A DNA stretch of 64,000 nucleotides, taken from Mesonia phycicola. Its GTDB lineage: Bacteria > Bacteroidota > Bacteroidia > Flavobacteriales > Flavobacteriaceae. Positions 1-64,000 of the stretch are shown here, in pieces. Positions within the stretch are counted from its first letter, which is position 1, and each line of letters begins with the position of its first letter. Under the pieces are notes generated by a model that saw only the letters and a program-made list of their open reading frames with translations, was not told the DNA's origin and did not search any database. The DNA lies in the NCBI RefSeq assembly GCF_900141885.1, contig NZ_FQYY01000002.1, positions 310,001 through 374,000 of the forward strand. The letters run 5' to 3'. The position numbers and the translations under genes are program-made.

Positions 1-1314
1 TCATCTACACAAGCGTTAGGTGACCAAATGGCAAGCCCAAATGTAAATCTTAATATTTTTAGATTTATATCTCAATATTGGACAGCCACTACTTACTTAG
101 ATGAACCAAATTATAATTTAGTAAATAGAGGTATTCCTTCTAATCAATGGGCGATTCTTTACCAAAACGTATTACTTGATTTAGAAAATGCTAAAACTAA
201 TGTACAAGAAGGTTTAGTGGTAAGTGAAGGAGCTTTAAGTCAAGAAGATATAGACGCTAGAATTGCACAAATTAATGTTTTACAAGCACTTACTTGGCAA
301 GTATTAATTGATACATTTGGTGATGTTCCTTATGAGACTGCATTACAAGGAGCAGACAATCCTTTACCCGCATATTCTGATGCAGAAACTATTTATGAAG
401 ATTTAATAAATACGTTAATTGATGCGGATGATGCACTTGCAAATGGTGATGGTTTTTCTAGTTCAGATGTAATTTATGGTGGTGATATGACTAACTGGAG
501 AAAATTCTCTAATTCATTATTATTAAGATTGGCTATGAGAATTTCAGACTCTAACCCTGCTTTATCTCAAGATGCTGCAAATACTGCAATAGATAATGGA
601 GTATTTACAAGTAACTCTGACAATGCTTTAATATATTATGAATCATCTCCACCTAACACTAACCCATTATGGGAAGATTTAGTACAAAGCGGAAGATCTG
701 ACTATGTAACTGCAAATACCATTGTAGATAAATTAAATGACTTAAATGACCCTAGAAGAACTTATTATTTTGATGACAATGTCTCTACAGGATATATAGG
801 TGGTATTTATGGAGCAAGTAATTCTTATAGCTCTTATACTCACGTTGGTGAAGTATTTTTAGATCCAGCTCACGAAGGTATTTTATTAGATTACGCAGAA
901 GTAGAGTTTTATTTAGCTGAAGCTGCCCAAAGAGGTTATGCTTCTGCTAGCGATGCAGAAACGCACTATAATAATGCTATTACTGCTTCTATAACTTATT
1001 GGGGAGGTTCAGACAGTGATGCTAACACTTATATAGCACAATCTGATGTTGCTTATGATTCTGCTAATTGGAAAGAATCTATAGGAACTCAGTTTTGGAT
1101 TGCAATGTATGATAACCCTTATCAAGGTTGGTCTGTTTGGAGAAAGTTTGATGCTCCTGCATTTAATTTACCAGAAGATACTGGTAACCCTGTGCCGTTG
1201 CGTTATACTTACCCTGTAACAGAACAAAACTTGAACCCTACTAATTACAATGCCGCTGCTGCTGCTATTGGTGGTGACACTCAGCAAACAGCATTATTTT
1301 GGGATGTTAATTAA
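1..1314 (+). CDS. SusD/RagB-family nutrient-binding outer-membrane lipoprotein, 5' truncated by the window
   Basis: The reading frame is open from the first base of the window. The first Met (base 28) lies inside a conserved SusD stretch, so the true start and lipoprotein signal lie upstream. The visible 437 codons match the SusD-like_2 type: an early LASPNVN/NIFRF-like segment, WTATTYLDEPNYNL, the helix containing QALTWQVLIDTFGDVPYETAL, and a C-terminal PLRYTYPVTEQNLN block. Family knowledge: these lipoproteins sit on the outer face of the outer membrane and cap a SusC TonB-dependent transporter, passing it glycans or peptides. A susC partner immediately upstream is expected but is outside the window. 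The substrate cannot be inferred. A strong terminator follows. Confidence 0.92.
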   Translation, partial: SSTQALGDQMASPNVNLNIFRFISQYWTATTYLDEPNYNLVNRGIPSNQWAILYQNVLLDLENAKTNVQEGLVVSEGALSQEDIDARIAQINVLQALTWQVLIDTFGDVPYETALQGADNPLPAYSDAETIYEDLINTLIDADDALANGDGFSSSDVIYGGDMTNWRKFSNSLLLRLAMRISDSNPALSQDAANTAIDNGVFTSNSDNALIYYESSPPNTNPLWEDLVQSGRSDYVTANTIVDKLNDLNDPRRTYYFDDNVSTGYIGGIYGASNSYSSYTHVGEVFLDPAHEGILLDYAEVEFYLAEAAQRGYASASDAETHYNNAITASITYWGGSDSDANTYIAQSDVAYDSANWKESIGTQFWIAMYDNPYQGWSVWRKFDAPAFNLPEDTGNPVPLRYTYPVTEQNLNPTNYNAAAAAIGGDTQQTALFWDVN

Positions 1315-1367
1315 GCCACATTATTAACAAAGGCTATTTTCCACTAAACTTTATCTTTTGTTAATAT

Positions 1368-1397
1368 AAAACCCCAAGCAATATGCTTGGGGTTTTT
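1368..1397 (+). terminator. Intrinsic terminator after the SusD gene
   Basis: Perfect 13-bp stem (AAAACCCCAAGCA / TGCTTGGGGTTTT) with a 3-nt ATA loop and a T run, about 55 nt after the SusD stop codon. Confidence 0.9.
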
Positions 1398-1805
1398 GTA
1401 TTTATATCACTTTATAATATAACCTCATATTTTTTCTACAACATCTTCCAAGTATTTTTACTTCGCTCGCTATCCATATATAATGAATTAATTCTCAATA
1501 TATTTACCTGAATAATTGCTAATCAGATAAATGTAAGACACATATACAATAACGAAAATTCTTTAATACCCTTACTTCAATCAATTCATTAAACCTCTCA
1601 ACTTGTATGAAATACTAAGTTACATTTATATAATTACCATCAATAATTATAGGTTTTATTTGCATATACTATAGTTGAATATTTAGAGTTTAACATGTTC
1701 AAACAAAATTAAATTAGTTAAAAGAAGTATTTTGAATACCTACTACCCTATTGTTTTTCTACAACTAAATATATATGAAATACAATTATTTTAAATTTAA
1801 TAAAC
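1398..1805. other. AT-rich intergenic stretch, no gene seen
   Basis: About 400 bp between two terminators. All frames on both strands are short and broken by stops. I see no RNA-like structure, repeat or convincing promoter box. Confidence 0.6.
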
Positions 1806-1833
1806 AAAAAAAGCGATGTTTTCACATCGCTTT
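1806..1833 (-). terminator. Intrinsic terminator after the DUF4168 gene
   Basis: 10-bp stem AAAGCGATGT / ACATCGCTTT with a 4-nt loop. Read on the minus strand it is followed by a T run. Confidence 0.85.
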
Positions 1834-1856
1834 ATAAGTAATAAAAGGTTATTATC

Positions 1857-2354
1857 TTATCCTTCAGAACCTCCTGTTTGCTGCTTCATTATAATAGCTT
1901 GAAGCTTTTGTTGAAGAGAAGCATCGGCTTGTATTGCTGAAGCAACTTCTTGATATCTTTCTAAAGAAAGTCCTTTATTTTTAATTACAGTCTCCATTTG
2001 TGATTGAAGTTCTGGCTGCATTGCTTGAATTTTTGTCATTACCGTTTGGTGAGCTGTTAATTCTTCTTCTGTAGCCTCTACCTCTGCATCTGGATTCATT
2101 TTAGAATTCTGAATTTTTTGAAATTTTTCAACATTTAATCCAGACTCTTCAATCATCGCTTCCATTTTTTCTTGGATTTTCTGATTTTCTACTTGAATTG
2201 CTTGATATGCATCTGCAAAATTACTTAATTCTTGTTCAGATACATCTGTAGCAACATTTTGAGCAGGTGCCTGAATTTGAGCATTAACTCCACTGATAGA
2301 TGCACAAACTACAGTTAACAATAAGACTAGGTTTACTTTTACTGATTTTAACAT
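1857..2354 (-). CDS. DUF4168 domain-containing secreted protein
   Basis: 165 aa. A Sec signal peptide (K-rich start, LVLLLTVVCASISGVNA, cleavage near residue 25) is followed by an almost wholly helical, Gln/Glu/Met-rich protein. It has two similar helical-hairpin segments: LSNFADAYQAIQ...GLNVEKFQKI (about 44-82) and a later QSQMETVIKNKGLSLERYQEV (about 117-138). The FADAY and L..E.(Y/F)Q patterns fit DUF4168, whose function is unknown. The predicted location is the periplasm. It is monocistronic, with its own promoter roughly 100 bp upstream and its own terminator. The helical, Gln-rich nature resembles Spy/CpxP-like chaperones, but that is only a structural impression. Confidence 0.8.
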   Translation of the reverse strand: MLKSVKVNLVLLLTVVCASISGVNAQIQAPAQNVATDVSEQELSNFADAYQAIQVENQKIQEKMEAMIEESGLNVEKFQKIQNSKMNPDAEVEATEEELTAHQTVMTKIQAMQPELQSQMETVIKNKGLSLERYQEVASAIQADASLQQKLQAIIMKQQTGGSEG

Positions 2355-2451
2355 AATTGTTTTTTAAGTTTTACTTTCGTTATTAATAAGATAAGATCGT
2401 GTTTTTATATAAAACAACTTTACATCTAAATATCCTACCATGTCATAGTTT

Positions 2452-2482
2452 CAAATGTAATGCCATTAATTTGGAACGCCAA
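2452..2482 (-). promoter_or_regulatory. Bacteroidota-type promoter for the DUF4168 gene
   Basis: On the minus strand: TTG - 20 nt - TACATTTG, matching the TTG-N17-23-TAnnTTTG consensus of Bacteroidota primary sigma factors. It lies about 98 nt before the start codon, which would give a leader of about 90 nt. Confidence 0.5.
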
Positions 2483-2678
2483 AAAACTATTTCATCTTAA
2501 CGAAGTTTTATATTTTAAGTAGTTATAATTCAACTATTAATAAATTTAAACACATTATATGTAAGTATAGGTATTTAATTAGATGTACTTTTTTCTTCAC
2601 CATAACTGTAGAAACTAATGTAAACCTGTATAATTATTACCCATTTTTATTTCTAGTATGTTTTAAAGCTAGATAATT
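2483..2678. other. AT-rich divergent/tail spacer
   Basis: Together with the promoter region this is a 324-bp gap between the DUF4168 start and the carboxylase stop. No ORF, hairpin terminator or RNA feature was recognised, and no clear terminator follows the carboxylase gene. Confidence 0.5.
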
Positions 2679-4223
2679 TTACAACGGAATATTACCGTGC
2701 TTTCTATCTGGTCTTAGCACTTTTTTATGTTCTAACATACTAAAACCTTTTAATAATTTTCTTCTTGTATCGTGTGGCATTATTACCTCATCTATGAATC
2801 CTCGTTTTGCAGCTTCAAAAGGATTTGCAAATAACTCTGCATATTCTGCTTCTTTTTCAGCTAATTTTGCTTCGCTATCATCGGCTTCACTAATTTCTTT
2901 TCTAAAGATAATTTCGCTGGCTCCTTTGGCTCCCATTACCGCAATTTCTGCACTTGGCCAAGCAAAGTTTAAATCGGCACCAATGTGTTTTGAGTTCATC
3001 ACATCATAAGCACCGCCATAAGCTTTACGTGTAATTACCGTAACTTTTGGCACAGTAGCTTCACTTAATGCATATAATAATTTAGCTCCGTGAAGAATAA
3101 TCCCGTTCCACTCTTGGTCAGTTCCCGGCAAGAATCCCGGAACATCTACCAACACCAATAACGGTATATTAAAACAATCACAAAAACGGGTAAAACGAGC
3201 TGCTTTTTTAGAGGCATCTACATCTAAAACACCTGCCAAACTCATAGGCTGGTTAGCAACTATACCAATACTTCTTCCGCCTAAACGAGCAAAACCAACA
3301 ATAATATTATCGGCATAATCTTTATGAATTTCAAAGAAAGAATCTTCATCGATAATTCCGTTAATTACCTCGTGCATATCGTAAGGTTTGTTAGAACTAT
3401 CAGGAATTAACTCATCTAATTTTGGGCGAAGCTCATCGCCTAACTCATAAGGTAATTTTTCTGGCGCTTGCTGATTGTTTTGCGGCATATAGCCAATCAT
3501 TTTTTTTATATCTTCTAAACAAGCTATATCGTTAATGGCAACGCGATGCGTAACACCAGATTTGGTGGAGTGTGTGCTTGCCCCTCCTAATTCTTCTGAA
3601 GTTACTTCTTCATTCGTTACCGTTTTCACTACGTTTGGACCAGTTACGAACATATAACTTGTGTCTTGCACCATTAAGGTAAAATCTGTCATTGCCGGAG
3701 AATAAACGGCTCCACCGGCGCAAGGTCCCATAATGGCTGAAATCTGTGGAATAACTCCAGAAGATTTTACATTGCGATGAAAAATATCTGCATAACCACC
3801 CAACGATCGAACTCCTTCTTGAATTCTCGCTCCACCAGAATCGTTTAAACCAATCATTGGAGCACCAACTTTAACCGCTAAGTCCATTACTTTACAGATT
3901 TTTTCGGCGTGTGTTTCTGAAAGTGAACCTCCAAAAACGGTAAAATCTTGTGCAAAAACGTAAACTAATCTTCCGTTAATAGTTCCGTAACCAGTGATAA
4001 CTCCATCGCCATAAATTTTTTGTTTTTCCATCCCGAATTCTGTAGTTCGGTGGGTAACTAAAATTCCTATTTCTTCAAAAGAACCTTCATCTAGCAAATA
4101 ATTTACTCGCTCTCTTGCGGTAAGTTTCTTTTTTTCGTGTTGTTTGGCAATACGCTTCTCGCCACCACCTAAATGGGCGTTTTTGATTTTTTCTTGAAGC
4201 TGATCTATATTTTTTTGACTCAT
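2679..4223 (-). CDS. pccB: Acyl-CoA carboxylase carboxyltransferase (beta) subunit, probably propionyl-CoA carboxylase
   Basis: 514 aa, full length for PccB/MmdA-type carboxyltransferases. It transfers carboxyl from carboxybiotin to an acyl-CoA, typically propionyl-CoA to methylmalonyl-CoA. Visible: [19 protein letters not shown] near the N terminus; [15 protein letters not shown]; the oxyanion-forming [13 protein letters not shown] and [12 protein letters not shown] of the first crotonase fold; and [14 protein letters not shown], then [19 protein letters not shown], of the second. It is the last gene of a minus-strand operon with a biotin-carrier protein and biotin carboxylase. That three-piece set (rather than AccA/AccD) indicates an acyl-CoA carboxylase other than the fatty-acid-synthesis enzyme. 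The substrate is inferred from family similarity. Confidence 0.88.
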
Positions 4224-4300
4224 TTAATTATTTTTTAATCCTTTACGATATTTAAATTTTTAAAAATTTACCGATTATCTTTAATGTAAAATATTCGAGA

Positions 4301-4402
4301 TTTTCGTCATTCCGGACTTGATCCGGAATCACATCCTGCTTTAAAAACTAAAAATTTGAGGATGAGACCCTGAATCAACACTTCGACTCTGCTCAGTGTG
4401 AT
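4301..4402. repeat. REP-like palindromic intergenic element
   Basis: Contains CGTCATTCCGGACTTGATCCGGAATCACATC, with the perfect inverted repeat ATTCCGGA-CTTGA-TCCGGAAT at 4309-4329. A second conserved-looking module, CTTCGACTCTGCTCAGTGTGA, lies at 4381-4401. The G+C-rich palindrome stands out from its AT-rich surroundings. From memory, very similar modules are dispersed in many marine bacterial genomes. It lies in the 186-bp gap between the two carboxylase genes, so it is probably transcribed and folds in the operon mRNA. Confidence 0.7.
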
Positions 4403-4409
4403 AATTGTA

Positions 4410-5855
4410 CTATTCTGTAATAGGTAGACGTAATTGTTGCTGATCTTTTAAATATTGTCTTAATGCAATAATTGCTGCCAATTTTGCTTCTTCTTCTGTT
4501 TTAGCTTGAAGCTTTTCAGCAGAATAATAGTTTTTTACAAAATGCGTATCAAAATTACCACTACGGAAGGCTTCGTGCTCACAAACAAATTTACCAAATG
4601 GCAATGTGGTGGAAACACCCTGCACTTGATAAGCATCTATTGCTTTAATCATTAATTGAATAGCTTCTTCTCTACTCTTACCGTAAGTAACTAATTTTGC
4701 TAGCATCGGATCGTAATAAATAGGCACATCCATACCTTCTTCAAAACCATTATCAAGACGAATATTTTCTCCTTCAGGAATTATATATTTTTCTAAATTC
4801 CCTACGCTTGGCAAGAAATCGTTTAACGGATCTTCGGCATACACTCTTAATTCTAACGCGTGACCTTTAATATTTAAATCTTCTTGCGTAAAACTTAATT
4901 TTTCTCCTCGAGCAATTTTAATTTGCTCTTCTACTAAATCTATACCTGTAATTAATTCGGTTACGGGATGCTCTACTTGTAAACGCGTATTCATTTCTAA
5001 GAAATAAAAATTTCTACTTTCATCAAATAGAAACTCAACTGTACCAGCACCAACGTAACTACAAGCTTTAGCCACTCTAACAGCAGCTTTTCCCATTTCT
5101 TTACGTAAAGCTTCATCTAAAACTACCGACGGAGCTTCCTCTACTACTTTTTGGTGACGACGTTGTACACTGCATTCTCTTTCAAAAAGATGAACCGTAT
5201 TACCGTACTCGTCTGCTAACACTTGTATTTCAATATGGCGTGGAGAAGCCACATATTTTTCAATAAAAACAGATCCATCACCAAAAGCAGATTCGGCTTC
5301 ACTAATGGCACGCTTCATTTGTTCTTCTAGCACTTCTTCATTTTCAACTACACGCATACCTTTACCTCCACCACCAGCAGAAGCTTTGATTAGAATAGGA
5401 AAACCAATTTCTTTAGCGATTTTCTTAGCTTTTTCGGTATCGGTAATGGCTTCATCTATACCTGGCACCATTGGTATATCGTAAGCTTTTACTGCATCTT
5501 TAGCGGCAAGCTTACTACCCATAATTTCTATAGCATAAGGTTTTGGACCAATAAATTTAATGCCGCTATCGGTTACTGCTTTTGCAAATTGCGCATTTTC
5601 ACTTAAAAATCCATAACCAGGATGAATCCCATCTACATCAAGTTTTTTTGCGGTTTCTATAATTTTATCCCCTAATAAATAAGATTGATTAGAAGGTGCT
5701 TCACCTATACAAACTGCTTCATCTGCAAATTTTACGTGTGGTGCATTTCTATCTGCTGTAGAATATATTGCTACGGTTTTAATACCCATTTTTTGAGCAG
5801 ATTTCATTACTCTTAAAGCAATTTCTCCTCGGTTAGCAACTAATATTTTTTTCAT
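4410..5855 (-). CDS. Biotin carboxylase subunit of an acyl-CoA carboxylase
   Basis: 481 aa, length and order typical of the AccC/PccA biotin-carboxylase module, which carboxylates biotin using ATP and bicarbonate. Seen: MKKILVANRGEIALRVM at the N terminus; DGIHPGYGFLSENAQFA; the ATP-grasp glycine loop KASAGGGGKGMRVV (about 157-170); HIEIQVLADEYGNTVHLFERECS; EMNTRLQVEHPVTE with the catalytic Glu/Asn/Arg; and the C-terminal domain HALELRVYAEDP. It carries no biotinyl domain of its own, which is supplied by the separate carrier gene upstream. The REP-like element separates it from the carboxyltransferase gene. Confidence 0.92.
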   Translation of the reverse strand: MKKILVANRGEIALRVMKSAQKMGIKTVAIYSTADRNAPHVKFADEAVCIGEAPSNQSYLLGDKIIETAKKLDVDGIHPGYGFLSENAQFAKAVTDSGIKFIGPKPYAIEIMGSKLAAKDAVKAYDIPMVPGIDEAITDTEKAKKIAKEIGFPILIKASAGGGGKGMRVVENEEVLEEQMKRAISEAESAFGDGSVFIEKYVASPRHIEIQVLADEYGNTVHLFERECSVQRRHQKVVEEAPSVVLDEALRKEMGKAAVRVAKACSYVGAGTVEFLFDESRNFYFLEMNTRLQVEHPVTELITGIDLVEEQIKIARGEKLSFTQEDLNIKGHALELRVYAEDPLNDFLPSVGNLEKYIIPEGENIRLDNGFEEGMDVPIYYDPMLAKLVTYGKSREEAIQLMIKAIDAYQVQGVSTTLPFGKFVCEHEAFRSGNFDTHFVKNYYSAEKLQAKTEEEAKLAAIIALRQYLKDQQQLRLPITE

Positions 5856-5977
5856 TGTAAATTGTTGTTTTTCTTCAAGTTCATTTTTAATTATATAAAA
5901 ACTTGTATTTTAAATGGTATTTTACTGTAAAACATCAGCTTATGTCATACAACCATTTGGAAAGACGTGAAGAAGTT

Positions 5978-6463
5978 TTATTCCATTTCTATTAAAAGTT
6001 GATTTTTATCAACCGTTTGCCCTTTTTCAACACTTATAGATTTTATAACCGCATCTCTAGGGGCCGTTAAAGCGTTTTCCATCTTCATAGCTTCTAACAC
6101 GAGAAGATAATCTCCTTCTTTTACCTCTTGCCCTTCTTGCACGTTTACTTCTAAAATTAAACCAGGCATTGGTGCTTTAATATCATTTACAATTTGGGCA
6201 TTACCTAAAGACAAGCCCATTTTTTCTATAAGAAGATCTAGCTCGTTAGCAATATCGATTTCGTAAGAATTAGAATTTATTTTGACGACGTACTTTCTGT
6301 TTAGAAAATTACTATCTACTATTTCTGCTTTAAAAGATTTGTTTTCTTTTAAAACATGGTATTTGTTTGAAGAAAGTGGTTGAGCATCGAGTTTTTGAAT
6401 TTCATCTAAATTAAATTCAAATTCTGCCTCACTATTTACTTTTACTTTATAATCTTTATCCAT
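5978..6463 (-). CDS. Biotin carboxyl carrier protein of the acyl-CoA carboxylase
   Basis: 161 aa, first gene of the carboxylase operon. The C-terminal biotinyl domain (about 93-161) contains IKAPMPGLILEVNVQEGQ and the biotinylation motif EAMKMEN with acceptor Lys127. The N-terminal 90 residues form a small beta-rich linker domain typical of Bacteroidota carriers. The 122-bp gap before the biotin carboxylase gene shows no terminator. Biotin would be attached by a BirA ligase encoded elsewhere. The assignment is secure; membership of the same complex is inferred from gene order. Confidence 0.9.
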   Translation of the reverse strand: MDKDYKVKVNSEAEFEFNLDEIQKLDAQPLSSNKYHVLKENKSFKAEIVDSNFLNRKYVVKINSNSYEIDIANELDLLIEKMGLSLGNAQIVNDIKAPMPGLILEVNVQEGQEVKEGDYLLVLEAMKMENALTAPRDAVIKSISVEKGQTVDKNQLLIEME

Positions 6464-6621
6464 ATTGATAAATAAATAGACTTATTTTTGACGATTTGTA
6501 AATATAGTAAATTCTAAACGCATTTTTTTTCAGAATTTCACTTTATCATAAAATTTTCAACTTTTTTAAAAATTGAAATATCTTTTATTATTTTATGATA
6601 TACTTCTTATAAATTTAAGCA

Positions 6622-6649
6622 TAAAAAAATCTCCTGTAATAGGAGATTT
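6622..6649 (-). terminator. Intrinsic terminator after the YeeE/YedE-like pair
   Basis: 9-bp stem AAATCTCCT / AGGAGATTT around a 5-nt loop. On the minus strand it is followed by a T tract, 24 nt after the transporter stop codon. Confidence 0.8.
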
Positions 6650-6672
6650 ATATAAAAAATTGAATTTTTATT

Positions 6673-7086
6673 TTAGTGTGGTAATTTTTTACGTAGCAAA
6701 CCATATAAAAAAGTTCCTAAAACCGCACCAGCAATTACTATTAAAATTGAAATATAACCCACTCCTGCTAACGTATACATTGGTCCTGGGCAAGCACCTG
6801 CTAAGCCCCACCCTAAACCAAAAATAATACCACCAAATAGATATCTTGAAATTCCTTTTTCTTTAGGTTGAAGTGATAAATCTGAACCATCTAAAGCTTT
6901 GTAATTTTTCTTTTTTAAAAATTGAACTCCAACTATCCCTATAGCTACTGCAGACCCCATAATACCGTACATATGGAAGCTAGCAAAGTTGAACATTTCA
7001 TAAATTCTGAACCAAGACGCAGCTTCAGACTTGTACATAATAATTCCGAAAATTGTACCTAAAAATAAATAAAGTAGTGTTTTCAT
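6673..7086 (-). CDS. DUF6691 / YeeE-YedE-like membrane protein (half of a split sulfur transporter)
   Basis: 137 aa with about four hydrophobic helices (near 3-18, 38-56, 83-100 and 112-131). The signature GWGLAGACPGPMYTLAG carries Cys99. In YeeE-type thiosulfate transporters, conserved Cys residues in Gly-rich membrane loops relay the sulfur anion. Here the canonical protein appears as two half-length genes: this one has the CPGP half, and the upstream gene has the GGCTSGHG half. The 67-bp gap and shared orientation imply one operon, which lies behind the putative Crp/Fnr operator. The likely role is import of thiosulfate or another sulfur species; the exact substrate is not evident. Confidence 0.8.
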   Translation of the reverse strand: MKTLLYLFLGTIFGIIMYKSEAASWFRIYEMFNFASFHMYGIMGSAVAIGIVGVQFLKKKNYKALDGSDLSLQPKEKGISRYLFGGIIFGLGWGLAGACPGPMYTLAGVGYISILIVIAGAVLGTFLYGLLRKKLPH

Positions 7087-7153
7087 TTTTATAAATATTG
7101 TATTGTAGAGTGATACTAAAAAAGTACAGCATCACTAATTATTACTATTAGTT

Positions 7154-7705
7154 TTAAAAAATTAATGGATAAAGTAAATGTACCATAACCAAACCACCTA
7201 TAAAGAAACCAATAATGGCAATTAAAGATGGTAATTGTAAATTACTTAAACCAGAAATACCGTGACCTGAGGTACAACCACCTGCATAACGCGCTCCAAA
7301 ACCAACTAATAAGCCACCAATCAAAAGAATAAAAAAGTTTTTGAGGTTTAAATTTTCTAATGCAAAAATTTCTGTTGGCAAGTATGCTTTTCCTGCACTA
7401 TTTATACCGTACGCTTTTAATTGCGGTAATAAACTTTCATTAATTTGAACGGTATTGGTAGATAAATAATTGGCTGCAATAAAACCACCTATAGCTGCGC
7501 CAATCATAATAGTTAAGTTCCAGCGTTGAGATTTCCAATCAAAATTGAAAAAATCTGCTATTTTACCACCTCCTCCAATAGAGCAAATAGATCTTAAGTT
7601 AGAAGACATACCAAATTGTTTGCCTATAACTAATAATAATAACATAAAAAATGCAATGGCAGGACCCCCAATATACCACGGCCAAGGTTCATAAATCCAA
7701 TTCAT
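7154..7705 (-). CDS. YeeE/YedE-family sulfur (thiosulfate) transporter half
   Basis: 183 aa with about five membrane segments (near 11-28, 63-81, 121-137 and 160-180, plus a short re-entrant part). The sulfur-transport signature ARYAGGCTSGHGISGL holds Cys144, and a second conserved Cys41 sits in RSICSIGGG. First gene of a two-gene operon with the DUF6691 half. Its promoter has a TAnnTTTG-like box 17 nt before the ATG and a GTAAC-N4-GTTAC dyad 22 nt further upstream, so it is probably activated by the Crp/Fnr protein encoded about 9 kb away. Neighbouring persulfide-type genes support a sulfur role. Confidence 0.85.
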   Translation of the reverse strand: MNWIYEPWPWYIGGPAIAFFMLLLLVIGKQFGMSSNLRSICSIGGGGKIADFFNFDWKSQRWNLTIMIGAAIGGFIAANYLSTNTVQINESLLPQLKAYGINSAGKAYLPTEIFALENLNLKNFFILLIGGLLVGFGARYAGGCTSGHGISGLSNLQLPSLIAIIGFFIGGLVMVHLLYPLIF

Positions 7706-7722
7706 ACTAATTAATTTTTATA

Positions 7723-7766
7723 CAAATATGCCTACTTCTTGTTTCAAACTTTGTAACACAAGTTAC
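7723..7766 (-). promoter_or_regulatory. Promoter with putative Crp/Fnr operator for the YeeE pair
   Basis: Dyad GTAAC-ACAA-GTTAC at 7753-7766 (reads GTAAC-TTGT-GTTAC on the minus strand). Then 22 nt, the -7 box CATATTTG (7 of 8 match to TAnnTTTG), then 17 nt to ATG. The same spacings recur at two other promoters in the window. Confidence 0.7.
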
Positions 7767-7876
7767 TTAATACTTTATTAGTAAAAACTGTTAATCTCAT
7801 TCAAATTCACATAGTATTAATATAAAACGGTTTTTTGCATCTTAATTTTGAAGGTATAACCATAAAAATTTATACT

Positions 7877-8293
7877 ATGAAAAAATTAATTTTAACTGGA
7901 GCATTTACATTATTATTAGCAAGTTTTGGACGTGCACAGGAAAATTTTGATAAACTTCCTGAAAATGCAAAAGAAATTATAGAAACCAATTATGCAAGTC
8001 ATGAAATTGAAAAAATAGATATTGACGATGATAGTTACGAAGTAAAATTTGAAAATGATACTAAAATTGATTTTGACAAAGAAGGTAATCCTACTGAAAT
8101 TAAAGGAGATGAAAAGGTACCTTACGACTTATTACCAGAAAAAATGAGTTATTTTTTAAAAAATAAGTACAAAAACGATTATGTGGATGAATGGAAAATG
8201 AATGAAGACGGACACAAGATTGAAATGAAAAGCGGTGCCGAACTTGTTTTTGACAAAGATGGAAATCTATTACAAAACAAGAGTTTAAAATAA
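7877..8293 (+). CDS. PepSY-like domain secreted protein
   Basis: 138 aa from the ATG at 7877. The frame also opens 42 nt earlier, but only from this ATG does the protein begin with a clean signal peptide (MKKLILTGAFTLLLASFGRAQ). The mature part shows two copies of the PepSY-like pattern: residues about 25-75 (NFDKLPENAKEIIETNYAS...KIDFDKEGNPTEI) and about 80-135 (YDLLPEKMSYFLKNKYKND...ELVFDKDGNLL). This matches the Bacteroidota PepSY-like family, small periplasmic proteins of unknown function. Monocistronic, convergent with the MBL-rhodanese gene across a shared terminator. Confidence 0.82.
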   Translation: MKKLILTGAFTLLLASFGRAQENFDKLPENAKEIIETNYASHEIEKIDIDDDSYEVKFENDTKIDFDKEGNPTEIKGDEKVPYDLLPEKMSYFLKNKYKNDYVDEWKMNEDGHKIEMKSGAELVFDKDGNLLQNKSLK

Positions 8294-8310
8294 TTAAGAA
8301 ACTCAGTTAC

Positions 8311-8343
8311 AAAAAAGCCAAGCTAAAATAGCTTGGCTTTTTT
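8311..8343. terminator. Bidirectional intrinsic terminator
   Basis: 15-bp stem AAAAAAGCCAAGCTA / TAGCTTGGCTTTTTT with a 3-nt loop. A and T tracts flank it on both sides, so it can serve both convergent genes. Confidence 0.9.
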
Positions 8344-8363
8344 AATGCTAAAAAGTGAATATA

Positions 8364-9698
8364 TTACATAAAATATTTAATTGCATCACTTAAATCTAAT
8401 ACTGTAGCATTATCAAGATTACTTTCTAAAATACTGCTACCTGCTGCAGACCTATAACCTGCTGCACAATGTACTACCACTGGTTTATCTGTTGGTACTT
8501 CATTAGCTCTTTCTCTTAACTCGTGAAGAGGAATATTAATAGAATTGGTAAAAGGTTTATTTTCTTCTACTTCTGCTACATTTCTAATATCTACAATAGT
8601 ATATTTTTCTTGATTATTTTTAAACTCTTCTAGATTAATTTCTGTAGAAGTATTTAAATTATCTGCTAAAGTAATTACTGCTTTTAATTGCTTTTCGTAT
8701 CCAATCTTAGCCATTCTAGATAATGCTATCTCTAACATATCTACAGAAGGTATAGCTAAATAGAAAGGTTCTTCTGGTTTAACAATTGCACCTAACCAAG
8801 TTTCTAATTTTTGAGGTTCTCTTAAACCTTGAATATTTATACTACCTGGCAAGTGATTTGCTTTAAACTCTTCTTGCGCTCTTATATCTACAATAACAGC
8901 TCCAGGTTCTACTTCATTTACATTTAATAAAACTGGTACTTCTCCTACACTTTTTAAGAAATTATCTGGTCCTTTTTTATTAGTATCTACATCAAAGCCA
9001 AAATAATGAGGGATCATTGGTTGATCTTTCAAAATTTCTGCAACAAACTCTTCTTCTGTTTGTTCTTTAAAAGCCCAGTTACCCATTCTTTCGTTACCTA
9101 ATGTTGAAGAAGAAGCATCACTCATATTTTTACCACAAAGTGACCCTGCCCCGTGAGCTGGATAAACAACAGTATTATCTGGTAAGTGAGTAAATTTATT
9201 GTTTATAGTATAGTACATTTGCTTTGCTAACTCTTCTCGTTTAGCTTGCATATTTCCTGCTGTTTCTCTTAAATCTGGTCTTCCTACATTACCGATAAAT
9301 ACAGTATCTCCTGTAAACAATACTTTTTCTTCTTTCAATTCTGTTAAAATTGAAATACTATCTGGAGAGTGTCCTGGTGTATTAATTGCAGAAAATTTTA
9401 TTTCTCCCATTACAAAACTATCTCCATCATCAAAAGTTTGGTGTGGGTAATCTGCACCTAATAATTTACTAACATAAATAGTTGCCCCTGTTTCTTTATG
9501 TATTTGGTAGTGGCTACTTATAAAATCTGCGTGAGGGTGTGTTTCAAAAACAGCTACAATTTTGGCGTTATTCTCTTCTGCAAATTGGTAATAAGGCATT
9601 GGGTTTCTAGCAGGATCTACTACTGCCATTTTCCCTTCAGAAACGATTGCATAACTATAATGTGCTAAAGCTTTATCGTTAAATTGTTTAATATTCAT
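8364..9698 (-). CDS. MBL-fold hydrolase fused to two rhodanese domains (persulfide-dioxygenase-like)
   Basis: 444 aa. The metallo-beta-lactamase domain (1-about 210) has THPHADF (His54, His56, Asp58), His110 in INTPGHSPDS, Asp131 in FTGDTVFIGNVGRPDL, and His182 in YPAHGAGSLCGK, as in ETHE1-type sulfur dioxygenases. Two rhodanese-like domains follow. The first (about 255-345) lacks an active-site Cys, with IPSVD where the loop should be. The second (about 360-444) has HCAAGYRSA with Cys411. Family knowledge: such fusions oxidise or transfer sulfane sulfur from persulfides. It lies 17 bp downstream of the sterol-desaturase-like gene, so it should be co-transcribed from the operator-bearing promoter there. 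Confidence 0.88.
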   Translation of the reverse strand: MNIKQFNDKALAHYSYAIVSEGKMAVVDPARNPMPYYQFAEENNAKIVAVFETHPHADFISSHYQIHKETGATIYVSKLLGADYPHQTFDDGDSFVMGEIKFSAINTPGHSPDSISILTELKEEKVLFTGDTVFIGNVGRPDLRETAGNMQAKREELAKQMYYTINNKFTHLPDNTVVYPAHGAGSLCGKNMSDASSSTLGNERMGNWAFKEQTEEEFVAEILKDQPMIPHYFGFDVDTNKKGPDNFLKSVGEVPVLLNVNEVEPGAVIVDIRAQEEFKANHLPGSINIQGLREPQKLETWLGAIVKPEEPFYLAIPSVDMLEIALSRMAKIGYEKQLKAVITLADNLNTSTEINLEEFKNNQEKYTIVDIRNVAEVEENKPFTNSINIPLHELRERANEVPTDKPVVVHCAAGYRSAAGSSILESNLDNATVLDLSDAIKYFM

Positions 9699-9715
9699 TG
9701 ATGTAGAGTTTTATT

Positions 9716-10603
9716 TTATTTCTTTATTTTTTTAGTTTGAAAAGGATATGTTAGTTGCTCTGTAAAGTTTTCTGGAAAACTCTCGTCTCCAGCAAATCCT
9801 AATTCTATATTTTGTCCGTTTGTGGGCACATAGGCTGTTTTAAAAAGATAATCCCAAATGCTTAAACTCAAACCATAATTCATTCCGTAAGGGTGTTCTT
9901 CTGGTAAATCTTTTACGTGGTGCCAAATATGCATTTTAGGGTTATTAAATATATAACCTAACCAACCATAACCCCAGCCTACATTTGCGTGATTTAAATG
10001 ACCTATAAAAACTGCAAACATATGGATGATAAAAAATTGTTCTATCCCAAAACCTATCATTGCTAAAGGAATGTATTGCACACTTTTATATACAATAGTC
10101 TCCATAAAATGAAAGCGAAACTGTGCTGCAAACCCCATTTGTTTTACGCTGTGATGTACTTGATGAAACTTCCAGAGCCAGGCTCTTTTGTGCAATTGGC
10201 GATGTACATTCCATTGTATAAAATCTGCAATGACAAACATAATAAGTAATTGTGCCCAAACAGGAAAAGTTTGTACTTCTAGTGCTACAATATTTTTAAT
10301 ACCAAAAAGTGCTAAAAAATCATTAAATAACTCTACCCCAACATTAGAAATAGCGTTATAACCAATTAATGAAAATAGAAAAAAGTTAAAAATGATATAA
10401 AAACTATCTAACCAAAAACCTTTTCTAAAAATTGGTTGATTTTTTCTCCAAGGAATAAAAATTTCTAATAACCAAACTAACAGTGATAAAGCAATTAGCC
10501 AATAGAAATAATTAATCCACGATGGGGTAGTAATTTCAGTTATTAAATAGTTGAAATATCCCGTGAATGAGTTTTCTATTATATGTAGATACTTATTTAG
10601 CAT
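9716..10603 (-). CDS. Sterol desaturase / fatty-acid hydroxylase family membrane protein
   Basis: 295 aa from the ATG at 10603. A further ATG lies 30 nt upstream, but it would fall between the -7 box and the preferred start, and only the 10603 start keeps the 17-nt spacing seen at the sister promoters. Di-iron histidine clusters are visible: HRQLHKR, FHQVHH, the FIGHLNHANVG region and MHIWHHVKD...EEH. About four membrane helices (near 40-56, 68-88, 120-138 and 185-210) give the fatty-acid hydroxylase topology. The substrate is unknown. It is the promoter-proximal gene of an operon with the MBL-rhodanese protein, so a role linked to sulfur or lipid oxidation is an inference from context. Confidence 0.82.
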   Translation of the reverse strand: MLNKYLHIIENSFTGYFNYLITEITTPSWINYFYWLIALSLLVWLLEIFIPWRKNQPIFRKGFWLDSFYIIFNFFLFSLIGYNAISNVGVELFNDFLALFGIKNIVALEVQTFPVWAQLLIMFVIADFIQWNVHRQLHKRAWLWKFHQVHHSVKQMGFAAQFRFHFMETIVYKSVQYIPLAMIGFGIEQFFIIHMFAVFIGHLNHANVGWGYGWLGYIFNNPKMHIWHHVKDLPEEHPYGMNYGLSLSIWDYLFKTAYVPTNGQNIELGFAGDESFPENFTEQLTYPFQTKKIKK

Positions 10604-10620
10604 TTTAGAATGATTGAAAA

Positions 10621-10664
10621 CAAAAATACACATTATCTACACTTATGTAAGTAACTAGAGTTAC
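10621..10664 (-). promoter_or_regulatory. Promoter with putative Crp/Fnr operator for the sterol-desaturase/MBL operon
   Basis: Dyad GTAAC-TAGA-GTTAC at 10651-10664. Then 22 nt, a perfect -7 box TATTTTTG (minus strand), then 17 nt to the ATG at 10603. Spacing is identical to the YeeE promoter. Confidence 0.7.
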
Positions 10665-10709
10665 ATTAGAGGTTTTTAATAAGTGAAGTTGTAGAAAGGG
10701 AATCAAATT

Positions 10710-11321
10710 TTATTTCTTTTTAGCAAACATTCTTACTACAGAGCCTTTACCTATGTGCTTTTTCCCTTCAGATAGTTCTATTTCTTTTTCTTGTAGTTCT
10801 AAAAACTCAAAATTAGAGAAAGTAGTTTTTAATTCTTCCACAGAAAAAAGAAGTTCTTTGTCTTTTGGTCCGCCAATGTGTGGATATTTTTCTTGATAAG
10901 TTGGATGTTTTTGCCCAAAACCTTCAAAAATAATAACTCCGTTATGTTTAAGTATTTGAGTGATTTTTTGAAAGTAAGTTTCTTTTTTATCTGCTGCAAA
11001 ATGAGCATATATTAATGCTACAGCGTCAAAACTATTAGACTTGTATGATATTTCTAAAAAACTTGCGGTTGTATAGTTAATAGAAACTTGAAGCTCTTTA
11101 GCATATTTTAAGGCTTTCTCTTTCGCTATTTCACTTAAATCAAAAGCTTCTACTTGCCAACCTTTAGTTGCTGCATAAACTGCATTTCTGCCTTCACCTT
11201 CTGCTGGAAACAATATTCTTTTTGGAGATATATTTGATAATTTTTCTGCTAAATATCTATTTGGTTCTTTTCCGTAGATATAATCTTTTGTATTAAATTT
11301 CTGTTCCCAAAATTCTTTCAT
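10710..11321 (-). CDS. Class I SAM-dependent methyltransferase
   Basis: 203 aa. Opens with FWEQKFNTKDYIYGKEPNRYL, then the SAM-binding region RILFPAEGEGRNAVYAATKGW (motif I, about 35-55), the acidic end of the next strand VEAFDLSE, and FDAVALIYAHF (motif IV region). Similar proteins are annotated as TehB- or thiopurine-methyltransferase-like; the substrate is unknown. A GGAGG lies immediately before the ATG, unusual in this Shine-Dalgarno-poor genome, although it is too close to be an ideal site. It is transcribed toward the sterol-desaturase gene but ends before that gene's own promoter, so it is probably a separate unit. Confidence 0.82.
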   Translation of the reverse strand: MKEFWEQKFNTKDYIYGKEPNRYLAEKLSNISPKRILFPAEGEGRNAVYAATKGWQVEAFDLSEIAKEKALKYAKELQVSINYTTASFLEISYKSNSFDAVALIYAHFAADKKETYFQKITQILKHNGVIIFEGFGQKHPTYQEKYPHIGGPKDKELLFSVEELKTTFSNFEFLELQEKEIELSEGKKHIGKGSVVRMFAKKK

Positions 11322-11404
11322 CCTCCATAATATTTAAATTTCGTTTCTAATTTATTAAATCTAGAGAAGATAAGTTTTAAAATTAGAATTAATAAAATAG
11401 TAAA

Positions 11405-11749
11405 CTATTTACAAGTTAATGCTATTTGTTGTTCTTTTAACTCTTCTTTACTTACTGCGGGGTTTATATGATTGTTAAGTTTATCTACAACAAGTTCTCC
11501 TATTTTTAAAGCATCTTCTTTGGTGCAAAAAACTAATTTTTTGTTTAAGCTTGGGATATATTCTTGCTTTATATAAATTTTGCTTGAGATTTTTTTTCTT
11601 ACTTCATAACCATACCCGCCATCAACTTCTATTGCCTGTGCATAGTAATTTGATGTAGTTTCATTATTAGTAAAAAAGCTATTAAACTTAAAAAATAGAA
11701 AAATTAGAATTACTACAGTTATGGTAAAGAATAAATATTTCTTTTTCAT
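11405..11749 (-). CDS. DUF4907 domain-containing membrane-anchored protein
   Basis: 114 aa. An N-terminal hydrophobic helix (about 4-22) is followed by a small domain with YGYEVRKKISSKIYIKQEYIP, FCTKEDALKIGELVVDKL and PAVSKEELKE. The pattern fits DUF4907, in which short proteins of unknown function are anchored at the inner membrane or exported. It lies 85 bp downstream of the Kelch lipoprotein gene in the same orientation, behind a terminator. Read-through of that terminator would make them one unit. The pairing looks familiar for Flavobacteriaceae, but I cannot verify it here. Confidence 0.75.
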   Translation of the reverse strand: MKKKYLFFTITVVILIFLFFKFNSFFTNNETTSNYYAQAIEVDGGYGYEVRKKISSKIYIKQEYIPSLNKKLVFCTKEDALKIGELVVDKLNNHINPAVSKEELKEQQIALTCK

Positions 11750-11768
11750 TATCTAAATATTATAAAAT

Positions 11769-11817
11769 AAAAAAACCAAAGCATATAGGTGAAACACTCA
11801 TATACTTTGGTTTTTTT
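11769..11817 (-). terminator. Hairpin terminator between the Kelch and DUF4907 genes
   Basis: Outer stem AAAAACCAAAG / CTTTGGTTTTT, extended by ATAT/ATAT across a mismatch, with a loop of about 13 nt and a T run on the minus strand. Confidence 0.75.
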
Positions 11818-11834
11818 AAAAAAGTTATATCAAA

Positions 11835-12815
11835 TTAGTCTTCTTCGTCGTATTCATCTTGAGTAAATACCTCGTAGTTATCATCTAAATATAAACTACC
11901 TGTTCTACCTAATAATACAAATGCACGAGTAGCTGTACTAAAACTAACTGCATCTTGTCTTGCTGTAGCTTCAAACTCTGTGATTTTTTCCCAATCATCA
12001 TTTGTTGGATCATACTCCCAAATAGTATCTAATGCACCTCCATTATAACCTGTTGCAAAATAACCATAACCTGCTTGACTAAAGCCTACTGCGTTAGACC
12101 TTACTACGCTATAGCTATCTTCTTCATCTAAATCGTTTAAACGAGTCCAAACTTCAGAAGAAGGGTCAAATTGCCAAAAATCTGTATTATAAACTCCATT
12201 AGTAACACCTGTACCAAAATAAACTAGATCGTTTAATATAAAGTAAGCAGCATCTCTACGCTTACCTCCTCCAAAACCAACCATCTCTGTCCATTGGTCT
12301 GTAGATGGATTATATTTCCAGAAATCTTTTAAATCGTTATCTCCATCGTAACCAGTACCTACATAACCTGTACCGTTGATAGCAAAACCTGTAGCTGATC
12401 TACGAACTCCCCCACCAAAATCTGCGATTGAGTCCCAAGTATTTGTTGCTGGATTATACTCCCAAAAATCTTGAAGTTCATCATCACCATCATAACCTAA
12501 ACCTAAATAACCTTTACCATCTATTGTAAAAGCTGAGGCTGCACTTCTTGGTGTACTAGGAAAATCTGCTTTTTGTACCCAGTAATCACCTTCTATATTA
12601 TATTCCCAAAAATCTGAAAGGTAATCATCTCCATCATAGCCTGTACCCATATACCCTAAGTTATCGATAGTAAAAGCTGCTGCACTACTTCTAGGCACTC
12701 CATCAAAAACAGAACTCTCTACCCAGTTACCTCTATCAAAATCATCATCACTTGAACAAGCAACACCTAATGATGCTAATGCTAATCCTATAAAAAACTT
12801 TTTACCTTTAATCAT
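11835..12815 (-). CDS. Kelch-repeat lipoprotein
   Basis: 326 aa with a lipoprotein signal (LASLGVACSSDDD, lipid Cys near 20). The body is about six tandem Kelch-type blades of 45-50 residues with the recurring pattern GY.GTGYDGD..L.DFWEYNP....W....DF....R..A..F. The early blades (about 35-190) are nearly identical in layout and the last two more diverged; together they should close a beta-propeller. The tail is acidic (DEYDEED). It probably sits on the periplasmic side of the outer membrane or on the surface. Function unknown, presumably protein or glycan binding. The next gene in this direction encodes a DUF4907 protein, while the DUF4270/outer-membrane pair diverges upstream. Confidence 0.83.
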   Translation of the reverse strand: MIKGKKFFIGLALASLGVACSSDDDFDRGNWVESSVFDGVPRSSAAAFTIDNLGYMGTGYDGDDYLSDFWEYNIEGDYWVQKADFPSTPRSAASAFTIDGKGYLGLGYDGDDELQDFWEYNPATNTWDSIADFGGGVRRSATGFAINGTGYVGTGYDGDNDLKDFWKYNPSTDQWTEMVGFGGGKRRDAAYFILNDLVYFGTGVTNGVYNTDFWQFDPSSEVWTRLNDLDEEDSYSVVRSNAVGFSQAGYGYFATGYNGGALDTIWEYDPTNDDWEKITEFEATARQDAVSFSTATRAFVLLGRTGSLYLDDNYEVFTQDEYDEED

Positions 12816-13442
12816 TTTAATTCTAATTTTTATTAATTGTCTTTATAATTTGTATTGAACTTTTTAATTTAATTTTTCACAAAAATCTTTACTGATATTT
12901 TTATATATAATTATATCTAAACCATTCTATATATGTTAAACGTCAAAACTAAAATTTATTTTAATGCTTACCGTATATAGTAACTCTTTTTTTATTTAAT
13001 TGTTACATTTTTTTTTAAAATCACTCTTAAATATCTCTTTATTAATAAGCAAAACTATCAAAAGATTTAATAATTGAGTACTCTACGTAAGAAATTATTA
13101 AGCTCTTCTGCAATTTTATTAGCTATTTTCTAATTATAAAACATTTTTTTGCAACAATTGTAAAATTTAAAACTCTTTATATTGATGATAAATATAATAA
13201 ATGGATTTTTTAGCGTTCTTAATTAGGAGTTTAAACAAACATAATTTGAATATTAGTTGACTATCAAAAAAAATATACCAAATTGTATTTTTTACATATT
13301 AACAACTATATTTACCCGACCAAAAATAGCGTGTTTTTATATCGATACATTAACAATATCTGGCTATAAAAAATCATCATTAATCTATTATTTTTTTCAT
13401 TAGTTATAACTAAGTAATACATTCGCACAAATTTATATTTAT
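12816..13442. other. 627-bp divergent promoter region
   Basis: A very AT-rich gap between the divergent Kelch and DUF4270 genes with no ORF. On the minus strand a perfect TAGTTTTG box (12944-12951) lies about 130 nt before the Kelch start. On the plus strand TTG - 21 nt - TATATTTA (13283-13314) is a one-mismatch candidate for the DUF4270 gene. Both are weak assignments. The length suggests long leaders or regulation I cannot read. Confidence 0.35.
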
Positions 13443-14753
13443 ATGATTACACAGAAGTATCTTAATTACGGTGTGATGCTTTTAATTTTAATTAGCACTT
13501 TCTCTTGCTCGCAAGATGATACAGCTTATGCTGTTGGAGAGTCTTGGTTAGAAAGCAACACTAAAGTTTATTATATAGACACCATGAGCATAGAATCATC
13601 TACGTTTAAATATGACTCTTTAATTTCAGAGTCTAGTACTAGATTGATTTTAGGTGCTTATACAGATGATGTTTTTGGTTATACAGAAAGTCAAATTTAT
13701 TCTCAATTTTATAGTACAAATTATATATTAGACACAGATGCTGTATATGATTCAATAGAAATTATATTAAAGTATGACAACTATTATTATAATGATACTT
13801 TATCTCCTCAAAAATTCTCTGTTTATACTGTAGAAGAAGATATTACTCCAGATGAGGATTATTATTATAATGTTACAGATTTTAAAGTTGACCCTACATC
13901 TATTGGAGATGTTACCGTCTATGCTAGGCCAATATCTCACGATTCTCTTACAATACCTCTAAGTGATGCATATGGAGAAGAAATGTTTAATAAAATATTA
14001 GATAATGATATCAATAATTCAGATGAATTTCTACAAGAATATCAAGGAATAAATATCGTAGCAGACCCTTCAAACACTTCTATTTTGGGTTTCTCTAAAG
14101 ATAGCTTTATTAGAATTTACTATACCATTCCTGATGAAACTGCAGATCAAGAATTAACTTACGATATGCCTTTTAATAGCGTAAATACTTTTCATCTTGT
14201 AAATAATGAAATTGCAGGTACTATTTTTAGCAATTTAGATGATCAGGAAACATATTTATCTAGCTCTGATCCACAATCAAATGGATATAGTTATATTCAG
14301 TCTGGTTCAGGAATAGCTACTAGAATTGCTTTCCCATATCTTGAACGAATTTACGATATTGAAGGAGAAGGTTCATTTATTGACGCTAACGTTGAAATTA
14401 CTCTTAAAAAGAATTCTCATACAGATAATTTATCTACTAGAGATTCGCTAAGCATCTATATTATAGATCAAGACTCTAACGTACTAAGTCAATTAACAGA
14501 TTATACTCAAACTACATCTCTTGGGCTTTTAGACGATGATAACACCGAGTTTAATACAACTACCTATAAAATACCTGTAAAATATTTTATTGAGCAAAAA
14601 CTATCTGAAGTAAATGGTGAAAATTGGTATTTAGCAGTCTACTCACAAGATTTTAATGCCTCTGTAGATAGATATATATTTTATGGTGAAGATGAACAAG
14701 ATGACGACTTAAAATTAAAATTAGAATTAACATATGCCATTTATGATGAATAA
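13443..14753 (+). CDS. DUF4270 domain-containing lipoprotein
   Basis: 436 aa. Lipoprotein signal (LLILISTFSCSQDD, Cys near 22), then a beta-rich Asp/Ser/Tyr-rich protein. It includes the family-typical segments YYIDTMSIESSTFKYDSL, RLILGAYTDDVFGYTES, YDSIEIILKYDNYYYNDT and a late WYLAVYSQDFNASVDRYIFYG. DUF4270 proteins are widespread in Bacteroidota and have no known function. The stop codon overlaps the start of the next gene, an outer-membrane beta-barrel candidate, implying tight co-expression and perhaps a lipoprotein-barrel pair. Confidence 0.82.
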   Translation: MITQKYLNYGVMLLILISTFSCSQDDTAYAVGESWLESNTKVYYIDTMSIESSTFKYDSLISESSTRLILGAYTDDVFGYTESQIYSQFYSTNYILDTDAVYDSIEIILKYDNYYYNDTLSPQKFSVYTVEEDITPDEDYYYNVTDFKVDPTSIGDVTVYARPISHDSLTIPLSDAYGEEMFNKILDNDINNSDEFLQEYQGINIVADPSNTSILGFSKDSFIRIYYTIPDETADQELTYDMPFNSVNTFHLVNNEIAGTIFSNLDDQETYLSSSDPQSNGYSYIQSGSGIATRIAFPYLERIYDIEGEGSFIDANVEITLKKNSHTDNLSTRDSLSIYIIDQDSNVLSQLTDYTQTTSLGLLDDDNTEFNTTTYKIPVKYFIEQKLSEVNGENWYLAVYSQDFNASVDRYIFYGEDEQDDDLKLKLELTYAIYDE

Positions 14754-15987
14754 GAAAAAAAGTTTATTATTTGTACTTATATTGGGAGTACTTGCTTCCC
14801 AAGAAATATTAGCTCAAAATAACTCTTTATCTAGCTCTCCTTATTCTTTAAGTGGTTTAGGCATTCTAAATCAAGTAAGTACAGGTAAAACAAACGCTTT
14901 AGGTAAGGCAGGTATTGCCATGAAATCTAGCACCTCTATAAATAACTTAAACCCTGCATCTTATGCAGGTATACCTTTACATAGTTTCTTTTTTGATGTT
15001 GGAGGGAAAGCTCAATTTGATACCTACGAAACTGCTGGAAATAAAGAAAATAGCTCTAGTGCAAATTTTTCTAATATTTCTTTTGCATTTCCTGTAAATG
15101 ACAAATCTGGTATCGGTTTAACCCTTACCCCTTATTCTAGTGTGGGGTATAATATAGACGGTATAGAGACTGATATTGAAGGCTCTAACAACAGCTTCTC
15201 TACTATTGTTGAAGGTACAGGTGGGTTAAAAGACTTAAAGCTAAGTTATGGTTATAATATATTACCTAATTTAAGCATAGGTAGTTACGCTTCTGTGTTA
15301 TTTGGTAAAATACAACAAACAGAAACAAACGTAATTAACCAAAACCTATTAGTAGTAGAGGACGATAATTATTACCGTGGTTTTAAATTTGGTTTTGGTA
15401 CTCAATATGAATTGAATGAAAACTTTTCTTTTGGAGCAATTGTCAATCTTCCTGTAAGACTATCTGGCGATCAAGAAACTAGTATTACGCAGTTGTATGA
15501 TGACCAAATAGAAGTTTCTACAGAATTAGATGATTTTAAACTTCCTTTAGAAGTTGGTTTTGGACTTCAAACAAAGCTAAATGACAATCTATACGCATAT
15601 GCCGATTATAAACATAGCTTTTGGGATGAAACAGATCAAGAAGATTATATAGGAAAATATACAGATCAAGACTTTTTTGGATTAGGAGTTGAATATATAC
15701 CAAACGAAAACTCTTTAAAATACTGGGAACACATAGAATACAGAGCTGGAGTAAGCTATGATAATGGAAATATTCTTGTAAATGATGAAGAAACTGTAGA
15801 TAATTATGCACTTAGTTTAGGTATTGGTTTACCTCTAAGAAGTACTAAGCATTCTATGATTAATATATCTTATTCTTATGGACAAAAAGGTAAAATTTCT
15901 AATAGCTTAATAAAAGAGAATTATCATTTAATAAGCGTTAACCTAAGTTTTGAAGGAATTTGGTTTGTTAAGCGTAAATTAAATTAA
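14746..15987 (+). CDS. Outer-membrane beta-barrel protein (partner of the DUF4270 lipoprotein)
   Basis: 413 aa from the ATG at 14746. ATGs at 14743 and 14734 are also in frame; the chosen one gives the best signal peptide (MNKKKSLLFVLILGVLASQEILAQ). The mature protein starts NNSLSSSPYSLSGLGILNQ and has a conserved plug-like N terminus (TNALGKAGIAMKSSTSINNLNPASYAG). About a dozen amphipathic strands follow, for example ISFAFPVNDKSGIGLTLTPYSS, and the protein ends in a Phe/Arg-rich strand. The layout recalls FadL/OmpP1-like transporters, but the family is not certain. It overlaps the DUF4270 gene by 8 bp and ends before a strong hairpin. Confidence 0.75.
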   Translation: MNKKKSLLFVLILGVLASQEILAQNNSLSSSPYSLSGLGILNQVSTGKTNALGKAGIAMKSSTSINNLNPASYAGIPLHSFFFDVGGKAQFDTYETAGNKENSSSANFSNISFAFPVNDKSGIGLTLTPYSSVGYNIDGIETDIEGSNNSFSTIVEGTGGLKDLKLSYGYNILPNLSIGSYASVLFGKIQQTETNVINQNLLVVEDDNYYRGFKFGFGTQYELNENFSFGAIVNLPVRLSGDQETSITQLYDDQIEVSTELDDFKLPLEVGFGLQTKLNDNLYAYADYKHSFWDETDQEDYIGKYTDQDFFGLGVEYIPNENSLKYWEHIEYRAGVSYDNGNILVNDEETVDNYALSLGIGLPLRSTKHSMINISYSYGQKGKISNSLIKENYHLISVNLSFEGIWFVKRKLN

Positions 15988-15995
15988 TTATTATT

Positions 15996-16034
15996 TTCTC
16001 CTATAATTATTCTGTTTGAATAATTATAGGAGAA
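15996..16034 (+). terminator. Long perfect hairpin after the outer-membrane protein gene
   Basis: 17-bp perfect stem (TTCTCCTATAATTATTC / GAATAATTATAGGAGAA) with a 5-nt loop. The plus-strand exit is moderately T-rich. The right arm covers the stop codon of the convergent tauE gene, so the structure serves both transcripts. Confidence 0.65.
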
Positions 16035-16830
16035 TTTCTTTATAGAATATATATACTCCCATTAACAATACTAGCCAACCAAAACCTTTCTTTAGTTTGG
16101 CTCCATCGATAAACTTGTTTAAGTAGATTCCTAAAAAAATACCTACTATAGATAAAGCAGAAAATGATAATAGAAAATACCAGTCTATATCTATTTGCAA
16201 AGCATCTCCTAAAAAACCTATTAAAGAGTTTAATGCTATAATAAATAAAGAAGTTGCTGCGGCCTTTTTAATTGGTAGCTTAGCAAAAAATATTAATATG
16301 GGCACAATTATAAATCCTCCTCCTGCTCCTACTAAGCCAGTAACCACTCCTGTAACTATCCCTAGTATTATTAAACTAAAGAGATTAATTGATTTTGTTT
16401 GCTCTAGATTAATGGAAGACATTTCTCTTTTTTTATTAAATATCATAGAAAAAGATGCGACTAACATTAAAGCTGCAAAAAACACCATAATTACCATATC
16501 TTTAGAAATAGTAATTTTTTCATTCTGAAAAATAGTTTCTGGAATGGCTGGTATAATAAACTTTCGGGTAGAAAATACTGCTATTACAGCAGGAACAGCA
16601 AAAATTAAAGAAGTACTAAAATTAACTAATTTTTTTTGTACATTTTTTATTGCGCCAAACATAGAACTGCTTCCTACTACAAATAAAGAATAACCAGTAG
16701 CTAGCACAGGATCTATCCCTAACAAATAAACAAATACAGGCACTGTTAAAATAGACCCCCCTCCTCCAGTAAGTCCCAAAACAACTCCAATTATCAACGC
16801 AGCTATATAACCAAGAATAGTAATTAACAT
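16024..16830 (-). CDS. TauE/SafE-family sulfite/organosulfonate exporter-like permease
   Basis: 268 aa from the ATG at 16830; an in-frame TTG lies directly before it and is 17 nt from the -7 box. There are eight or so hydrophobic helices in two homologous halves. Each half has the glycine-rich TauE signature: GVVLGLTGGGGSILTVPVFVYLLG near the N terminus and GVVTGLVGAGGGFIIVPILIFF near residue 160. Family members move sulfite, sulfoacetate or related anions across the inner membrane. It follows the crp/fnr gene by about 60 bp and has its own operator-bearing promoter. A role in exporting sulfite made by the sulfur enzymes is likely but inferred. Confidence 0.85.
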   Translation of the reverse strand: MLITILGYIAALIIGVVLGLTGGGGSILTVPVFVYLLGIDPVLATGYSLFVVGSSSMFGAIKNVQKKLVNFSTSLIFAVPAVIAVFSTRKFIIPAIPETIFQNEKITISKDMVIMVFFAALMLVASFSMIFNKKREMSSINLEQTKSINLFSLIILGIVTGVVTGLVGAGGGFIIVPILIFFAKLPIKKAAATSLFIIALNSLIGFLGDALQIDIDWYFLLSFSALSIVGIFLGIYLNKFIDGAKLKKGFGWLVLLMGVYIFYKEILL

Positions 16831-16850
16831 CAAAAAAATTTCTTTGTAAA

Positions 16851-16894
16851 CAAAACTATTTAAAAAAGTAGTTGATTTAAGTAATGTAAGTTAC
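16851..16894 (-). promoter_or_regulatory. Promoter with putative Crp/Fnr operator for tauE
   Basis: Dyad GTAAT-GTAA-GTTAC at 16881-16894 (one mismatch, overlapping the crp stop codon). Then 22 nt, a perfect -7 box TAGTTTTG on the minus strand, then 17 nt to TTG or 20 nt to ATG. It lies inside an apparent operon as an internal promoter. Confidence 0.65.
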
Positions 16895-17526
16895 ACAGCA
16901 ATTAACTTTATTGCGTTTCTATATAATTCTATTTTTTTTTGATTTTCTAATTTTTTAAGTAATCTAGAAATTACTACTCTAGATGAGTTTAAATCACGAG
17001 CAATATCTTGATGAGTAATTTCTATATAATTAGAATTAAAAACTTCCTTTTTATGCTCTAAATACTTAATAAGCCTACTGTCAAGTTTAGAAAAAGCTAT
17101 ATTATCTATAGACTGAAGCACCTCCATTAAACGATGATGATAACTATCAAACACAAAATTTCTCCAACTTTTATATTTTGAAGACCATTCTTCCATTTTT
17201 TGAATTGGAATCATTAATAAAGTAGAGTCTATTTCTGCAATCGCTTTAATCTCACTCTTTTTATCTCCTAAACAACAAGCTAAAGTCATAGCACAAGTAT
17301 CTCCTTTTTCTAAAAAATATAATAACAATTCATCTCCATTCTCATCTTCTCTTAATATTTTTATAGAACCTTTTAAAATTAAAGGCATAGATCGTATGTA
17401 ATCGTTATACTTTATAAGCTCTTCTCCTGCTTTTACCTCTTTTTGTATAGCTATTTCATTAATTTCTTTTAATAATTCTGGCTGAAAAAAGCTTCCGTAA
17501 TTTTGCTGAAGTTCACTATTTAACAT
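16891..17526 (-). CDS. Crp/Fnr-family transcription regulator with CxxxxxCC motif
   Basis: 211 aa. N-terminal cyclic-nucleotide-binding-like beta-barrel (about 20-115): KEVKAGEELIKY, GSIKILREDENGDELLLYFLEKGDTCAMTLACCLG. A long dimerisation helix (about 118-160) and a winged helix-turn-helix (about 168-211: EITHQDIARDLNSSRVVISR) follow. Three cysteines, Cys78, Cys84 and Cys85, sit where cAMP-type proteins carry phosphate-binding residues, so the ligand is probably not cAMP and a thiol or redox signal is plausible. It is second in an operon after a cytochrome c gene, 7 bp apart, and precedes tauE. It is the natural candidate to bind the GTAAC-N4-GTTAC sites found at three nearby sulfur promoters. 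Confidence 0.88.
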   Translation of the reverse strand: MLNSELQQNYGSFFQPELLKEINEIAIQKEVKAGEELIKYNDYIRSMPLILKGSIKILREDENGDELLLYFLEKGDTCAMTLACCLGDKKSEIKAIAEIDSTLLMIPIQKMEEWSSKYKSWRNFVFDSYHHRLMEVLQSIDNIAFSKLDSRLIKYLEHKKEVFNSNYIEITHQDIARDLNSSRVVISRLLKKLENQKKIELYRNAIKLIAV

Positions 17527-17533
17527 AAAGTAT

Positions 17534-17977
17534 TTATTTTTTCACTTGTTTTACCTCTTCTAGAGATACCATTTTGTCTTGTTTATTCCCCCAACTATTC
17601 ATCACGTAATTGAGTACATCTACCACTTCTTGGTCTTTTAAACCTACAGGGATCATTACATTATCAAACTTATTACCGTTTACCGTAATTTCTCCATTTA
17701 AGCCATATTTAACCGCATGGATACTTTCTGTTCTTTTTTTAGTTAACCAATCAGAGCTTCTTAGCGGCGGGTACATTTTAGGTATTCCTTTACCAGTAGC
17801 TAAGTGACATTGAGCACATTTTTTTGTATAAATGCTTTTACCTGCAGAAATACTTTTTTGCAAAGGTGTTTTTTCTACTTTTTCTACTTCAAACTTATCT
17901 GTAGTTTTTTTCTCTTCTTCATTTTTACAACTAACAAAAATCAATAATGAGAAAATAAATAATAAACTCTTTTTCAT
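17534..17977 (-). CDS. Cytochrome c lipoprotein
   Basis: 147 aa from the ATG at 17977; the frame also opens at a TTG two codons earlier. Lipoprotein signal with Cys17 (LLIFVSCKNE), a charged linker, then a mono-heme class I cytochrome c domain. The heme site is CAQCH (Cys54, Cys57, His58) followed by GKGIPKMYPPL, and a Met ligand is likely within NVMIPVGLKDQ. It ends with the WGNKQD helix and is anchored to a membrane on the periplasmic side. It is first in an operon with the Crp/Fnr regulator. It may accept electrons from a periplasmic oxidase or sulfur-oxidising enzyme, but no partner dehydrogenase is visible here. Confidence 0.87.
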   Translation of the reverse strand: MKKSLLFIFSLLIFVSCKNEEEKKTTDKFEVEKVEKTPLQKSISAGKSIYTKKCAQCHLATGKGIPKMYPPLRSSDWLTKKRTESIHAVKYGLNGEITVNGNKFDNVMIPVGLKDQEVVDVLNYVMNSWGNKQDKMVSLEEVKQVKK

Positions 17978-18008
17978 ATTCAAATAGAATAATTTTAAGA
18001 TAAAGGTA

Positions 18009-18036
18009 CAAAAGTAAAGGTTAAAATTTTAAACAA
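18009..18036 (-). promoter_or_regulatory. Promoter of the cytochrome c / crp-fnr operon
   Basis: Minus strand TTG - 17 nt - TACTTTTG, a good match to the Bacteroidota consensus, about 32 nt before the ATG. No GTAAC-N4-GTTAC dyad is present, so the regulator does not appear to control itself from here. Confidence 0.5.
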
Positions 18037-18103
18037 ACCTTGCTATAGAAGACTCTATTTTTTTTAATTACTCTTATATTCACAGACTTATTAAAATTAT
18101 TGT

Positions 18104-20278
18104 ATGAAAAAAATAATTACTTTACTCTTATTTGTATTATCTATATGTTCTTTTGCTCAAGAAAACTCTTCTAAAATTTTAAATAATATTAATCAATACA
18201 AACAATATGGTTATGAATTTAAAAACTATTCTTTATTTAAAAAAAACACACCAAATGAAGAAACTCTAATACAAAACATATCTAAATCTGTAAATAATGC
18301 TACTTTTTTAGAAATAGACACCAATGTTATTCAGCAAATTTATAAAGAGAAACCTTTATTAGTAAGCATATCTATTCCTTATCAAAATTCTGTTATAGAA
18401 ATTGAATTATATAAAAAAGATATATTATCTGAAGATTTTCAAGCAACAGACCAAAACAAAGAAACTATTAATTACAAACCAGGAGCTTATTATAGAGGAG
18501 TTATAAAAAATTCTGAAAAATCTATAGTTGCCTTTAGCTTTTTTAAAAATAGTGCTTACGGTGTAGCTTCTTCTTTAAGATTAGGTAATGTAAATATTGG
18601 AAAAATTAAAGATTCTGAAACTTACATAGCATACACAGAAAGTGATTTAAAAGGAGAAAATCCGTTTACTTGTGGTTTCTCTCAAATAGAAGAGAATACA
18701 AAAAAAATAACTGAAAAATTAAATAACACCTCTAACTCTTCAGCAGCATTAACAAACAATTGTGTGAGAATCTATTATGAAGTTGCTTATCAACCTTATG
18801 TAGAAAATAATTACGATTCTACCCAAACCCTTAATTGGCTAACCTCTATCCATAACAATATTTCTACACTTTATGCTAACGATAATATACAAATTGCATT
18901 AAGCACTACAATGATATGGACAACTCCTGATCCGTATACGTATGGTTATCAAAACAACTTATACTACTTCTATGCTAATAGAACTACTTTTAATGGAGAT
19001 TTAGCACATCTAATTAATCAACCCTCTACTACTAGTGTTGCTTTTTTAGATTCTTTATGTGAAGAAAATAATTACGCATACTCTGCAGTTAGTCAGTATT
19101 TTAATCAAATTCCCGCTTATTCTTGGACTATTAATGCTTCTACGCATGAGATAGGTCACTCTTTTGGCTCTCCACATACTCATGCTTGTTATTGGAACGG
19201 GAATAACACCGCTATTGATGGTTGCGGACCTGCAGGTGGCGCAAATGAAGGTTGTAATGCTATTATCCCTTCTAACGGAGGTACCATAATGAGTTATTGC
19301 CACTTGGTTTCTGTAGGTACTAATTTAGCCAATGGTTTTCACTCCCAACCCGCTCAATTAATGAGAGATAATATAAATAACAAAACTTGTTTAGGTACAG
19401 ACTGCATCAACTCTTGTTTTAGATCTATAGACAATGTAGTTTTTAACAACACCACTTCTACATCTACAGATATTACTATAAACGACAACTACTCTAACCA
19501 ATGGTATTATAACTTAAAACCATACGGTAATAATTCAAATAACTGGATTACCACCAATACTAATACATTTTCTGTAAACAATCTTTCACCAAATACTTAT
19601 TACCAACTTTCTATTACTAATATTTGTAACAATACAGAAATAGGGAGCGCATTAAACTTTCTGTTTTTAACAGACGGTGATTTTTGCGGAAATGATCAAT
19701 TTTTTGATTCAGGGTTACAGTTTAATAATTATGGTAACAACCAAAATCTTATAAAAACTTTTTACCCTACTAATAGCAATAATAAAGTTACCTTAAGTTT
19801 TTCTGAATTTAATACAGAACTTGATTACGATTTTATGACTATTTATGACGGAACGTCTGTTAACGACCCTGTTTTTACCAATGGAGATAATTTATCTGGT
19901 AATTTAACTTCTCAATCACTTAGTTATACCGCAACCAATACAGATGGAGCTATCACTATTAAATTTACTTCAGATAGTTATACCACAAGATCTGGTTGGA
20001 CCGTTAACATTTCTTGCGGAACTTTATCTACCACAAACATTCATAAAACATCTATCAACATATACCCTAACCCTACTAATGCAATATTTCACGTAGATGC
20101 AGAAACAAATATTTCTAGCATTACTATATATGATATTGCCGGAAGAAAAGTGATAGAAAATAACAACCTATCTACTAACAACGCACAAATTAATATAGAA
20201 ACTCTAATGAGTGGTGCATATTTTGTAAATGTAGAAGTAAATGGTAAAAGAGAGATCTTTAAGATTGTAAAGAATTAA
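18104..20278 (+). CDS. T9SS-secreted reprolysin-like zinc metalloprotease with CUB domain
   Basis: 724 aa. Signal peptide (residues 1-18, ending SFAQ), a propeptide-like region to about 205, then an M12B-type metalloprotease domain (about 215-425). This carries the zinc site HEIGHSFGSPH: His348, Glu349, His352, His358. A short Fn3-like segment (about 435-520) and a CUB-like domain (about 530-640: CGNDQFFDSG...FDYDFMTIYDG-like...ISC) follow. The C-terminal T9SS type A sorting domain (about 648-724) has INIYPNPTNAIFHV...YDIAGRKV...GAYFVNVEVNG...KIVKN. It is exported through the outer membrane and released or anchored after tail cleavage. Monocistronic, with a clear terminator. Several Cys in the catalytic domain probably form disulfides. 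Confidence 0.9.
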   Translation: MKKIITLLLFVLSICSFAQENSSKILNNINQYKQYGYEFKNYSLFKKNTPNEETLIQNISKSVNNATFLEIDTNVIQQIYKEKPLLVSISIPYQNSVIEIELYKKDILSEDFQATDQNKETINYKPGAYYRGVIKNSEKSIVAFSFFKNSAYGVASSLRLGNVNIGKIKDSETYIAYTESDLKGENPFTCGFSQIEENTKKITEKLNNTSNSSAALTNNCVRIYYEVAYQPYVENNYDSTQTLNWLTSIHNNISTLYANDNIQIALSTTMIWTTPDPYTYGYQNNLYYFYANRTTFNGDLAHLINQPSTTSVAFLDSLCEENNYAYSAVSQYFNQIPAYSWTINASTHEIGHSFGSPHTHACYWNGNNTAIDGCGPAGGANEGCNAIIPSNGGTIMSYCHLVSVGTNLANGFHSQPAQLMRDNINNKTCLGTDCINSCFRSIDNVVFNNTTSTSTDITINDNYSNQWYYNLKPYGNNSNNWITTNTNTFSVNNLSPNTYYQLSITNICNNTEIGSALNFLFLTDGDFCGNDQFFDSGLQFNNYGNNQNLIKTFYPTNSNNKVTLSFSEFNTELDYDFMTIYDGTSVNDPVFTNGDNLSGNLTSQSLSYTATNTDGAITIKFTSDSYTTRSGWTVNISCGTLSTTNIHKTSINIYPNPTNAIFHVDAETNISSITIYDIAGRKVIENNNLSTNNAQINIETLMSGAYFVNVEVNGKREIFKIVKN

Positions 20279-20293
20279 CAGTTTTAATTCTAT

Positions 20294-20328
20294 AAAAAAT
20301 GCTGCATAATTAATGCAGCATTTTTTTT
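20294..20328 (+). terminator. Intrinsic terminator after the metalloprotease gene
   Basis: Stem AAAAATGCTGCAT / ATGCAGCATTTTT around a 5-nt loop, followed by a T run. Confidence 0.88.
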
Positions 20329-20450
20329 ATCATAATAACATATTTTTTTAAAATAACCAAAACCTTGCCTCTATCTCATTCTATATAAAAACAAATAACT
20401 GATTTGTGGCAAAATATAAAGCAAATACATTTCTACATTGAAAAAACAGA

Positions 20451-20480
20451 AAAACCCTTAGAAATTAATCTAAGGGTTTT
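20451..20480 (-). terminator. Intrinsic terminator after rpmE
   Basis: 12-bp stem AAAACCCTTAGA / TCTAAGGGTTTT, loop of 6 nt. On the minus strand it exits into a T-rich stretch. Confidence 0.88.
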
Positions 20481-20511
20481 TATTATCTTATAAAATTTAA
20501 AAAAACTAGAT

Positions 20512-20766
20512 TTAGTTCTTTTTGAATTTTGAGTATTTGTTCTTGAACTTGTCAATACGACCAGCTGAATCGATAAGTTTTGTCTTACCAGTATAAAAAG
20601 GATGAGAAGTTCTAGAAATCTCCAATTTAACTAATGGATATTCTGTTCCTTCAACATCAATAGTTTCTTTTGTATTAACTGTTGACTTAGTAATAAAGAC
20701 TTCTTCGTTAGACATGTCTTTAAAAGCTACTAGTCTATAATTTTCTGGATGGATTCCTTGTTTCAT
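20512..20766 (-). CDS. rpmE2: 50S ribosomal protein L31, type B
   Basis: 84 aa, [20 protein letters not shown] at the N terminus and [20 protein letters not shown] in the middle, both diagnostic for L31. It lacks the CxxC zinc ligands of the type A protein and has the extra loop of type B, the zinc-independent form usual as the sole copy in Bacteroidota. Monocistronic, with a recognisable promoter and terminator. Confidence 0.96.
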
Positions 20767-20801
20767 CTTCTTTAGCTTTAAACCTTATAATTTTCGAAGT
20801 G

Positions 20802-20831
20802 CAAATTTATATAAAATATATTATCCTACAA
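20802..20831 (-). promoter_or_regulatory. Promoter of rpmE
   Basis: Minus strand TTG - 19 nt - TAAATTTG, an ideal Bacteroidota promoter, with the -7 box about 35 nt before the start codon. Confidence 0.62.
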
Positions 20832-20867
20832 CATATACAGCAATATTTTTTACATAAATAAAAGTTT

Positions 20868-20900
20868 TTGAATAGCCTATGTAACCTTTTTCTATATTTG
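20868..20900 (+). promoter_or_regulatory. Promoter of the DUF4199-glycosyltransferase operon
   Basis: TTG - 22 nt - TATATTTG, with the -7 box 35 nt before the ATG of the DUF4199 gene. Confidence 0.55.
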
Positions 20901-20935
20901 TACACTAACAAGCCAAACTTTAATCTTTCAAAAAT

Positions 20936-21463
20936 ATGGAAAATTCTACAACTATTAAAAGTACAGCCTTTACTTATGGTATTGTTTTAGGTGTGGTAAG
21001 TATTATAATGCTTGTTTTAATTTATGTATTAAATATTACAGATACAAATTACTTTTTAGCCATTTTAAGTTTCTCACTTTCTATTCTTGTTTATTTTTTT
21101 GGTTTGAAAGAATTTAAATCAAAAAATAGCGGTTTTATTTCTTTAACAGATGCTTTAAAAGTAGGTTTAGCAATTGCTGTAATTGGTGGTTTAATATCTG
21201 CTGTTTACACCTATATACATTACTCATTTGTATATCCTGAATTTTTAGAAATAACACTAGAAAAAGCGCAACAAGAAATGTTAGACAGCAACTCAAGTAT
21301 GTCTGATGCTCAAATGGAACAAGCTCTAGCGATAAGCAAAAAAATGGTTAGTCCATTTGCTCAAGCTACATTTAGCTTGGTTGGATCTATATTTTTTGGC
21401 TTTATTATTTCTTTGATAATTGGTTTAATTATTAAGAAAAAGAATCCTGCGTTAGAAGGATAA
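20936..21463 (+). CDS. DUF4199 domain-containing membrane protein
   Basis: 175 aa with four hydrophobic helices (about 12-32, 38-56, 70-92 and 140-165). The pattern GIVLGVVSIIMLVLIYVLN, the short LKEFKSKNSGFISLTDALKVG loop between helices 2 and 3, and a long amphipathic segment before the last helix fit DUF4199, a Bacteroidota inner-membrane family without known function. It is 10 bp upstream of a dolichol-phosphate-mannose-synthase-like glycosyltransferase, an arrangement that suggests a helper role in that enzyme's membrane step. Confidence 0.83.
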   Translation: MENSTTIKSTAFTYGIVLGVVSIIMLVLIYVLNITDTNYFLAILSFSLSILVYFFGLKEFKSKNSGFISLTDALKVGLAIAVIGGLISAVYTYIHYSFVYPEFLEITLEKAQQEMLDSNSSMSDAQMEQALAISKKMVSPFAQATFSLVGSIFFGFIISLIIGLIIKKKNPALEG

Positions 21464-21473
21464 AACTTATTTT

Positions 21474-22430
21474 ATGCAATTATCAATAGTTATCCCGCTT
21501 CTTAACGAAGAAAAATCTTTACCAGAGTTATATAATTGGATTGTAGAAGTAATGCTTTCCAATTCTTTCTCCTATGAAATCATTTTTATTAATGATGGTA
21601 GTACAGATCATTCTTGGCAAATTATAGAAGACCTTGCTACCACAAGCCAAAATGTAAAAGCAATTCATTTTAAAAAGAACTACGGTAAATCTCAGGCTTT
21701 ACACGCAGGTTTTTTAATGGCTAAGGGAGAAGTGGTAATTACTATGGATGCAGATTTGCAAGACAATCCAGAAGAGATTCCAGAACTTTACCACCTTGTT
21801 CACAATGAAAACTACGATATTGTTTCTGGCTGGAAAAAGAAGAGATACGACAATGTAGTCACTAAAAACCTACCTTCAAAACTCTTTAATCTTGCCGCAA
21901 GAAAAGTTTCTGGCTTAGCCTTACACGATTTTAACTGCGGTTTAAAAGCATATAAATTAGAAGTTGTTAAAAATATAGACGTTTACGGTGAAATGCACCG
22001 CTACATACCATTATTAGCAAAAAACGCAGGCTACACTAACATTCGTGAAAAAGAAGTAAAACACCAAGCCAGAAAATACGGAGAAACAAAATTTGGTTCA
22101 GAAAGATTTTTACACGGACTATTAGATTTAATTACCATTTGGTTTTTGTCTAAATTTGGTAAAAACCCAATGCACTTATTTGGCGGGCTAGGTATTCTCA
22201 TGTTTTTTATTGGCTTTCTATCTGCCTTATACATTGGTATTTCTAAATTATACCACCTATATAACCACGTACCAGATATTCTTGTTACCCAAAACCCTTG
22301 GTTTTTTATTGCACTAACAGTTATGGTTATAGGTACACTACTATTCTTGTCTGGATTTATTGCAGAATTAATTTTACGCACACAACGTAAACATGAACGT
22401 TATAAAGTTAGCAAAACGCTAAATCACTAG
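21474..22430 (+). CDS. Family 2 membrane glycosyltransferase (DPM1/GtrB-like)
   Basis: 318 aa. GT-A catalytic domain (1-about 220) with SIVIPLLNEEKSLPELYNW, the nucleotide site FINDGSTDHSW, the DxD motif in VITMDADLQDNPEEIP, and FNCGLKAYK with REKEVKHQARKYGETKFG. Two C-terminal helices (about 236-258 and 278-302) anchor it in the inner membrane. This is the layout of polyprenyl-phosphate glucose or mannose synthases such as GtrB. The product is probably a lipid-linked sugar for glycan modification. It is co-transcribed with the DUF4199 gene. The sugar specificity is not readable. Confidence 0.9.
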   Translation: MQLSIVIPLLNEEKSLPELYNWIVEVMLSNSFSYEIIFINDGSTDHSWQIIEDLATTSQNVKAIHFKKNYGKSQALHAGFLMAKGEVVITMDADLQDNPEEIPELYHLVHNENYDIVSGWKKKRYDNVVTKNLPSKLFNLAARKVSGLALHDFNCGLKAYKLEVVKNIDVYGEMHRYIPLLAKNAGYTNIREKEVKHQARKYGETKFGSERFLHGLLDLITIWFLSKFGKNPMHLFGGLGILMFFIGFLSALYIGISKLYHLYNHVPDILVTQNPWFFIALTVMVIGTLLFLSGFIAELILRTQRKHERYKVSKTLNH

Positions 22431-22449
22431 AGCTTCAGCAATTTTTATA

Positions 22450-22457
22450 TATTTTTG
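22450..22457 (+). promoter_or_regulatory. Probable -7 box for the phosphohexomutase gene
   Basis: TATTTTTG, a perfect TAnnTTTG, 25 nt before the ATG. No TTG at the expected distance upstream. Confidence 0.35.
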
Positions 22458-22482
22458 TTTACTACCAAACTAAAAAAATATT

Positions 22483-24198
22483 ATGGAAGAGATATTATCT
22501 AAAGCAAAATATTGGTTATCTGATGTTTTTGATGAAAATACAAGAAAAAAAACACAAGACCTACTAGAAAATAATAAAGCAGAACTAGAAGATAGTTTTT
22601 ACCAAGATTTAGCCTTTGGTACTGGCGGTATGCGCGGTATTATGGGAGTAGGTACCAATAGAATTAACAAATATACTTTAGGTAAAAATACACAGGGATT
22701 GTCTAATTATTTAAAAGAACAATTCCCTAAAAAAGAAATTAAAGTTGCAATTGCTTACGATTGTAGACATAATAGTAAAGAACTTGCGCAAATTGTAGCC
22801 AATGTTTTTTCTGCTAACGGAATTAAGGTGTTTATCTTCTCAGACCTACGCCCTACTCCAGAGCTTAGTTTTGCAGTAAAATATTTAGACTGCCAATGTG
22901 GTATTGTACTAACAGCAAGCCATAATCCGCCAGAATATAACGGTTATAAAGTTTATTGGGAAGATGGCGGACAATTAGTACCACCACAAGATCATGAAAT
23001 TATTACAGAAATTAATAATTTAGAATACCAAGAAATTAAATTTGAAGCTAACGAAGAGCTAATAGAATATATAGACCAAGAAGTAGATCAGGCATTTGTA
23101 GAAGCTTCTCTAGCCAATGTAGATTTTGGAGTTTCTAAAAAAGCAAAAGAAGATTATAAAATTGTATTTACAAGTCTTCACGGTACTTCTATTACATTAA
23201 TTCCGCAAGTATTAGAAAAAGCTGGATTTAGCAATGTTTTCATTGTTAAAGAACAAGCAGAACCAAATGGTGATTTCCCTACCGTAAAATCTCCTAACCC
23301 AGAAGAGCCAGACGCTTTAAAAATGGCCTTAGAGTTAGCAGATGAAAAACAAGCAGATATGGTAATTGGTACAGACCCAGATAGTGACCGTTTAGGGATT
23401 GCCGTAAGAGATAACGATGGTAAAATGGTTTTATTAAACGGAAACCAAACCATGGTTTTAATGACAGATTTTTTACTGAAAGAATACCAAGCAAAAAACA
23501 GCTTCAAAGGGAATGAGTTTATTGCTTCTACAGTAGTTTCTACCCCAATGATGAATCAATTAGCAAAACACTACGGCGTAGAATGCAAACTAGGTTTAAC
23601 TGGTTTTAAGTGGATTGCCAAAATGATTAAAGATTACCCACAACAAACCTTTATTGGTGGTGGTGAAGAAAGTTTTGGATATATGGTAGGTGACTTTGTA
23701 AGAGATAAAGATGCCGTTACCTCTACCCTACTTGCTTGTATGATTGGTGCTGCTGCAAAAGCAGATAGTAGTTCTTTTTACAATGAATTACTAGAGCTTT
23801 ATAAAACCCACGGTTTATACCAAGAAAAATTAATTTCTTTAGTTAAAAAAGGAATTACTGGTGCAGAAGAGATTAAAACCATGATGACAGATCTTCGTGA
23901 AAATCCGCCAAAAGAATTTAATAATACTAAAGTAGTTTTATTTGAAGATTACCAAACTGGTAAAGCACAAGACTTTAAAGAAAACATTACAAAAGAATTA
24001 GATTTCCCTAAATCTAACGTATTAATTTTCTATTTAGAAGATGGTAGTAAAATTGCTGCAAGACCAAGTGGTACAGAACCTAAGATTAAATTTTATGTTA
24101 GCGTAAATGGTAAATTAGATACAGCAGAAAATTATAAAAAAACAAAAGAACAATTAGAAAATAAAATTGATTCGGTACTTTCGCATTTCGATTTTTAA
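22483..24198 (+). CDS. Phospho-sugar mutase (phosphoglucomutase/phosphomannomutase)
   Basis: 571 aa, the large PGM2-like type. Reading through the fold: AFGTGGMRGIMGVGTNRIN (phosphate loop near 43-61), the catalytic serine loop TASHNPPEYNGYK with Ser146, the Mg loop GTDPDSDRLG (Asp298, Asp300, Asp302), the sugar-binding GGGEESFGYMVGDFVRDKD, and the C-terminal phosphate site RPSGTEPKIKFY. It interconverts hexose 1- and 6-phosphates, feeding glycan, glycogen or trehalose synthesis. Thirteen bases separate it from the following ABC exporter gene, so they are probably one operon. Confidence 0.93.
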   Translation: MEEILSKAKYWLSDVFDENTRKKTQDLLENNKAELEDSFYQDLAFGTGGMRGIMGVGTNRINKYTLGKNTQGLSNYLKEQFPKKEIKVAIAYDCRHNSKELAQIVANVFSANGIKVFIFSDLRPTPELSFAVKYLDCQCGIVLTASHNPPEYNGYKVYWEDGGQLVPPQDHEIITEINNLEYQEIKFEANEELIEYIDQEVDQAFVEASLANVDFGVSKKAKEDYKIVFTSLHGTSITLIPQVLEKAGFSNVFIVKEQAEPNGDFPTVKSPNPEEPDALKMALELADEKQADMVIGTDPDSDRLGIAVRDNDGKMVLLNGNQTMVLMTDFLLKEYQAKNSFKGNEFIASTVVSTPMMNQLAKHYGVECKLGLTGFKWIAKMIKDYPQQTFIGGGEESFGYMVGDFVRDKDAVTSTLLACMIGAAAKADSSSFYNELLELYKTHGLYQEKLISLVKKGITGAEEIKTMMTDLRENPPKEFNNTKVVLFEDYQTGKAQDFKENITKELDFPKSNVLIFYLEDGSKIAARPSGTEPKIKFYVSVNGKLDTAENYKKTKEQLENKIDSVLSHFDF

Positions 24199-24211
24199 CT
24201 ATCTATTTTAA

Positions 24212-26038
24212 ATGAAATACATTAAAAAGATTTACCCTTTTGTACTTCCTTATAAGAAGTATGCTTTTTTAAACATATTTGCCAATATATTTTACGCATT
24301 GTTTAGCACCCTTTCTATGGTAGCGCTAATTCCTATGCTTAAAGTAATGTTTGGAGAAGCAAAACCTATAAAAGAGGTTCCAGCTTATAGAGGTATAGTA
24401 CATTTAGGAGACTTTTTTAACGAATATTCTAATTATTACATTACCACCACTTCAGCAGAAAAAGGAGGTGTCTACACCTTAACAATATTGGTAGGTATAA
24501 TTATTAGCTTATTCTTATTAAAAAATCTTTTCAATTATATGGGGCTATATTTTATTGCCTTTTTAAGAAATGGTGTTTTAAAAGACTTAAGAGATAAATT
24601 ATATAAGAAAATTGTAGAACTTCCTATTTCGTTCTATTCAGAAAAAAGAAAAGGAGATATTATTGCCAGAATGACTTCTGATGTGCAAGAAGTTCAAAAT
24701 TCATTTTTAGCGGTTTTAGAATTAATTGTAAAAGAGCCTCTGACCATCATTTTTACCATTGTTGGAATGTTGTTAATTAGTCCAAAGTTAACTCTATTTG
24801 TGTTTATTTTTATTCCGGTTTCAGGATATGTCATTTCTTTAATCGGTAAAAAGTTAAAAAAGAAATCTGATAAAGTTCAGCAAGAAAACGGTCATATTCT
24901 TTCGAATTTAGAAGAAACGCTTTCAGGTTTAAAAATCATAAAAGCTTTTAATGCTGAAGGAAGGTTTACGCAAGTCTTTCAAGAATCTACAGAGAGACAT
25001 TTTAAATTTTCAAATGATTTAATGCATCGTAAAAATTTAGCTTCACCAGTAAGTGAATTTTTAGGTATCGTGGTTATTTCTATTTTACTTTTATATGGCG
25101 GTAGAATGGTCGTTCTCGAAGGAACTTTAGATGGAGCATCTTTCATCACATACATGGGGTTAGCATACAATATTCTTACACCGGCAAAAGCGATAAGTAA
25201 AGCTTCTTATGAAGTTAAAAAAGGAAATGCCGCTGCAGAACGTGTACTTAGCGTTTTAGAAACTAAAAACCCAATACACAATAAAGAAAATGCGATTATA
25301 AAAGATACGTTCGAAAATGGAATTTCAATTAACAATATATCTTTTCGTTACGAAGATTATGATGTCTTAAAAAACTTCTCCATAGAAGTCCCAAAAGGAA
25401 AAACCATTGCATTAGTAGGTCAATCTGGTAGCGGGAAATCAACCATCGCCAATTTAGTTACTCGTTTTTACGATATCGAAAGTGGCGAAATTTTGATTGA
25501 CGGTATTAATATTAAAAATATTACCAAAGATAGTCTGCGTAATTTAATGGGAATGGTTACCCAAGATGCTATTCTTTTTAACGACACCATTAAAAATAAT
25601 ATTTTAATGGCCAAAGAAGATGCCAGTGATCAAGAAATTATTGATGCTCTTAAAATTGCCAACGCTTGGGAGTTTGTTTCAGACTTACCTAATGGCATAG
25701 AAACTAATATTGGAGATAGCGGTAATAAATTGAGTGGCGGACAAAAACAACGTCTTTCTATTGCTAGAGCGGTATTAAAAAACCCACCAATTATGATTTT
25801 AGACGAGGCCACCTCTGCTCTAGATACAGAAAGTGAAAAATTGGTACAAAAAGCCTTAGAAAATATGATGAAAAACAGAACCTCTATCGTCATTGCACAC
25901 AGACTTTCTACCATTCAAAATGCAGATAATATTATTGTTATGCAACGCGGTGAAATTGTAGAACAAGGCAAACACCAAGAACTACTAGCTTTAAACGGTA
26001 CTTACAAAAACTTAGTAGAAATGCAATCTTTTGAATAA
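24212..26038 (+). CDS. MsbA-like ABC exporter (fused permease and ATPase)
   Basis: 608 aa. An N-terminal type-1 ABC transmembrane domain with six helices (about 15-330) is followed by a nucleotide-binding domain: Walker A GQSGSGKST beginning at Gly403, signature LSGGQ at Leu507, Walker B IMILDEATSALD with Asp531/Glu532, and the AHRLSTI switch His. The layout and position after a sugar mutase fit lipid A-core or other lipid-linked flippases of the MsbA type, although multidrug export is possible. It is followed 16 bp later by an ECF sigma gene, suggesting linkage with envelope stress control. Confidence 0.92.
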   Translation: MKYIKKIYPFVLPYKKYAFLNIFANIFYALFSTLSMVALIPMLKVMFGEAKPIKEVPAYRGIVHLGDFFNEYSNYYITTTSAEKGGVYTLTILVGIIISLFLLKNLFNYMGLYFIAFLRNGVLKDLRDKLYKKIVELPISFYSEKRKGDIIARMTSDVQEVQNSFLAVLELIVKEPLTIIFTIVGMLLISPKLTLFVFIFIPVSGYVISLIGKKLKKKSDKVQQENGHILSNLEETLSGLKIIKAFNAEGRFTQVFQESTERHFKFSNDLMHRKNLASPVSEFLGIVVISILLLYGGRMVVLEGTLDGASFITYMGLAYNILTPAKAISKASYEVKKGNAAAERVLSVLETKNPIHNKENAIIKDTFENGISINNISFRYEDYDVLKNFSIEVPKGKTIALVGQSGSGKSTIANLVTRFYDIESGEILIDGINIKNITKDSLRNLMGMVTQDAILFNDTIKNNILMAKEDASDQEIIDALKIANAWEFVSDLPNGIETNIGDSGNKLSGGQKQRLSIARAVLKNPPIMILDEATSALDTESEKLVQKALENMMKNRTSIVIAHRLSTIQNADNIIVMQRGEIVEQGKHQELLALNGTYKNLVEMQSFE

Positions 26039-26054
26039 TTGTGAAATTTAAAAG

Positions 26055-26606
26055 ATGACAGAACAAGAAAAAGAAGATAAAATAATACAACAGCTGCAAT
26101 CTAATAAGCAAGCTGATCAAGCTTTTTCTGAACTTGTTTCTCTTTATAAAGAAAGACTTTACTGGCACATAAGAAACATGGTTAAAAACCATGAAGATGC
26201 TAACGATGTTCTACAAAATACCTTTATAAAAGTATTTAGGTATATTAAAAATTTTAAAGGAGACAGCAAACTATACAGTTGGATGTACCGCATTGCTACT
26301 AATGAGAGTATTACCTTTTTAAATAAAAAGGCAAAAAAGCTTCAATTATCAGATCAAGAATTACAAGATCAATTAATAGATAATTTAGAAAGTGATGTTT
26401 ATTTTGAAGGAGATAAAATTCAAATTGCTTTACAAAAAGCACTCAACACTCTTCCAGAAAAACAGCGACAGGTTTTTAATATGAAATACTTTCAAGACCT
26501 TAAATACAAAGAAATTGCCGAAATTTTAGAAGTTACAGAAGGTGCCTGCAAATCTAACTATCACCACGCTACAAAAAAAATTGAAGAATATCTCAAAAGA
26601 GATTAA
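26055..26606 (+). CDS. ECF-type RNA polymerase sigma factor
   Basis: 183 aa. Sigma region 2 (about 20-90) includes YKERLYWHIRNMVKNHEDANDVLQNTF and FKGDSKLYSWMYRIATNESI. Region 4 (about 125-178) includes LPEKQRQVFNMKYFQDLKYKEIAEILEVTEGACKSNYHHA (split here for length). No region 3, as expected for ECF. Next come a membrane protein with the look of an anti-sigma factor and a Spy-like periplasmic protein, together a typical signalling module of Flavobacteriaceae. The regulon cannot be inferred. Confidence 0.93.
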   Translation: MTEQEKEDKIIQQLQSNKQADQAFSELVSLYKERLYWHIRNMVKNHEDANDVLQNTFIKVFRYIKNFKGDSKLYSWMYRIATNESITFLNKKAKKLQLSDQELQDQLIDNLESDVYFEGDKIQIALQKALNTLPEKQRQVFNMKYFQDLKYKEIAEILEVTEGACKSNYHHATKKIEEYLKRD

Positions 26607-26638
26607 ACCTTTACTATATAAAATAGTCTTATAAGTAA

Positions 26639-27145
26639 ATGAAAGAGAAACACAACATACCAAAACAAAACGGCTTTAAAGTCCCTAATCAATATTTTGA
26701 GGACTTTAAGGTAGATTTCTCTCATGCAGATACAATCTCTAAGCTAGATAAAATTAAAACTACAGGGTTTAAAACACCTGATAATTATTTTAATGATTTT
26801 AAAGTAGATATCCCTTCAGAAAATAAAAAATCTAAAGTTATCTCTCTTTACAGAAATCAGTTTTTCACAGTGATTACCACTGCAGCTGCTGTATTATTAT
26901 TTATTGTATTAATTTATAAAGAAAAAACAGTAGAATTTTCAGAAACTACAGAGCTTAACCAATTAGCTATAGAAAATTATTTAGAACAAAATGATTTTGA
27001 TTTTGAAAATGAAATAGATTATAATAGTGATGCTTATTTTATTAGTATTAAAAAAGAATTAAACACTGTAGGTGACGAAGCCATCTTAGAATATCTTGCA
27101 CAAAGCTCTGATATGGACATAGCTTCTTTACTTAACGACAACTAA
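26639..27145 (+). CDS. Putative anti-sigma factor with duplicated cytoplasmic motif
   Basis: 168 aa. The N-terminal part contains two near-identical 15-residue segments, GFKVPNQYFEDFKVD (12-26) and GFKTPDNYFNDFKVD (43-57). A single membrane helix (about 75-92, FFTVITTAAAVLLFIVLIY) and an acidic periplasmic C-terminal part end the protein. It does not look like the zinc-binding anti-sigma class (no HxxxCxxC). Its position between the ECF sigma gene and the Spy-like sensor, and its single-pass topology, point to the membrane anti-sigma factor. The repeat is probably the sigma-binding or membrane-tethered signal element. Function is inferred from position. Confidence 0.65.
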   Translation: MKEKHNIPKQNGFKVPNQYFEDFKVDFSHADTISKLDKIKTTGFKTPDNYFNDFKVDIPSENKKSKVISLYRNQFFTVITTAAAVLLFIVLIYKEKTVEFSETTELNQLAIENYLEQNDFDFENEIDYNSDAYFISIKKELNTVGDEAILEYLAQSSDMDIASLLNDN

Positions 27146-27147
27146 TT

Positions 27148-27570
27148 ATGAAAAAATATATTTTTTACCTCGCTATATTTCTTTTCACCTCTTCTATGTT
27201 TGCCCAGAAGGGAGAAGATGAAAAAATTAAGTCTTTAAAAACAGCTTTTATTACAGAAGCTCTTTCACTAACTCCTACAGAAGCTCAAAAATTTTGGCCT
27301 GTTTATAATTTATACGAACAAAAAGAAAGTGAAATTTTAGACAGTAAATGGTGTGAAGTTCAAAACGGACTAGAAACCGTAGATGAAATTTCAGAAGAAA
27401 AAGCAGAAAAAGTTTTAGCTATGTATATGAAAATTAAAGACGATCGTCTTCAATTAAGAAAAGAGTACGTAGCAGATTTAAAGAAGCTCATGTCTTCTAA
27501 AAAAATACTAATGCTTAAAAAAGCAGAACACGATTTTCATAAAATGCTATTAGAAAAATTTAAAAAATAA
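27148..27570 (+). CDS. Spy/CpxP-like periplasmic sensor of the ECF system
   Basis: 140 aa. Signal peptide (1-19, ending SMFAQ), then an all-helical mature protein with the pattern KIKSLKTAFITEALSLTPTEAQKFWPVYNLYEQ, followed by LRKEYVADLKKLMSSKKILMLKKAE. LTPxEAQKFWPVYNxYE is the hallmark of the proteins named sensor of ECF-type sigma factor in Flavobacteriaceae, which are related in shape to the Spy and CpxP chaperones. Two bases separate it from the putative anti-sigma gene, making a three-gene operon. It probably binds misfolded periplasmic proteins and relays envelope stress. It ends 1 bp from the stop codon of the convergent BNR gene. Confidence 0.82.
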   Translation: MKKYIFYLAIFLFTSSMFAQKGEDEKIKSLKTAFITEALSLTPTEAQKFWPVYNLYEQKESEILDSKWCEVQNGLETVDEISEEKAEKVLAMYMKIKDDRLQLRKEYVADLKKLMSSKKILMLKKAEHDFHKMLLEKFKK

Positions 27571-27571
27571 A

Positions 27572-28639
27572 TTATTCTTCAATCGTATTTTCCATAAAAA
27601 TCAGTTTTGAAATTCTGTTTTTCCCTGCAGCATAAGCTACAAATTCATTTATAAAATTTATGGTATAAAACGGCTCATCACTCAATTGTTGCCAATTTTC
27701 TCCGTAGTCATAACTATAAGAAATACCTTGAAACCCTACTGCAATTAACTCTTTACCACCTGTATTGGGTACAAATTTCACACAACTTCTATAACCAGGT
27801 TCTTTATTTTTTGCTATTACCTTCCACGTTTCTCCCCCATCTTGTGTAATTACCTTATTGTTTTCATTGTAATTAGGCTTTGTATAATCTCCGCCAATAG
27901 CTACACCTAAATTTTGATCGTAAAAATCTAAACTATAAGCTCCCGTTGTACTTTCGCCTTGCGTAATAGGTAAGTCAAAAACTTCCCAACTTTCACCTTT
28001 ATCTTTAGATGTATAAATTCTAGATTTTTTTCCGCCAGAAATAAACCAAACTTGATTACCCACAATAGAAATATTACTATTACTTGCCGCAAATGCAGCT
28101 TCACCTTCTAATGCTTCAGGCAATACAGAACAATCTATTTTATTCCATGTTTCTCCAGCATCTCTAGTAATAATTACAGACATACAACCATCGGTAGGGT
28201 CACCAATAGCTATTCCGTCAGTTGCATTCCAAAATGCCATAGCATCATAAAACACATTTTCTCCCTCTTCTTTATAAACCAACTTTCTTTTACCAAAATA
28301 GTTTACTTTGTAAAGCATAGCAGGGTTTCCTGCAGATAGTATAAAATCAGAATCTTCTGTACTCCCAATTGCTCTAAACTCAGTGTCTTTACTCGCTTCT
28401 CTTATTTTACCCATAAAAGCAACAGAGTTATCTGCCGTATTTAAATAACCAAATTTACCACCAGAACCTGCATAAAAAACATAATTAGCATTTACGTGCA
28501 GTGCTCTAATACTTATGGGCTTAGTGTAAATATCTTCTACATTAACTGAGGTAAATTGATGAGAAGTAATTTCTTGCTGTGCAACATTTACACAAGCTGT
28601 TAAAAATAAAAAAAGAATAAGTCCGGTAAAACCCCTCAT
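27572..28639 (-). CDS. BNR/Ycf48-like beta-propeller lipoprotein
   Basis: 355 aa from the ATG at 28639. The frame opens 87 nt earlier, but only this start gives a lipoprotein signal (MRGFTGLILFLFLTACVN) and it follows a TATATTTG box. The body has repeated Asp-box/BNR elements (ITRDAGETWNKIDCS, TSKDKGESWEVFDL, ITQDGGETWKVIAK, YDYGENWQQL) of a sialidase- or Ycf48-like propeller. Such proteins are often misnamed oxidoreductases in Bacteroidota, and no cofactor site is seen. It is probably a periplasmic assembly or binding factor. Divergent from the rRNA methyltransferase gene. Confidence 0.8.
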   Translation of the reverse strand: MRGFTGLILFLFLTACVNVAQQEITSHQFTSVNVEDIYTKPISIRALHVNANYVFYAGSGGKFGYLNTADNSVAFMGKIREASKDTEFRAIGSTEDSDFILSAGNPAMLYKVNYFGKRKLVYKEEGENVFYDAMAFWNATDGIAIGDPTDGCMSVIITRDAGETWNKIDCSVLPEALEGEAAFAASNSNISIVGNQVWFISGGKKSRIYTSKDKGESWEVFDLPITQGESTTGAYSLDFYDQNLGVAIGGDYTKPNYNENNKVITQDGGETWKVIAKNKEPGYRSCVKFVPNTGGKELIAVGFQGISYSYDYGENWQQLSDEPFYTINFINEFVAYAAGKNRISKLIFMENTIEE

Positions 28640-28653
28640 AAATAGATTTTTTC

Positions 28654-28661
28654 CAAATATA
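28654..28661 (-). promoter_or_regulatory. -7 box of the BNR gene
   Basis: TATATTTG on the minus strand, perfect match, 14 nt before the ATG. This implies a very short leader. Confidence 0.45.
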
Positions 28662-28685
28662 ACATTATTCACATATTTAATTACG

Positions 28686-28693
28686 TAACTTTG
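28686..28693 (+). promoter_or_regulatory. -7 box of the rRNA methyltransferase gene
   Basis: TAACTTTG, perfect TAnnTTTG match, 21 nt before the ATG, back-to-back with the divergent BNR promoter. Confidence 0.45.
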
Positions 28694-28714
28694 CAGACTA
28701 AAATTGACAAAAAA

Positions 28715-29929
28715 ATGCGATTGCACAGAAACTTGGTTTTTGCAGTAATAGATGCTTTAAAAGCTATATTTGACGAAAATAAATATGCCGATAAAGAAAT
28801 TGCTAAAGCCTTAAAAAGAGATAAACGTTGGGGGTCTAGAGACCGTAGCTTTATTGCTGAAACTACTTACGATATTGTTAGATGGAAAAGACTATATGCA
28901 GAGATTGCTGATGTAAAAGAACCTTTTTCTAGACCAAATTTATTTAGATTATTTGCTGTTTGGGCTACCTTACGAGGTATAGAATTACCAGATTGGAAAC
29001 AATTAGAAGAAACCCCTACTAGAAGAATTAAAGGTAGGTTTGACGAGTTAAACAAAACAAGAAAATACAGAGAATCTATTCCAGATTGGTTAGATAAATT
29101 AGCTATAGAAGAGCTAGGAGAAGAAAAATGGACCAAAGAAATTGCTGCTCTAAATAAACAGGCTCCTGTAGTTTTAAGAGCTAATACTTTAAAAAACAGC
29201 AAAACAGCTTTAAAAGACAAACTTTTTAAAGAAAATATTGAAACACATACTGTTAAAGGTTATAAAAATGCTTTAATACTAGAAGAAAGAGCTAATGTTT
29301 TCTCTACAGAAGCATTTAAATATGGTTCTTTTGAAGTACAAGATGCTTCTTCTCAATTAGTAGCAGAATTTTTAGATGTTAAACCTGGTATGCGCGTTGT
29401 AGATACTTGTGCTGGTGCAGGAGGTAAATCTTTACACTTAGCTGCTTTAATGGAGAATAAAGGCTTAATTATCTCATTAGATATTTACGAGAATAAACTA
29501 AAAGAATTAAAAAGACGTGCAAAACGTGCTGGAGCTCATAATATTGAAACCAGAACAATAGATACTACCAAAGTTGTAAAAAAACTTTATGGTACTGCAG
29601 ATCGTGTACTTATTGATGCACCTTGTAGCGGATTAGGAGTTTTAAGAAGAAACCCAGATGCTAAATGGAAACTTCAACCTGAATTTATTGATGAAATTAG
29701 AAAAACTCAAGCAGAGATATTAGATCGTTATTCTAAAATTATTAAAGAAGATGGTAAACTTGTATACGCTACATGTTCTATTCTTCCTTCTGAAAATCAA
29801 AAACAAGTAAAAGCATTTTTAGAAAGAGAAAGCGGAAAAGACTTTATGCTTACTAATGAGAAAATTATTTTATCTCATGAAAGCGGTTACGATGGATTTT
29901 ATATGGCTTTATTAGAAAAAAGAAAATAA
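28715..29929 (+). CDS. RsmB/NOL1-NOP2-Sun family RNA (cytosine-5) methyltransferase
   Basis: 404 aa from the ATG at 28715; an in-frame TTG 24 nt earlier overlaps the -7 box and is rejected. An N-terminal helical region (about 1-130) like the NusB-related domain is followed by the Rossmann methyltransferase. Visible are VVDTCAGAGGKSLHLAALM (SAM site), DAPCSGLGVLRRNPDAKW (motif IV with Cys) and the catalytic-Cys motif VYATCSILPSENQ. These paired cysteines define m5C RNA methyltransferases. The most likely target is 16S rRNA, but the exact nucleotide is unknown. It is followed 6 bp later by the endonuclease gene. Confidence 0.9.
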   Translation: MRLHRNLVFAVIDALKAIFDENKYADKEIAKALKRDKRWGSRDRSFIAETTYDIVRWKRLYAEIADVKEPFSRPNLFRLFAVWATLRGIELPDWKQLEETPTRRIKGRFDELNKTRKYRESIPDWLDKLAIEELGEEKWTKEIAALNKQAPVVLRANTLKNSKTALKDKLFKENIETHTVKGYKNALILEERANVFSTEAFKYGSFEVQDASSQLVAEFLDVKPGMRVVDTCAGAGGKSLHLAALMENKGLIISLDIYENKLKELKRRAKRAGAHNIETRTIDTTKVVKKLYGTADRVLIDAPCSGLGVLRRNPDAKWKLQPEFIDEIRKTQAEILDRYSKIIKEDGKLVYATCSILPSENQKQVKAFLERESGKDFMLTNEKIILSHESGYDGFYMALLEKRK

Positions 29930-29935
29930 GTTTCT

Positions 29936-31825
29936 ATGAAAAAAATTCTACTTTTATCAATTATCATATTAATTAATATGGCTTGTACGCAAGCCCAAGT
30001 TCCGTCGGGATATTATAGCACTGCCCAAGGCTTAACCGGTTACGCTTTAAAAACCGAATTAAGCTCTATTATCACCAATGGTCACAACGCACAAAGTTAT
30101 GGTGATTTATGGACGGTTTATTATAGTTCAGATCGTGATAATTATTATGAAAATGATGGTAGCGTTTTAGATATTTATTCTGAAGATCCTAGTGGATCAG
30201 ACCCTTATAATTTTACTATTGGTAGTGATCAATGCGGTAGCTATTCTGGAGAAAATTCTTGTTACAACAGAGAACATTTGTTTCCTAAAAGCTATTTTAA
30301 CGATCAATCACCTATGGTGACAGATATGCATCATATATACCCAACCGACGGGTATGTAAATGGGCAACGTGGAAGTTTTCCTTTTGGTGAAGTAAATAAT
30401 GCATCTTGGACATCTCTAAACGGAAGTAAAAAAGGAAACAATTCTTATACCTATTCAGGAGCTTATACAGGTACTGTTTTTGAACCTATAGATGAATTTA
30501 AAGGTGATGTTGCTAGAACATGGCTTTACATGGCTACTCGTTATGAAAGCCAAATTGCCGGTTGGGAAACCAACTCTAGTAATAGTAATATTGTTCTTAA
30601 CGGAACATCAAATCAAGTTTTTGAAGATTGGATGTTAGATATGTTAATAAGTTGGCATAATGCAGACCCTGTTTCTCAAAAAGAAATAGACCGTAATAAT
30701 GCAGCGTATACTTTTCAAGGGAACAGAAACCCGTTTATTGATAATCCGCAATACGTTGCTCAAATTTGGGGAACAACAGATACACAAGCTCCTACTGCAC
30801 CAACTAATTTAACTTACAGTAATTTAACCAACAATTCTGTAATTTTATCTTGGACAGCAGCTACAGATAATGTGGGAGTATATTCATATACAATTGAACA
30901 AAACGGAACAAATATAGGTTCTACCACTGCTACTAATACAACTTACACTGTTACCAATCTAACCGCGCTTACTTCTTATAATTTTGAAGTGTATGCTTTA
31001 GATGCTTACGGTAATGTTTCTGTGGCTAGTAATTTAATAACTGTAACTACTTTAGATAATCCTGGAGTAGCATTTAGTGAAGATTTTAATGATTGTGAAA
31101 CCGTACAATTTACTGCTATTAGTGAATTAAGTGATTTAGACTGGGAATGCACCACAGAGTTTGGTGAAAATAATACGGGCGCTTATCAAATGAATGCTTA
31201 TTCTAACGGAAGTCAAGTACCTAGCACAGATTGGCTAATTACTAACAACAAAATAGATTTTGATGCATATACTAACGAGACTTTAAGCTTTTTTACTGCC
31301 GCCACATTTGGTAATTCAACGTTACAATTATTATATTCTTCAGATTATAATGGTAGTAATAATCCTTCAAATTTTACTTGGCAAGTTGTACCAAATATCT
31401 CTATCCCATTACACACAGATGGTGGTAGTACTATAGAAGAAACTTATTTTTCTACTATAGATATAAGTTCTATCACGGGACAAGTCTATTTTGCCTTTAA
31501 GTATGATACTTCTAATGGAGACAGCGCTACAAGATATACAGTAGATAGTTTTACAATAGCAGGAGATCAAAACTTAGCTACAAACCCAAAAAACAAATTA
31601 CAATTTAGCATTTACCCTAACCCTGCTAATGGAATTTTAAATATTGATTTTTCTACTAATGAAGAATATTCTTACGCTATTTATGACTTAAACGGAAGAT
31701 TAATAATTAAAAACAACCAAACCATAAATAAAGAAATATCTGTTAAAAACCTATCTAGCGGTCTTTATTTATTACAAGTTACAGTAAAAGGGTTAACTGC
31801 AACCAAGAAGTTAATTGTAAATTAA
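29936..31825 (+). CDS. T9SS-secreted endonuclease I with Fn3 and choice-of-anchor-type domains
   Basis: 629 aa. Signal peptide (to about residue 21). The endonuclease I domain (about 30-275) has the active-site block NREHLFPKSYF and the metal/His segment VTDMHHIYPTDGYVNGQRGS followed by FGEV. Next come an Fn3 domain (about 285-375: PTAPTNLTYSNLTNNSVILSW), a beta-sandwich resembling choice-of-anchor J/cleaved adhesin (about 380-545), and a T9SS type A sorting tail (about 553-629: FSIYPNPANGILNI...YDLNGRLI...GLYLLQVTVKG). It should be an extracellular nuclease that liberates nucleotides for phosphate or purine scavenging. It sits upstream of purL, though separated by a terminator. Confidence 0.9.
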   Translation: MKKILLLSIIILINMACTQAQVPSGYYSTAQGLTGYALKTELSSIITNGHNAQSYGDLWTVYYSSDRDNYYENDGSVLDIYSEDPSGSDPYNFTIGSDQCGSYSGENSCYNREHLFPKSYFNDQSPMVTDMHHIYPTDGYVNGQRGSFPFGEVNNASWTSLNGSKKGNNSYTYSGAYTGTVFEPIDEFKGDVARTWLYMATRYESQIAGWETNSSNSNIVLNGTSNQVFEDWMLDMLISWHNADPVSQKEIDRNNAAYTFQGNRNPFIDNPQYVAQIWGTTDTQAPTAPTNLTYSNLTNNSVILSWTAATDNVGVYSYTIEQNGTNIGSTTATNTTYTVTNLTALTSYNFEVYALDAYGNVSVASNLITVTTLDNPGVAFSEDFNDCETVQFTAISELSDLDWECTTEFGENNTGAYQMNAYSNGSQVPSTDWLITNNKIDFDAYTNETLSFFTAATFGNSTLQLLYSSDYNGSNNPSNFTWQVVPNISIPLHTDGGSTIEETYFSTIDISSITGQVYFAFKYDTSNGDSATRYTVDSFTIAGDQNLATNPKNKLQFSIYPNPANGILNIDFSTNEEYSYAIYDLNGRLIIKNNQTINKEISVKNLSSGLYLLQVTVKGLTATKKLIVN

Positions 31826-31847
31826 AAGTTATTAACGATACTTAGTT

Positions 31848-31877
31848 AAAAAGCGACAAAATTTTGTCGCTTTTTTT
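31848..31877 (+). terminator. Intrinsic terminator after the endonuclease gene
   Basis: Stem AAAAGCGACAAA / TTTTGTCGCTTTT with almost no loop, followed by a T run. Confidence 0.88.
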
Positions 31878-31902
31878 ATATCTTAAATTCATCATAAAAA
31901 GT

Positions 31903-31910
31903 TAAATTTG
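31903..31910 (+). promoter_or_regulatory. -7 box of purL
   Basis: TAAATTTG, perfect TAnnTTTG match, 31 nt before the ATG. No TTG at the usual distance, because the terminator lies there. Confidence 0.45.
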
Positions 31911-31941
31911 CATTTTTAAAACTCAACGCAAATAACCTATT

Positions 31942-34900
31942 ATGATTCTTTTCTTCGGGAACCCTCAATCTACCGTTTATGCGGTTCAAGTTCAAAAAAA
32001 CTTAACTACAGAAAACGTTGAAAAACTTAACTGGCTTTTTGGCAATACTCACCAAATAGATCAAACAATATTAGAAGGAAACTTTATAGGGCCACGTGCA
32101 GCTATGATTACTCCTTGGAGTACTAATGCCGTAGAAATTACCCAAAATATGGGAATTGAAGGTATTATTAGAATTGAAGAATTTTACGGAGTAGAAGAAG
32201 GTTATAATGAGTTTGACCCAATGTTGTCTCAAAAATATAACGAGTTAACTCCAACTATTTTTGATATTCATTTACAACCAGAAAATGTTATTGAAATTGA
32301 AAATATTGAAGCATATAACCAACAAGAAGGTCTTGCTTTAAATAATGAAGAAGTAAAATACCTAGAACAACTTTCAGAAAAATTAGGTAGAAAACTAACA
32401 GATTCTGAAGTATTTGGTTTCTCTCAAGTAAACTCAGAGCATTGTCGTCATAAAATATTTAACGGTTCTTTTGTAATTGATGGTGAAGAAAAACCAACTT
32501 CACTATTTAAGCTTATAAAGAAAACTTCAGAAGAAAACCCTAACGAAATTGTTTCAGCATATAAAGATAATGTAGCCTTTATTAAAGGACCTAAAGTCGA
32601 GCAATTTGCCCCTAAATCTGCAGATAAACCAGATTTTTATCAAAATACAGAGTTTGATTCGGTTATTTCTTTAAAAGCAGAAACACACAATTTCCCTACT
32701 ACTGTAGAGCCTTTTAACGGAGCTGCAACTGGTAGTGGTGGAGAAATTAGAGACCGTTTAGCAGGAGGGCAAGGTTCTTTACCATTAGCCGGAACTGCAG
32801 TTTACATGACTTCTTATAGTAGATTAGAAGAAAGACCTTGGGAAAAAGCGATGCAAGAGCGCAAATGGTTATACCAAACCCCAATGGATATTTTGATCAA
32901 AGCCTCTAACGGTGCTTCAGATTTTGGAAATAAATTTGGACAACCTCTTATTTCTGGTTCTGTTTTAACTTTTGAGCATAATGAAGATAACCGAGAGCTA
33001 GGTTACGATAAAGTAATTATGTTAGCTGGTGGTATTGGTTACGGTAAAAAAGACCAAGCTATAAAAGCAACACCAAAAACAGACGATTCTATTGTTATTC
33101 TAGGAGGTGAAAATTATAGAATTGGTATGGGTGGTGCTGCAGTTTCTTCTGCAGATACAGGAGAATTTAGTAGCGGTATCGAGTTAAATGCTATACAACG
33201 TTCTAACCCAGAAATGCAAAAACGTGCTGCCAATGCCATTCGTGGTATGGTAGAAGCAGACAAAAACCCTATAGTATCTATTCACGATCACGGTGCTGGT
33301 GGTCACTTAAACTGTTTAAGTGAATTAGTAGAAGATACTGGTGGTAAAATAGATTTAGATAAATTACCTGTGGGAGACCCTACTCTTTCTGCAAAAGAAA
33401 TTATTGGTAACGAGTCTCAAGAGCGTATGGGCTTAGTAATTAGCCAAGAGCAAATTGCTACGCTTAAACGTGTTGCAGAACGCGAACGTTCTCCAATGTA
33501 TGAAGTTGGTAAAGTAACCGGTGATCATCAGTTTACTTTTATAAGTGAAACTACAGGAGAAAAACCAATGGATTTAGCACTTTCAGATATGTTTGGAAGC
33601 TCGCCTAAAACCATTATGAACGATAAAAAAGTGAAACGTAACTATGCAGATTTAGCTTACGACACTTCTAAAATATACGATTACGTACAACAAGTTTTAC
33701 AATTAGAAGCAGTAGCCTCTAAAGACTGGTTAACTAACAAAGTAGACCGTTGTGTTTCTGGCCGAGTGGCTAAACAACAAACCGCAGGTGCTTTACAATT
33801 ACCTTTAAACAATGTTGGTGTTATGGCACTAGATTATAAAGGGAAAGAAGGGGTAGCTACTACCATTGGGCACTCTCCTATTTCTGCATTAATAGACCCT
33901 GTTGCTGGTTCTAAAAACTCTGTTGCAGAAGCTTTAACTAATTTAGTATGGGCACCATTAAAAGACGGTTTAAAATCGGTTTCTCTTTCTGCAAACTGGA
34001 TGTGGCCTTGTAATAATGAAGGTGAAGATGCACGTTTATATGATGCTGTAGAAGGTTTATCTAAATTTGCAATTGCTTTGGGAGTAAACGTTCCTACAGG
34101 GAAAGATTCTCTTTCTATGAAGCAAAAATATCCAAACAAAGAGGTAATTGCTCCAGGTACTGTTATTGTTTCTGCTGCAGGAAACTGTAATGAAATTACC
34201 AAAGTAGTAGAGCCTGTATTGCAACATAATGCTGGTTCTATTTATTACATTAATTTTTCTCAAGATAATTTTAAACTAGGTGGTTCTTCGTTTGCACAAA
34301 TCTTAAATAAAATTGGTACAGAAGCTCCAACTATTAAAAATGACGAAAGCTTTGCTACCGCTTTCAATACCATTCAGCAATTAATTAAAAGTGACTTAAT
34401 TTTAGCTGGGCACGATGTAGCTTCTGGCGGATTAATTACTACACTTTTAGAAATGTGTTTTGCAGATACTAATTTAGGAGCAGAATTAGATCTATCTAAA
34501 TTAAATGAAAAAGATACCGTTAAAGTTTTATTTAATGAAAACAGCGGAATTGTTTTTCAAGCTAAAGACAATTCAGTAGAAAACATTTTAAAAGAACAAG
34601 GTGTTGAGTATTTTAAAATAGGGGAAGTAACTGAAGCTGCAGAATTAAAAATAGTAAACCACAGCGATAACTTTATTTTTGACATTGAGCAATACCGCGA
34701 TAATTGGTTTAAAACTTCTTATTTATTAGACCAGAAACAAAGCGGAAAAGAAAAAGCGACAGAGCGTTTTAATAATTATAAAAAACAACCTCTTACTTAT
34801 AAATTCCCAGAAGGTTTTACAGGAAAACTACCTAAAATAGATACTGGCAAAGCTAAAATTAAAGCAGCTATTATTCGTGAAAAGGGTTCTAACTCTGAGC

Positions 34901-35607
34901 GTGAAATGGCACGAGCTATGCATTTAGCTGGTTTTGATGTAAAAGATGTACACATGACCGATTTAATCACTGGTCGTGAAACTTTAGAAGATATTCAGTT
35001 TATTGCTGCCGTTGGTGGTTTCTCTAATTCAGATGTATTAGGAAGCGCAAAAGGTTGGGCTGGTGCATTTTTATACAATGAAAAAGCTAAAAATGCTTTA
35101 AAGAAATTCTTTGACAGAGAAGATACACTCTCTTTAGGGGTTTGTAACGGTTGTCAGTTATTTATTGAGCTTGGTTTAATTAACCCAGATCATGATGAAA
35201 AACCAAAAATGTTACATAACGACTCTCATAAATTTGAATGTAATTTCACTTCAGTAGAAATAAAAGAGAACAATTCTGTCATGCTTTCTAGCTTAGCAGG
35301 AAGTAAATTAGGTATTTGGGCTGCTCACGGTGAAGGTAAATTTAGCTTTCCGTATGCTGAAGAAAAATATAACATTGTAGGTAAATATGGTTATGAAGGT
35401 TACCCTGCTAACCCTAACGGATCAGATTTTAACACTGCTATGTTAACAGATAAAACTGGCCGACACTTAGTAATGATGCCTCATTTAGAGCGTTCTACCT
35501 TTACTTGGAACTGGTCTTACTACCCACAAAATAGAAAAGATGATCAAGTAACACCTTGGTTAAGTGCTTTTGTAAATGCTAAAAATTGGTTAGAAAAAGC
35601 AGAATAG
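31942..35607 (+). CDS. purL: Phosphoribosylformylglycinamidine synthase, single-chain form
   Basis: 1221 aa, the large fused FGAM synthase (step 4 of purine synthesis: FGAR + Gln + ATP to FGAM). Reading from the N terminus: the PurS-like domain (1-about 150), the linker with SEVFGFSQVNSEHCRHKIFNG, two AIRS-like ATP domains with KAETHNFPTTVEPFNGAATGSGG and GKDSLSMKQKYPNKE, and a C-terminal class I glutaminase with ALGVCNGCQLF (nucleophile Cys1068). The tail HGEGKFSFP and PHLERS carry the catalytic His/Glu. Monocistronic by its surroundings. Full length, no anomalies. Confidence 0.97.
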   Translation: MILFFGNPQSTVYAVQVQKNLTTENVEKLNWLFGNTHQIDQTILEGNFIGPRAAMITPWSTNAVEITQNMGIEGIIRIEEFYGVEEGYNEFDPMLSQKYNELTPTIFDIHLQPENVIEIENIEAYNQQEGLALNNEEVKYLEQLSEKLGRKLTDSEVFGFSQVNSEHCRHKIFNGSFVIDGEEKPTSLFKLIKKTSEENPNEIVSAYKDNVAFIKGPKVEQFAPKSADKPDFYQNTEFDSVISLKAETHNFPTTVEPFNGAATGSGGEIRDRLAGGQGSLPLAGTAVYMTSYSRLEERPWEKAMQERKWLYQTPMDILIKASNGASDFGNKFGQPLISGSVLTFEHNEDNRELGYDKVIMLAGGIGYGKKDQAIKATPKTDDSIVILGGENYRIGMGGAAVSSADTGEFSSGIELNAIQRSNPEMQKRAANAIRGMVEADKNPIVSIHDHGAGGHLNCLSELVEDTGGKIDLDKLPVGDPTLSAKEIIGNESQERMGLVISQEQIATLKRVAERERSPMYEVGKVTGDHQFTFISETTGEKPMDLALSDMFGSSPKTIMNDKKVKRNYADLAYDTSKIYDYVQQVLQLEAVASKDWLTNKVDRCVSGRVAKQQTAGALQLPLNNVGVMALDYKGKEGVATTIGHSPISALIDPVAGSKNSVAEALTNLVWAPLKDGLKSVSLSANWMWPCNNEGEDARLYDAVEGLSKFAIALGVNVPTGKDSLSMKQKYPNKEVIAPGTVIVSAAGNCNEITKVVEPVLQHNAGSIYYINFSQDNFKLGGSSFAQILNKIGTEAPTIKNDESFATAFNTIQQLIKSDLILAGHDVASGGLITTLLEMCFADTNLGAELDLSKLNEKDTVKVLFNENSGIVFQAKDNSVENILKEQGVEYFKIGEVTEAAELKIVNHSDNFIFDIEQYRDNWFKTSYLLDQKQSGKEKATERFNNYKKQPLTYKFPEGFTGKLPKIDTGKAKIKAAIIREKGSNSEREMARAMHLAGFDVKDVHMTDLITGRETLEDIQFIAAVGGFSNSDVLGSAKGWAGAFLYNEKAKNALKKFFDREDTLSLGVCNGCQLFIELGLINPDHDEKPKMLHNDSHKFECNFTSVEIKENNSVMLSSLAGSKLGIWAAHGEGKFSFPYAEEKYNIVGKYGYEGYPANPNGSDFNTAMLTDKTGRHLVMMPHLERSTFTWNWSYYPQNRKDDQVTPWLSAFVNAKNWLEKAE

Positions 35608-35717
35608 TTTCTAACCAATTTGGTCAATTAAATAATTAAAAGGATGTTTTTTTATATATTTAATATAAAATAAGCAGTTTATTTTATATTTTGCAGTATA
35701 TAAACAGACATCCTCTT

Positions 35718-37499
35718 ATGACTGAAATTAAAAGACTATTCGATTTCCCATATTATCAGTTAGAAAAATTCAATTTAAAACAGTCTCTTGTAACTAAATA
35801 TAACGGAGAGTGGATTGGTACTTCTACTAAAGAATACATAGCTAAAGCTAACAAAATAAGTAGAGCTTTACTTAGAATGGGAGTCAACCCCAATGATAAA
35901 ATTGCCATTATCTCTACTTCTAATAGAACAGAGTGGAATATTATGGACATTGGTATCTTACAAATAGGTGCTCAAGATGTACCTGTTTACCCTACCATTT
36001 CTGAAGATGAGTACGCTTATGTACTCAATCACAGTGAATCTAAATATTGTTTTGTCTCAGACAAAGAAGTTTTAGACAAGGTTAATAAAATAAAAGATAA
36101 AGTACCAAGCCTCATAGATGTTTATACTTTTGATGAAATTGACAATGCTAAAAACTGGAATGAAGTTTTACAGCTTGGTGAAGACGATAGTAACCAAGAA
36201 CAGGTAGAACAAATAAAAGATTCTATTACAGAAGACGACTTAGCTACAATTATTTACACCTCTGGTACAACTGGAAGACCAAAAGGTGTGATGCTTTCTC
36301 ATAAAAACATTACTAGTAACGCATTAAATAGTTCTACAAGATTACCTTTAAAAGAAGGTAGTAATGTAGCTATTAGCTTTTTACCTATATGTCATATATA
36401 TGAACGAATGCTTTTGTATATGTACCAATATGCTGGTGTAAGTATTTATTTTGCAGAGTCTATAGATAAAATAAGTGACAACCTTAAAGAAGTTAGACCT
36501 CACGTGATGTCTGCAGTACCAAGACTTCTAGAAAAAGTTTACGATAAAATTATTGCAAAAGGTGCAGAATTAACTGGAGTAAAGAAAAAACTTTTCTATT
36601 GGGCAGTAGAACTAGGTTTAGAATGGGAACCTTATGGCCAAAACGGCTGGTGGTACGAGTTTAAACTAGGTATTGCTAGAAAATTAATATTTAGCAAATG
36701 GCAAGAAGCATTAGGAGGTAGACTAAATGTAATCGCTTCTGGTAGTGCTGCACTACAACCTAGACTAGCCAGAATTTATAATGCTGCAAATATAGGTGTT
36801 ATGGAAGGTTACGGATTAACAGAAACTTCACCTGTTATCGGGGTAAACGATATGAGAAATGGCGGCTTTAAAGTTGGCACCGTTGGAAAACCCTTACCAG
36901 AAACCAATATTAAAATTGCCGAAGACGGAGAAATTTTAATTCAAGGTCCGCAAGTAATGATTGGTTATTATAAAGACGAAGAAAAAACAAAAGAAGTTCT
37001 AACCGAAGATAGATATTTTCATACGGGAGACATTGGAGAAATAGATTCAGAAGGTTTCTTAAAAATTACAGACCGTAAAAAAGAAATGTTCAAAACATCT
37101 GGTGGTAAGTATGTAGCGCCTCAAATAATTGAAAATTCTATGAAACAATCTCGTTTTATAGAACAAATTATGGTTATTGGTGAAGGTCAAAAAATGCCAG
37201 CAGCTTTTATTCAACCTAATTTTGAATTTATTCAAGATTGGGCAAAGCTTAAAAAGATTGACATAGGCTCTACTAATAAAGAAATGATAAAAAATCAAGA
37301 TGTTATAAATAGAATACAAAAAGAAGTAGACTTTTATAATGAAAAATTTGGAAAATGGGAGCGTATAAAACAATTTAGACTAACTCCAGAAGTTTGGTCT
37401 GTAGAAGAAGGCCACCTCACTCCTACTATGAAAATTAAACGTAAAGTGATTAAAGAAATTTATAAAGACCTCTTTAAAGACATTTACGGAACTTATTAA
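35718..37499 (+). CDS. fadD: Long-chain fatty acid-CoA ligase
   Basis: 593 aa from the ATG at 35718. An in-frame TTG 27 nt upstream is possible but has no better context. ANL-superfamily enzyme that activates fatty acids to acyl-CoA. Seen: the P-loop TIIYTSGTTGRPKGVMLSHKN (about 180-200), SFLPICHIYERM, the adenylation motif GYGLTETSPVIG, YFHTGDIGEID, and KEMFKTSGGKYVAPQIIE at the C-terminal hinge. Membrane association is likely. It heads a beta-oxidation locus that resumes at marR 4.5 kb downstream. Its last 27 codons, stop codon and terminator are repeated there. Confidence 0.92.
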   Translation: MTEIKRLFDFPYYQLEKFNLKQSLVTKYNGEWIGTSTKEYIAKANKISRALLRMGVNPNDKIAIISTSNRTEWNIMDIGILQIGAQDVPVYPTISEDEYAYVLNHSESKYCFVSDKEVLDKVNKIKDKVPSLIDVYTFDEIDNAKNWNEVLQLGEDDSNQEQVEQIKDSITEDDLATIIYTSGTTGRPKGVMLSHKNITSNALNSSTRLPLKEGSNVAISFLPICHIYERMLLYMYQYAGVSIYFAESIDKISDNLKEVRPHVMSAVPRLLEKVYDKIIAKGAELTGVKKKLFYWAVELGLEWEPYGQNGWWYEFKLGIARKLIFSKWQEALGGRLNVIASGSAALQPRLARIYNAANIGVMEGYGLTETSPVIGVNDMRNGGFKVGTVGKPLPETNIKIAEDGEILIQGPQVMIGYYKDEEKTKEVLTEDRYFHTGDIGEIDSEGFLKITDRKKEMFKTSGGKYVAPQIIENSMKQSRFIEQIMVIGEGQKMPAAFIQPNFEFIQDWAKLKKIDIGSTNKEMIKNQDVINRIQKEVDFYNEKFGKWERIKQFRLTPEVWSVEEGHLTPTMKIKRKVIKEIYKDLFKDIYGTY

Positions 37500-37566
37500 A
37501 ATAACATTAATCATATTCATAAAAAAAACTCCTCAATTTTGAGGAGTTTTTTTTATGAATATAATT
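37419..37566 (+). repeat. Direct repeat, left copy (fadD 3' end plus terminator)
   Basis: The first 91 bases match 41846-41936 with a single T/C difference (synonymous, TTT versus TTC). Similarity resumes in the terminator hairpin and in the TTTTATGAATATnATT after it. This copy is part of the intact fadD gene. Confidence 0.9.
37523..37554 (+). terminator. Intrinsic terminator of fadD
   Basis: Stem AAAACTCCTCAA / TTGAGGAGTTTT with a 2-nt TT loop; long A and T tracts on both sides. It can also terminate the convergent DUF3857 transcript. Confidence 0.88.
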
Positions 37567-37582
37567 TATATCAAAAGTATAT

Positions 37583-39784
37583 TTATATTTTTTCAAATAA
37601 AACTTTCTGTTTATTAAAGTCTAATGAAGCGTCTAAAACTTCAAGTAATTGATTCCAGTTTTCTTTCTCTATAAAACTTTTTTTATACGTTTTTTTAGTA
37701 GTTATAATTAACTGATTACCTTGTATTTTACTAGTACTAACAAACTCAGCATATAAATTAGATTTATTTATAGCTAGTTTCTCTACTCCTAATACTTTAT
37801 AACCTTGCGGTATCTCTACAATTATTTCACTAGCGTAAGAGCGAGGAAAATTCATATATACATTTAGCTCTCTATCTCTTTCATTTTTATCTAAAGTAAT
37901 TTGATCACCATTAAGTTTTCCTACTTCAAAGATAAAATTAGGTCCTGCTTTTTTTATTAAATCATTTTCTACTGTAAAATGGCATTTATATTTTAGAAAT
38001 GATGAATCACTTTTTCTACCAGTATCTAAAATTTCTGTATTTTGATCTTTAATAGTAAACTGATAACTATTATTTAAGCGATCTAGCATATAATCTTCTC
38101 TTTTCTTTTTTATTTTATCAAGAAAAGCATCATACTTTTCACGGTGACGAGTTCTTTTTTTATTGGACAATATCCTTTCGAAATAATTTGGGTTATTAAA
38201 GCGTTTATTATCCTCTTCTACATAATCGAAAAAGTATAGTAAATTTTCTTGTTGAGTTGATTTTAAATGTCCCTTATATACATTTTCTGTATCAAGATTA
38301 ATTGTTGAAAAATTATCTTCAAAAGAAACTGACATGCTTTCAAGTGAACTATTCTCATTAGCTTTGCTTTCTGGAATTGTTAACTTATAAATATCAGATA
38401 TTTCCTTTTTTTTATTATCGTAAGGAAGGGCATAAACTTCAGTGTTTTCTAAAAAAGGAGAATTTGCCGTTAATGTAGAAAACTTATCATAATAAGAGAT
38501 GTATATAGGTTTCTCAAAATTAATTTTTAATAATAACTCTACTTCATCTATTGAAATTAACTCCTCAACACCTCCTTTAAACTTAGGCATAGCAACCAAT
38601 AATTCAAATGGTATTTCGTTTGCACTCAAAAAACCTGCAAAATCTAAACAAAATTTAAATTGGTTATTTAATGTACTTGGTACTAATATTCTACCTCCCA
38701 CTTTTTGATAATAGTAATCAAATGGGCTTAAGGTGTTTTTTACATCTAATTTTGATATAATTGTTGGTTGTATATATTGTGTTAATACAAAATGCCTTAA
38801 AAAATAATATGTTTCTTCTACCTGTTCTTCTTTAGACAAAGTCTTCCCTTTTAAATACTTTTTTGAAAACTTTTTTAGATGTTTAGAAATTTTAAGTTTA
38901 CGATATCTATTAGGATAACTAAAAAAATTCAATACATCTTCTTGGGTGACTGTAGATTTCACCTCTTTTATATCTTTAGATAAAAAATTATGATAAGCAT
39001 TATCTGCATTATTAACACTCAAACCATAAGTTAATTGAAACTTATAAAAGGGTAATTCTACTTGAGGGTAAAACCACATAGGAAAATCATTCTTTTCTAT
39101 ATCATGAGCTACAAATACATATTTTCTTTCCTTTCTTTTTTTTGTTTCTACCTCTTCTATTTCTGGCGCTCCATTATAAGTTCCAAAATTTAGAAAAAAA
39201 TCTTTCGTGGTTTTAAGTTCAAAAACATATTGTTTACATGGGTAGTAATCACTTAATATTTCTGTATTTACATCAAATAAAAAAACATCACTCTTAAATT
39301 CTTCTGTTTTGTAAGCAAAATAATCTATAATATCCCCAACCTCTAAACCTGGTATAGCTATTTTGTATTCGTCTTTATCATTTTTAATTGCTTCCTCTTC
39401 TATAGAGATTATTTTTTCTTCTTTAGAAGGTTTAATTATTTTTATACCAAGAACTTGATTTCCTCCTTTATCAAAAAAACCTTTACTGACTTTAAAAGAT
39501 TTCACAAAATTAAATTCTGAAAACTCCTCTACAGCAGCCTTGTCAAGTAATTTAATTCTTTTATGTATTGATTTGGTATACCTAACTCGCTTTCCCGGTT
39601 CTTCATAACCATAGTTATATTCTTGAAACAGTATTACAGCAGATTCGTTTCTCCATTTATCAGGGATATCAAGATTATCTGCTTGAGAACCATCCCAAAA
39701 TTTCTGTGCTATTTTTTCATCTTGTGCAGATGCTATTGATATTTTTAAAAAAAATATTAAAAGTAAATAAGTAATTTTTTTCAT
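37583..39784 (-). CDS. DUF3857-family secreted protein with degenerate transglutaminase-like domain
   Basis: 733 aa, signal peptide (1-20, IASAQ). Layout as in DUF3857/transglutaminase-like proteins: N-terminal beta-sandwich (about 30-270, with RVRYTKSIHKRIKLLDKAAVEEF and LEVGDIIDYFAYKTE), a helical transglutaminase-like core (about 290-470) and a C-terminal beta domain ending in DASLDFNKQKVLFEKI. In the core Cys379 (FKFCLDFAGFL) lines up with the catalytic Cys of the neighbour, but no matching His or Asp is evident (YISYYDKF stands where LDPTEKF is expected), so it is probably inactive. The ATG overlaps the stop codon of the upstream DUF3857 gene by 4 bp. Second gene of the cassette bracketed by the fadD-end repeats. 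Confidence 0.75.
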   Translation of the reverse strand: MKKITYLLLIFFLKISIASAQDEKIAQKFWDGSQADNLDIPDKWRNESAVILFQEYNYGYEEPGKRVRYTKSIHKRIKLLDKAAVEEFSEFNFVKSFKVSKGFFDKGGNQVLGIKIIKPSKEEKIISIEEEAIKNDKDEYKIAIPGLEVGDIIDYFAYKTEEFKSDVFLFDVNTEILSDYYPCKQYVFELKTTKDFFLNFGTYNGAPEIEEVETKKRKERKYVFVAHDIEKNDFPMWFYPQVELPFYKFQLTYGLSVNNADNAYHNFLSKDIKEVKSTVTQEDVLNFFSYPNRYRKLKISKHLKKFSKKYLKGKTLSKEEQVEETYYFLRHFVLTQYIQPTIISKLDVKNTLSPFDYYYQKVGGRILVPSTLNNQFKFCLDFAGFLSANEIPFELLVAMPKFKGGVEELISIDEVELLLKINFEKPIYISYYDKFSTLTANSPFLENTEVYALPYDNKKKEISDIYKLTIPESKANENSSLESMSVSFEDNFSTINLDTENVYKGHLKSTQQENLLYFFDYVEEDNKRFNNPNYFERILSNKKRTRHREKYDAFLDKIKKKREDYMLDRLNNSYQFTIKDQNTEILDTGRKSDSSFLKYKCHFTVENDLIKKAGPNFIFEVGKLNGDQITLDKNERDRELNVYMNFPRSYASEIIVEIPQGYKVLGVEKLAINKSNLYAEFVSTSKIQGNQLIITTKKTYKKSFIEKENWNQLLEVLDASLDFNKQKVLFEKI

Positions 39785-41688
39785 GCTTTTTGTAAAATAA
39801 TTTGTTGGTTTAAGAAATTATTAATGGTTTTTATTTTTGTATTCCAATCTGGAAGTTCTTCTTTAGTTATTACTTCATTTAGAATTTGTATTTTTTGAGT
39901 ACAAATTAATGACTGGTCTACTTTCTCTACACTTATGTCTATTTTAAAATTTTTGGTTTCAAAGTGTATTGGTTCCATTATTTTAGATGTTTTAAATCCA
40001 CTTATATCTATGTAAGCTTTAGATTCTATTATTTTTTTATGAGAAAAAACAAAATCTGATTTTCTATCTTCCATTAATAAATCTGAAAAATTATCATTAA
40101 AACGAATATCTATGTAAGTTTTATCTCCAAATGAAGAAACCTTACCTTCAACCAATAAATCATAATCAATATTAATATCTTGCTCTCTATTTTTTAAATC
40201 TGAAGATTCTATATTATTAACTTGCATTAATGAACTCCCTTGTTCTAAAAAGCTTGTAAGAAAATCTTCTTTTTGGTGTGTTTGTAAACTATTCAAAAAT
40301 GCTAAAATTTGTTTTCTACTTTCTCCTGAATAATGATTGTTTGCCTTGCCCACTAAAACGTCATCTACAATTTTTAAATAATATTCCTTTTTTTCTATAC
40401 TTTCTTCTGCTTTTGAAACAGGCACAGTTTTTAATTTAAAGTTTTCTCCATCTTCAATTAGTGCTTGTTTACCTTGAATTCTATTCGCAAATTCTTTGTA
40501 AGGATTGAATTTTTCTGTAGGATCTAAAAAAATTGGTATATCAGAGTCCATTATAGTACAAATCATATGGTTATCTACCGCTAAATTAGGAGTAGAATAA
40601 TCATAAGCAATATGATTGGTTCCTATCCAGGTTAGTCTAGCATCAACCCCTATTTCGCTTAGCATGGCTTTAGCTAAATTAGCCATCCCTTTACAATCAC
40701 CATAGCGTTTAGAAAATACCTCGCTAGCATTATCTGGTTGAAAACCTGCTATACCATCTTCAAAAGCTATGTATCTAATATTATCTTGAATCCAATAAAA
40801 TATTTTTTTTATTTTTTCTTCTTTACTAGTTAAGTCTTTTGTTAGCTCTTCAACTTTACTTACATAAGGCTTATTGGTATAATCTAGTTTATCTACTAAG
40901 TTTTTATACCATTGGTATTGATCTTTTAAAGTTGCAAAAATTTTTTCTTCTTCTCCTTTATCGGTATAACTTATAGGTAAAATCATTATGTGTGGATACA
41001 AATAACTTGGACCTCTAGAATTTTTTTCCTTAAACATAGAAGGCAAATTAAATGCCTTATAGGTATAAATAGTATTTTCATCTTCTTTTTCAACTTGGCT
41101 TTCTATTTCATATCCTTCAAAATTAAATTCTTGAAATTTTATATTTAACCAATTAGGAACCACTATTTTTATTTCTTTTTCTTTAATAGGGTAATCATCA
41201 TTAAAATAAATAGTTGTGAAGTATTTTATATCTGAAAAAATCTTATCTATATACACTTGGTACTCAAAACCTTGAAGAGGAAAATCTAATTCAACGTATT
41301 TTAAGCGTGTATCAGTATGAAATAAATCATTATCCTCATAAGCAACATCGTTAATTGTAAAATTAGCAGAATGATTATTGCTAAAACTTATATCAAAATT
41401 CTTTATTGTCGATTCTCCATTATAAAAAACATGCCTATTACTATAAGTTTTTGAATCGATATTAATCAATTTTTCATAAGACTCTAAGGTAGCAGATACA
41501 TTGTCTCTTTTTAAACTAAAATCTACATTTAAATTACTTTTTTCAATTACTAACTCTTCATCTGGATATTCAATTTTTAGCTTTTTAGCTAATTCTATTA
41601 CAGACTCTTCAGGTTTTTTATGTTTTTGTGAGTGCACCACTACAAAGGAAAACAGTAAAATAATTGAGGTAATTTTTTTTAAATCCAT
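39781..41688 (-). CDS. DUF3857 and transglutaminase-like domain secreted protein
   Basis: 635 aa with signal peptide (about 1-20, ending VVVHSQ). N-terminal DUF3857 beta domain (about 25-260), then a transglutaminase core (about 275-400) with a complete Cys-His-Asp triad: RYGDCKGMANL (Cys332), DNHMICTIM (His374) and FLDPTEKF (Asp389). A C-terminal DUF3858-like beta domain ends the protein. It may act as a periplasmic protease or cross-linker; no member of this arrangement has a function I can cite. It leads a two-gene operon (4-bp overlap) with its degenerate relative. Both are minus-strand genes within an otherwise plus-strand beta-oxidation locus. Confidence 0.82.
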   Translation of the reverse strand: MDLKKITSIILLFSFVVVHSQKHKKPEESVIELAKKLKIEYPDEELVIEKSNLNVDFSLKRDNVSATLESYEKLINIDSKTYSNRHVFYNGESTIKNFDISFSNNHSANFTINDVAYEDNDLFHTDTRLKYVELDFPLQGFEYQVYIDKIFSDIKYFTTIYFNDDYPIKEKEIKIVVPNWLNIKFQEFNFEGYEIESQVEKEDENTIYTYKAFNLPSMFKEKNSRGPSYLYPHIMILPISYTDKGEEEKIFATLKDQYQWYKNLVDKLDYTNKPYVSKVEELTKDLTSKEEKIKKIFYWIQDNIRYIAFEDGIAGFQPDNASEVFSKRYGDCKGMANLAKAMLSEIGVDARLTWIGTNHIAYDYSTPNLAVDNHMICTIMDSDIPIFLDPTEKFNPYKEFANRIQGKQALIEDGENFKLKTVPVSKAEESIEKKEYYLKIVDDVLVGKANNHYSGESRKQILAFLNSLQTHQKEDFLTSFLEQGSSLMQVNNIESSDLKNREQDINIDYDLLVEGKVSSFGDKTYIDIRFNDNFSDLLMEDRKSDFVFSHKKIIESKAYIDISGFKTSKIMEPIHFETKNFKIDISVEKVDQSLICTQKIQILNEVITKEELPDWNTKIKTINNFLNQQIILQKA

Positions 41689-41845
41689 TTTAAATTGATA
41701 TCAAACATTTAAGTGTATAAAAAAACAAAAAAAAACTATAAAATTACATTAAAACAGATACTTTTCGTAAATATTTATGTATTTAAACTTATTTTAAACA
41801 ATGTTAGATCCTAAATACTGTGTTTTTATCATTATATTAATAGTT

Positions 41846-41926
41846 ACTCCTACTATGAAAATTAAACGTAAAGTGATTAAAGAAATTTATAAAGACCTCT
41901 TCAAAGACATTTACGGAACTTATTAA
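41846..41926 (+). pseudogene. Orphan 3' fragment of fadD
   Basis: In-frame remnant of the last 26 codons plus stop of fadD (TPTMKIKRKVIKE..., then DLFKDIYGTY), without any upstream part of the gene. It is not expressed as a protein by itself. Confidence 0.88.
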
Positions 41927-41946
41927 AATAACATTATCTTATTGTT

Positions 41947-41974
41947 AAACTCCTCAAAATTGAGGAGTTTTTTT
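41947..41974 (+). terminator. Orphan terminator duplicated with the fadD tail
   Basis: Stem AAACTCCTCAA / TTGAGGAGTTT with a T run. No gene ends here, so it now only insulates marR. Confidence 0.7.
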
Positions 41975-42039
41975 ATGAATATGATTAAATTCATAAATAA
42001 AATTACACTCTTTACTATGCGTGCATAATATTTTTTTAT

Positions 42040-42047
42040 TATATTTG
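42040..42047 (+). promoter_or_regulatory. -7 box of the marR-led beta-oxidation operon
   Basis: TATATTTG, perfect match, 17 nt before the marR ATG. Confidence 0.45.
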
Positions 42048-42064
42048 GAAGGCACAAATTAGTT

Positions 42065-42514
42065 ATGAGAGAAAAAACAATAGATTACGTATTAAGAGCT
42101 ACTTGGATTGCCGTAGCCAAAATGTATAATGAAGAAGCAAGCAAAAAAGGTAGCACTATGGCTACAGGTTTTGCTTTATTAAATATAGATCCAGATGAAG
42201 GCACTCCATCTACTTCACTAGGTCCTAAAATGGGTATGGAAGCAACAAGTCTTTCTAGAACCTTAAAAACGATGGAAGGTAAAGGATTAATTGAAAGAAA
42301 AAAAAATCCGGAAGACGGTAGAAGCGTTCTCATTCAACTTACAGAATACGGACGTGAAATGAGAGCTTTCTCTAAAGGTGTAGTTTTAAAGTTTGATGAT
42401 GCCGTAAAAGAAACTATTCCTGAAGAAGACATCAAAACATTTATAGATGTAGCAAACACTATGATGGAATTAATTAACAACAAAAAAATTTATAAACAAG
42501 ACCTAACAAAATGA
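42065..42514 (+). CDS. MarR-family transcription regulator of the beta-oxidation operon
   Basis: 149 aa. Helical dimerisation ends and a winged helix-turn-helix (about 45-105): GPKMGMEATSLSRTLKTMEGKGLIERKKNPEDGRSVLIQLTEYG, containing the MarR wing signature DGR. The last 4 bases overlap the start of the hydroxyacyl-CoA dehydrogenase gene (ATGA), so regulator and enzymes share one mRNA. By analogy it would repress the operon until a fatty acid or acyl-CoA binds. No palindromic operator was recognised upstream. Confidence 0.88.
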   Translation: MREKTIDYVLRATWIAVAKMYNEEASKKGSTMATGFALLNIDPDEGTPSTSLGPKMGMEATSLSRTLKTMEGKGLIERKKNPEDGRSVLIQLTEYGREMRAFSKGVVLKFDDAVKETIPEEDIKTFIDVANTMMELINNKKIYKQDLTK

Positions 42515-44916
42515 AGCGAACAATTAACAAAGTTGCTATTATAGGTTCAGGAATTATGGGAAGCGGTATTGCTTGCCATTTTGCTAATATTGGAGTAGAA
42601 GTTTTACTACTAGATATTGTACCTAGAGAGCTTAACGCAAAAGAAGAAAAAAAGGGACTTACTTTAGAGAATAAAGAAGTTCGCAATCGTATTGTGAATG
42701 AGTCATTAAATGCTTCTCTAAAATCTAAACCCTCACCAATTTATCATCAAGACTTTGCAAGTAGAATTACTACAGGAAACCTAGAAGATGATATTGCTAA
42801 AGTAGCTGAAGTAGATTGGATTATAGAGGTTGTAGTAGAAAGACTAGACATCAAACAAAAAGTTTTTGAAAATTTAGAAAAATATAGAAAACCAGGTACT
42901 TTAATTACATCTAACACTTCTGGTATTCCTATCAAATTCATGAATGAAGGAAGAAGTGAAGATTTTAAAAAACACTTCTGCGGAACGCACTTTTTTAACC
43001 CACCTAGATATTTAAGGTTATTTGAAATTATTCCAGGGCCAGATACTTCTAAAGAAGTTTTAGAATTTTTAAACGATTACGGTAAAAAATTTCTTGGTAA
43101 AAAATCAGTAATAGCTAAAGACACCCCTGCCTTTATAGGAAACAGAATTGGTATTTTTAGTATAATGAGTCTATTCCATACCGTTAAAGAAATGGATATG
43201 ACTATTGAAGAAATAGATAAACTTACAGGGCCAGTAATTGGGCGCCAAAAATCTGCTACTTTTCGTACAGTAGATGTGGTAGGGCTAGATACCTTGGTAC
43301 ACGTTGCAAATGGCTTATACGAAAACGTACCTAGTGATGAGGCGCACGACCTTTTTAAACTGCCAGACTTTATTGGAACCATGATGGAAAACAAATGGTT
43401 AGGTAGTAAAACAGGACAAGGTTTTTATAAAAAAGTAAAAAAAGAAGACGGTTCTAGTGAAATTAAGAGTTTAGATCTTAATACCATGGAATATCGTGCA
43501 AGAAAAAGTGCCTCTTTTGCTACTTTAGAAATGACGAAAACGATTGACAATGTTGAAGATCGTTTTAAAGTTCTAGTAGCAGGTAAAGACAAAGCCGGTG
43601 AATTTTACCGAAAAAATTTCTCTGCTCTATTTGCTTATGTTTCTAACAGAATTCCAGAAATTTCTGATGAGTTATTTAAAATAGATGACGGAATGAAAGC
43701 TGGTTTTGGATGGGAACACGGTCCATTTCAAGTTTGGGATGCCATTGGCGTTGAAAAATCTGTAGAAATGATGAAAGCTGAAGGATACGATCCTGCAGCT
43801 TGGGTAACAGAAATGTTAGAAACTGGAGTAAAATCATTTTACACAGTAAAAAACGGTAATACATATTACTACGATATTCCTCAGAAAAAACATGTAAAAA
43901 TTCCAGGGCAAGACTCCTTTATTATATTAGATAATATTAGAGAATCTAAAGCTGTATTTAAAAATAGTGGTGTTGTTGTAGAAGATTTAGGAGACGGTAT
44001 CTTAAATGTAGAATTCCGTAGTAAAATGAATTCTATTGGTGGTGATGTTTTAGACGGCCTTAATAAAGCAATAGATTTAGCAGAAAAAGAATATCAAGGT
44101 TTAGTAGTTTGTAACGACGGAAAAAATTTCTCTGTAGGGGCAAATATCGGAATGATATTTATGATGGCTGTAGAGCAAGAGTATGATGAGTTGAATATGG
44201 CTATCAAATATTTCCAAGATACTATGATGCGTATGCGCTACTCCTCTATTCCTACCATTGCAGCTCCACACAATATGGCATTAGGTGGTGGTTGTGAGCT
44301 TTCACTTCACGCAGATAAAGTTGTAGCTCACGCAGAAACTTACATTGGTTTGGTAGAGTTTGGTGTTGGGGTTATACCTGGCGGTGGTGGTTCTAAAGAA
44401 ATGACAGTAAGAGCTGCAGATACTTTCCAAAAAGATGATGTACAACTTAACCGTTTAAGAGAAAATTTCTTAACCATTGGTATGGCTAAAGTATCTACTT
44501 CTGCTTATGAGGCTTATGATACTAATATTCTTCAAAAAGGGAAAGATATTGTAGTAGTAAACCGTGATAATCAATTAGCAATCGCTAAAAAACATGCTCT
44601 GTTAATGGCAGAAAATGGTTACACACAACCTATTCGCCGTAAAGACATCAAAGTTCTTGGTAAGCAAGCATTAGGTGCATTTTATGTAGGTACAGACCAA
44701 ATGAGCGCAGGAAAATACATTAGTGAGCATGACAAGAAAATTGCTAATAAATTAGCCTATGTAATGGCCGGAGGAGATTTATCTGCTGCCTCTTACGTAA
44801 GTGAGCAATATTTATTAGATCTTGAACGTGAAGCATTTTTATCACTAACTGGAGAGCGTAAAACTTTAGAACGTATTCAGCATATGTTGAAAAAAGGTAA
44901 ACCGTTAAGAAATTAA
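42511..44916 (+). CDS. 3-hydroxyacyl-CoA dehydrogenase / enoyl-CoA hydratase fusion
   Basis: 801 aa. The N-terminal NAD Rossmann domain opens with VAIIGSGIMGSGIACHFANIG, followed by the dehydrogenase body (STFFNPPRYLRLFEIIPG-like HFFNPPRYL, GFIGNRIG-like FIGNRIGIF) to about 450. A crotonase domain follows (about 490-720: NDGKNFSVGANIGMIF and PHNMALGGGCELSLHADKVVAH). This order, dehydrogenase first and hydratase last, is the reverse of E. coli FadB. It performs the hydration and second oxidation steps of beta-oxidation. Between the MarR and thiolase genes, it forms the core of the degradation operon. Confidence 0.92.
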   Translation: MKRTINKVAIIGSGIMGSGIACHFANIGVEVLLLDIVPRELNAKEEKKGLTLENKEVRNRIVNESLNASLKSKPSPIYHQDFASRITTGNLEDDIAKVAEVDWIIEVVVERLDIKQKVFENLEKYRKPGTLITSNTSGIPIKFMNEGRSEDFKKHFCGTHFFNPPRYLRLFEIIPGPDTSKEVLEFLNDYGKKFLGKKSVIAKDTPAFIGNRIGIFSIMSLFHTVKEMDMTIEEIDKLTGPVIGRQKSATFRTVDVVGLDTLVHVANGLYENVPSDEAHDLFKLPDFIGTMMENKWLGSKTGQGFYKKVKKEDGSSEIKSLDLNTMEYRARKSASFATLEMTKTIDNVEDRFKVLVAGKDKAGEFYRKNFSALFAYVSNRIPEISDELFKIDDGMKAGFGWEHGPFQVWDAIGVEKSVEMMKAEGYDPAAWVTEMLETGVKSFYTVKNGNTYYYDIPQKKHVKIPGQDSFIILDNIRESKAVFKNSGVVVEDLGDGILNVEFRSKMNSIGGDVLDGLNKAIDLAEKEYQGLVVCNDGKNFSVGANIGMIFMMAVEQEYDELNMAIKYFQDTMMRMRYSSIPTIAAPHNMALGGGCELSLHADKVVAHAETYIGLVEFGVGVIPGGGGSKEMTVRAADTFQKDDVQLNRLRENFLTIGMAKVSTSAYEAYDTNILQKGKDIVVVNRDNQLAIAKKHALLMAENGYTQPIRRKDIKVLGKQALGAFYVGTDQMSAGKYISEHDKKIANKLAYVMAGGDLSAASYVSEQYLLDLEREAFLSLTGERKTLERIQHMLKKGKPLRN

Positions 44917-44976
44917 GGATTGTAATTACTGATCTATTCAAAAAATTATAATTCTAATAATTAAAACGTTAAAAAA

Positions 44977-46167
44977 ATGAAAACAGCATATATAGTAAAA
45001 GCATATAGAACAGCCATAGGTAAAGCACCACGTGGAGTGTTCAGATTTAAAAGACCTGATGAATTGGCTGCAGAAACCATTGAGTATATGATGGAAAAAC
45101 TGCCAGAATTCGATAAATCGCGCATTGATGATGTAATTGTTGGTAATGCAATGCCAGAAGCTGAGCAAGGTTTAAATGTTGGGCGTTTAATCTCTTTAAT
45201 GGGATTAAAAACAAAAGATGTGGCAGGTATGACAGTAAATCGTTACTGTGCATCTGGTTTAGAGACCATTGCAATTGCATCTGCTAAAATACAAAGCGGG
45301 ATGGCAGACTGCATAATTGCTGGTGGTGCAGAGAGTATGAGCTATATTCCTATGGGTGGTTACAAACCTGTACCAAACTATGAGTTAGCTAAAGAAGGGC
45401 ACGAAGATTATTACTGGGGAATGGGATTAACTGCAGAGGCTGTAGCAAATCAATACAAAGTGTCTCGAGAAGATCAAGATGAATTTGCATATAACTCACA
45501 TCAAAAAGCTATTAAAGCACAAGCTGAAAATCGTTTTCAAGATCAAATTGTACCTATTACAATAGATGAAACTTACGTAGATGCAGATGGCAAGAAAAAA
45601 ACTAAAAGTTACACTGTAACTAAAGATGAAGGTCCACGTAAAGATACTTCAGAAGCAGTTTTAAATAAACTGCGTCCTGTATTTGCAGATGGTGGTAGCG
45701 TAACTGCTGGTAACTCTTCTCAAATGAGTGACGGAGCAGCATTTGTAATGGTAATGAGTGAAGAGATGGTAAAAGAGTTAAATCTTGAACCAATTGCAAG
45801 AATGGTTAGTTATACTGCAGTAGGTGTAGAACCAAGAATTATGGGAGTTGGACCTGTAAAAGCTATTCCAAAGGCATTAAAACAAGCTGGTATTAAACAA
45901 GATGATTTAGCTTTAATTGAACTTAATGAGGCTTTCGCATCTCAATCACTAGCCGTTATACGTGAGCTTGGCTTAAATCAAGAGGTATTAAACGTAAATG
46001 GTGGTGCAATTTCTATGGGTCACCCACTAGGTTGTACAGGAGCAAAACTTTCTGTTCAAATTTTTGATGAAATGCGTAAACGTAACCTCAACAATAAATA
46101 CGCAATGGTTACTATGTGCGTAGGTACTGGTCAAGGTGCTGCAGGGGTTTACGAATTTTTAAATTAA
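44977..46167 (+). CDS. fadA: Acetyl-CoA C-acyltransferase (3-ketoacyl-CoA thiolase)
   Basis: 396 aa, full-length thiolase. Active-site residues: Cys91 in VNRYCASGLETIAIA, His349 in SMGHPLGCTGAKL, and Cys381 in TMCVGTGQGAAGV. It cleaves 3-ketoacyl-CoA with CoA in the last step of each beta-oxidation cycle. It follows the dehydrogenase/hydratase gene by 60 bp with no terminator. The symbol is by function; an acetoacetyl-CoA thiolase role is not excluded. Confidence 0.93.
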   Translation: MKTAYIVKAYRTAIGKAPRGVFRFKRPDELAAETIEYMMEKLPEFDKSRIDDVIVGNAMPEAEQGLNVGRLISLMGLKTKDVAGMTVNRYCASGLETIAIASAKIQSGMADCIIAGGAESMSYIPMGGYKPVPNYELAKEGHEDYYWGMGLTAEAVANQYKVSREDQDEFAYNSHQKAIKAQAENRFQDQIVPITIDETYVDADGKKKTKSYTVTKDEGPRKDTSEAVLNKLRPVFADGGSVTAGNSSQMSDGAAFVMVMSEEMVKELNLEPIARMVSYTAVGVEPRIMGVGPVKAIPKALKQAGIKQDDLALIELNEAFASQSLAVIRELGLNQEVLNVNGGAISMGHPLGCTGAKLSVQIFDEMRKRNLNNKYAMVTMCVGTGQGAAGVYEFLN

Positions 46168-46193
46168 ATTTTATTTACAAACTAAAAACAATC

Positions 46194-46235
46194 CTGACTC
46201 TTGAGTATTGAATCTTGTTTCTAAACTCTGAGTCT
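46194..46235. repeat. Degenerate heptamer repeat (TTGAnTC-like), about six units
   Basis: The gap before the acyl-CoA dehydrogenase gene reads as seven-base units: CTGACTC, TTGAGTA, TTGAATC, TTGTTTC, TAAACTC, TGAGTCT. The periodicity is clear in the middle units and decays at the ends. It lies inside the operon, so it is transcribed. Confidence 0.5.
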
Positions 46236-46251
46236 AAAAAATAATAACAAA

Positions 46252-48060
46252 ATGAGCGATACAACTGAACAAAAAGATATACTACGTGGCGGGCAATTTT
46301 TAGTAAAAGAAACTAGCTGCGAAGACGTTTTTACTCCAGAAGATTTTAATGAGGAGCAAAAAATGATGCGCGAGTCTGTGCAAGAATTTGTAGAACGAGA
46401 AATCATTCCGCATAAAGAACGATTTGAGAAAAAAGATTATGAGCTTACCGAAGAGGTAATGCGCAAAGCTGGAGAACTTGGTTTTCTTGGTATTGCTGTA
46501 CCAGAAGAGTATGATGGATTAGGAATGGGATTTGTCTCTACAATGTTGGTTTGTGACTATATCTCTGGAGCTACAGGATCTATTGCTACTGCTTTTGGTG
46601 CTCATACAGGTATTGGTACTATGCCAATTACACTATATGGTACAGAAGAGCAAAAGAAAAAATACGTACCTAAATTAGCTACTGGAGAATGGTTTGGAGC
46701 TTATTGCTTAACAGAGCCTGGTGCTGGTAGTGATGCTAACTCAGGTAAAACAAAAGCTGTGCTTTCTGAAGATGGAAAGCATTATAGCATTAGCGGACAA
46801 AAAATGTGGATTTCTAACGCAGGTTTTGCCAATGTATTTATTGTTTTTGCTAGAATTGAAGATGATAAAAATATAACTGGTTTTATTGTTGAAAATGATG
46901 CTGAAAACGGTATTTCTTTTGGAGAAGAAGAAAAGAAACTTGGTATTCACTCCTCTTCTACTCGTCAAGTTTTCTTTAATGAAACTAAAGTACCAGTAGA
47001 AAATATGTTGGCTGGTCGTGGTGAAGGTTTTAAAATTGCGATGAATGCTTTAAACGTAGGTCGTATAAAACTTGCTGCAGCTTGTTTAGATGCACAACGT
47101 CAAGTAACCACTAATTCTGTACAATATGCTAATGAGAGAGTTCAGTTTAAAACACCAATTGCTCAATTTGGCGCTATAAAACAAAAATTAGCAGAAATGG
47201 CAACTTCTGCCTATGTAGGAGAATCTGCATCATACAGAGCTGCAAAAAATATAGAAGACAGAATTAACTTACGTTTAGAAAGCGGAAACTCTCATTCTGA
47301 AGCTGAATTAAAAGGAGTTGAAGAATATGCTATAGAGTGTTCTATTCTAAAAGTGGCTTGTTCAGAAGATGTACAAAACTGCTCTGATGAAGGTATCCAA
47401 ATTTTTGGAGGTATGGGATTCTCTGCAGATACGCCAATGGAAGCTGCTTGGAGAGATGCGCGTATTTCTAGAATTTACGAAGGTACCAACGAAATTAACA
47501 GAATGCTTTCTGTAGGTATGCTTGTTAAAAAAGCTATGAAAGGTCACGTAGATCTTTTAGGTCCTGCACAAGCTGTTGGGCAAGAGCTAATGGGGATTCC
47601 TTCATTTGACAAACCAGATTATTCTGAGTTATTTGCTGAAGAGAAAGAAATGATAAAGAAACTTAAAAAAGTTTTCTTAATGGTTGCTGGTAGCGCAGTT
47701 CAAAAATTCGGGCCGCAATTAGAAGAGCACCAACAATTGTTATTAGCTGCTTCAGATATTTTAATTGAAGTATATATGGCAGAGTCTGCAATCTTAAGAA
47801 CAGAAAAGAATGCAAAACGTTTTGGAGAAGATTCTCAAAAAGAACAAATTGCTATGACACAATTATACCTTTATAATGCAGTAGATAAAATAACTACTAA
47901 AGCTAAAGAAGGTATTATATCTTTTGCGGAAGGAGACGAATTAAAAATGATGTTAATGGGATTAAAACGTTTCACTAAATATGATAACTTCCCTAACGTA
48001 GTTAAACTAAGAACCGAAATAGCAGATAAATTAATAGCTGAAAATAAATATTGTTTTTAA
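46252..48060 (+). CDS. Acyl-CoA dehydrogenase
   Basis: 602 aa, the long Bacteroidota form with an extra C-terminal helical region (about 430-602) beyond the usual 380-residue core. Seen: LGFLGIAVPEEYDGLGMG, AYCLTEPGAGSDA, KMWISNAGFANVFIVFA, GFKIAMNALNVGRI, QIFGGMGFSADTPMEAAWRDARI and RIYEGTNEINRM with the catalytic Glu. FAD-dependent first oxidation of acyl-CoA. Last gene of the marR operon, with a terminator 22 bp downstream. The length resembles VLCAD-like enzymes that act on long chains. Confidence 0.93.
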   Translation: MSDTTEQKDILRGGQFLVKETSCEDVFTPEDFNEEQKMMRESVQEFVEREIIPHKERFEKKDYELTEEVMRKAGELGFLGIAVPEEYDGLGMGFVSTMLVCDYISGATGSIATAFGAHTGIGTMPITLYGTEEQKKKYVPKLATGEWFGAYCLTEPGAGSDANSGKTKAVLSEDGKHYSISGQKMWISNAGFANVFIVFARIEDDKNITGFIVENDAENGISFGEEEKKLGIHSSSTRQVFFNETKVPVENMLAGRGEGFKIAMNALNVGRIKLAAACLDAQRQVTTNSVQYANERVQFKTPIAQFGAIKQKLAEMATSAYVGESASYRAAKNIEDRINLRLESGNSHSEAELKGVEEYAIECSILKVACSEDVQNCSDEGIQIFGGMGFSADTPMEAAWRDARISRIYEGTNEINRMLSVGMLVKKAMKGHVDLLGPAQAVGQELMGIPSFDKPDYSELFAEEKEMIKKLKKVFLMVAGSAVQKFGPQLEEHQQLLLAASDILIEVYMAESAILRTEKNAKRFGEDSQKEQIAMTQLYLYNAVDKITTKAKEGIISFAEGDELKMMLMGLKRFTKYDNFPNVVKLRTEIADKLIAENKYCF

Positions 48061-48081
48061 TATAAGTTGAAGTTAAGTTAT

Positions 48082-48114
48082 AAAGAGAGCTACAAATTTT
48101 GTAGCTCTCTTTTA
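48082..48114 (+). terminator. Intrinsic terminator of the beta-oxidation operon
   Basis: 12-bp stem AAAGAGAGCTAC / GTAGCTCTCTTT, 7-nt loop, then a T-rich stretch. Confidence 0.87.
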
Positions 48115-48167
48115 TTTTAACAAAACCCTAATAATATCTGTGCCAAAAAGCAAGTAACTTGTGAGCT

Positions 48168-49946
48168 ATGGCAAAAAAACTATCTTCATTTATATGTTTA
48201 CTATTTATTTTAGGGCTACACATCTCTCTATCACAAGCCCAAGAAACCAAAGACTCTATTGTAGAGAAAAGTCAAAGTAATTTACCCAGTAAAGATTCTA
48301 CTGTAAAAGGTAAAAATACCTATAGAACAAATTCTATTAGAGAATATAATGAAGCTTATTACATTCTAGATCGTTTAAATAAAAATATAGGCTTACCCCC
48401 TAACCGATTAAATTTTCAAACTCCACAAGCAGTTTTAGAGCATTTTATACTTCAAGCTAGAAACAATAATTTTAAAGACGCTGCTTATGCGCTAAATTTA
48501 AATTTATTACCAGATAATATTACAGATGAAGAAGCTGCTACCCTAGCAGAAAAATTATATTTTGTAATTAACCAGCGAGTAAGTATAAATTGGGATGAGT
48601 TACCAGACCGCCCAGACGGACAAATAGATATACAAACCACCACCAATGAAGCCGTTGCAGGTAAACCAAGAAGAAGTATTGTTTTTGGTGAAGTAGATAT
48701 GGATGGCAGAGATATTGTTTTTAGGGTACAACGTATTAAATATAAAGATTATGGTGCTTTTTGGCTTATCTCGCAAAATACTGTTGAAAATATTGATGCT
48801 CTTTACGCGCATTATGGACCAAGAAAACTAGATAGAATGATGCCTAATTGGGCAAGAATAAAACTATTTGGTATGCCTATTTGGAAATTTGTTGGAGTAT
48901 TTATTCTATTAGTTATTTGCTATTTTATAGGTAAACTCGTGGCTTATTTATTGAAGAAAATTTTTCTTCAATCCAATAAAAAATGGATGATACATATAGC
49001 AAAAAAATTAGCTAATCCTGCTGGTTTTGCAATCGGTGTACTTGCTTTTTATTTACTACTAAATCATCTTATCTCTTTTGCTGGATTATTTGCAAGTACT
49101 TTATACGCTGTGCTATTGGTATTAGTTATTGGTACCATTACTTGGTTTTTCATGCGGATGATAGATTATTTTATGATCTATTATGCCGAAAATAAAATTG
49201 GAGATACCACCTTAGAAGAAAATACCGAATCTAGAAGAATGTTAACTTACATTTCTGTAGCTCGAAGAGTTTTAACCTTTTTAGTTATTATTTTTGGAGC
49301 ATCTGTGGTGTTTTCTCAATTTAGATCTTTAGAAAAATTAGGCGTTTCTTTACTTGCTTCTGCCGGAGTTGCAACGGTAATATTAGGTATTGCTGCACAA
49401 AGCACCTTAGGTAATGTAATTGCAGGTATACAAATTGCCTTAACAAAACCTGCGAGAATTGGAGACACTGTAATTATAGATGACGACTGGGGCTATGTAG
49501 AAGATATTAGGTTTACTTATATGGTGGTAAGAACTTGGGATTTAAGAAGATTAGTAGTTCCTTTAAAATATATTATATCTAATACTTTTGAAAATTGGTC
49601 TATGACTTCTGCTCATCAAGTAAGACCTATTGTGTTGTATGCAGATTATAAAATTGATGTAAAAAAAGTAAGAGAAAAATTTAAATCTCTATTAGAAAGT
49701 AAAGATAACTGGGATAAAAACCACGCTCCTACCGTTCAAGTAGTAGATACTACAGAAAAGTCTATTAAAATAAGATGCTTATGTAGTGCAAGAGATGCTT
49801 CTTCTACTTGGGATTTACATTGTGAATTAAGAGAAGAACTTGTACAATATATTAGTACTTTAGAAGATGGTATTAACTTATCTACTCAACGAGTTAGAGT
49901 ACAAGAGTTTCCTTCAATTGAAAAAAAGTCTAATTCTGAAAACTAA
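48168..49946 (+). CDS. MscS-family mechanosensitive channel with periplasmic N-terminal domain
   Basis: 592 aa. Signal peptide (about 1-25, LSQAQ), then a soluble region to about 235, presumably periplasmic. Helices follow near 243-262, 284-303, 311-332 and 362-382, then the MscS pore helix GVSLLASAGVATVILGIAAQSTLGNVIAGIQ (alternating Gly/Ala, about 394-425). The cytoplasmic beta domain has ITKPARIGDTVII-like LTKPARIGDTVIIDDDWGYVEDI. It gates open under membrane tension to release solutes on osmotic downshock. It is six bases upstream of a second, shorter MscS gene. Confidence 0.9.
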   Translation: MAKKLSSFICLLFILGLHISLSQAQETKDSIVEKSQSNLPSKDSTVKGKNTYRTNSIREYNEAYYILDRLNKNIGLPPNRLNFQTPQAVLEHFILQARNNNFKDAAYALNLNLLPDNITDEEAATLAEKLYFVINQRVSINWDELPDRPDGQIDIQTTTNEAVAGKPRRSIVFGEVDMDGRDIVFRVQRIKYKDYGAFWLISQNTVENIDALYAHYGPRKLDRMMPNWARIKLFGMPIWKFVGVFILLVICYFIGKLVAYLLKKIFLQSNKKWMIHIAKKLANPAGFAIGVLAFYLLLNHLISFAGLFASTLYAVLLVLVIGTITWFFMRMIDYFMIYYAENKIGDTTLEENTESRRMLTYISVARRVLTFLVIIFGASVVFSQFRSLEKLGVSLLASAGVATVILGIAAQSTLGNVIAGIQIALTKPARIGDTVIIDDDWGYVEDIRFTYMVVRTWDLRRLVVPLKYIISNTFENWSMTSAHQVRPIVLYADYKIDVKKVREKFKSLLESKDNWDKNHAPTVQVVDTTEKSIKIRCLCSARDASSTWDLHCELREELVQYISTLEDGINLSTQRVRVQEFPSIEKKSNSEN

Positions 49947-49952
49947 TTTCTT

Positions 49953-51065
49953 ATGCAAGTAACCACCACTCCAGAAGATATAGATGTAACTCAAGAAACC
50001 CTAAAATATATTATTTATGGTGTTGTAGGAATTGTAATATCTTTTTGGGCTGCATTTCTTATCATTAAAAAAATTGGTAAAGATCCTAAAAATATATTGC
50101 CTGTTAATTTTGCTAAAAGAATTCAAATACCGCTTCTATTATTTTTAATTGCAATAGTAATCTGGATAGGAAAAGCCTCTAAAGTATTTGAAAATGCCGA
50201 ATATAATTTTGCAGCTAAACATCTTATTATCTCTTTACTGGTTATATCTATCACTTGGTTTTTAATTCTTTTTCTAAAAGTTTTTAAAAGAAGACTACTT
50301 AGCAAATATGATGTTTCTAGAGAAGATAATCTAAAGGCCAGAAAAGTATATACTCAATTTACCATACTAGAAAATATTATAATTTTTTTACTAATAATTC
50401 TTGCGGTTGGTATTATATTAATGAGCTTTGAGAGTATACGTAATATTGGTATTAGCTTACTAACCTCTGCTGGTATTGCGGGTATTATAGTTGGTTTAGC
50501 AGCTCAAAAAGCTATTGCCACATTATTGGCTGGTATTCAAATTGCTATAACGCAGCCTATACGTTTAGATGACGCCGTAATTGTAGAGGGAGAATGGGGA
50601 TGGATTGAAGAAATTACTCTTACTTATGTAGTGGTTAGAGTTTGGGATAAACGAAGATTGGTAGTACCATCTACTTACTTTATAGAAAATAGCTTTCAAA
50701 ACTGGACACGCACTACTTCAGATATAATGGGAAGCGTATTTTTATACACAGACTATGATATTTCTGTAGATGTACTTAGGGAAGAATTAACTAGATTATT
50801 AGAGAGTAGCCCTCTTTGGGATGGCAAAGTAAATGTTTTACAAGTAACCGAAGCTACAGAAAAATCTATGCAATTAAGAGCCTTAGTAAGTTCTAAAAAC
50901 TCACCTACTAATTGGGATTTAAGAGTTTTTATAAGAGAAAATATGATTAAGTTTATTAAAGAAAACTACCCGAAAAGTCTTCCAAGAACAAGAGTTGTTT
51001 TTGAAGATAATGACTCTTCAGGCAGTTTGCAAACTTTTAAAAAATCATCTAAAAGTGATGAATAA
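49953..51065 (+). CDS. MscS-family mechanosensitive channel, compact form
   Basis: 370 aa. Helices near 18-38, 58-77, 88-108 and 138-157, then the pore helix GISLLTSAGIAGIIVGLAAQKAIATLLAGIQ (about 168-200) and the beta domain IRLDDAVIVEGEWGWIEEI. It lacks the periplasmic domain of its neighbour and is homologous from the pore onward. Probably co-transcribed with the larger channel, so the two may form separate or mixed heptamers with different tension thresholds. Its 3' end overlaps the convergent GH15 gene by 17 bp. Confidence 0.9.
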   Translation: MQVTTTPEDIDVTQETLKYIIYGVVGIVISFWAAFLIIKKIGKDPKNILPVNFAKRIQIPLLLFLIAIVIWIGKASKVFENAEYNFAAKHLIISLLVISITWFLILFLKVFKRRLLSKYDVSREDNLKARKVYTQFTILENIIIFLLIILAVGIILMSFESIRNIGISLLTSAGIAGIIVGLAAQKAIATLLAGIQIAITQPIRLDDAVIVEGEWGWIEEITLTYVVVRVWDKRRLVVPSTYFIENSFQNWTRTTSDIMGSVFLYTDYDISVDVLREELTRLLESSPLWDGKVNVLQVTEATEKSMQLRALVSSKNSPTNWDLRVFIRENMIKFIKENYPKSLPRTRVVFEDNDSSGSLQTFKKSSKSDE

Positions 51066-52857
51066 ATTCTATTAGTTCTTCTTCTTCAGTAATTCCTCCA
51101 GAGAAATTTTTTGCAGTTTCTATTAAAGCTAAGTGAGAGTAAGCTTGAGGGAAGTTACCTAGTAAGCGTTTGGTTTTAAAATCAATATCTTCACTAAATA
51201 AACCTAAATGGTTACTGTATGAAAGCAGTTTATTAAATAGTTTAATAGCTTTTTCTTTTTTACCAATTTTAAACAAGCTATTAATAAACCAAAAACTACA
51301 AATAGTAAAAGAAGAACTTGGCTCACCAAAGTCATCTTTATTTTTGTAACGGTACATTAAACCATCTTTAAGCAATTCACGCTCTGTAGCTTCAACGGTT
51401 TTAATATAACGCGGATCTTTAGCATCTATAAACCCATAATCTTCCATTAATAATGTAGAAGCATCTAAATCTGTAGATCCGTAAAATTGTGTATAAGCTT
51501 GTACTTCTTCGTTCCAAGCATTCTCATAAATATCATTAAAAATTTCTGTACGCAGTTCTTTCCAATGTTCTAGATTAGCTGTTTTATGAATTAATTCACC
51601 AATTTTTATAGCTCTATCTACTGCTACCCAACATAAAAGTTTAGAGAAAGTAAAATGCCTATCTTCTGTTCTTAACTCCCAAATACCTTTATCTGGTGCC
51701 TTCCAATTTTCTTCTACGGTATGCACCGTTCCGCAAGTAATAGTCCAGAGTTCTTCTATATTTTCTAGCGTATTTTCAAAACGTACAAATTGTTGGTAAA
51801 CCACTTCCATCAAAATACCAAAAATGTCATTTTGCTTTTGTAAGTAAGCTGCATTTCCTGTTCTTACAGGTTTAGAACCTTCATACCCATCTAAATGATC
51901 TAAAATATGTTCGGTTAAATTACGCTCTCCATTTATTCCGTACATAATTTGCATTTTGTCACCTTTATCTGGAATAATATCTATAATAAATTGAAGAAAT
52001 CTTTGTGCAGATTTTACGTGACCTAACTCAGAAACTACTTTAATTACCATAGATGCATCTCTAATCCAGCAAAAACGATAATCCCAATTTCTTACCTCTC
52101 CTACCGTTTCTGGTAAAGAGGTCGTTGCCGCAGCAAGCACCGCTCCACTTTTTTCATAGCTAAGCATTTTTAATGTTAATGCGCTACGTAGTATTTCATT
52201 ATTGTAATAACGGTAAGAAGTAGTTTTTTCACTCCAATTTAACCAATAGGTATAGGTGCTTTGGTATTGTAAAAAAGCACGATCTATGGTTTGGTTAAGT
52301 ATTTTTTCATGATAACTCATTACAAAAAAAGCATTTTCTTCTAATGTAATTTCATTTTCAGCAAGAATGTCTGCGTAATCTATATTAGAATAAAGGTATA
52401 CAGAGTCGTACTTACCATTTATGGTGTGGCTCTTTATGTAATCTCCTTTTATTCTGCTAATTGTTTCTTCTTTAGCAAAAGCAGGTTTAGGGTTGTAATG
52501 AACTCTAAATTTTGGTTTACCACTCAACAAAACTACACAGCGTATAATTTCTGCTGGAGTGTGAGAATTACCATCTTCTTTAAAATAACGAGGCATAAAA
52601 TCTCTTATTTCAAAGGCTCCTTCTTCTGCTTCAAACCTAGTTACAATAATATTGGACTTGGGCAGATATTTTTGGTCTATTTTATAGTCTTCAGAAGTTA
52701 GTAAACTAAAGCTTCCACCTTTCTCATTATCAAGTAACTTAGCAAAAATAGCGTCTGAATCAAAATTAGGTAAACAACACCAATCTATAGATCCTGATTT
52801 AGAAACCAATGCAGAACTTTTACAATTTCCAATAATTCCGTAATCTAAATTTTTCAT
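51049..52857 (-). CDS. Glycoside hydrolase family 15 protein (glucoamylase/trehalase-like)
   Basis: 602 aa. An N-terminal beta domain (about 1-200: DYGIIGNCKSSALVSKSGSIDWCCLPNFDS) precedes the (alpha/alpha)6 barrel with VRNWDYRFCWIRDASMVIKV, TVEENWKAPDKGIWELR (general acid Glu region) and a late SSSFTICSFWFINSL segment (general base Glu in FGEPSSS). No signal peptide, so cytoplasmic. Bacterial members include glucoamylases and trehalases. It is divergent (82 bp) from the trehalose-6-phosphate synthase/phosphatase gene. That context makes a trehalose-related substrate likely, but it is unproven. Confidence 0.87.
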   Translation of the reverse strand: MKNLDYGIIGNCKSSALVSKSGSIDWCCLPNFDSDAIFAKLLDNEKGGSFSLLTSEDYKIDQKYLPKSNIIVTRFEAEEGAFEIRDFMPRYFKEDGNSHTPAEIIRCVVLLSGKPKFRVHYNPKPAFAKEETISRIKGDYIKSHTINGKYDSVYLYSNIDYADILAENEITLEENAFFVMSYHEKILNQTIDRAFLQYQSTYTYWLNWSEKTTSYRYYNNEILRSALTLKMLSYEKSGAVLAAATTSLPETVGEVRNWDYRFCWIRDASMVIKVVSELGHVKSAQRFLQFIIDIIPDKGDKMQIMYGINGERNLTEHILDHLDGYEGSKPVRTGNAAYLQKQNDIFGILMEVVYQQFVRFENTLENIEELWTITCGTVHTVEENWKAPDKGIWELRTEDRHFTFSKLLCWVAVDRAIKIGELIHKTANLEHWKELRTEIFNDIYENAWNEEVQAYTQFYGSTDLDASTLLMEDYGFIDAKDPRYIKTVEATERELLKDGLMYRYKNKDDFGEPSSSFTICSFWFINSLFKIGKKEKAIKLFNKLLSYSNHLGLFSEDIDFKTKRLLGNFPQAYSHLALIETAKNFSGGITEEEELIEFIHHF

Positions 52858-52939
52858 TAAAGTTTGAGGGTATTTAAGGTCAATTAAATATAAAACTGTA
52901 AATTAAAAAAATAAAACTACCAACACTAAATTTTGACCA

Positions 52940-55147
52940 ATGAAAAACAAAACTATTATTGTTTCTAACCGTTTACCACTTCAAATTTCAATAGAAAATG
53001 ACAACGATGTAAAAATTTCTCCTAGTGTGGGAGGTCTTGCTACAGGGATGAAATCGGTACATCAAGAAGGTGATAGTCTTTGGATTGGGTGGTCTGGATT
53101 AACAGAAGAAGAAGTTAACCCAGAAATTCAAAAAGAAATTAATACTGCTGCAGAACAAGAAAAATGTCTTGCCATTAATCTTACAGAGCAAGAACTAGAC
53201 GATTATTACTATGGTTTTAGCAACAGAACCATTTGGCCGCTATTTCACTATTTTATGGAATATACAAAGTTTGACGAAGAGCAATGGAAAGGCTATAAAA
53301 AAGTAAATGAAAAGTTTGCTGAAAAAATTATTGAAAACTTAGAAGATGGGGATACCGTGTGGATACACGATTATCAGCTATTACTAGTTCCTGGTATGGT
53401 AAAAGAGAGCAAACCAAATGTAACTATTGGTTTCTTTTTACACATCCCTTTTCCATCGTACGAGGTTTTTAGAACCTTACCCTGGAGAGAATCTCTATTA
53501 AAAGGTATGCTTGGGGCAGATTTATTAGGTTTTCATACTTATGATTATGAAAGACACTTTTTAAGCTCTGTAAGTAGAATTTTACGTCACGAAACTCAAT
53601 TTAATGAGATTACACTAAAAAATAGAATTGTAAAAGTAGACTCTTTCCCTATGGGAATTGATTATGAAAAGTTTGAACAAGCAGCATTAGAGCATTTTGA
53701 AAAAACCCAAGATCAAAAATCTGAATTACAAGCAAGACTAGACCAACATCTAGAAACTTCTCCTGGCTCAAAAATGATACTTTCTATAGACAGGCTAGAT
53801 TACACTAAAGGTATTGCCAATAGAATTCGTGCTTTTGAGCATTTTCTAGAAAAATATCCGCAGTTTAAAGAAAAAGTAAGATTAATTATGTTGGCAGTGC
53901 CTTCTAGATCTAATGTACCTCAATACCAAAAACTTAAACGAGAAATAGACGAATTAGTTGGTAGAATTAACGGTAAATTCTCTACCGTAAGCTGGACACC
54001 AATTTGGTATTTTTATAGATCTATGCCTTTTGATAATTTAATAGATTTATACACCTCATCAGACATAGCCTTACTTACTCCACGTAGAGATGGAATGAAT
54101 CTAGTTGCTAAAGAATATATAGCCACTAGAACAGATCTTTCTGGTGTACTTATTTTAAGTGAAATGGCAGGTGCAGCACACGAGATGAATGAAGCTTTAA
54201 TAATAAACCCAAATAATTACGATCAAATAGCAGATGCTTTAAAGCAAGCTTTCGAAATGCCTTTAAAAGAACAAAAAGCTAGAAATAAAATTATACAGAG
54301 AAGATTAAAACGCTACGGTATAAAAAAATGGGCAGATGAGTTTATGAAAGCTTTAGAAGGTACTAAGGTTAATCATATCTCTAAAAAAGCAACATTTGTA
54401 GAAGGTAAAACAGAAGAATATATTATGGATCTGTTTGACAAAGCTTCTAAAAAAATACTTTTCTTAGATTTTGATGGTACGTTAGTAGATTTTAACGATG
54501 ATCCTGAACTTGTTGCGCCAGATGAAGATTTATTTGCTACTATAGAACAATTAAATAACAAAAATTGTGACCTCGTAATTATTAGTGGTAGAGATAAAAA
54601 CTTTTTAAATACTCATTTTGGTGATAAAAACGTAACCTTAATTGCAGAACACGGATTGTGGCTAAAAGAAAAAGGTGGTGAATGGGGCATTACAGAAAAC
54701 GTAAATAAAAATTGGATGAGTAGTATTAGGCCAGTATTAGAGTCTTTTGTAGATAGAACTCCAGGAACTTTTATTGAAGAAAAAGATTACTCTCTAGCTT
54801 GGCATTACAGAAAATCAGATCCGCAATTGGGTGGACAAAGAGCCAACGAGCTTTCTAGTGTTGTAAAAGATTTAACTTCTAATCACGATTTAAGTGTTCT
54901 AAACGGTAATAAAGTGATAGAAATTAAAAACAGCGGGGTTAATAAAGGTCGCGCAGCAACCAAACAACTAAAAGAAAAGTATGATTTTATTTTTGCCATT
55001 GGTGATGACTGGACAGATGAGTATATGTTTAGAGAATTACCTAGTAAAACCATCTCTATAAAAGTAGGCTTACAAAAAACAGATGCAAGCTATTATGTAG
55101 AAGATACAGTACAAGTAAAAAAATTACTACAAGATTTTGCTAAATAA
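52940..55147 (+). CDS. otsAB: Bifunctional trehalose-6-phosphate synthase/phosphatase
   Basis: 735 aa, two enzymes in one chain. GT20 synthase domain (1-about 470): VSNRLPLQI, VWIHDYQLLLVPGMV, FFLHIPFPSYEVFRTLPW, SIDRLDYTKGI and the DGMNLVAKEYIATR nucleotide-sugar site. HAD phosphatase domain (about 485-735): ILFLDFDGTLVDF with Asp510 and Asp512, VIISGRDK, and IGDDWTDEYMF with the Mg-binding acidic pair. Together they make trehalose from UDP-glucose and glucose 6-phosphate. The synthesis gene neighbours a GH15 hydrolase and two MscS channels, an osmotic-stress grouping. It is followed directly by the M28 peptidase gene with no intergenic base. Confidence 0.95.
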   Translation: MKNKTIIVSNRLPLQISIENDNDVKISPSVGGLATGMKSVHQEGDSLWIGWSGLTEEEVNPEIQKEINTAAEQEKCLAINLTEQELDDYYYGFSNRTIWPLFHYFMEYTKFDEEQWKGYKKVNEKFAEKIIENLEDGDTVWIHDYQLLLVPGMVKESKPNVTIGFFLHIPFPSYEVFRTLPWRESLLKGMLGADLLGFHTYDYERHFLSSVSRILRHETQFNEITLKNRIVKVDSFPMGIDYEKFEQAALEHFEKTQDQKSELQARLDQHLETSPGSKMILSIDRLDYTKGIANRIRAFEHFLEKYPQFKEKVRLIMLAVPSRSNVPQYQKLKREIDELVGRINGKFSTVSWTPIWYFYRSMPFDNLIDLYTSSDIALLTPRRDGMNLVAKEYIATRTDLSGVLILSEMAGAAHEMNEALIINPNNYDQIADALKQAFEMPLKEQKARNKIIQRRLKRYGIKKWADEFMKALEGTKVNHISKKATFVEGKTEEYIMDLFDKASKKILFLDFDGTLVDFNDDPELVAPDEDLFATIEQLNNKNCDLVIISGRDKNFLNTHFGDKNVTLIAEHGLWLKEKGGEWGITENVNKNWMSSIRPVLESFVDRTPGTFIEEKDYSLAWHYRKSDPQLGGQRANELSSVVKDLTSNHDLSVLNGNKVIEIKNSGVNKGRAATKQLKEKYDFIFAIGDDWTDEYMFRELPSKTISIKVGLQKTDASYYVEDTVQVKKLLQDFAK

Positions 55148-56494
55148 ATGAAGAAAATACTCCACTACTTAGCTGTATTATTTTCAATTCTATTTTCCGT
55201 AAATAGTTTTAGTCAAAATAACACACAGCTTTATGAAATTATAGATAATATCTCTTCTAATAGAATAGAAAAAGATATTGAAAAGCTAGTCAGTTTTGGT
55301 ACCAGAAACACTTTTAGCGACACTACCTCTACTACCAGAGGTATTGGCGCTGCAAGAAGATGGATTAAAGCAGAATTTGATAAAATATCTAACAATTGTA
55401 ATAATTGCTTAGAAGTTTTTTATCAATCTAAAATTGTTACCCCAAAAGATGGTAAACGTGTACCGCATACTACTTCTATTGTAAATGTAGTAGCTATTCA
55501 ACGAGGTACAAAAAATCCAAACCATTACATAATAATGAGTGGAGATATTGACTCTCGTGCTAGTAATGCTACAGATTTTAAAACAGATGCTCCTGGCGCT
55601 AATGATAATGCTAGTGGTATGGCAGGTACTATAGAAGCCGCTAGAGTGCTTTCTAACTATCAATTTGAAAATAGCATTATTTATGTTGGACTTTCTGGGG
55701 AAGAACAAGGACTTTTTGGCGGTAAAGGTCTAGCAGAATATGCTAAAAAACACAATTGGAATATTATTGGTGTACTCAATAACGATATGATTGGTAACAT
55801 TGAGGGAGTAGACGGTGTTATAGACAATAGAAGTTTTAGAATTTTTTCTGAACCTGTACCTCCCACAGAAACAGAGCAAGAAAGAAAAATGAGAAGATAT
55901 TATGGTGGTGAGGTAGATGGGATTTCTAGACAGTTAGCCAGATACATATATAAAACAACCAAAAACTATCTACCAGAAATGAACCCAATGCTAATTTATA
56001 GATTAGATCGTTTTGGTAGAGGTGGTCACCATAAACCCTTTAACGATTTAGGCTTCGCAGGTGTTAGAATTATGGAAGCTCACGAAAACTATAATCGTCA
56101 ACACCAAGATATAAGAACAGAAAATGGTATTGAATACGGGGATGTTCTTAAAGGTGTAAATTTTAAATATGCAGAAAAGTTGACTGAAGTAAACGCTATA
56201 AATTTAGCTAGTTTAGCTTGGGCTCCATTAGCTCCAGAAGATGTTGCAATTGGTGGCGTAGTAGAACCTTCAACCAAATTAAAATGGAAAAAATCTAATA
56301 ATCCAAACATTAAAGGTTATAAAATCTACTGGCGAGATACCACCTCTCCTACTTGGGATAATTCTAGATATGTTGGTAATGTATCAGAATTTACCTTAAA
56401 AGGAATTGTAATAGATAACTATTATTTTGGTGTTGTAGCAGTAGGTAAAAATGGATATGAAAGTTTGGTAAGCTTTCCTTCTGAAGTATTTTAG
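55148..56494 (+). CDS. M28-family secreted aminopeptidase-like protein with C-terminal Fn3-like domain
   Basis: 448 aa. Signal peptide (1-22, NSFSQ), an M28 Zn-peptidase domain (about 35-355) and an Fn3-like tail (about 360-448: AIGGVVEPSTKLKWKKSNNPNIKGYKIYW). Expected metal-site segments: SGDIDSR (Asp133 where M28 usually has His in GHxD), GANDNASG (Asp153), LSGEEQG (Glu185, Glu186), NNDMIGN and a late His in EAHENYNRQHQ. The His-to-Asp change at the first ligand is notable but may be a subfamily trait. Predicted periplasmic or extracellular peptidase. It starts immediately after the otsAB stop codon, so translation may be coupled. Confidence 0.83.
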   Translation: MKKILHYLAVLFSILFSVNSFSQNNTQLYEIIDNISSNRIEKDIEKLVSFGTRNTFSDTTSTTRGIGAARRWIKAEFDKISNNCNNCLEVFYQSKIVTPKDGKRVPHTTSIVNVVAIQRGTKNPNHYIIMSGDIDSRASNATDFKTDAPGANDNASGMAGTIEAARVLSNYQFENSIIYVGLSGEEQGLFGGKGLAEYAKKHNWNIIGVLNNDMIGNIEGVDGVIDNRSFRIFSEPVPPTETEQERKMRRYYGGEVDGISRQLARYIYKTTKNYLPEMNPMLIYRLDRFGRGGHHKPFNDLGFAGVRIMEAHENYNRQHQDIRTENGIEYGDVLKGVNFKYAEKLTEVNAINLASLAWAPLAPEDVAIGGVVEPSTKLKWKKSNNPNIKGYKIYWRDTTSPTWDNSRYVGNVSEFTLKGIVIDNYYFGVVAVGKNGYESLVSFPSEVF

Positions 56495-56618
56495 ATGAAA
56501 TTGTTAAATATCTTAAGGAAAAAAAAGAAAATTTATAGCAAGCTTAACTATACAAAATCTAGATCAATCTACATTCTTAATATCTTTATACTAGTAATAA
56601 TTTTAAAACCAATACAGA

Positions 56619-56903
56619 ATGAACACAGGAAAAATGTTGATCGGAATTGCTTCAGGAATTTTAGCTGGAGCCGCAGCTGGAATATTACTTGCCCCTAAAA
56701 AAGGGACTGAAACTCGTAAAGATATTTCAGAAAAAAGTTCTAATTACGTAAAAGGAGCCAAAGGAAAGTTAGATGGTGTAAAAAATTCTCTCGAACATAA
56801 ATTGGAAGCTTTAAAAGCAAAGAAAAACGCAATTATTGCAGACTCTAAAGGAGAAGAAATAGGATATAAAGCTAAAGAAGAATTACATAATTTAGCTAGC
56901 TAG
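56619..56903 (+). CDS. YtxH-domain protein
   Basis: 94 aa. N-terminal glycine/alanine-rich hydrophobic segment MLIGIASGILAGAAAGILLAPKKGTETRKDI (the diagnostic GxxxGxLLAPxxGxxTR pattern), followed by a charged, helical, coiled-coil-like region rich in Lys and Glu. YtxH proteins are small membrane-associated stress proteins of unclear role. Separate from the M28 gene by 124 bp, with its own terminator. A competing frame starting right after the M28 stop codon reads into this gene and is considered spurious. Confidence 0.88.
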   Translation: MNTGKMLIGIASGILAGAAAGILLAPKKGTETRKDISEKSSNYVKGAKGKLDGVKNSLEHKLEALKAKKNAIIADSKGEEIGYKAKEELHNLAS

Positions 56904-56924
56904 CATAAATTTATAAAGAAAAAT

Positions 56925-56957
56925 AAAAAAGGACTTGATACAATCAAGTCCTTTTTT
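56925..56957 (+). terminator. Intrinsic terminator of the ytxH gene
   Basis: 15-bp perfect stem AAAAAAGGACTTGAT / ATCAAGTCCTTTTTT with a 3-nt loop. Confidence 0.92.
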
Positions 56958-56994
56958 ATTTTTAATATTGCACACTGTACTTACTGTATTTATA

Positions 56995-57375
56995 TTGTTA
57001 TTTAAAAGAAATAAATATCTTAACCAATTTTGCTTTTGCTTAGCATTAATACTGCTAAACATAAGTGTAAATGCTCCATTATTAAATCCAACTACTCTAA
57101 AAGAAGATTTATCTTATAATAAACAAGAAAGTATAGTTGAGATTATTGTTGAAAAAGTATTTGGTGATGAAAATGCATTTGAAGAATTTGAAGATTTAGA
57201 AGAAAACTCTATTAATAAAAAAGATTTTAAATTAGATTTTCAAGCTTACTTGTTGCAAGAAAAAAACATCGTATTTAAATTACCTAAAAAGAATGTTAGT
57301 AAAAAATATCTATTTACTATAAAGTCAATATTTCAACAGGTAACTTCTCCCCCTCCTAAATTTAATTATTGTTAG
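56995..57375 (+). CDS. Small exported protein of unknown function, probable TTG start
   Basis: 126 aa if the TTG at 56995 is used. The frame has no ATG at all and opens at a TTG inside the preceding terminator, which cannot be the real start. From 56995 the protein has a good signal peptide (LLFKRNKYLNQFCFCLALILLNISVNA), then an acidic segment (VFGDENAFEEFEDLEENS), a basic helical segment and the end SPPPKFNYC with a terminal Cys. No family recognised. It is 35 bp upstream of an outer-membrane beta-barrel gene, likely co-transcribed and perhaps a periplasmic partner of it. Confidence 0.55.
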   Translation: MLFKRNKYLNQFCFCLALILLNISVNAPLLNPTTLKEDLSYNKQESIVEIIVEKVFGDENAFEEFEDLEENSINKKDFKLDFQAYLLQEKNIVFKLPKKNVSKKYLFTIKSIFQQVTSPPPKFNYC

Positions 57376-57410
57376 CCGTATTTTAAGTAAACAATAATTA
57401 AATAAATAAA

Positions 57411-58232
57411 ATGAAATATAATTTTTTAAAAATTATAGGTTTAGCTGTGTTTCTAAACCTATACAATAATACCTATGCTCAAAATGAAAATTTTGATAAT
57501 GATAATAATAACCTACCAGATAAAGTAACCCACGCCGAACCTTTATATATAGATTTAATTAGAGATTTAGGAGCTCGAAAAGGTGAGAAAGAATGGAATG
57601 TTGGTGTTGGTTTAACAGATAAGGCTGACTATGATGAATATATAACCCTGGTAGAATATGAGTGGGCACCTATAGATAGATTAGGTTTAGAAGTAGAGCT
57701 ACCCTTCTCTTTTTATTACCCTAACGAAGGAAACTATAGCCCTAAAAATAATCTTAATAGTATTAAACTTGCCGCTCAATATAGCTTTTATGTTTCTAAA
57801 AAAAATAGAGCTTCAATGGCATTTGGTTATATACAAGAATTCACTCTTACAAATTTTGGAAATTACGGAGATGGAAAATTATTTACAGGTAATGTTTATA
57901 ACCCTTTCTTCATTGCAGCCAAAAGACTAGGAGCAAATTTTCATTCATTGCTTTATACGGGGCCAGTTTTTGATCATCATTTTTCTAATAACAAGGTCAC
58001 AAACCATTGGCAGATTAATTCTAACCTCCACTATATGATTCCTGGATCTAGAAATTTTATTGGTGTTGAGTTTAATAAAGAAATACACGAAAATAATTTT
58101 GATATGACTATTAGACCTCAAATGAGGGTAGAGATTACAGATCGTATATTAATTGGAATTGTAACAGGTATACCTATTAGCAAAGATAACGAAAGGTTTA
58201 GCTCGTTTCTAAGATTAATTTATGAACCCTAA
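57411..58232 (+). CDS. Predicted outer-membrane beta-barrel protein with HAEPLYIDLIRDLGARKGE motif
   Basis: 273 aa, signal peptide (1-23, NTYAQ). The mature part begins with a short Asn/Asp-rich segment and the conserved-looking THAEPLYIDLIRDLGARKGE. About ten amphipathic strands follow (for example WNVGVGLTDKADYDEYITLVEYEWAP, LGLEVELPFSFYY, ASMAFGYIQEFTLTNFG), and it ends in FLRLIYEP. This strand pattern and signal peptide indicate an outer-membrane barrel; the transported substrate is unknown. I recall similar HAEP-type proteins in Flavobacteriaceae but cannot name a function. Preceded by the small exported protein; ends at a strong terminator. Confidence 0.72.
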   Translation: MKYNFLKIIGLAVFLNLYNNTYAQNENFDNDNNNLPDKVTHAEPLYIDLIRDLGARKGEKEWNVGVGLTDKADYDEYITLVEYEWAPIDRLGLEVELPFSFYYPNEGNYSPKNNLNSIKLAAQYSFYVSKKNRASMAFGYIQEFTLTNFGNYGDGKLFTGNVYNPFFIAAKRLGANFHSLLYTGPVFDHHFSNNKVTNHWQINSNLHYMIPGSRNFIGVEFNKEIHENNFDMTIRPQMRVEITDRILIGIVTGIPISKDNERFSSFLRLIYEP

Positions 58233-58246
58233 ACATTAAATTAAGT

Positions 58247-58278
58247 AAAGCGCCTAAATATTTTAGGCGCTTTTTTTT
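58247..58278. terminator. Bidirectional terminator between convergent genes
   Basis: 12-bp stem AAAGCGCCTAAA / TTTAGGCGCTTT, 3-nt loop, T run on the plus strand. The T run touches the stop codon of the minus-strand App1 gene. Confidence 0.88.
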
Positions 58279-59239
58279 ATCCTAAATTTTCCTGTGTATG
58301 TAGCATTGCCTCTTTACTATTTTTAAAATAGCACACTTTTACGTCTAGGGTTTCAATATTTTTTAAAATTTTGTTTATTTTATTTTTTTTCTGCTTTTTA
58401 GTTTGCCTTATATAAACTGTACTTATATTTTCTGGAAAAATTTTCACAATATCTTCATATATAGCAGCATCTTGTTGAGAATCATCTCCTAATAAAATAA
58501 ACCGTAATTCTGGGTAAAACTCAACTAAATGTTTAATCTTATAAAACTTATGGCGGTGGTCTCCACCTCCACTAAATAAAAAGTCTGCAATACCTGTTTT
58601 AATATCTTTTAAATTTAAAACTGCTTTAGGTAACTCATTTAATTTAGCAAATTGACTAATAAAATTATATAAATTCCACTCACTACTACTTACGTAAAAA
58701 AAAGCATTATTGGTAGAGTTGTCTTCTCTTCCTAATCTATTTAAAAATTTATAATGATCTACAGCTTCATCAAAAACATCTCTTTTATTAATATTTTTGG
58801 TAAGCATTACATAAAGCTTTTTAAATATATTACCAGAGTGAGAAATTAAAAAAGTATCATCTATATCACTAATCACCCCATATTCACCAGGGTATGGTTT
58901 TACAAACTCTCCCTTTTTCTCTTTTATATTTCCATCTACATTTGCGGTTACTGTAAATTTATGCCAACCACTTTTAAGTTCTTCTCGGTAAGGTATAGTT
59001 AATCTAAAATGGCCATCTTCTAAAGTTTTAGAAACTACTTGTACATTATTAAATTTAAAAACAACTTCTGCATTTGCTATGGTTTTTATGCTGAACATTC
59101 TAATTACTGCCCAAGCATGTTTATACCAACGTTTATCTAACTGAAAAATATCTGGTGCATGTTTTTTAAACAAATGTCCCATTACAATTATCTCCCGTTC
59201 ATTAGCATAACTTCTATAAATTTTTAAATCAAGCTTCAT
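58277..59239 (-). CDS. App1-like phosphatidate phosphatase (DUF2183)
   Basis: 320 aa without signal peptide. An N-terminal beta-sandwich (about 15-110) precedes a HAD-type phosphatase domain with GVISDIDDTFLISH (Asp125, Asp127, Thr129), SSSEWNLYNFI, GDHRHKFYKI (conserved Lys/His) and ILLGDDSQQDAAIY as the acidic loop IV. Fungal App1 hydrolyses phosphatidate to diacylglycerol; the bacterial activity is inferred. It diverges from a diacylglycerol-kinase-like gene 68 bp away, the opposite reaction. Confidence 0.88.
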   Translation of the reverse strand: MKLDLKIYRSYANEREIIVMGHLFKKHAPDIFQLDKRWYKHAWAVIRMFSIKTIANAEVVFKFNNVQVVSKTLEDGHFRLTIPYREELKSGWHKFTVTANVDGNIKEKKGEFVKPYPGEYGVISDIDDTFLISHSGNIFKKLYVMLTKNINKRDVFDEAVDHYKFLNRLGREDNSTNNAFFYVSSSEWNLYNFISQFAKLNELPKAVLNLKDIKTGIADFLFSGGGDHRHKFYKIKHLVEFYPELRFILLGDDSQQDAAIYEDIVKIFPENISTVYIRQTKKQKKNKINKILKNIETLDVKVCYFKNSKEAMLHTQENLG

Positions 59240-59307
59240 AAATTATGGAAAGTATAACGTATTATAAAATGAAAAATAGATATTTTTAAGCACTTTAAAG
59301 CTGTACT

Positions 59308-60183
59308 ATGAATTTTTTATTTATCATAAATCCTATTAGCGGAAATGAAGATAAAACCCATTTATTAAAAATGGTAAAAAATAAATTAAATAGAGAGCAT
59401 CAACTTTCTATTTATAAAACTACAGGAAAAGATGATCTTCATAAAATTAAAGACAAATTATTAAACCAAAAATTTGATCGTGTACTTGTAGCAGGTGGTG
59501 ACGGTACCATTAAAATGATAGCCGAAGCTATGGGAGAAAACCAATTACCTATTGGTATTATACCTGCAGGCTCTGCAAATGGTCTTGCTAGTGATCTTGA
59601 CATACCAGATAATGCAAAAGATTTTGTACCTATTGCAATGTTTGGAGAAACAAAAAAAATAGACGCCATTCAAATTAACGATCAATTAGGATTACATATT
59701 AGCGATTTTGGATTAAATGCCGAATTAATTAAAGAGTTTGAAAGCAGCTTTTTAAGAGGTAAACTTGGTTATGCAATAAACAGCATAACTACACTTTTTC
59801 AAAGCAAAGGGCCTTATGAGTTTGAAATTATAACTCCTACAGAAACTTTACACAAAAAAGGAATTATGCTTGCCCTAGCAAATAGTAAAAAATTTGGTAC
59901 GGGAGCAGTAATAAACCCCAACGGTAAAATAGACGATGGTATTTTTGAAATTTTAATTTTTAAAAAATTAGATGTTTTAGAAATACTAAAAACCTTAGAT
60001 ATAGACAAACAGCTCTCTTCAGATTTTGTAGAATGTATTCCTGTAAAAAAAGTAACAATTAAAACTAAAATCCCTGTAGACTTTCAAATAGATGGTGAAT
60101 ACTGTAAATCTTTAAAAGAAGTAAATGCTCATATTTTACCAAAAAAATTAAAAATAGCTATCGGTAAACAACCTTTAACTTAG
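59308..60183 (+). CDS. Diacylglycerol-kinase-family lipid kinase
   Basis: 291 aa, DagK/YegS fold. N-terminal nucleotide-binding domain with FIINPISGNEDK, VLVAGGDGTIKMIAEAMG (GGDGT at 63-67) and PIGIIPAGSANGLASDLDIP; C-terminal beta-sandwich with VDFQIDGEYCKS. It phosphorylates diacylglycerol, sphingosine-like or another lipid alcohol using ATP. Many Flavobacteriaceae make sphingolipid-like or capnoid lipids, so the substrate is uncertain. Divergent from the App1-like phosphatase, suggesting a shared lipid pathway. Confidence 0.9.
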   Translation: MNFLFIINPISGNEDKTHLLKMVKNKLNREHQLSIYKTTGKDDLHKIKDKLLNQKFDRVLVAGGDGTIKMIAEAMGENQLPIGIIPAGSANGLASDLDIPDNAKDFVPIAMFGETKKIDAIQINDQLGLHISDFGLNAELIKEFESSFLRGKLGYAINSITTLFQSKGPYEFEIITPTETLHKKGIMLALANSKKFGTGAVINPNGKIDDGIFEILIFKKLDVLEILKTLDIDKQLSSDFVECIPVKKVTIKTKIPVDFQIDGEYCKSLKEVNAHILPKKLKIAIGKQPLT

Positions 60184-60266
60184 CCTAAGATGTTAAGCTT
60201 ATTTTAAATAATTTGTTTTGTTAAAATTGCTCTATAAATTAGCCTAAAATTTAAACCAACAATATC

Positions 60267-61106
60267 ATGAAAAAAGTAAGCTTAATTATAGCTTCAGCAA
60301 TGATTGTTTTTGCTACATCTTGTAAAGACAATAAAAAAGAATCTGAAGAGGAAGTAGACACAACAATGACTGAAGAAGCTTCTATGGAAGAAGAAACAGA
60401 AATGAATGCTTCAGAAAGTGAAATTACATTATCTAGCCTAGAAGGTTCTCCTGCTTATGAGACTTCTACATTAAAATTAAATAGCCCTAATGAAGACAAT
60501 GTTGCTTCAGGCGCTCCAATAAAATTTTCTTTTGAAGTAAATGATTATGAGTTAGGTGTACCTACAGAAGGCTCAGAAAACATGGAATTAGCTAATTCTG
60601 CTAAAGGGCAACACATTCACTTTATTGTAGATAACGACCCTTACTCTGCTCATTACGAGCCTACGTTTGAAAAAGAATTAGAAGATGGAAATCACGTACT
60701 AGTTGCATTTTTATCTCGTTCTTACCACGAGTCTGTAAAAAATGCAGAATCTTTTGTAGTTAAAAAAATTGCAGTAGGTGAAACTGAAGATGATGAGTTA
60801 GGAAATGTAGACCTTACACAACCTCACTTAATTTACAGCAGACCAAAAGGTATTTACTCTGGTGAGGGAGCTAAAACCATTATGCTAGATTTCTTTTTAT
60901 TAAATACAGATTTAGCTGAAGATGGTAACAAAGTAAGAGCTACTATTAACGGGAAAGAGTTTATGATTACTACTTGGGAGCCTAAGTTAATAAACGGCTT
61001 ACCTATGGGAGAAAATACTATTAAATTAGAATTATTAGATGCAAATGGAGAGTTAATTGACAGTCCATTTAACCCTGTAGAAAGAACAGTTACTTTAGAA
61101 GAGTAA
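60267..61106 (+). CDS. Lipoprotein of the type annotated phosphopeptide-binding in Flavobacteriaceae
   Basis: 279 aa. Lipoprotein signal (MIVFATSCKDNKK, Cys near 19) followed by a strongly acidic, Glu/Met-rich linker (20-55) and a beta-sandwich region. In it FSFEVNDYELGVPTEG, GQHIHFIVDNDPYSAHYEP and HVLVAFLSRSYHESVK stand out. His-rich GQHIHFIVDN resembles cupredoxin- or metal-handling folds, but no clear site is evident. The name phosphopeptide-binding is an inherited label I recall, not something the sequence proves. Monocistronic with terminator. Confidence 0.68.
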   Translation: MKKVSLIIASAMIVFATSCKDNKKESEEEVDTTMTEEASMEEETEMNASESEITLSSLEGSPAYETSTLKLNSPNEDNVASGAPIKFSFEVNDYELGVPTEGSENMELANSAKGQHIHFIVDNDPYSAHYEPTFEKELEDGNHVLVAFLSRSYHESVKNAESFVVKKIAVGETEDDELGNVDLTQPHLIYSRPKGIYSGEGAKTIMLDFFLLNTDLAEDGNKVRATINGKEFMITTWEPKLINGLPMGENTIKLELLDANGELIDSPFNPVERTVTLEE

Positions 61107-61127
61107 TCTTTTAACTTACTTATAAAT

Positions 61128-61157
61128 AAAAAGCTGCTAATATTAGCAGCTTTTTTT
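61128..61157 (+). terminator. Intrinsic terminator after the lipoprotein gene
   Basis: 13-bp stem AAAAAGCTGCTAA / TTAGCAGCTTTTT, 2-nt loop, T run. Confidence 0.9.
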
Positions 61158-61215
61158 ATGCCTACGTATAAATTTTGTTTTACATTTATTAAACTACTAA
61201 TACAATTAACTAATT

Positions 61216-61752
61216 ATGCAAACTCAACCAGATGGTTTAATTGCGGAACTTCAGGCTAAAAATCCAAAAGCTTTTGAGCGTATATACGATAGATATTCAG
61301 AAAGTACATTTGGTGTAATTAACAGTGTACTTAAAGACAAACATTTAGCTGAAGAAGTTTTACAAGATGTTTTTGTGAAAATTTGGAACAATGCAGAGTC
61401 ATACAATTCTTCTAAAGGTAGGTTTTTTACTTGGGTTTTAAATATTGCACGAAATGCAGCTATAGACAAAACAAGATCTAAAGCTTACAAAAACAAACAA
61501 AAAAACTTAAAGGCAGAATATTTCGTAGATATTATTGAAGAGAAAAACAGTTTTTCTAATAAAATTGATGCTATTGGTATTCAAAAATATATTAATGTGT
61601 TAAAACCATATTGTAAAAAAATAATTAATTTACTTTATTTTCAAGGCTTTACACAAGCAGAAGCATCAGAAGAGTTAGAGATGCCACTAGGTACTTTAAA
61701 AACTAGAAATAGAAACTGTATGAATAAATTAAGAGAGATTTTAACAAACTAA
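61216..61752 (+). CDS. ECF-type RNA polymerase sigma factor (SigK-like, with RskA partner)
   Basis: 178 aa. Region 2 (about 18-85): FERIYDRYSESTFGVINSVLKDKHLAEEVLQDVFVKIW and FFTWVLNIARNAAIDKTR (quoted in parts). Region 4 (about 120-175): INLLYFQGFTQAEASEELEMPLGTLKTRNR. Four bases separate it from an anti-sigma gene with an RskA domain, the usual SigK-RskA pairing. Autoregulation is likely but no ECF-type promoter was identified upstream. Confidence 0.93.
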   Translation: MQTQPDGLIAELQAKNPKAFERIYDRYSESTFGVINSVLKDKHLAEEVLQDVFVKIWNNAESYNSSKGRFFTWVLNIARNAAIDKTRSKAYKNKQKNLKAEYFVDIIEEKNSFSNKIDAIGIQKYINVLKPYCKKIINLLYFQGFTQAEASEELEMPLGTLKTRNRNCMNKLREILTN

Positions 61753-61755
61753 ATA

Positions 61756-62562
61756 ATGGATTTAGAACAATATATATCATCAGGAGTATTAGAGTTGTAT
61801 GTCTATGGAGCGCTAACAGAAGAAGAGAGTATTAAAGTTAGTACAGAACTTAAAAAGCACCCTGAAATTTTAAAAGAGGTTGAAGAAATTGAAAATGCGT
61901 TAACGCAACTTTCTATTGCTGCAGCTCCTTACAATCCAGAAACTCTTTTACTAAATATTCAGCAAAGAATAACTAATAGTAATACTTCAAAAGTTATTGA
62001 GCATCCTGCAAAAAGTAAAAAAAGTAATCTTGTACTTTACATAAGTTGGGCAGCATCAATTGCATTGTTAATTGGGTTAATTTCTGTAATTAATCAACGT
62101 AACGAATTACGAGAAAATATTAATACCATAAGTGCTACTAATATTGAATTAGAAGAGCAAATAAATATTGCTAAAAACGATGCTGAAAAAACGAAGCAAC
62201 TATTAGAAGTTTTTAGAGATAAAGATATAATTACCGTACCGCTAGATGGACAACAAGTAGCTCCTGAAGCATATGCTGCTATACATTGGGACTCAAAAAC
62301 TAATCAAGTTTACGTAGATGCTAAAGAGTTACCAACCCCACCAGAAGGTAAAGAGTACCAAGTTTGGTCGTTAACATTAGAGCCACTTACCCCTACAAGT
62401 ATTGGATTGTTATCTAATTTTTCTGAAGATGAGAATAAAATTTTTATTCTAGAAAACCCAAATTCTTCTCAGGCATTTGGTATAACTTTAGAGCCTAAAG
62501 GTGGTAGTGAAAGCCCTACAATGGAGCAATTATATACCTTAGGTGTTATCACAGCTTCATAA
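61756..62562 (+). CDS. Anti-sigma factor, RskA type
   Basis: 268 aa. N-terminal anti-sigma domain (about 1-80: EQYISSGVLELYVYGALTEEE), one membrane helix (about 96-113, LVLYISWAASIALLIGLISV), a coiled-coil stretch (about 115-155) and the periplasmic RskA domain (about 165-268: AYAAIHWDSKTNQVYVDA, LPTPPEGKEYQVWSL, SQAFGITLEPKGGSESPT). It holds the adjacent sigma factor at the membrane until a periplasmic signal, probably via proteolysis, releases it. Ends at a strong terminator. Confidence 0.92.
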   Translation: MDLEQYISSGVLELYVYGALTEEESIKVSTELKKHPEILKEVEEIENALTQLSIAAAPYNPETLLLNIQQRITNSNTSKVIEHPAKSKKSNLVLYISWAASIALLIGLISVINQRNELRENINTISATNIELEEQINIAKNDAEKTKQLLEVFRDKDIITVPLDGQQVAPEAYAAIHWDSKTNQVYVDAKELPTPPEGKEYQVWSLTLEPLTPTSIGLLSNFSEDENKIFILENPNSSQAFGITLEPKGGSESPTMEQLYTLGVITAS

Positions 62563-62585
62563 ACAAATAAAATATTTATAATACA

Positions 62586-62620
62586 AAAAAGCCTGTTCAA
62601 ACAAATTGAACAGGCTTTTT
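62586..62620 (+). terminator. Intrinsic terminator of the sigma/anti-sigma operon
   Basis: 15-bp stem AAAAAGCCTGTTCAA / TTGAACAGGCTTTTT with a 5-nt loop. Confidence 0.92.
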
Positions 62621-62859
62621 AACAACTAACAAAAAACTTGAAAAAACCATTATGAGTTAAGGCTAGAAATAACATAATATTTTCATAGCAATTTTCCTCC
62701 TTAAAACTCTCTCTAAAATAATCAGCTTTTACCCTGACCTCTACTATATATACGAGAGATTAATCTACTTGGTTTTATATTTTTTAAATTTTAACATTTA
62801 AGTAGTTTTTTAGCATCGTTTTTTAAATAAATTTACTCCGTATTTTAACTTGATTTTTT

Positions 62860-64000
62860 ATGAATCCTTCAGCTAGTGGTTGGATTAACAAACACTTTTC
62901 ACATCTTCAACATACTGTTTTAGATAAAAAATTTAATAACAAACAATACTATTTAAAACTACAAGAAACTGGTTTTATATATGCACATAGTACCAAAACA
63001 CTAACTTACACAGATACATCACCTATTAATTTTACGTTAGAAGAGCTTACTAAAATTAATTTATTTGATGCTTTAGCATTTGTATATTTTTCAGAAAAAA
63101 AAGAAGCTACTAAAAAGCAATTTATTGAAGATACAGTAGAGTTTTATCAATTATTAGAAAATGAGTCTATCTGGAAAATTAAACTTTCATTTTTTAAAGC
63201 TAAACCAGAAGATACATTAGAAAAAATAATACAACATCGTATTCAAATAAATGAATCTTATATTCAAAAAAACTTTAGTCATTTAATAACCAATGCTCTA
63301 TTATTTGTAGATGTTTTGGCTTTTAAAGAGTATTTAACCAAACAAAAACATCCAAAAAATTATTTAATAGAATTAGAAAGTTTAATTACTAACGTGGTGA
63401 TTTTGGCTTTTCAGAAAAAAACTATAAAAGATAAGTATGAAAACCTTGTACTCAAACTTTTAGAGAGTTCTTTACGCTATCATAAAATTCAACCTCAACC
63501 TAAAAAATTTGAACAACTAAATTTTAAAAATTTCACCAATCATTTTGAAACTAAATATATTTTAGATTTGGCTTCTATCACTATTTATAGTGATGAAGAA
63601 ATAGAAAAGCAAGAATATGCTTTTATAGAAAAATTAGGTAACCAGCTTGGTTTTACTACTACTGAGGTAGATAAGAATATTACCAGAATGCTTCAGTTTT
63701 TAAACGCTCATAAAAACGAAATCTCTTATTTTAATTACAGTAATTCTATTCAGCATTTTTATAAAAACACTAACAGAATGGTGCGTGTTTTAATTATGAG
63801 GAATAAAAAAAGACTTTTAAAAGAAATTTTTGAGAGCAAAGAATTGGTGATTTTATTATCTAAATCTACACACAAAGATTTATCTGAAAGTGAAAAGCAT
63901 AAAGTAAAAGAACAGTTGCTAGATATATGCAAAACTGTACCATCTTTAGCTATTTTTATTTTACCTGGCGGAAGTGTTTTATTGCCTATTTTAATAAAAT
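62860..64000 (+). CDS. LETM1-related biofilm-associated protein, 3' truncated by the window
   Basis: An open frame of 380 codons runs from the ATG at 62860 to the window end with no stop. It begins MNPSASGWINKHFSHL and is helical throughout, with a TerB-like stretch near 230-290 (LDLASITIYSDEEIEKQEYAF). The last visible residues, LLDICKTVPSLAIFILPGGS then VLLPILIK, are the membrane-region signature of LETM1 proteins. In Flavobacteriaceae this family is named LETM1-related biofilm-associated protein; its role is unknown. The C terminus lies beyond the window. The 240-bp gap before it shows no gene. Confidence 0.85.
   Translation, partial: MNPSASGWINKHFSHLQHTVLDKKFNNKQYYLKLQETGFIYAHSTKTLTYTDTSPINFTLEELTKINLFDALAFVYFSEKKEATKKQFIEDTVEFYQLLENESIWKIKLSFFKAKPEDTLEKIIQHRIQINESYIQKNFSHLITNALLFVDVLAFKEYLTKQKHPKNYLIELESLITNVVILAFQKKTIKDKYENLVLKLLESSLRYHKIQPQPKKFEQLNFKNFTNHFETKYILDLASITIYSDEEIEKQEYAFIEKLGNQLGFTTTEVDKNITRMLQFLNAHKNEISYFNYSNSIQHFYKNTNRMVRVLIMRNKKRLLKEIFESKELVILLSKSTHKDLSESEKHKVKEQLLDICKTVPSLAIFILPGGSVLLPILIK

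Follow-up and report, generated by a model that had tools for sequence, protein, structure and literature searches.

A duplicated fadD 3' end flanks a two-gene insert between fadD and marR in Mesonia phycicola

How a pair of genes comes to stand between two conserved neighbours, with a second copy of the end of one neighbour on its far side, is the question raised by the fadD-marR locus of Mesonia phycicola. The window analysed here is a stretch of 64,000 nucleotides from this bacterium (NCBI RefSeq assembly GCF_900141885.1, contig NZ_FQYY01000002.1, positions 310,001 to 374,000), whose genome is designated G000, while G001 to G015 denote the other genomes of the genus. An initial annotation had described the 3' end of fadD as duplicated around a two-gene cassette and had suggested either integration at a gene end or a duplication-mediated insertion.

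Layout of the locus

The duplication was borne out. The two copies (Table 1) lie 4427 nt apart, and their single mismatch, T at 37475 and C at 41902, is synonymous. The likeness runs on, less exactly, through the downstream hairpin (148 alignment columns, 90.5%). Only two families of direct repeats of at least 45 nt occur in the whole window, both belonging to the fadD-tail duplication. When the 43 contigs of the genome were searched with a 301-base query (E <= 0.001), four matches were returned, namely both tails and two inverted matches to the terminators, and no further fadD tail was found elsewhere in the genome. The right copy is indeed an orphan tail with a terminator next to marR: codons 568-593 and the stop are present, the remainder of the gene is absent, and the sequence 5' of 41846 holds no fadD remnant scoring above shuffled sequences. 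Between the copies no ORF of at least 90 aa was found other than the two minus-strand genes A and B. The flanking genes, annotated as parts of one beta-oxidation pathway, were recognised by Pfam as an AMP-binding acyl-CoA ligase, a MarR regulator and a 3HCDH/ECH fusion, beyond which lie what we take to be a thiolase and then an acyl-CoA dehydrogenase. An origin of the repeat in faulty assembly is barely credible: the genome is in 43 contigs, but one base and the terminators distinguish the two copies, the region is internal to a contig of 417 kb, and two other species carry orphan tails of their own.

Table 1. Coordinates of the features of the fadD-marR locus within the window
Feature	Position	Strand	Evidence
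fadD, intact acyl-CoA ligase, 593 aa, upstream of the insert	35718..37499	+	AMP-binding 245 bits
Left repeat copy, fadD end and 10 nt past the stop	37419..37509	+	90/91 bases identical to 41846-41936
Left terminator, near-perfect 64-nt palindrome	37506..37569		-29.4 and -37.6 kcal/mol, z -11.0 and -11.8
Insert gene B, DUF3857 protein, 733 aa	37583..39784	-	Pfam DUF3857 34.9 bits, cut-off 24.6
Insert gene A, transglutaminase-like/DUF3857-like protein, 635 aa	39781..41688	-	Transglut_core 39.1 bits, cut-off 23
Right repeat copy, orphan fadD tail (codons 568-593, stop, 10 nt)	41846..41936	+	
Native-type fadD terminator adjoining marR	41947..41974	+	resembles terminators of empty-site G012, G004, G010
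marR-family regulator, usual downstream neighbour of fadD	42065..42514	+	Pfam

The right-hand tail, terminator and flank resemble a native junction. In all five genomes compared (G012, G004, G010, G003 and G009), the fadD-marR gap aligns better with the sequence between the orphan stop and marR than with the left intergenic stretch, an outcome that is favoured by the left stretch entering gene B. A native-like terminator, read by eye, adjoins marR behind the insert in G002 and G014 as well. The 81-nt coding tails of G000 differ at 1 site, against 9-16 differences from them over 60 nt in five other species, which marks the duplication, or the last round of homogenisation, as recent.

The downstream hairpins had been annotated as alike, a description that holds only in part. 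The left one is a palindrome with 31-nt arms and the right one a terminator with a 10-pair stem. The left hairpin contains a 43-nt segment equal to the inverted complement of 41947-41988 with one base extra, and when read on the minus strand it resembles the native fadD terminator with its flank. On the strength of this likeness it could serve as a bidirectional terminator for fadD and the convergent gene B. In quasipalindrome template switching, as summarised in the available excerpts of two reports (PMC7202029, PMC8794818), one arm of an imperfect hairpin is replaced by the complement of the other and the loop is inverted. The left palindrome fits such a switch in the duplicated terminator. 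It departs from the cases in those excerpts in that here a terminator would become two-sided beside a convergent gene, as judged from sequence only.

The match of gene A to DUF3857 falls just below the cut-off (23.8 against 24.6 bits). Its Cys332, His374 and Asp389 are invariant in four aligned sequences and may form a catalytic triad. Pfam recognised no integrase, transposase or other recombinase in the insert, in agreement with the annotation; a PHROGs search with the gene pair gave nothing useful, and no literature treating DUF3857 together with transglutaminase was found. Composition is undecisive as to a recent foreign import: at 26.4% the GC content of the insert is the lowest of 34 CDS compared (the next being 26.6%), yet its GC3 and codon use lie inside the range of the other CDS.

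The pair is a conserved unit elsewhere. Among the best 80 of 552 confirmed relatives, gene B follows gene A in 79 loci and the exception stops at a contig end. None of fadD, marR, fadJ, thiolase, acyl-CoA dehydrogenase or purL matched beside the pair in these best 80 loci at 1e-8, and relaxing the threshold to 1e-3 added just four weak fadD matches (24-26% identity). Neighbours vary, and the view of them is limited in loci shorter than 15 kb; among the 65 of the best 80 that measure at least 15 kb, the commonest neighbour cluster occurs in 22. An ancestral neighbourhood of the pair was set aside, and in these 80 other loci the pair lies elsewhere than between fadD and marR. The cargo is a common gene pair, and the functional weight of the finding is small.

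Filled and empty sites

Both fadD and marR are present in all 16 genomes of the genus, G000 included, and the fadD frame is open in 15. In the remaining one, G010, the frame is broken by one TAA and the match is split at residues 1-532 and 535-590. The empty site with a single tail, whose presence in relatives had been put forward as the mark of an insertion, was found: in ten of the 16 (G001, G003, G004, G005, G006, G009, G010, G011, G012 and G013) no more than 500 bp separate fadD from marR, and the interval in G000 is therefore the filled version of a commonly empty site. Six intervals are filled or broken. G000 and G008 hold the DUF3857 pair, G002 and G014 an ECF-sigma operon with a DUF285-type protein, and G007 a DUF285-type protein, while in G015 very large ORFs, one of 2350 aa, follow fadD. 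In G014 and G015 marR sits on another contig, so that neither interval is seen in full and the neighbourhood in G015 may be rearranged. A close relative of the cassette occurs within the genus in G008 only; in the remaining 14, matches to gene A are absent or do not exceed 33% identity. It can be observed separately that the DUF285-type proteins near fadD-marR recur with 56-75% identity (L068 5829-7301 in G002, L181 9877-11316 in G014 and L077 2390-3826 in G007).

Among 78 genomes of other genera (18 and 60, the latter hand-picked from the upper matches of a fadD C-terminus search across 299 genomes and leaning to nearer relatives), the distance from fadD to marR is at most 750 bp in 53 and exceeds 1 kb in 15, and in 10 no marR was in range. 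None of the 78 genomes carries the DUF3857 pair here. Cargo between the two genes is varied, occurring in the six genomes of the genus and in 15 of other genera. A Pfam scan covered 40 ORFs of at least 90 aa from 18 filled sites, one of the ORFs being the G014 orphan tail, and no recombinase was among the 25 families listed of 51; these sites comprised three of the genus, G015 not among them, and 15 of the 25 in other genera that are filled or marR-distant, the ten marR-distant ones falling outside the scan. In this genus the fadD-marR gap is best read as a hotspot of gene gain in which no mobile element is recognised.

Orphan tails and the entry of the cargo

Self-comparison of each interval revealed orphan fadD tails in G000, G008 and G014, which amounts to three of the six filled and none of the ten empty genomes of the genus. 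None was found in the 78 genomes of other genera, 25 of them with filled or marR-distant sites, up to about 8-10 kb downstream; the contrast between the filled sites of the genus and the filled or distant sites of other genera gave p = 0.004 in a Fisher test, for a comparison picked post hoc. The tails start at fadD codon 568 in G000 (81 nt), at about codon 511 in G008 (roughly 250 nt) and at about codon 430 in G014 (505 nt, with other cargo). The G008 value is a bound, since this tail has decayed through an internal deletion and a stop. Each orphan is nearest to the fadD of its own genome, with a score of 180 against 100 for the next in G000, scores of 65 against 26 and 89 against 53 in G008, and an identity of 93.7% against 88.4% to G002 in G014. 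Upstream of the orphans of G000 and G008 the flanks align no better than shuffled sequences. The cassette was not seen apart from such a repeat in the genus, G008 as its only other carrier having its own decayed one. Several shorter or different matches were set aside as not being orphan tails: those of 21 nt in G012, 30 nt in G007 and 16 nt in G163, a repeat of 171 nt inside the large G015 genes, and a tandem full-length fadD in G018.

Integrative elements are known whose attachment sites restore the tail of a gene at its 3' end, as are cis-mobilizable elements, and integration at gene ends classically leaves an intact gene to one side and a tail to the other. The locus shares this pattern, and nine Phage_integrase matches exist in the G000 genome, none of them within the window. 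It is nevertheless improbable that an integrase, since lost or acting in trans upon a cis-mobilizable or decayed island, brought in the pair by site-specific integration at the end of fadD. Elements of this kind differ from the locus in having a recombinase and a constant core, neither of which was recognised at the insert; the tails of 81, roughly 250 (decayed) and 505 nt are very different in length, and because they have no common start a fixed att site or constant integrase core is rejected. At the 25 filled or marR-distant sites examined outside the genus, no orphan tail was seen either. Of the interpretation first offered, insertion into an empty site is supported and duplication-mediated insertion fits in a loose sense, while site-specific integration at a gene end is not supported.

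Beyond its orphan tail G014 has, at the end of a contig, degraded sequence (L067 1-720) that resembles an IS256-type transposase. A rearrangement brought about by an insertion sequence or transposon that has since gone could draw on this observation. Three fragments of that sequence had no Pfam match at E <= 10, however, the insert of G000 contains no ORFs of at least 90 aa besides the gene pair, and target duplications of insertion sequences are short, which makes such an origin very improbable.

The occurrence of a homologous cassette at the same place in G000 and G008 bears upon the number of entries. A single insertion before these lineages split may have been lost elsewhere by RecA recombination between the tails, restoring the empty site, with the surviving tails homogenised by gene conversion; we consider this unlikely, though by no means negligible. 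Gene A of G000 and that of G008 are sisters with an SH-aLRT of 100 in a tree of 82 rows, for which the program warned that the join of the pair with Neptunitalea may be false. Divergence is likewise not far from that permitted by the core distance, as G000 and G008 share 60% identity in A and 52% in B at 88% in fadJ, compared with 68% and 69% for G020 and G021, also at 88% in fadJ. Direct repeats would, moreover, ease clean loss. Against this, each orphan tail carries the C-terminal sequence of its own species, with the G000 pair differing at 1 of 91 positions, and the orphans of G000 and G008 start at different codons with upstream flanks no better than shuffles. In a concatenated tree of four proteins (17 rows, excluding G010, G014 and G015, with 7 of 14 inner branches well supported) G008 groups with the empty-site genomes G005 and G011, and G000 stands outside G002, G004 and G012. 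From these placements a single insertion needs two or three losses, a count that hangs on weakly supported branches, in addition to gene conversion of the tails. Two insertions, on the other hand, would need the same cargo to arrive twice at one spot. We lean to the view that the tails arose by recent, separate duplications; the cargo pair of G000 and G008 may have entered once or twice.

Route of insertion and related systems

The evidence somewhat favours an insertion into a hotspot poor in mobile elements by homology-assisted or illegitimate recombination, accompanied by partial duplication of fadD. On this reading, recombination without site specificity would have completed either the arrival of the two-gene unit or a subsequent exchange with a relative that had none. 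The joins would have been staggered, one falling just past the fadD terminator and the other about 145 bp upstream of that point, at codon 568 of fadD, and would thereby have duplicated the tail and terminator and left fadD whole. A template switch at the hairpin, in the same event or afterwards, would then have rendered the left terminator palindromic and usable by both convergent genes. Likely routes are homology-facilitated illegitimate recombination (HFIR) of incoming linear DNA and the entry, by a single crossover, of a circle with a fadD tail, which are indistinguishable here because both yield one final structure. Both junctions in G000 touch fadD-terminator sequence, and the searches produced neither a donor for the insert nor a breakpoint sequence pointing to a route. 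From a foreign donor the intact fadD would be expected to have received a donor-like tail; as both tails look native, the donor would need to be conspecific, the crossover to have fallen at the very end, or gene conversion to have followed. The homologous cassette at the same place in G008 speaks against this reading, being unexpected from two chance insertions. DprA and ComEC domains are encoded in G000; they are found in 11 and 10 of 14 control genomes also, and competence is therefore not shown by them. A Ku homologue was found in one of the 16 genomes of the genus only (G011:C44:170484-171020), and Ku-dependent end joining is unlikely since none was found in G000.

The tail-flanked cassette may alternatively be a mobile unit free of any recombinase, in which recombination between the fadD tails frees a 4.4-kb circle with A, B and one tail that re-enters the fadD end of a relative by a single crossover. 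We give this little credence. If true, the fadD tail would be an attachment site based on homology, which would explain the same cargo at the same spot in G000 and G008.

Insertion by recombination that is not site-specific, as preferred here, has counterparts, and the event in G000 is of a known kind. In the portions available of two reports, HFIR is proposed for effector-immunity arrays of the T6SS and for Rhs 3' ends, with one-sided homology and displaced 3' ends (PMC5361080, PMC3240628). As described there, new genes stand behind a conserved stretch, the old 3' end has moved downstream and no integrase is invoked. HFIR operates without a site-specific recombinase or fixed core, and here, too, tail starts are variable and no recombinase was recognised in the insert genes. 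Unlike the arrays and Rhs ends in those portions, the displaced tail of G000 is almost identical to the intact one and is therefore a duplication rather than a replaced variant tail, and the cargo does not consist of toxin-immunity genes. Hotspots between core genes are reported without mobile elements, and many bacterial hotspots without integrases, in the part available of another study (PMC5635113). The locus resembles these in having variable cargo between two conserved genes and no recognised mobility gene; those described in that part are within species, whereas here different species are compared and the locus has a gene-tail repeat in addition. Illegitimate recombination is, according to the excerpt of a further report (PMC2884548), a source of small variable segments, 10-18% of which are flanked by repeats. 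Literature on partial duplication and islands offered, in its titles and the beginnings of its abstracts, no description of such an arrangement.

The manner in which hotspots without integrases are filled is seldom visible. In this genus, duplicates of the species' own fadD tail, differing in length in three species and standing beside empty sites, make the route testable. The locus also provides a small case in which a one-way terminator may have been turned into a two-way terminator beside a convergent gene.
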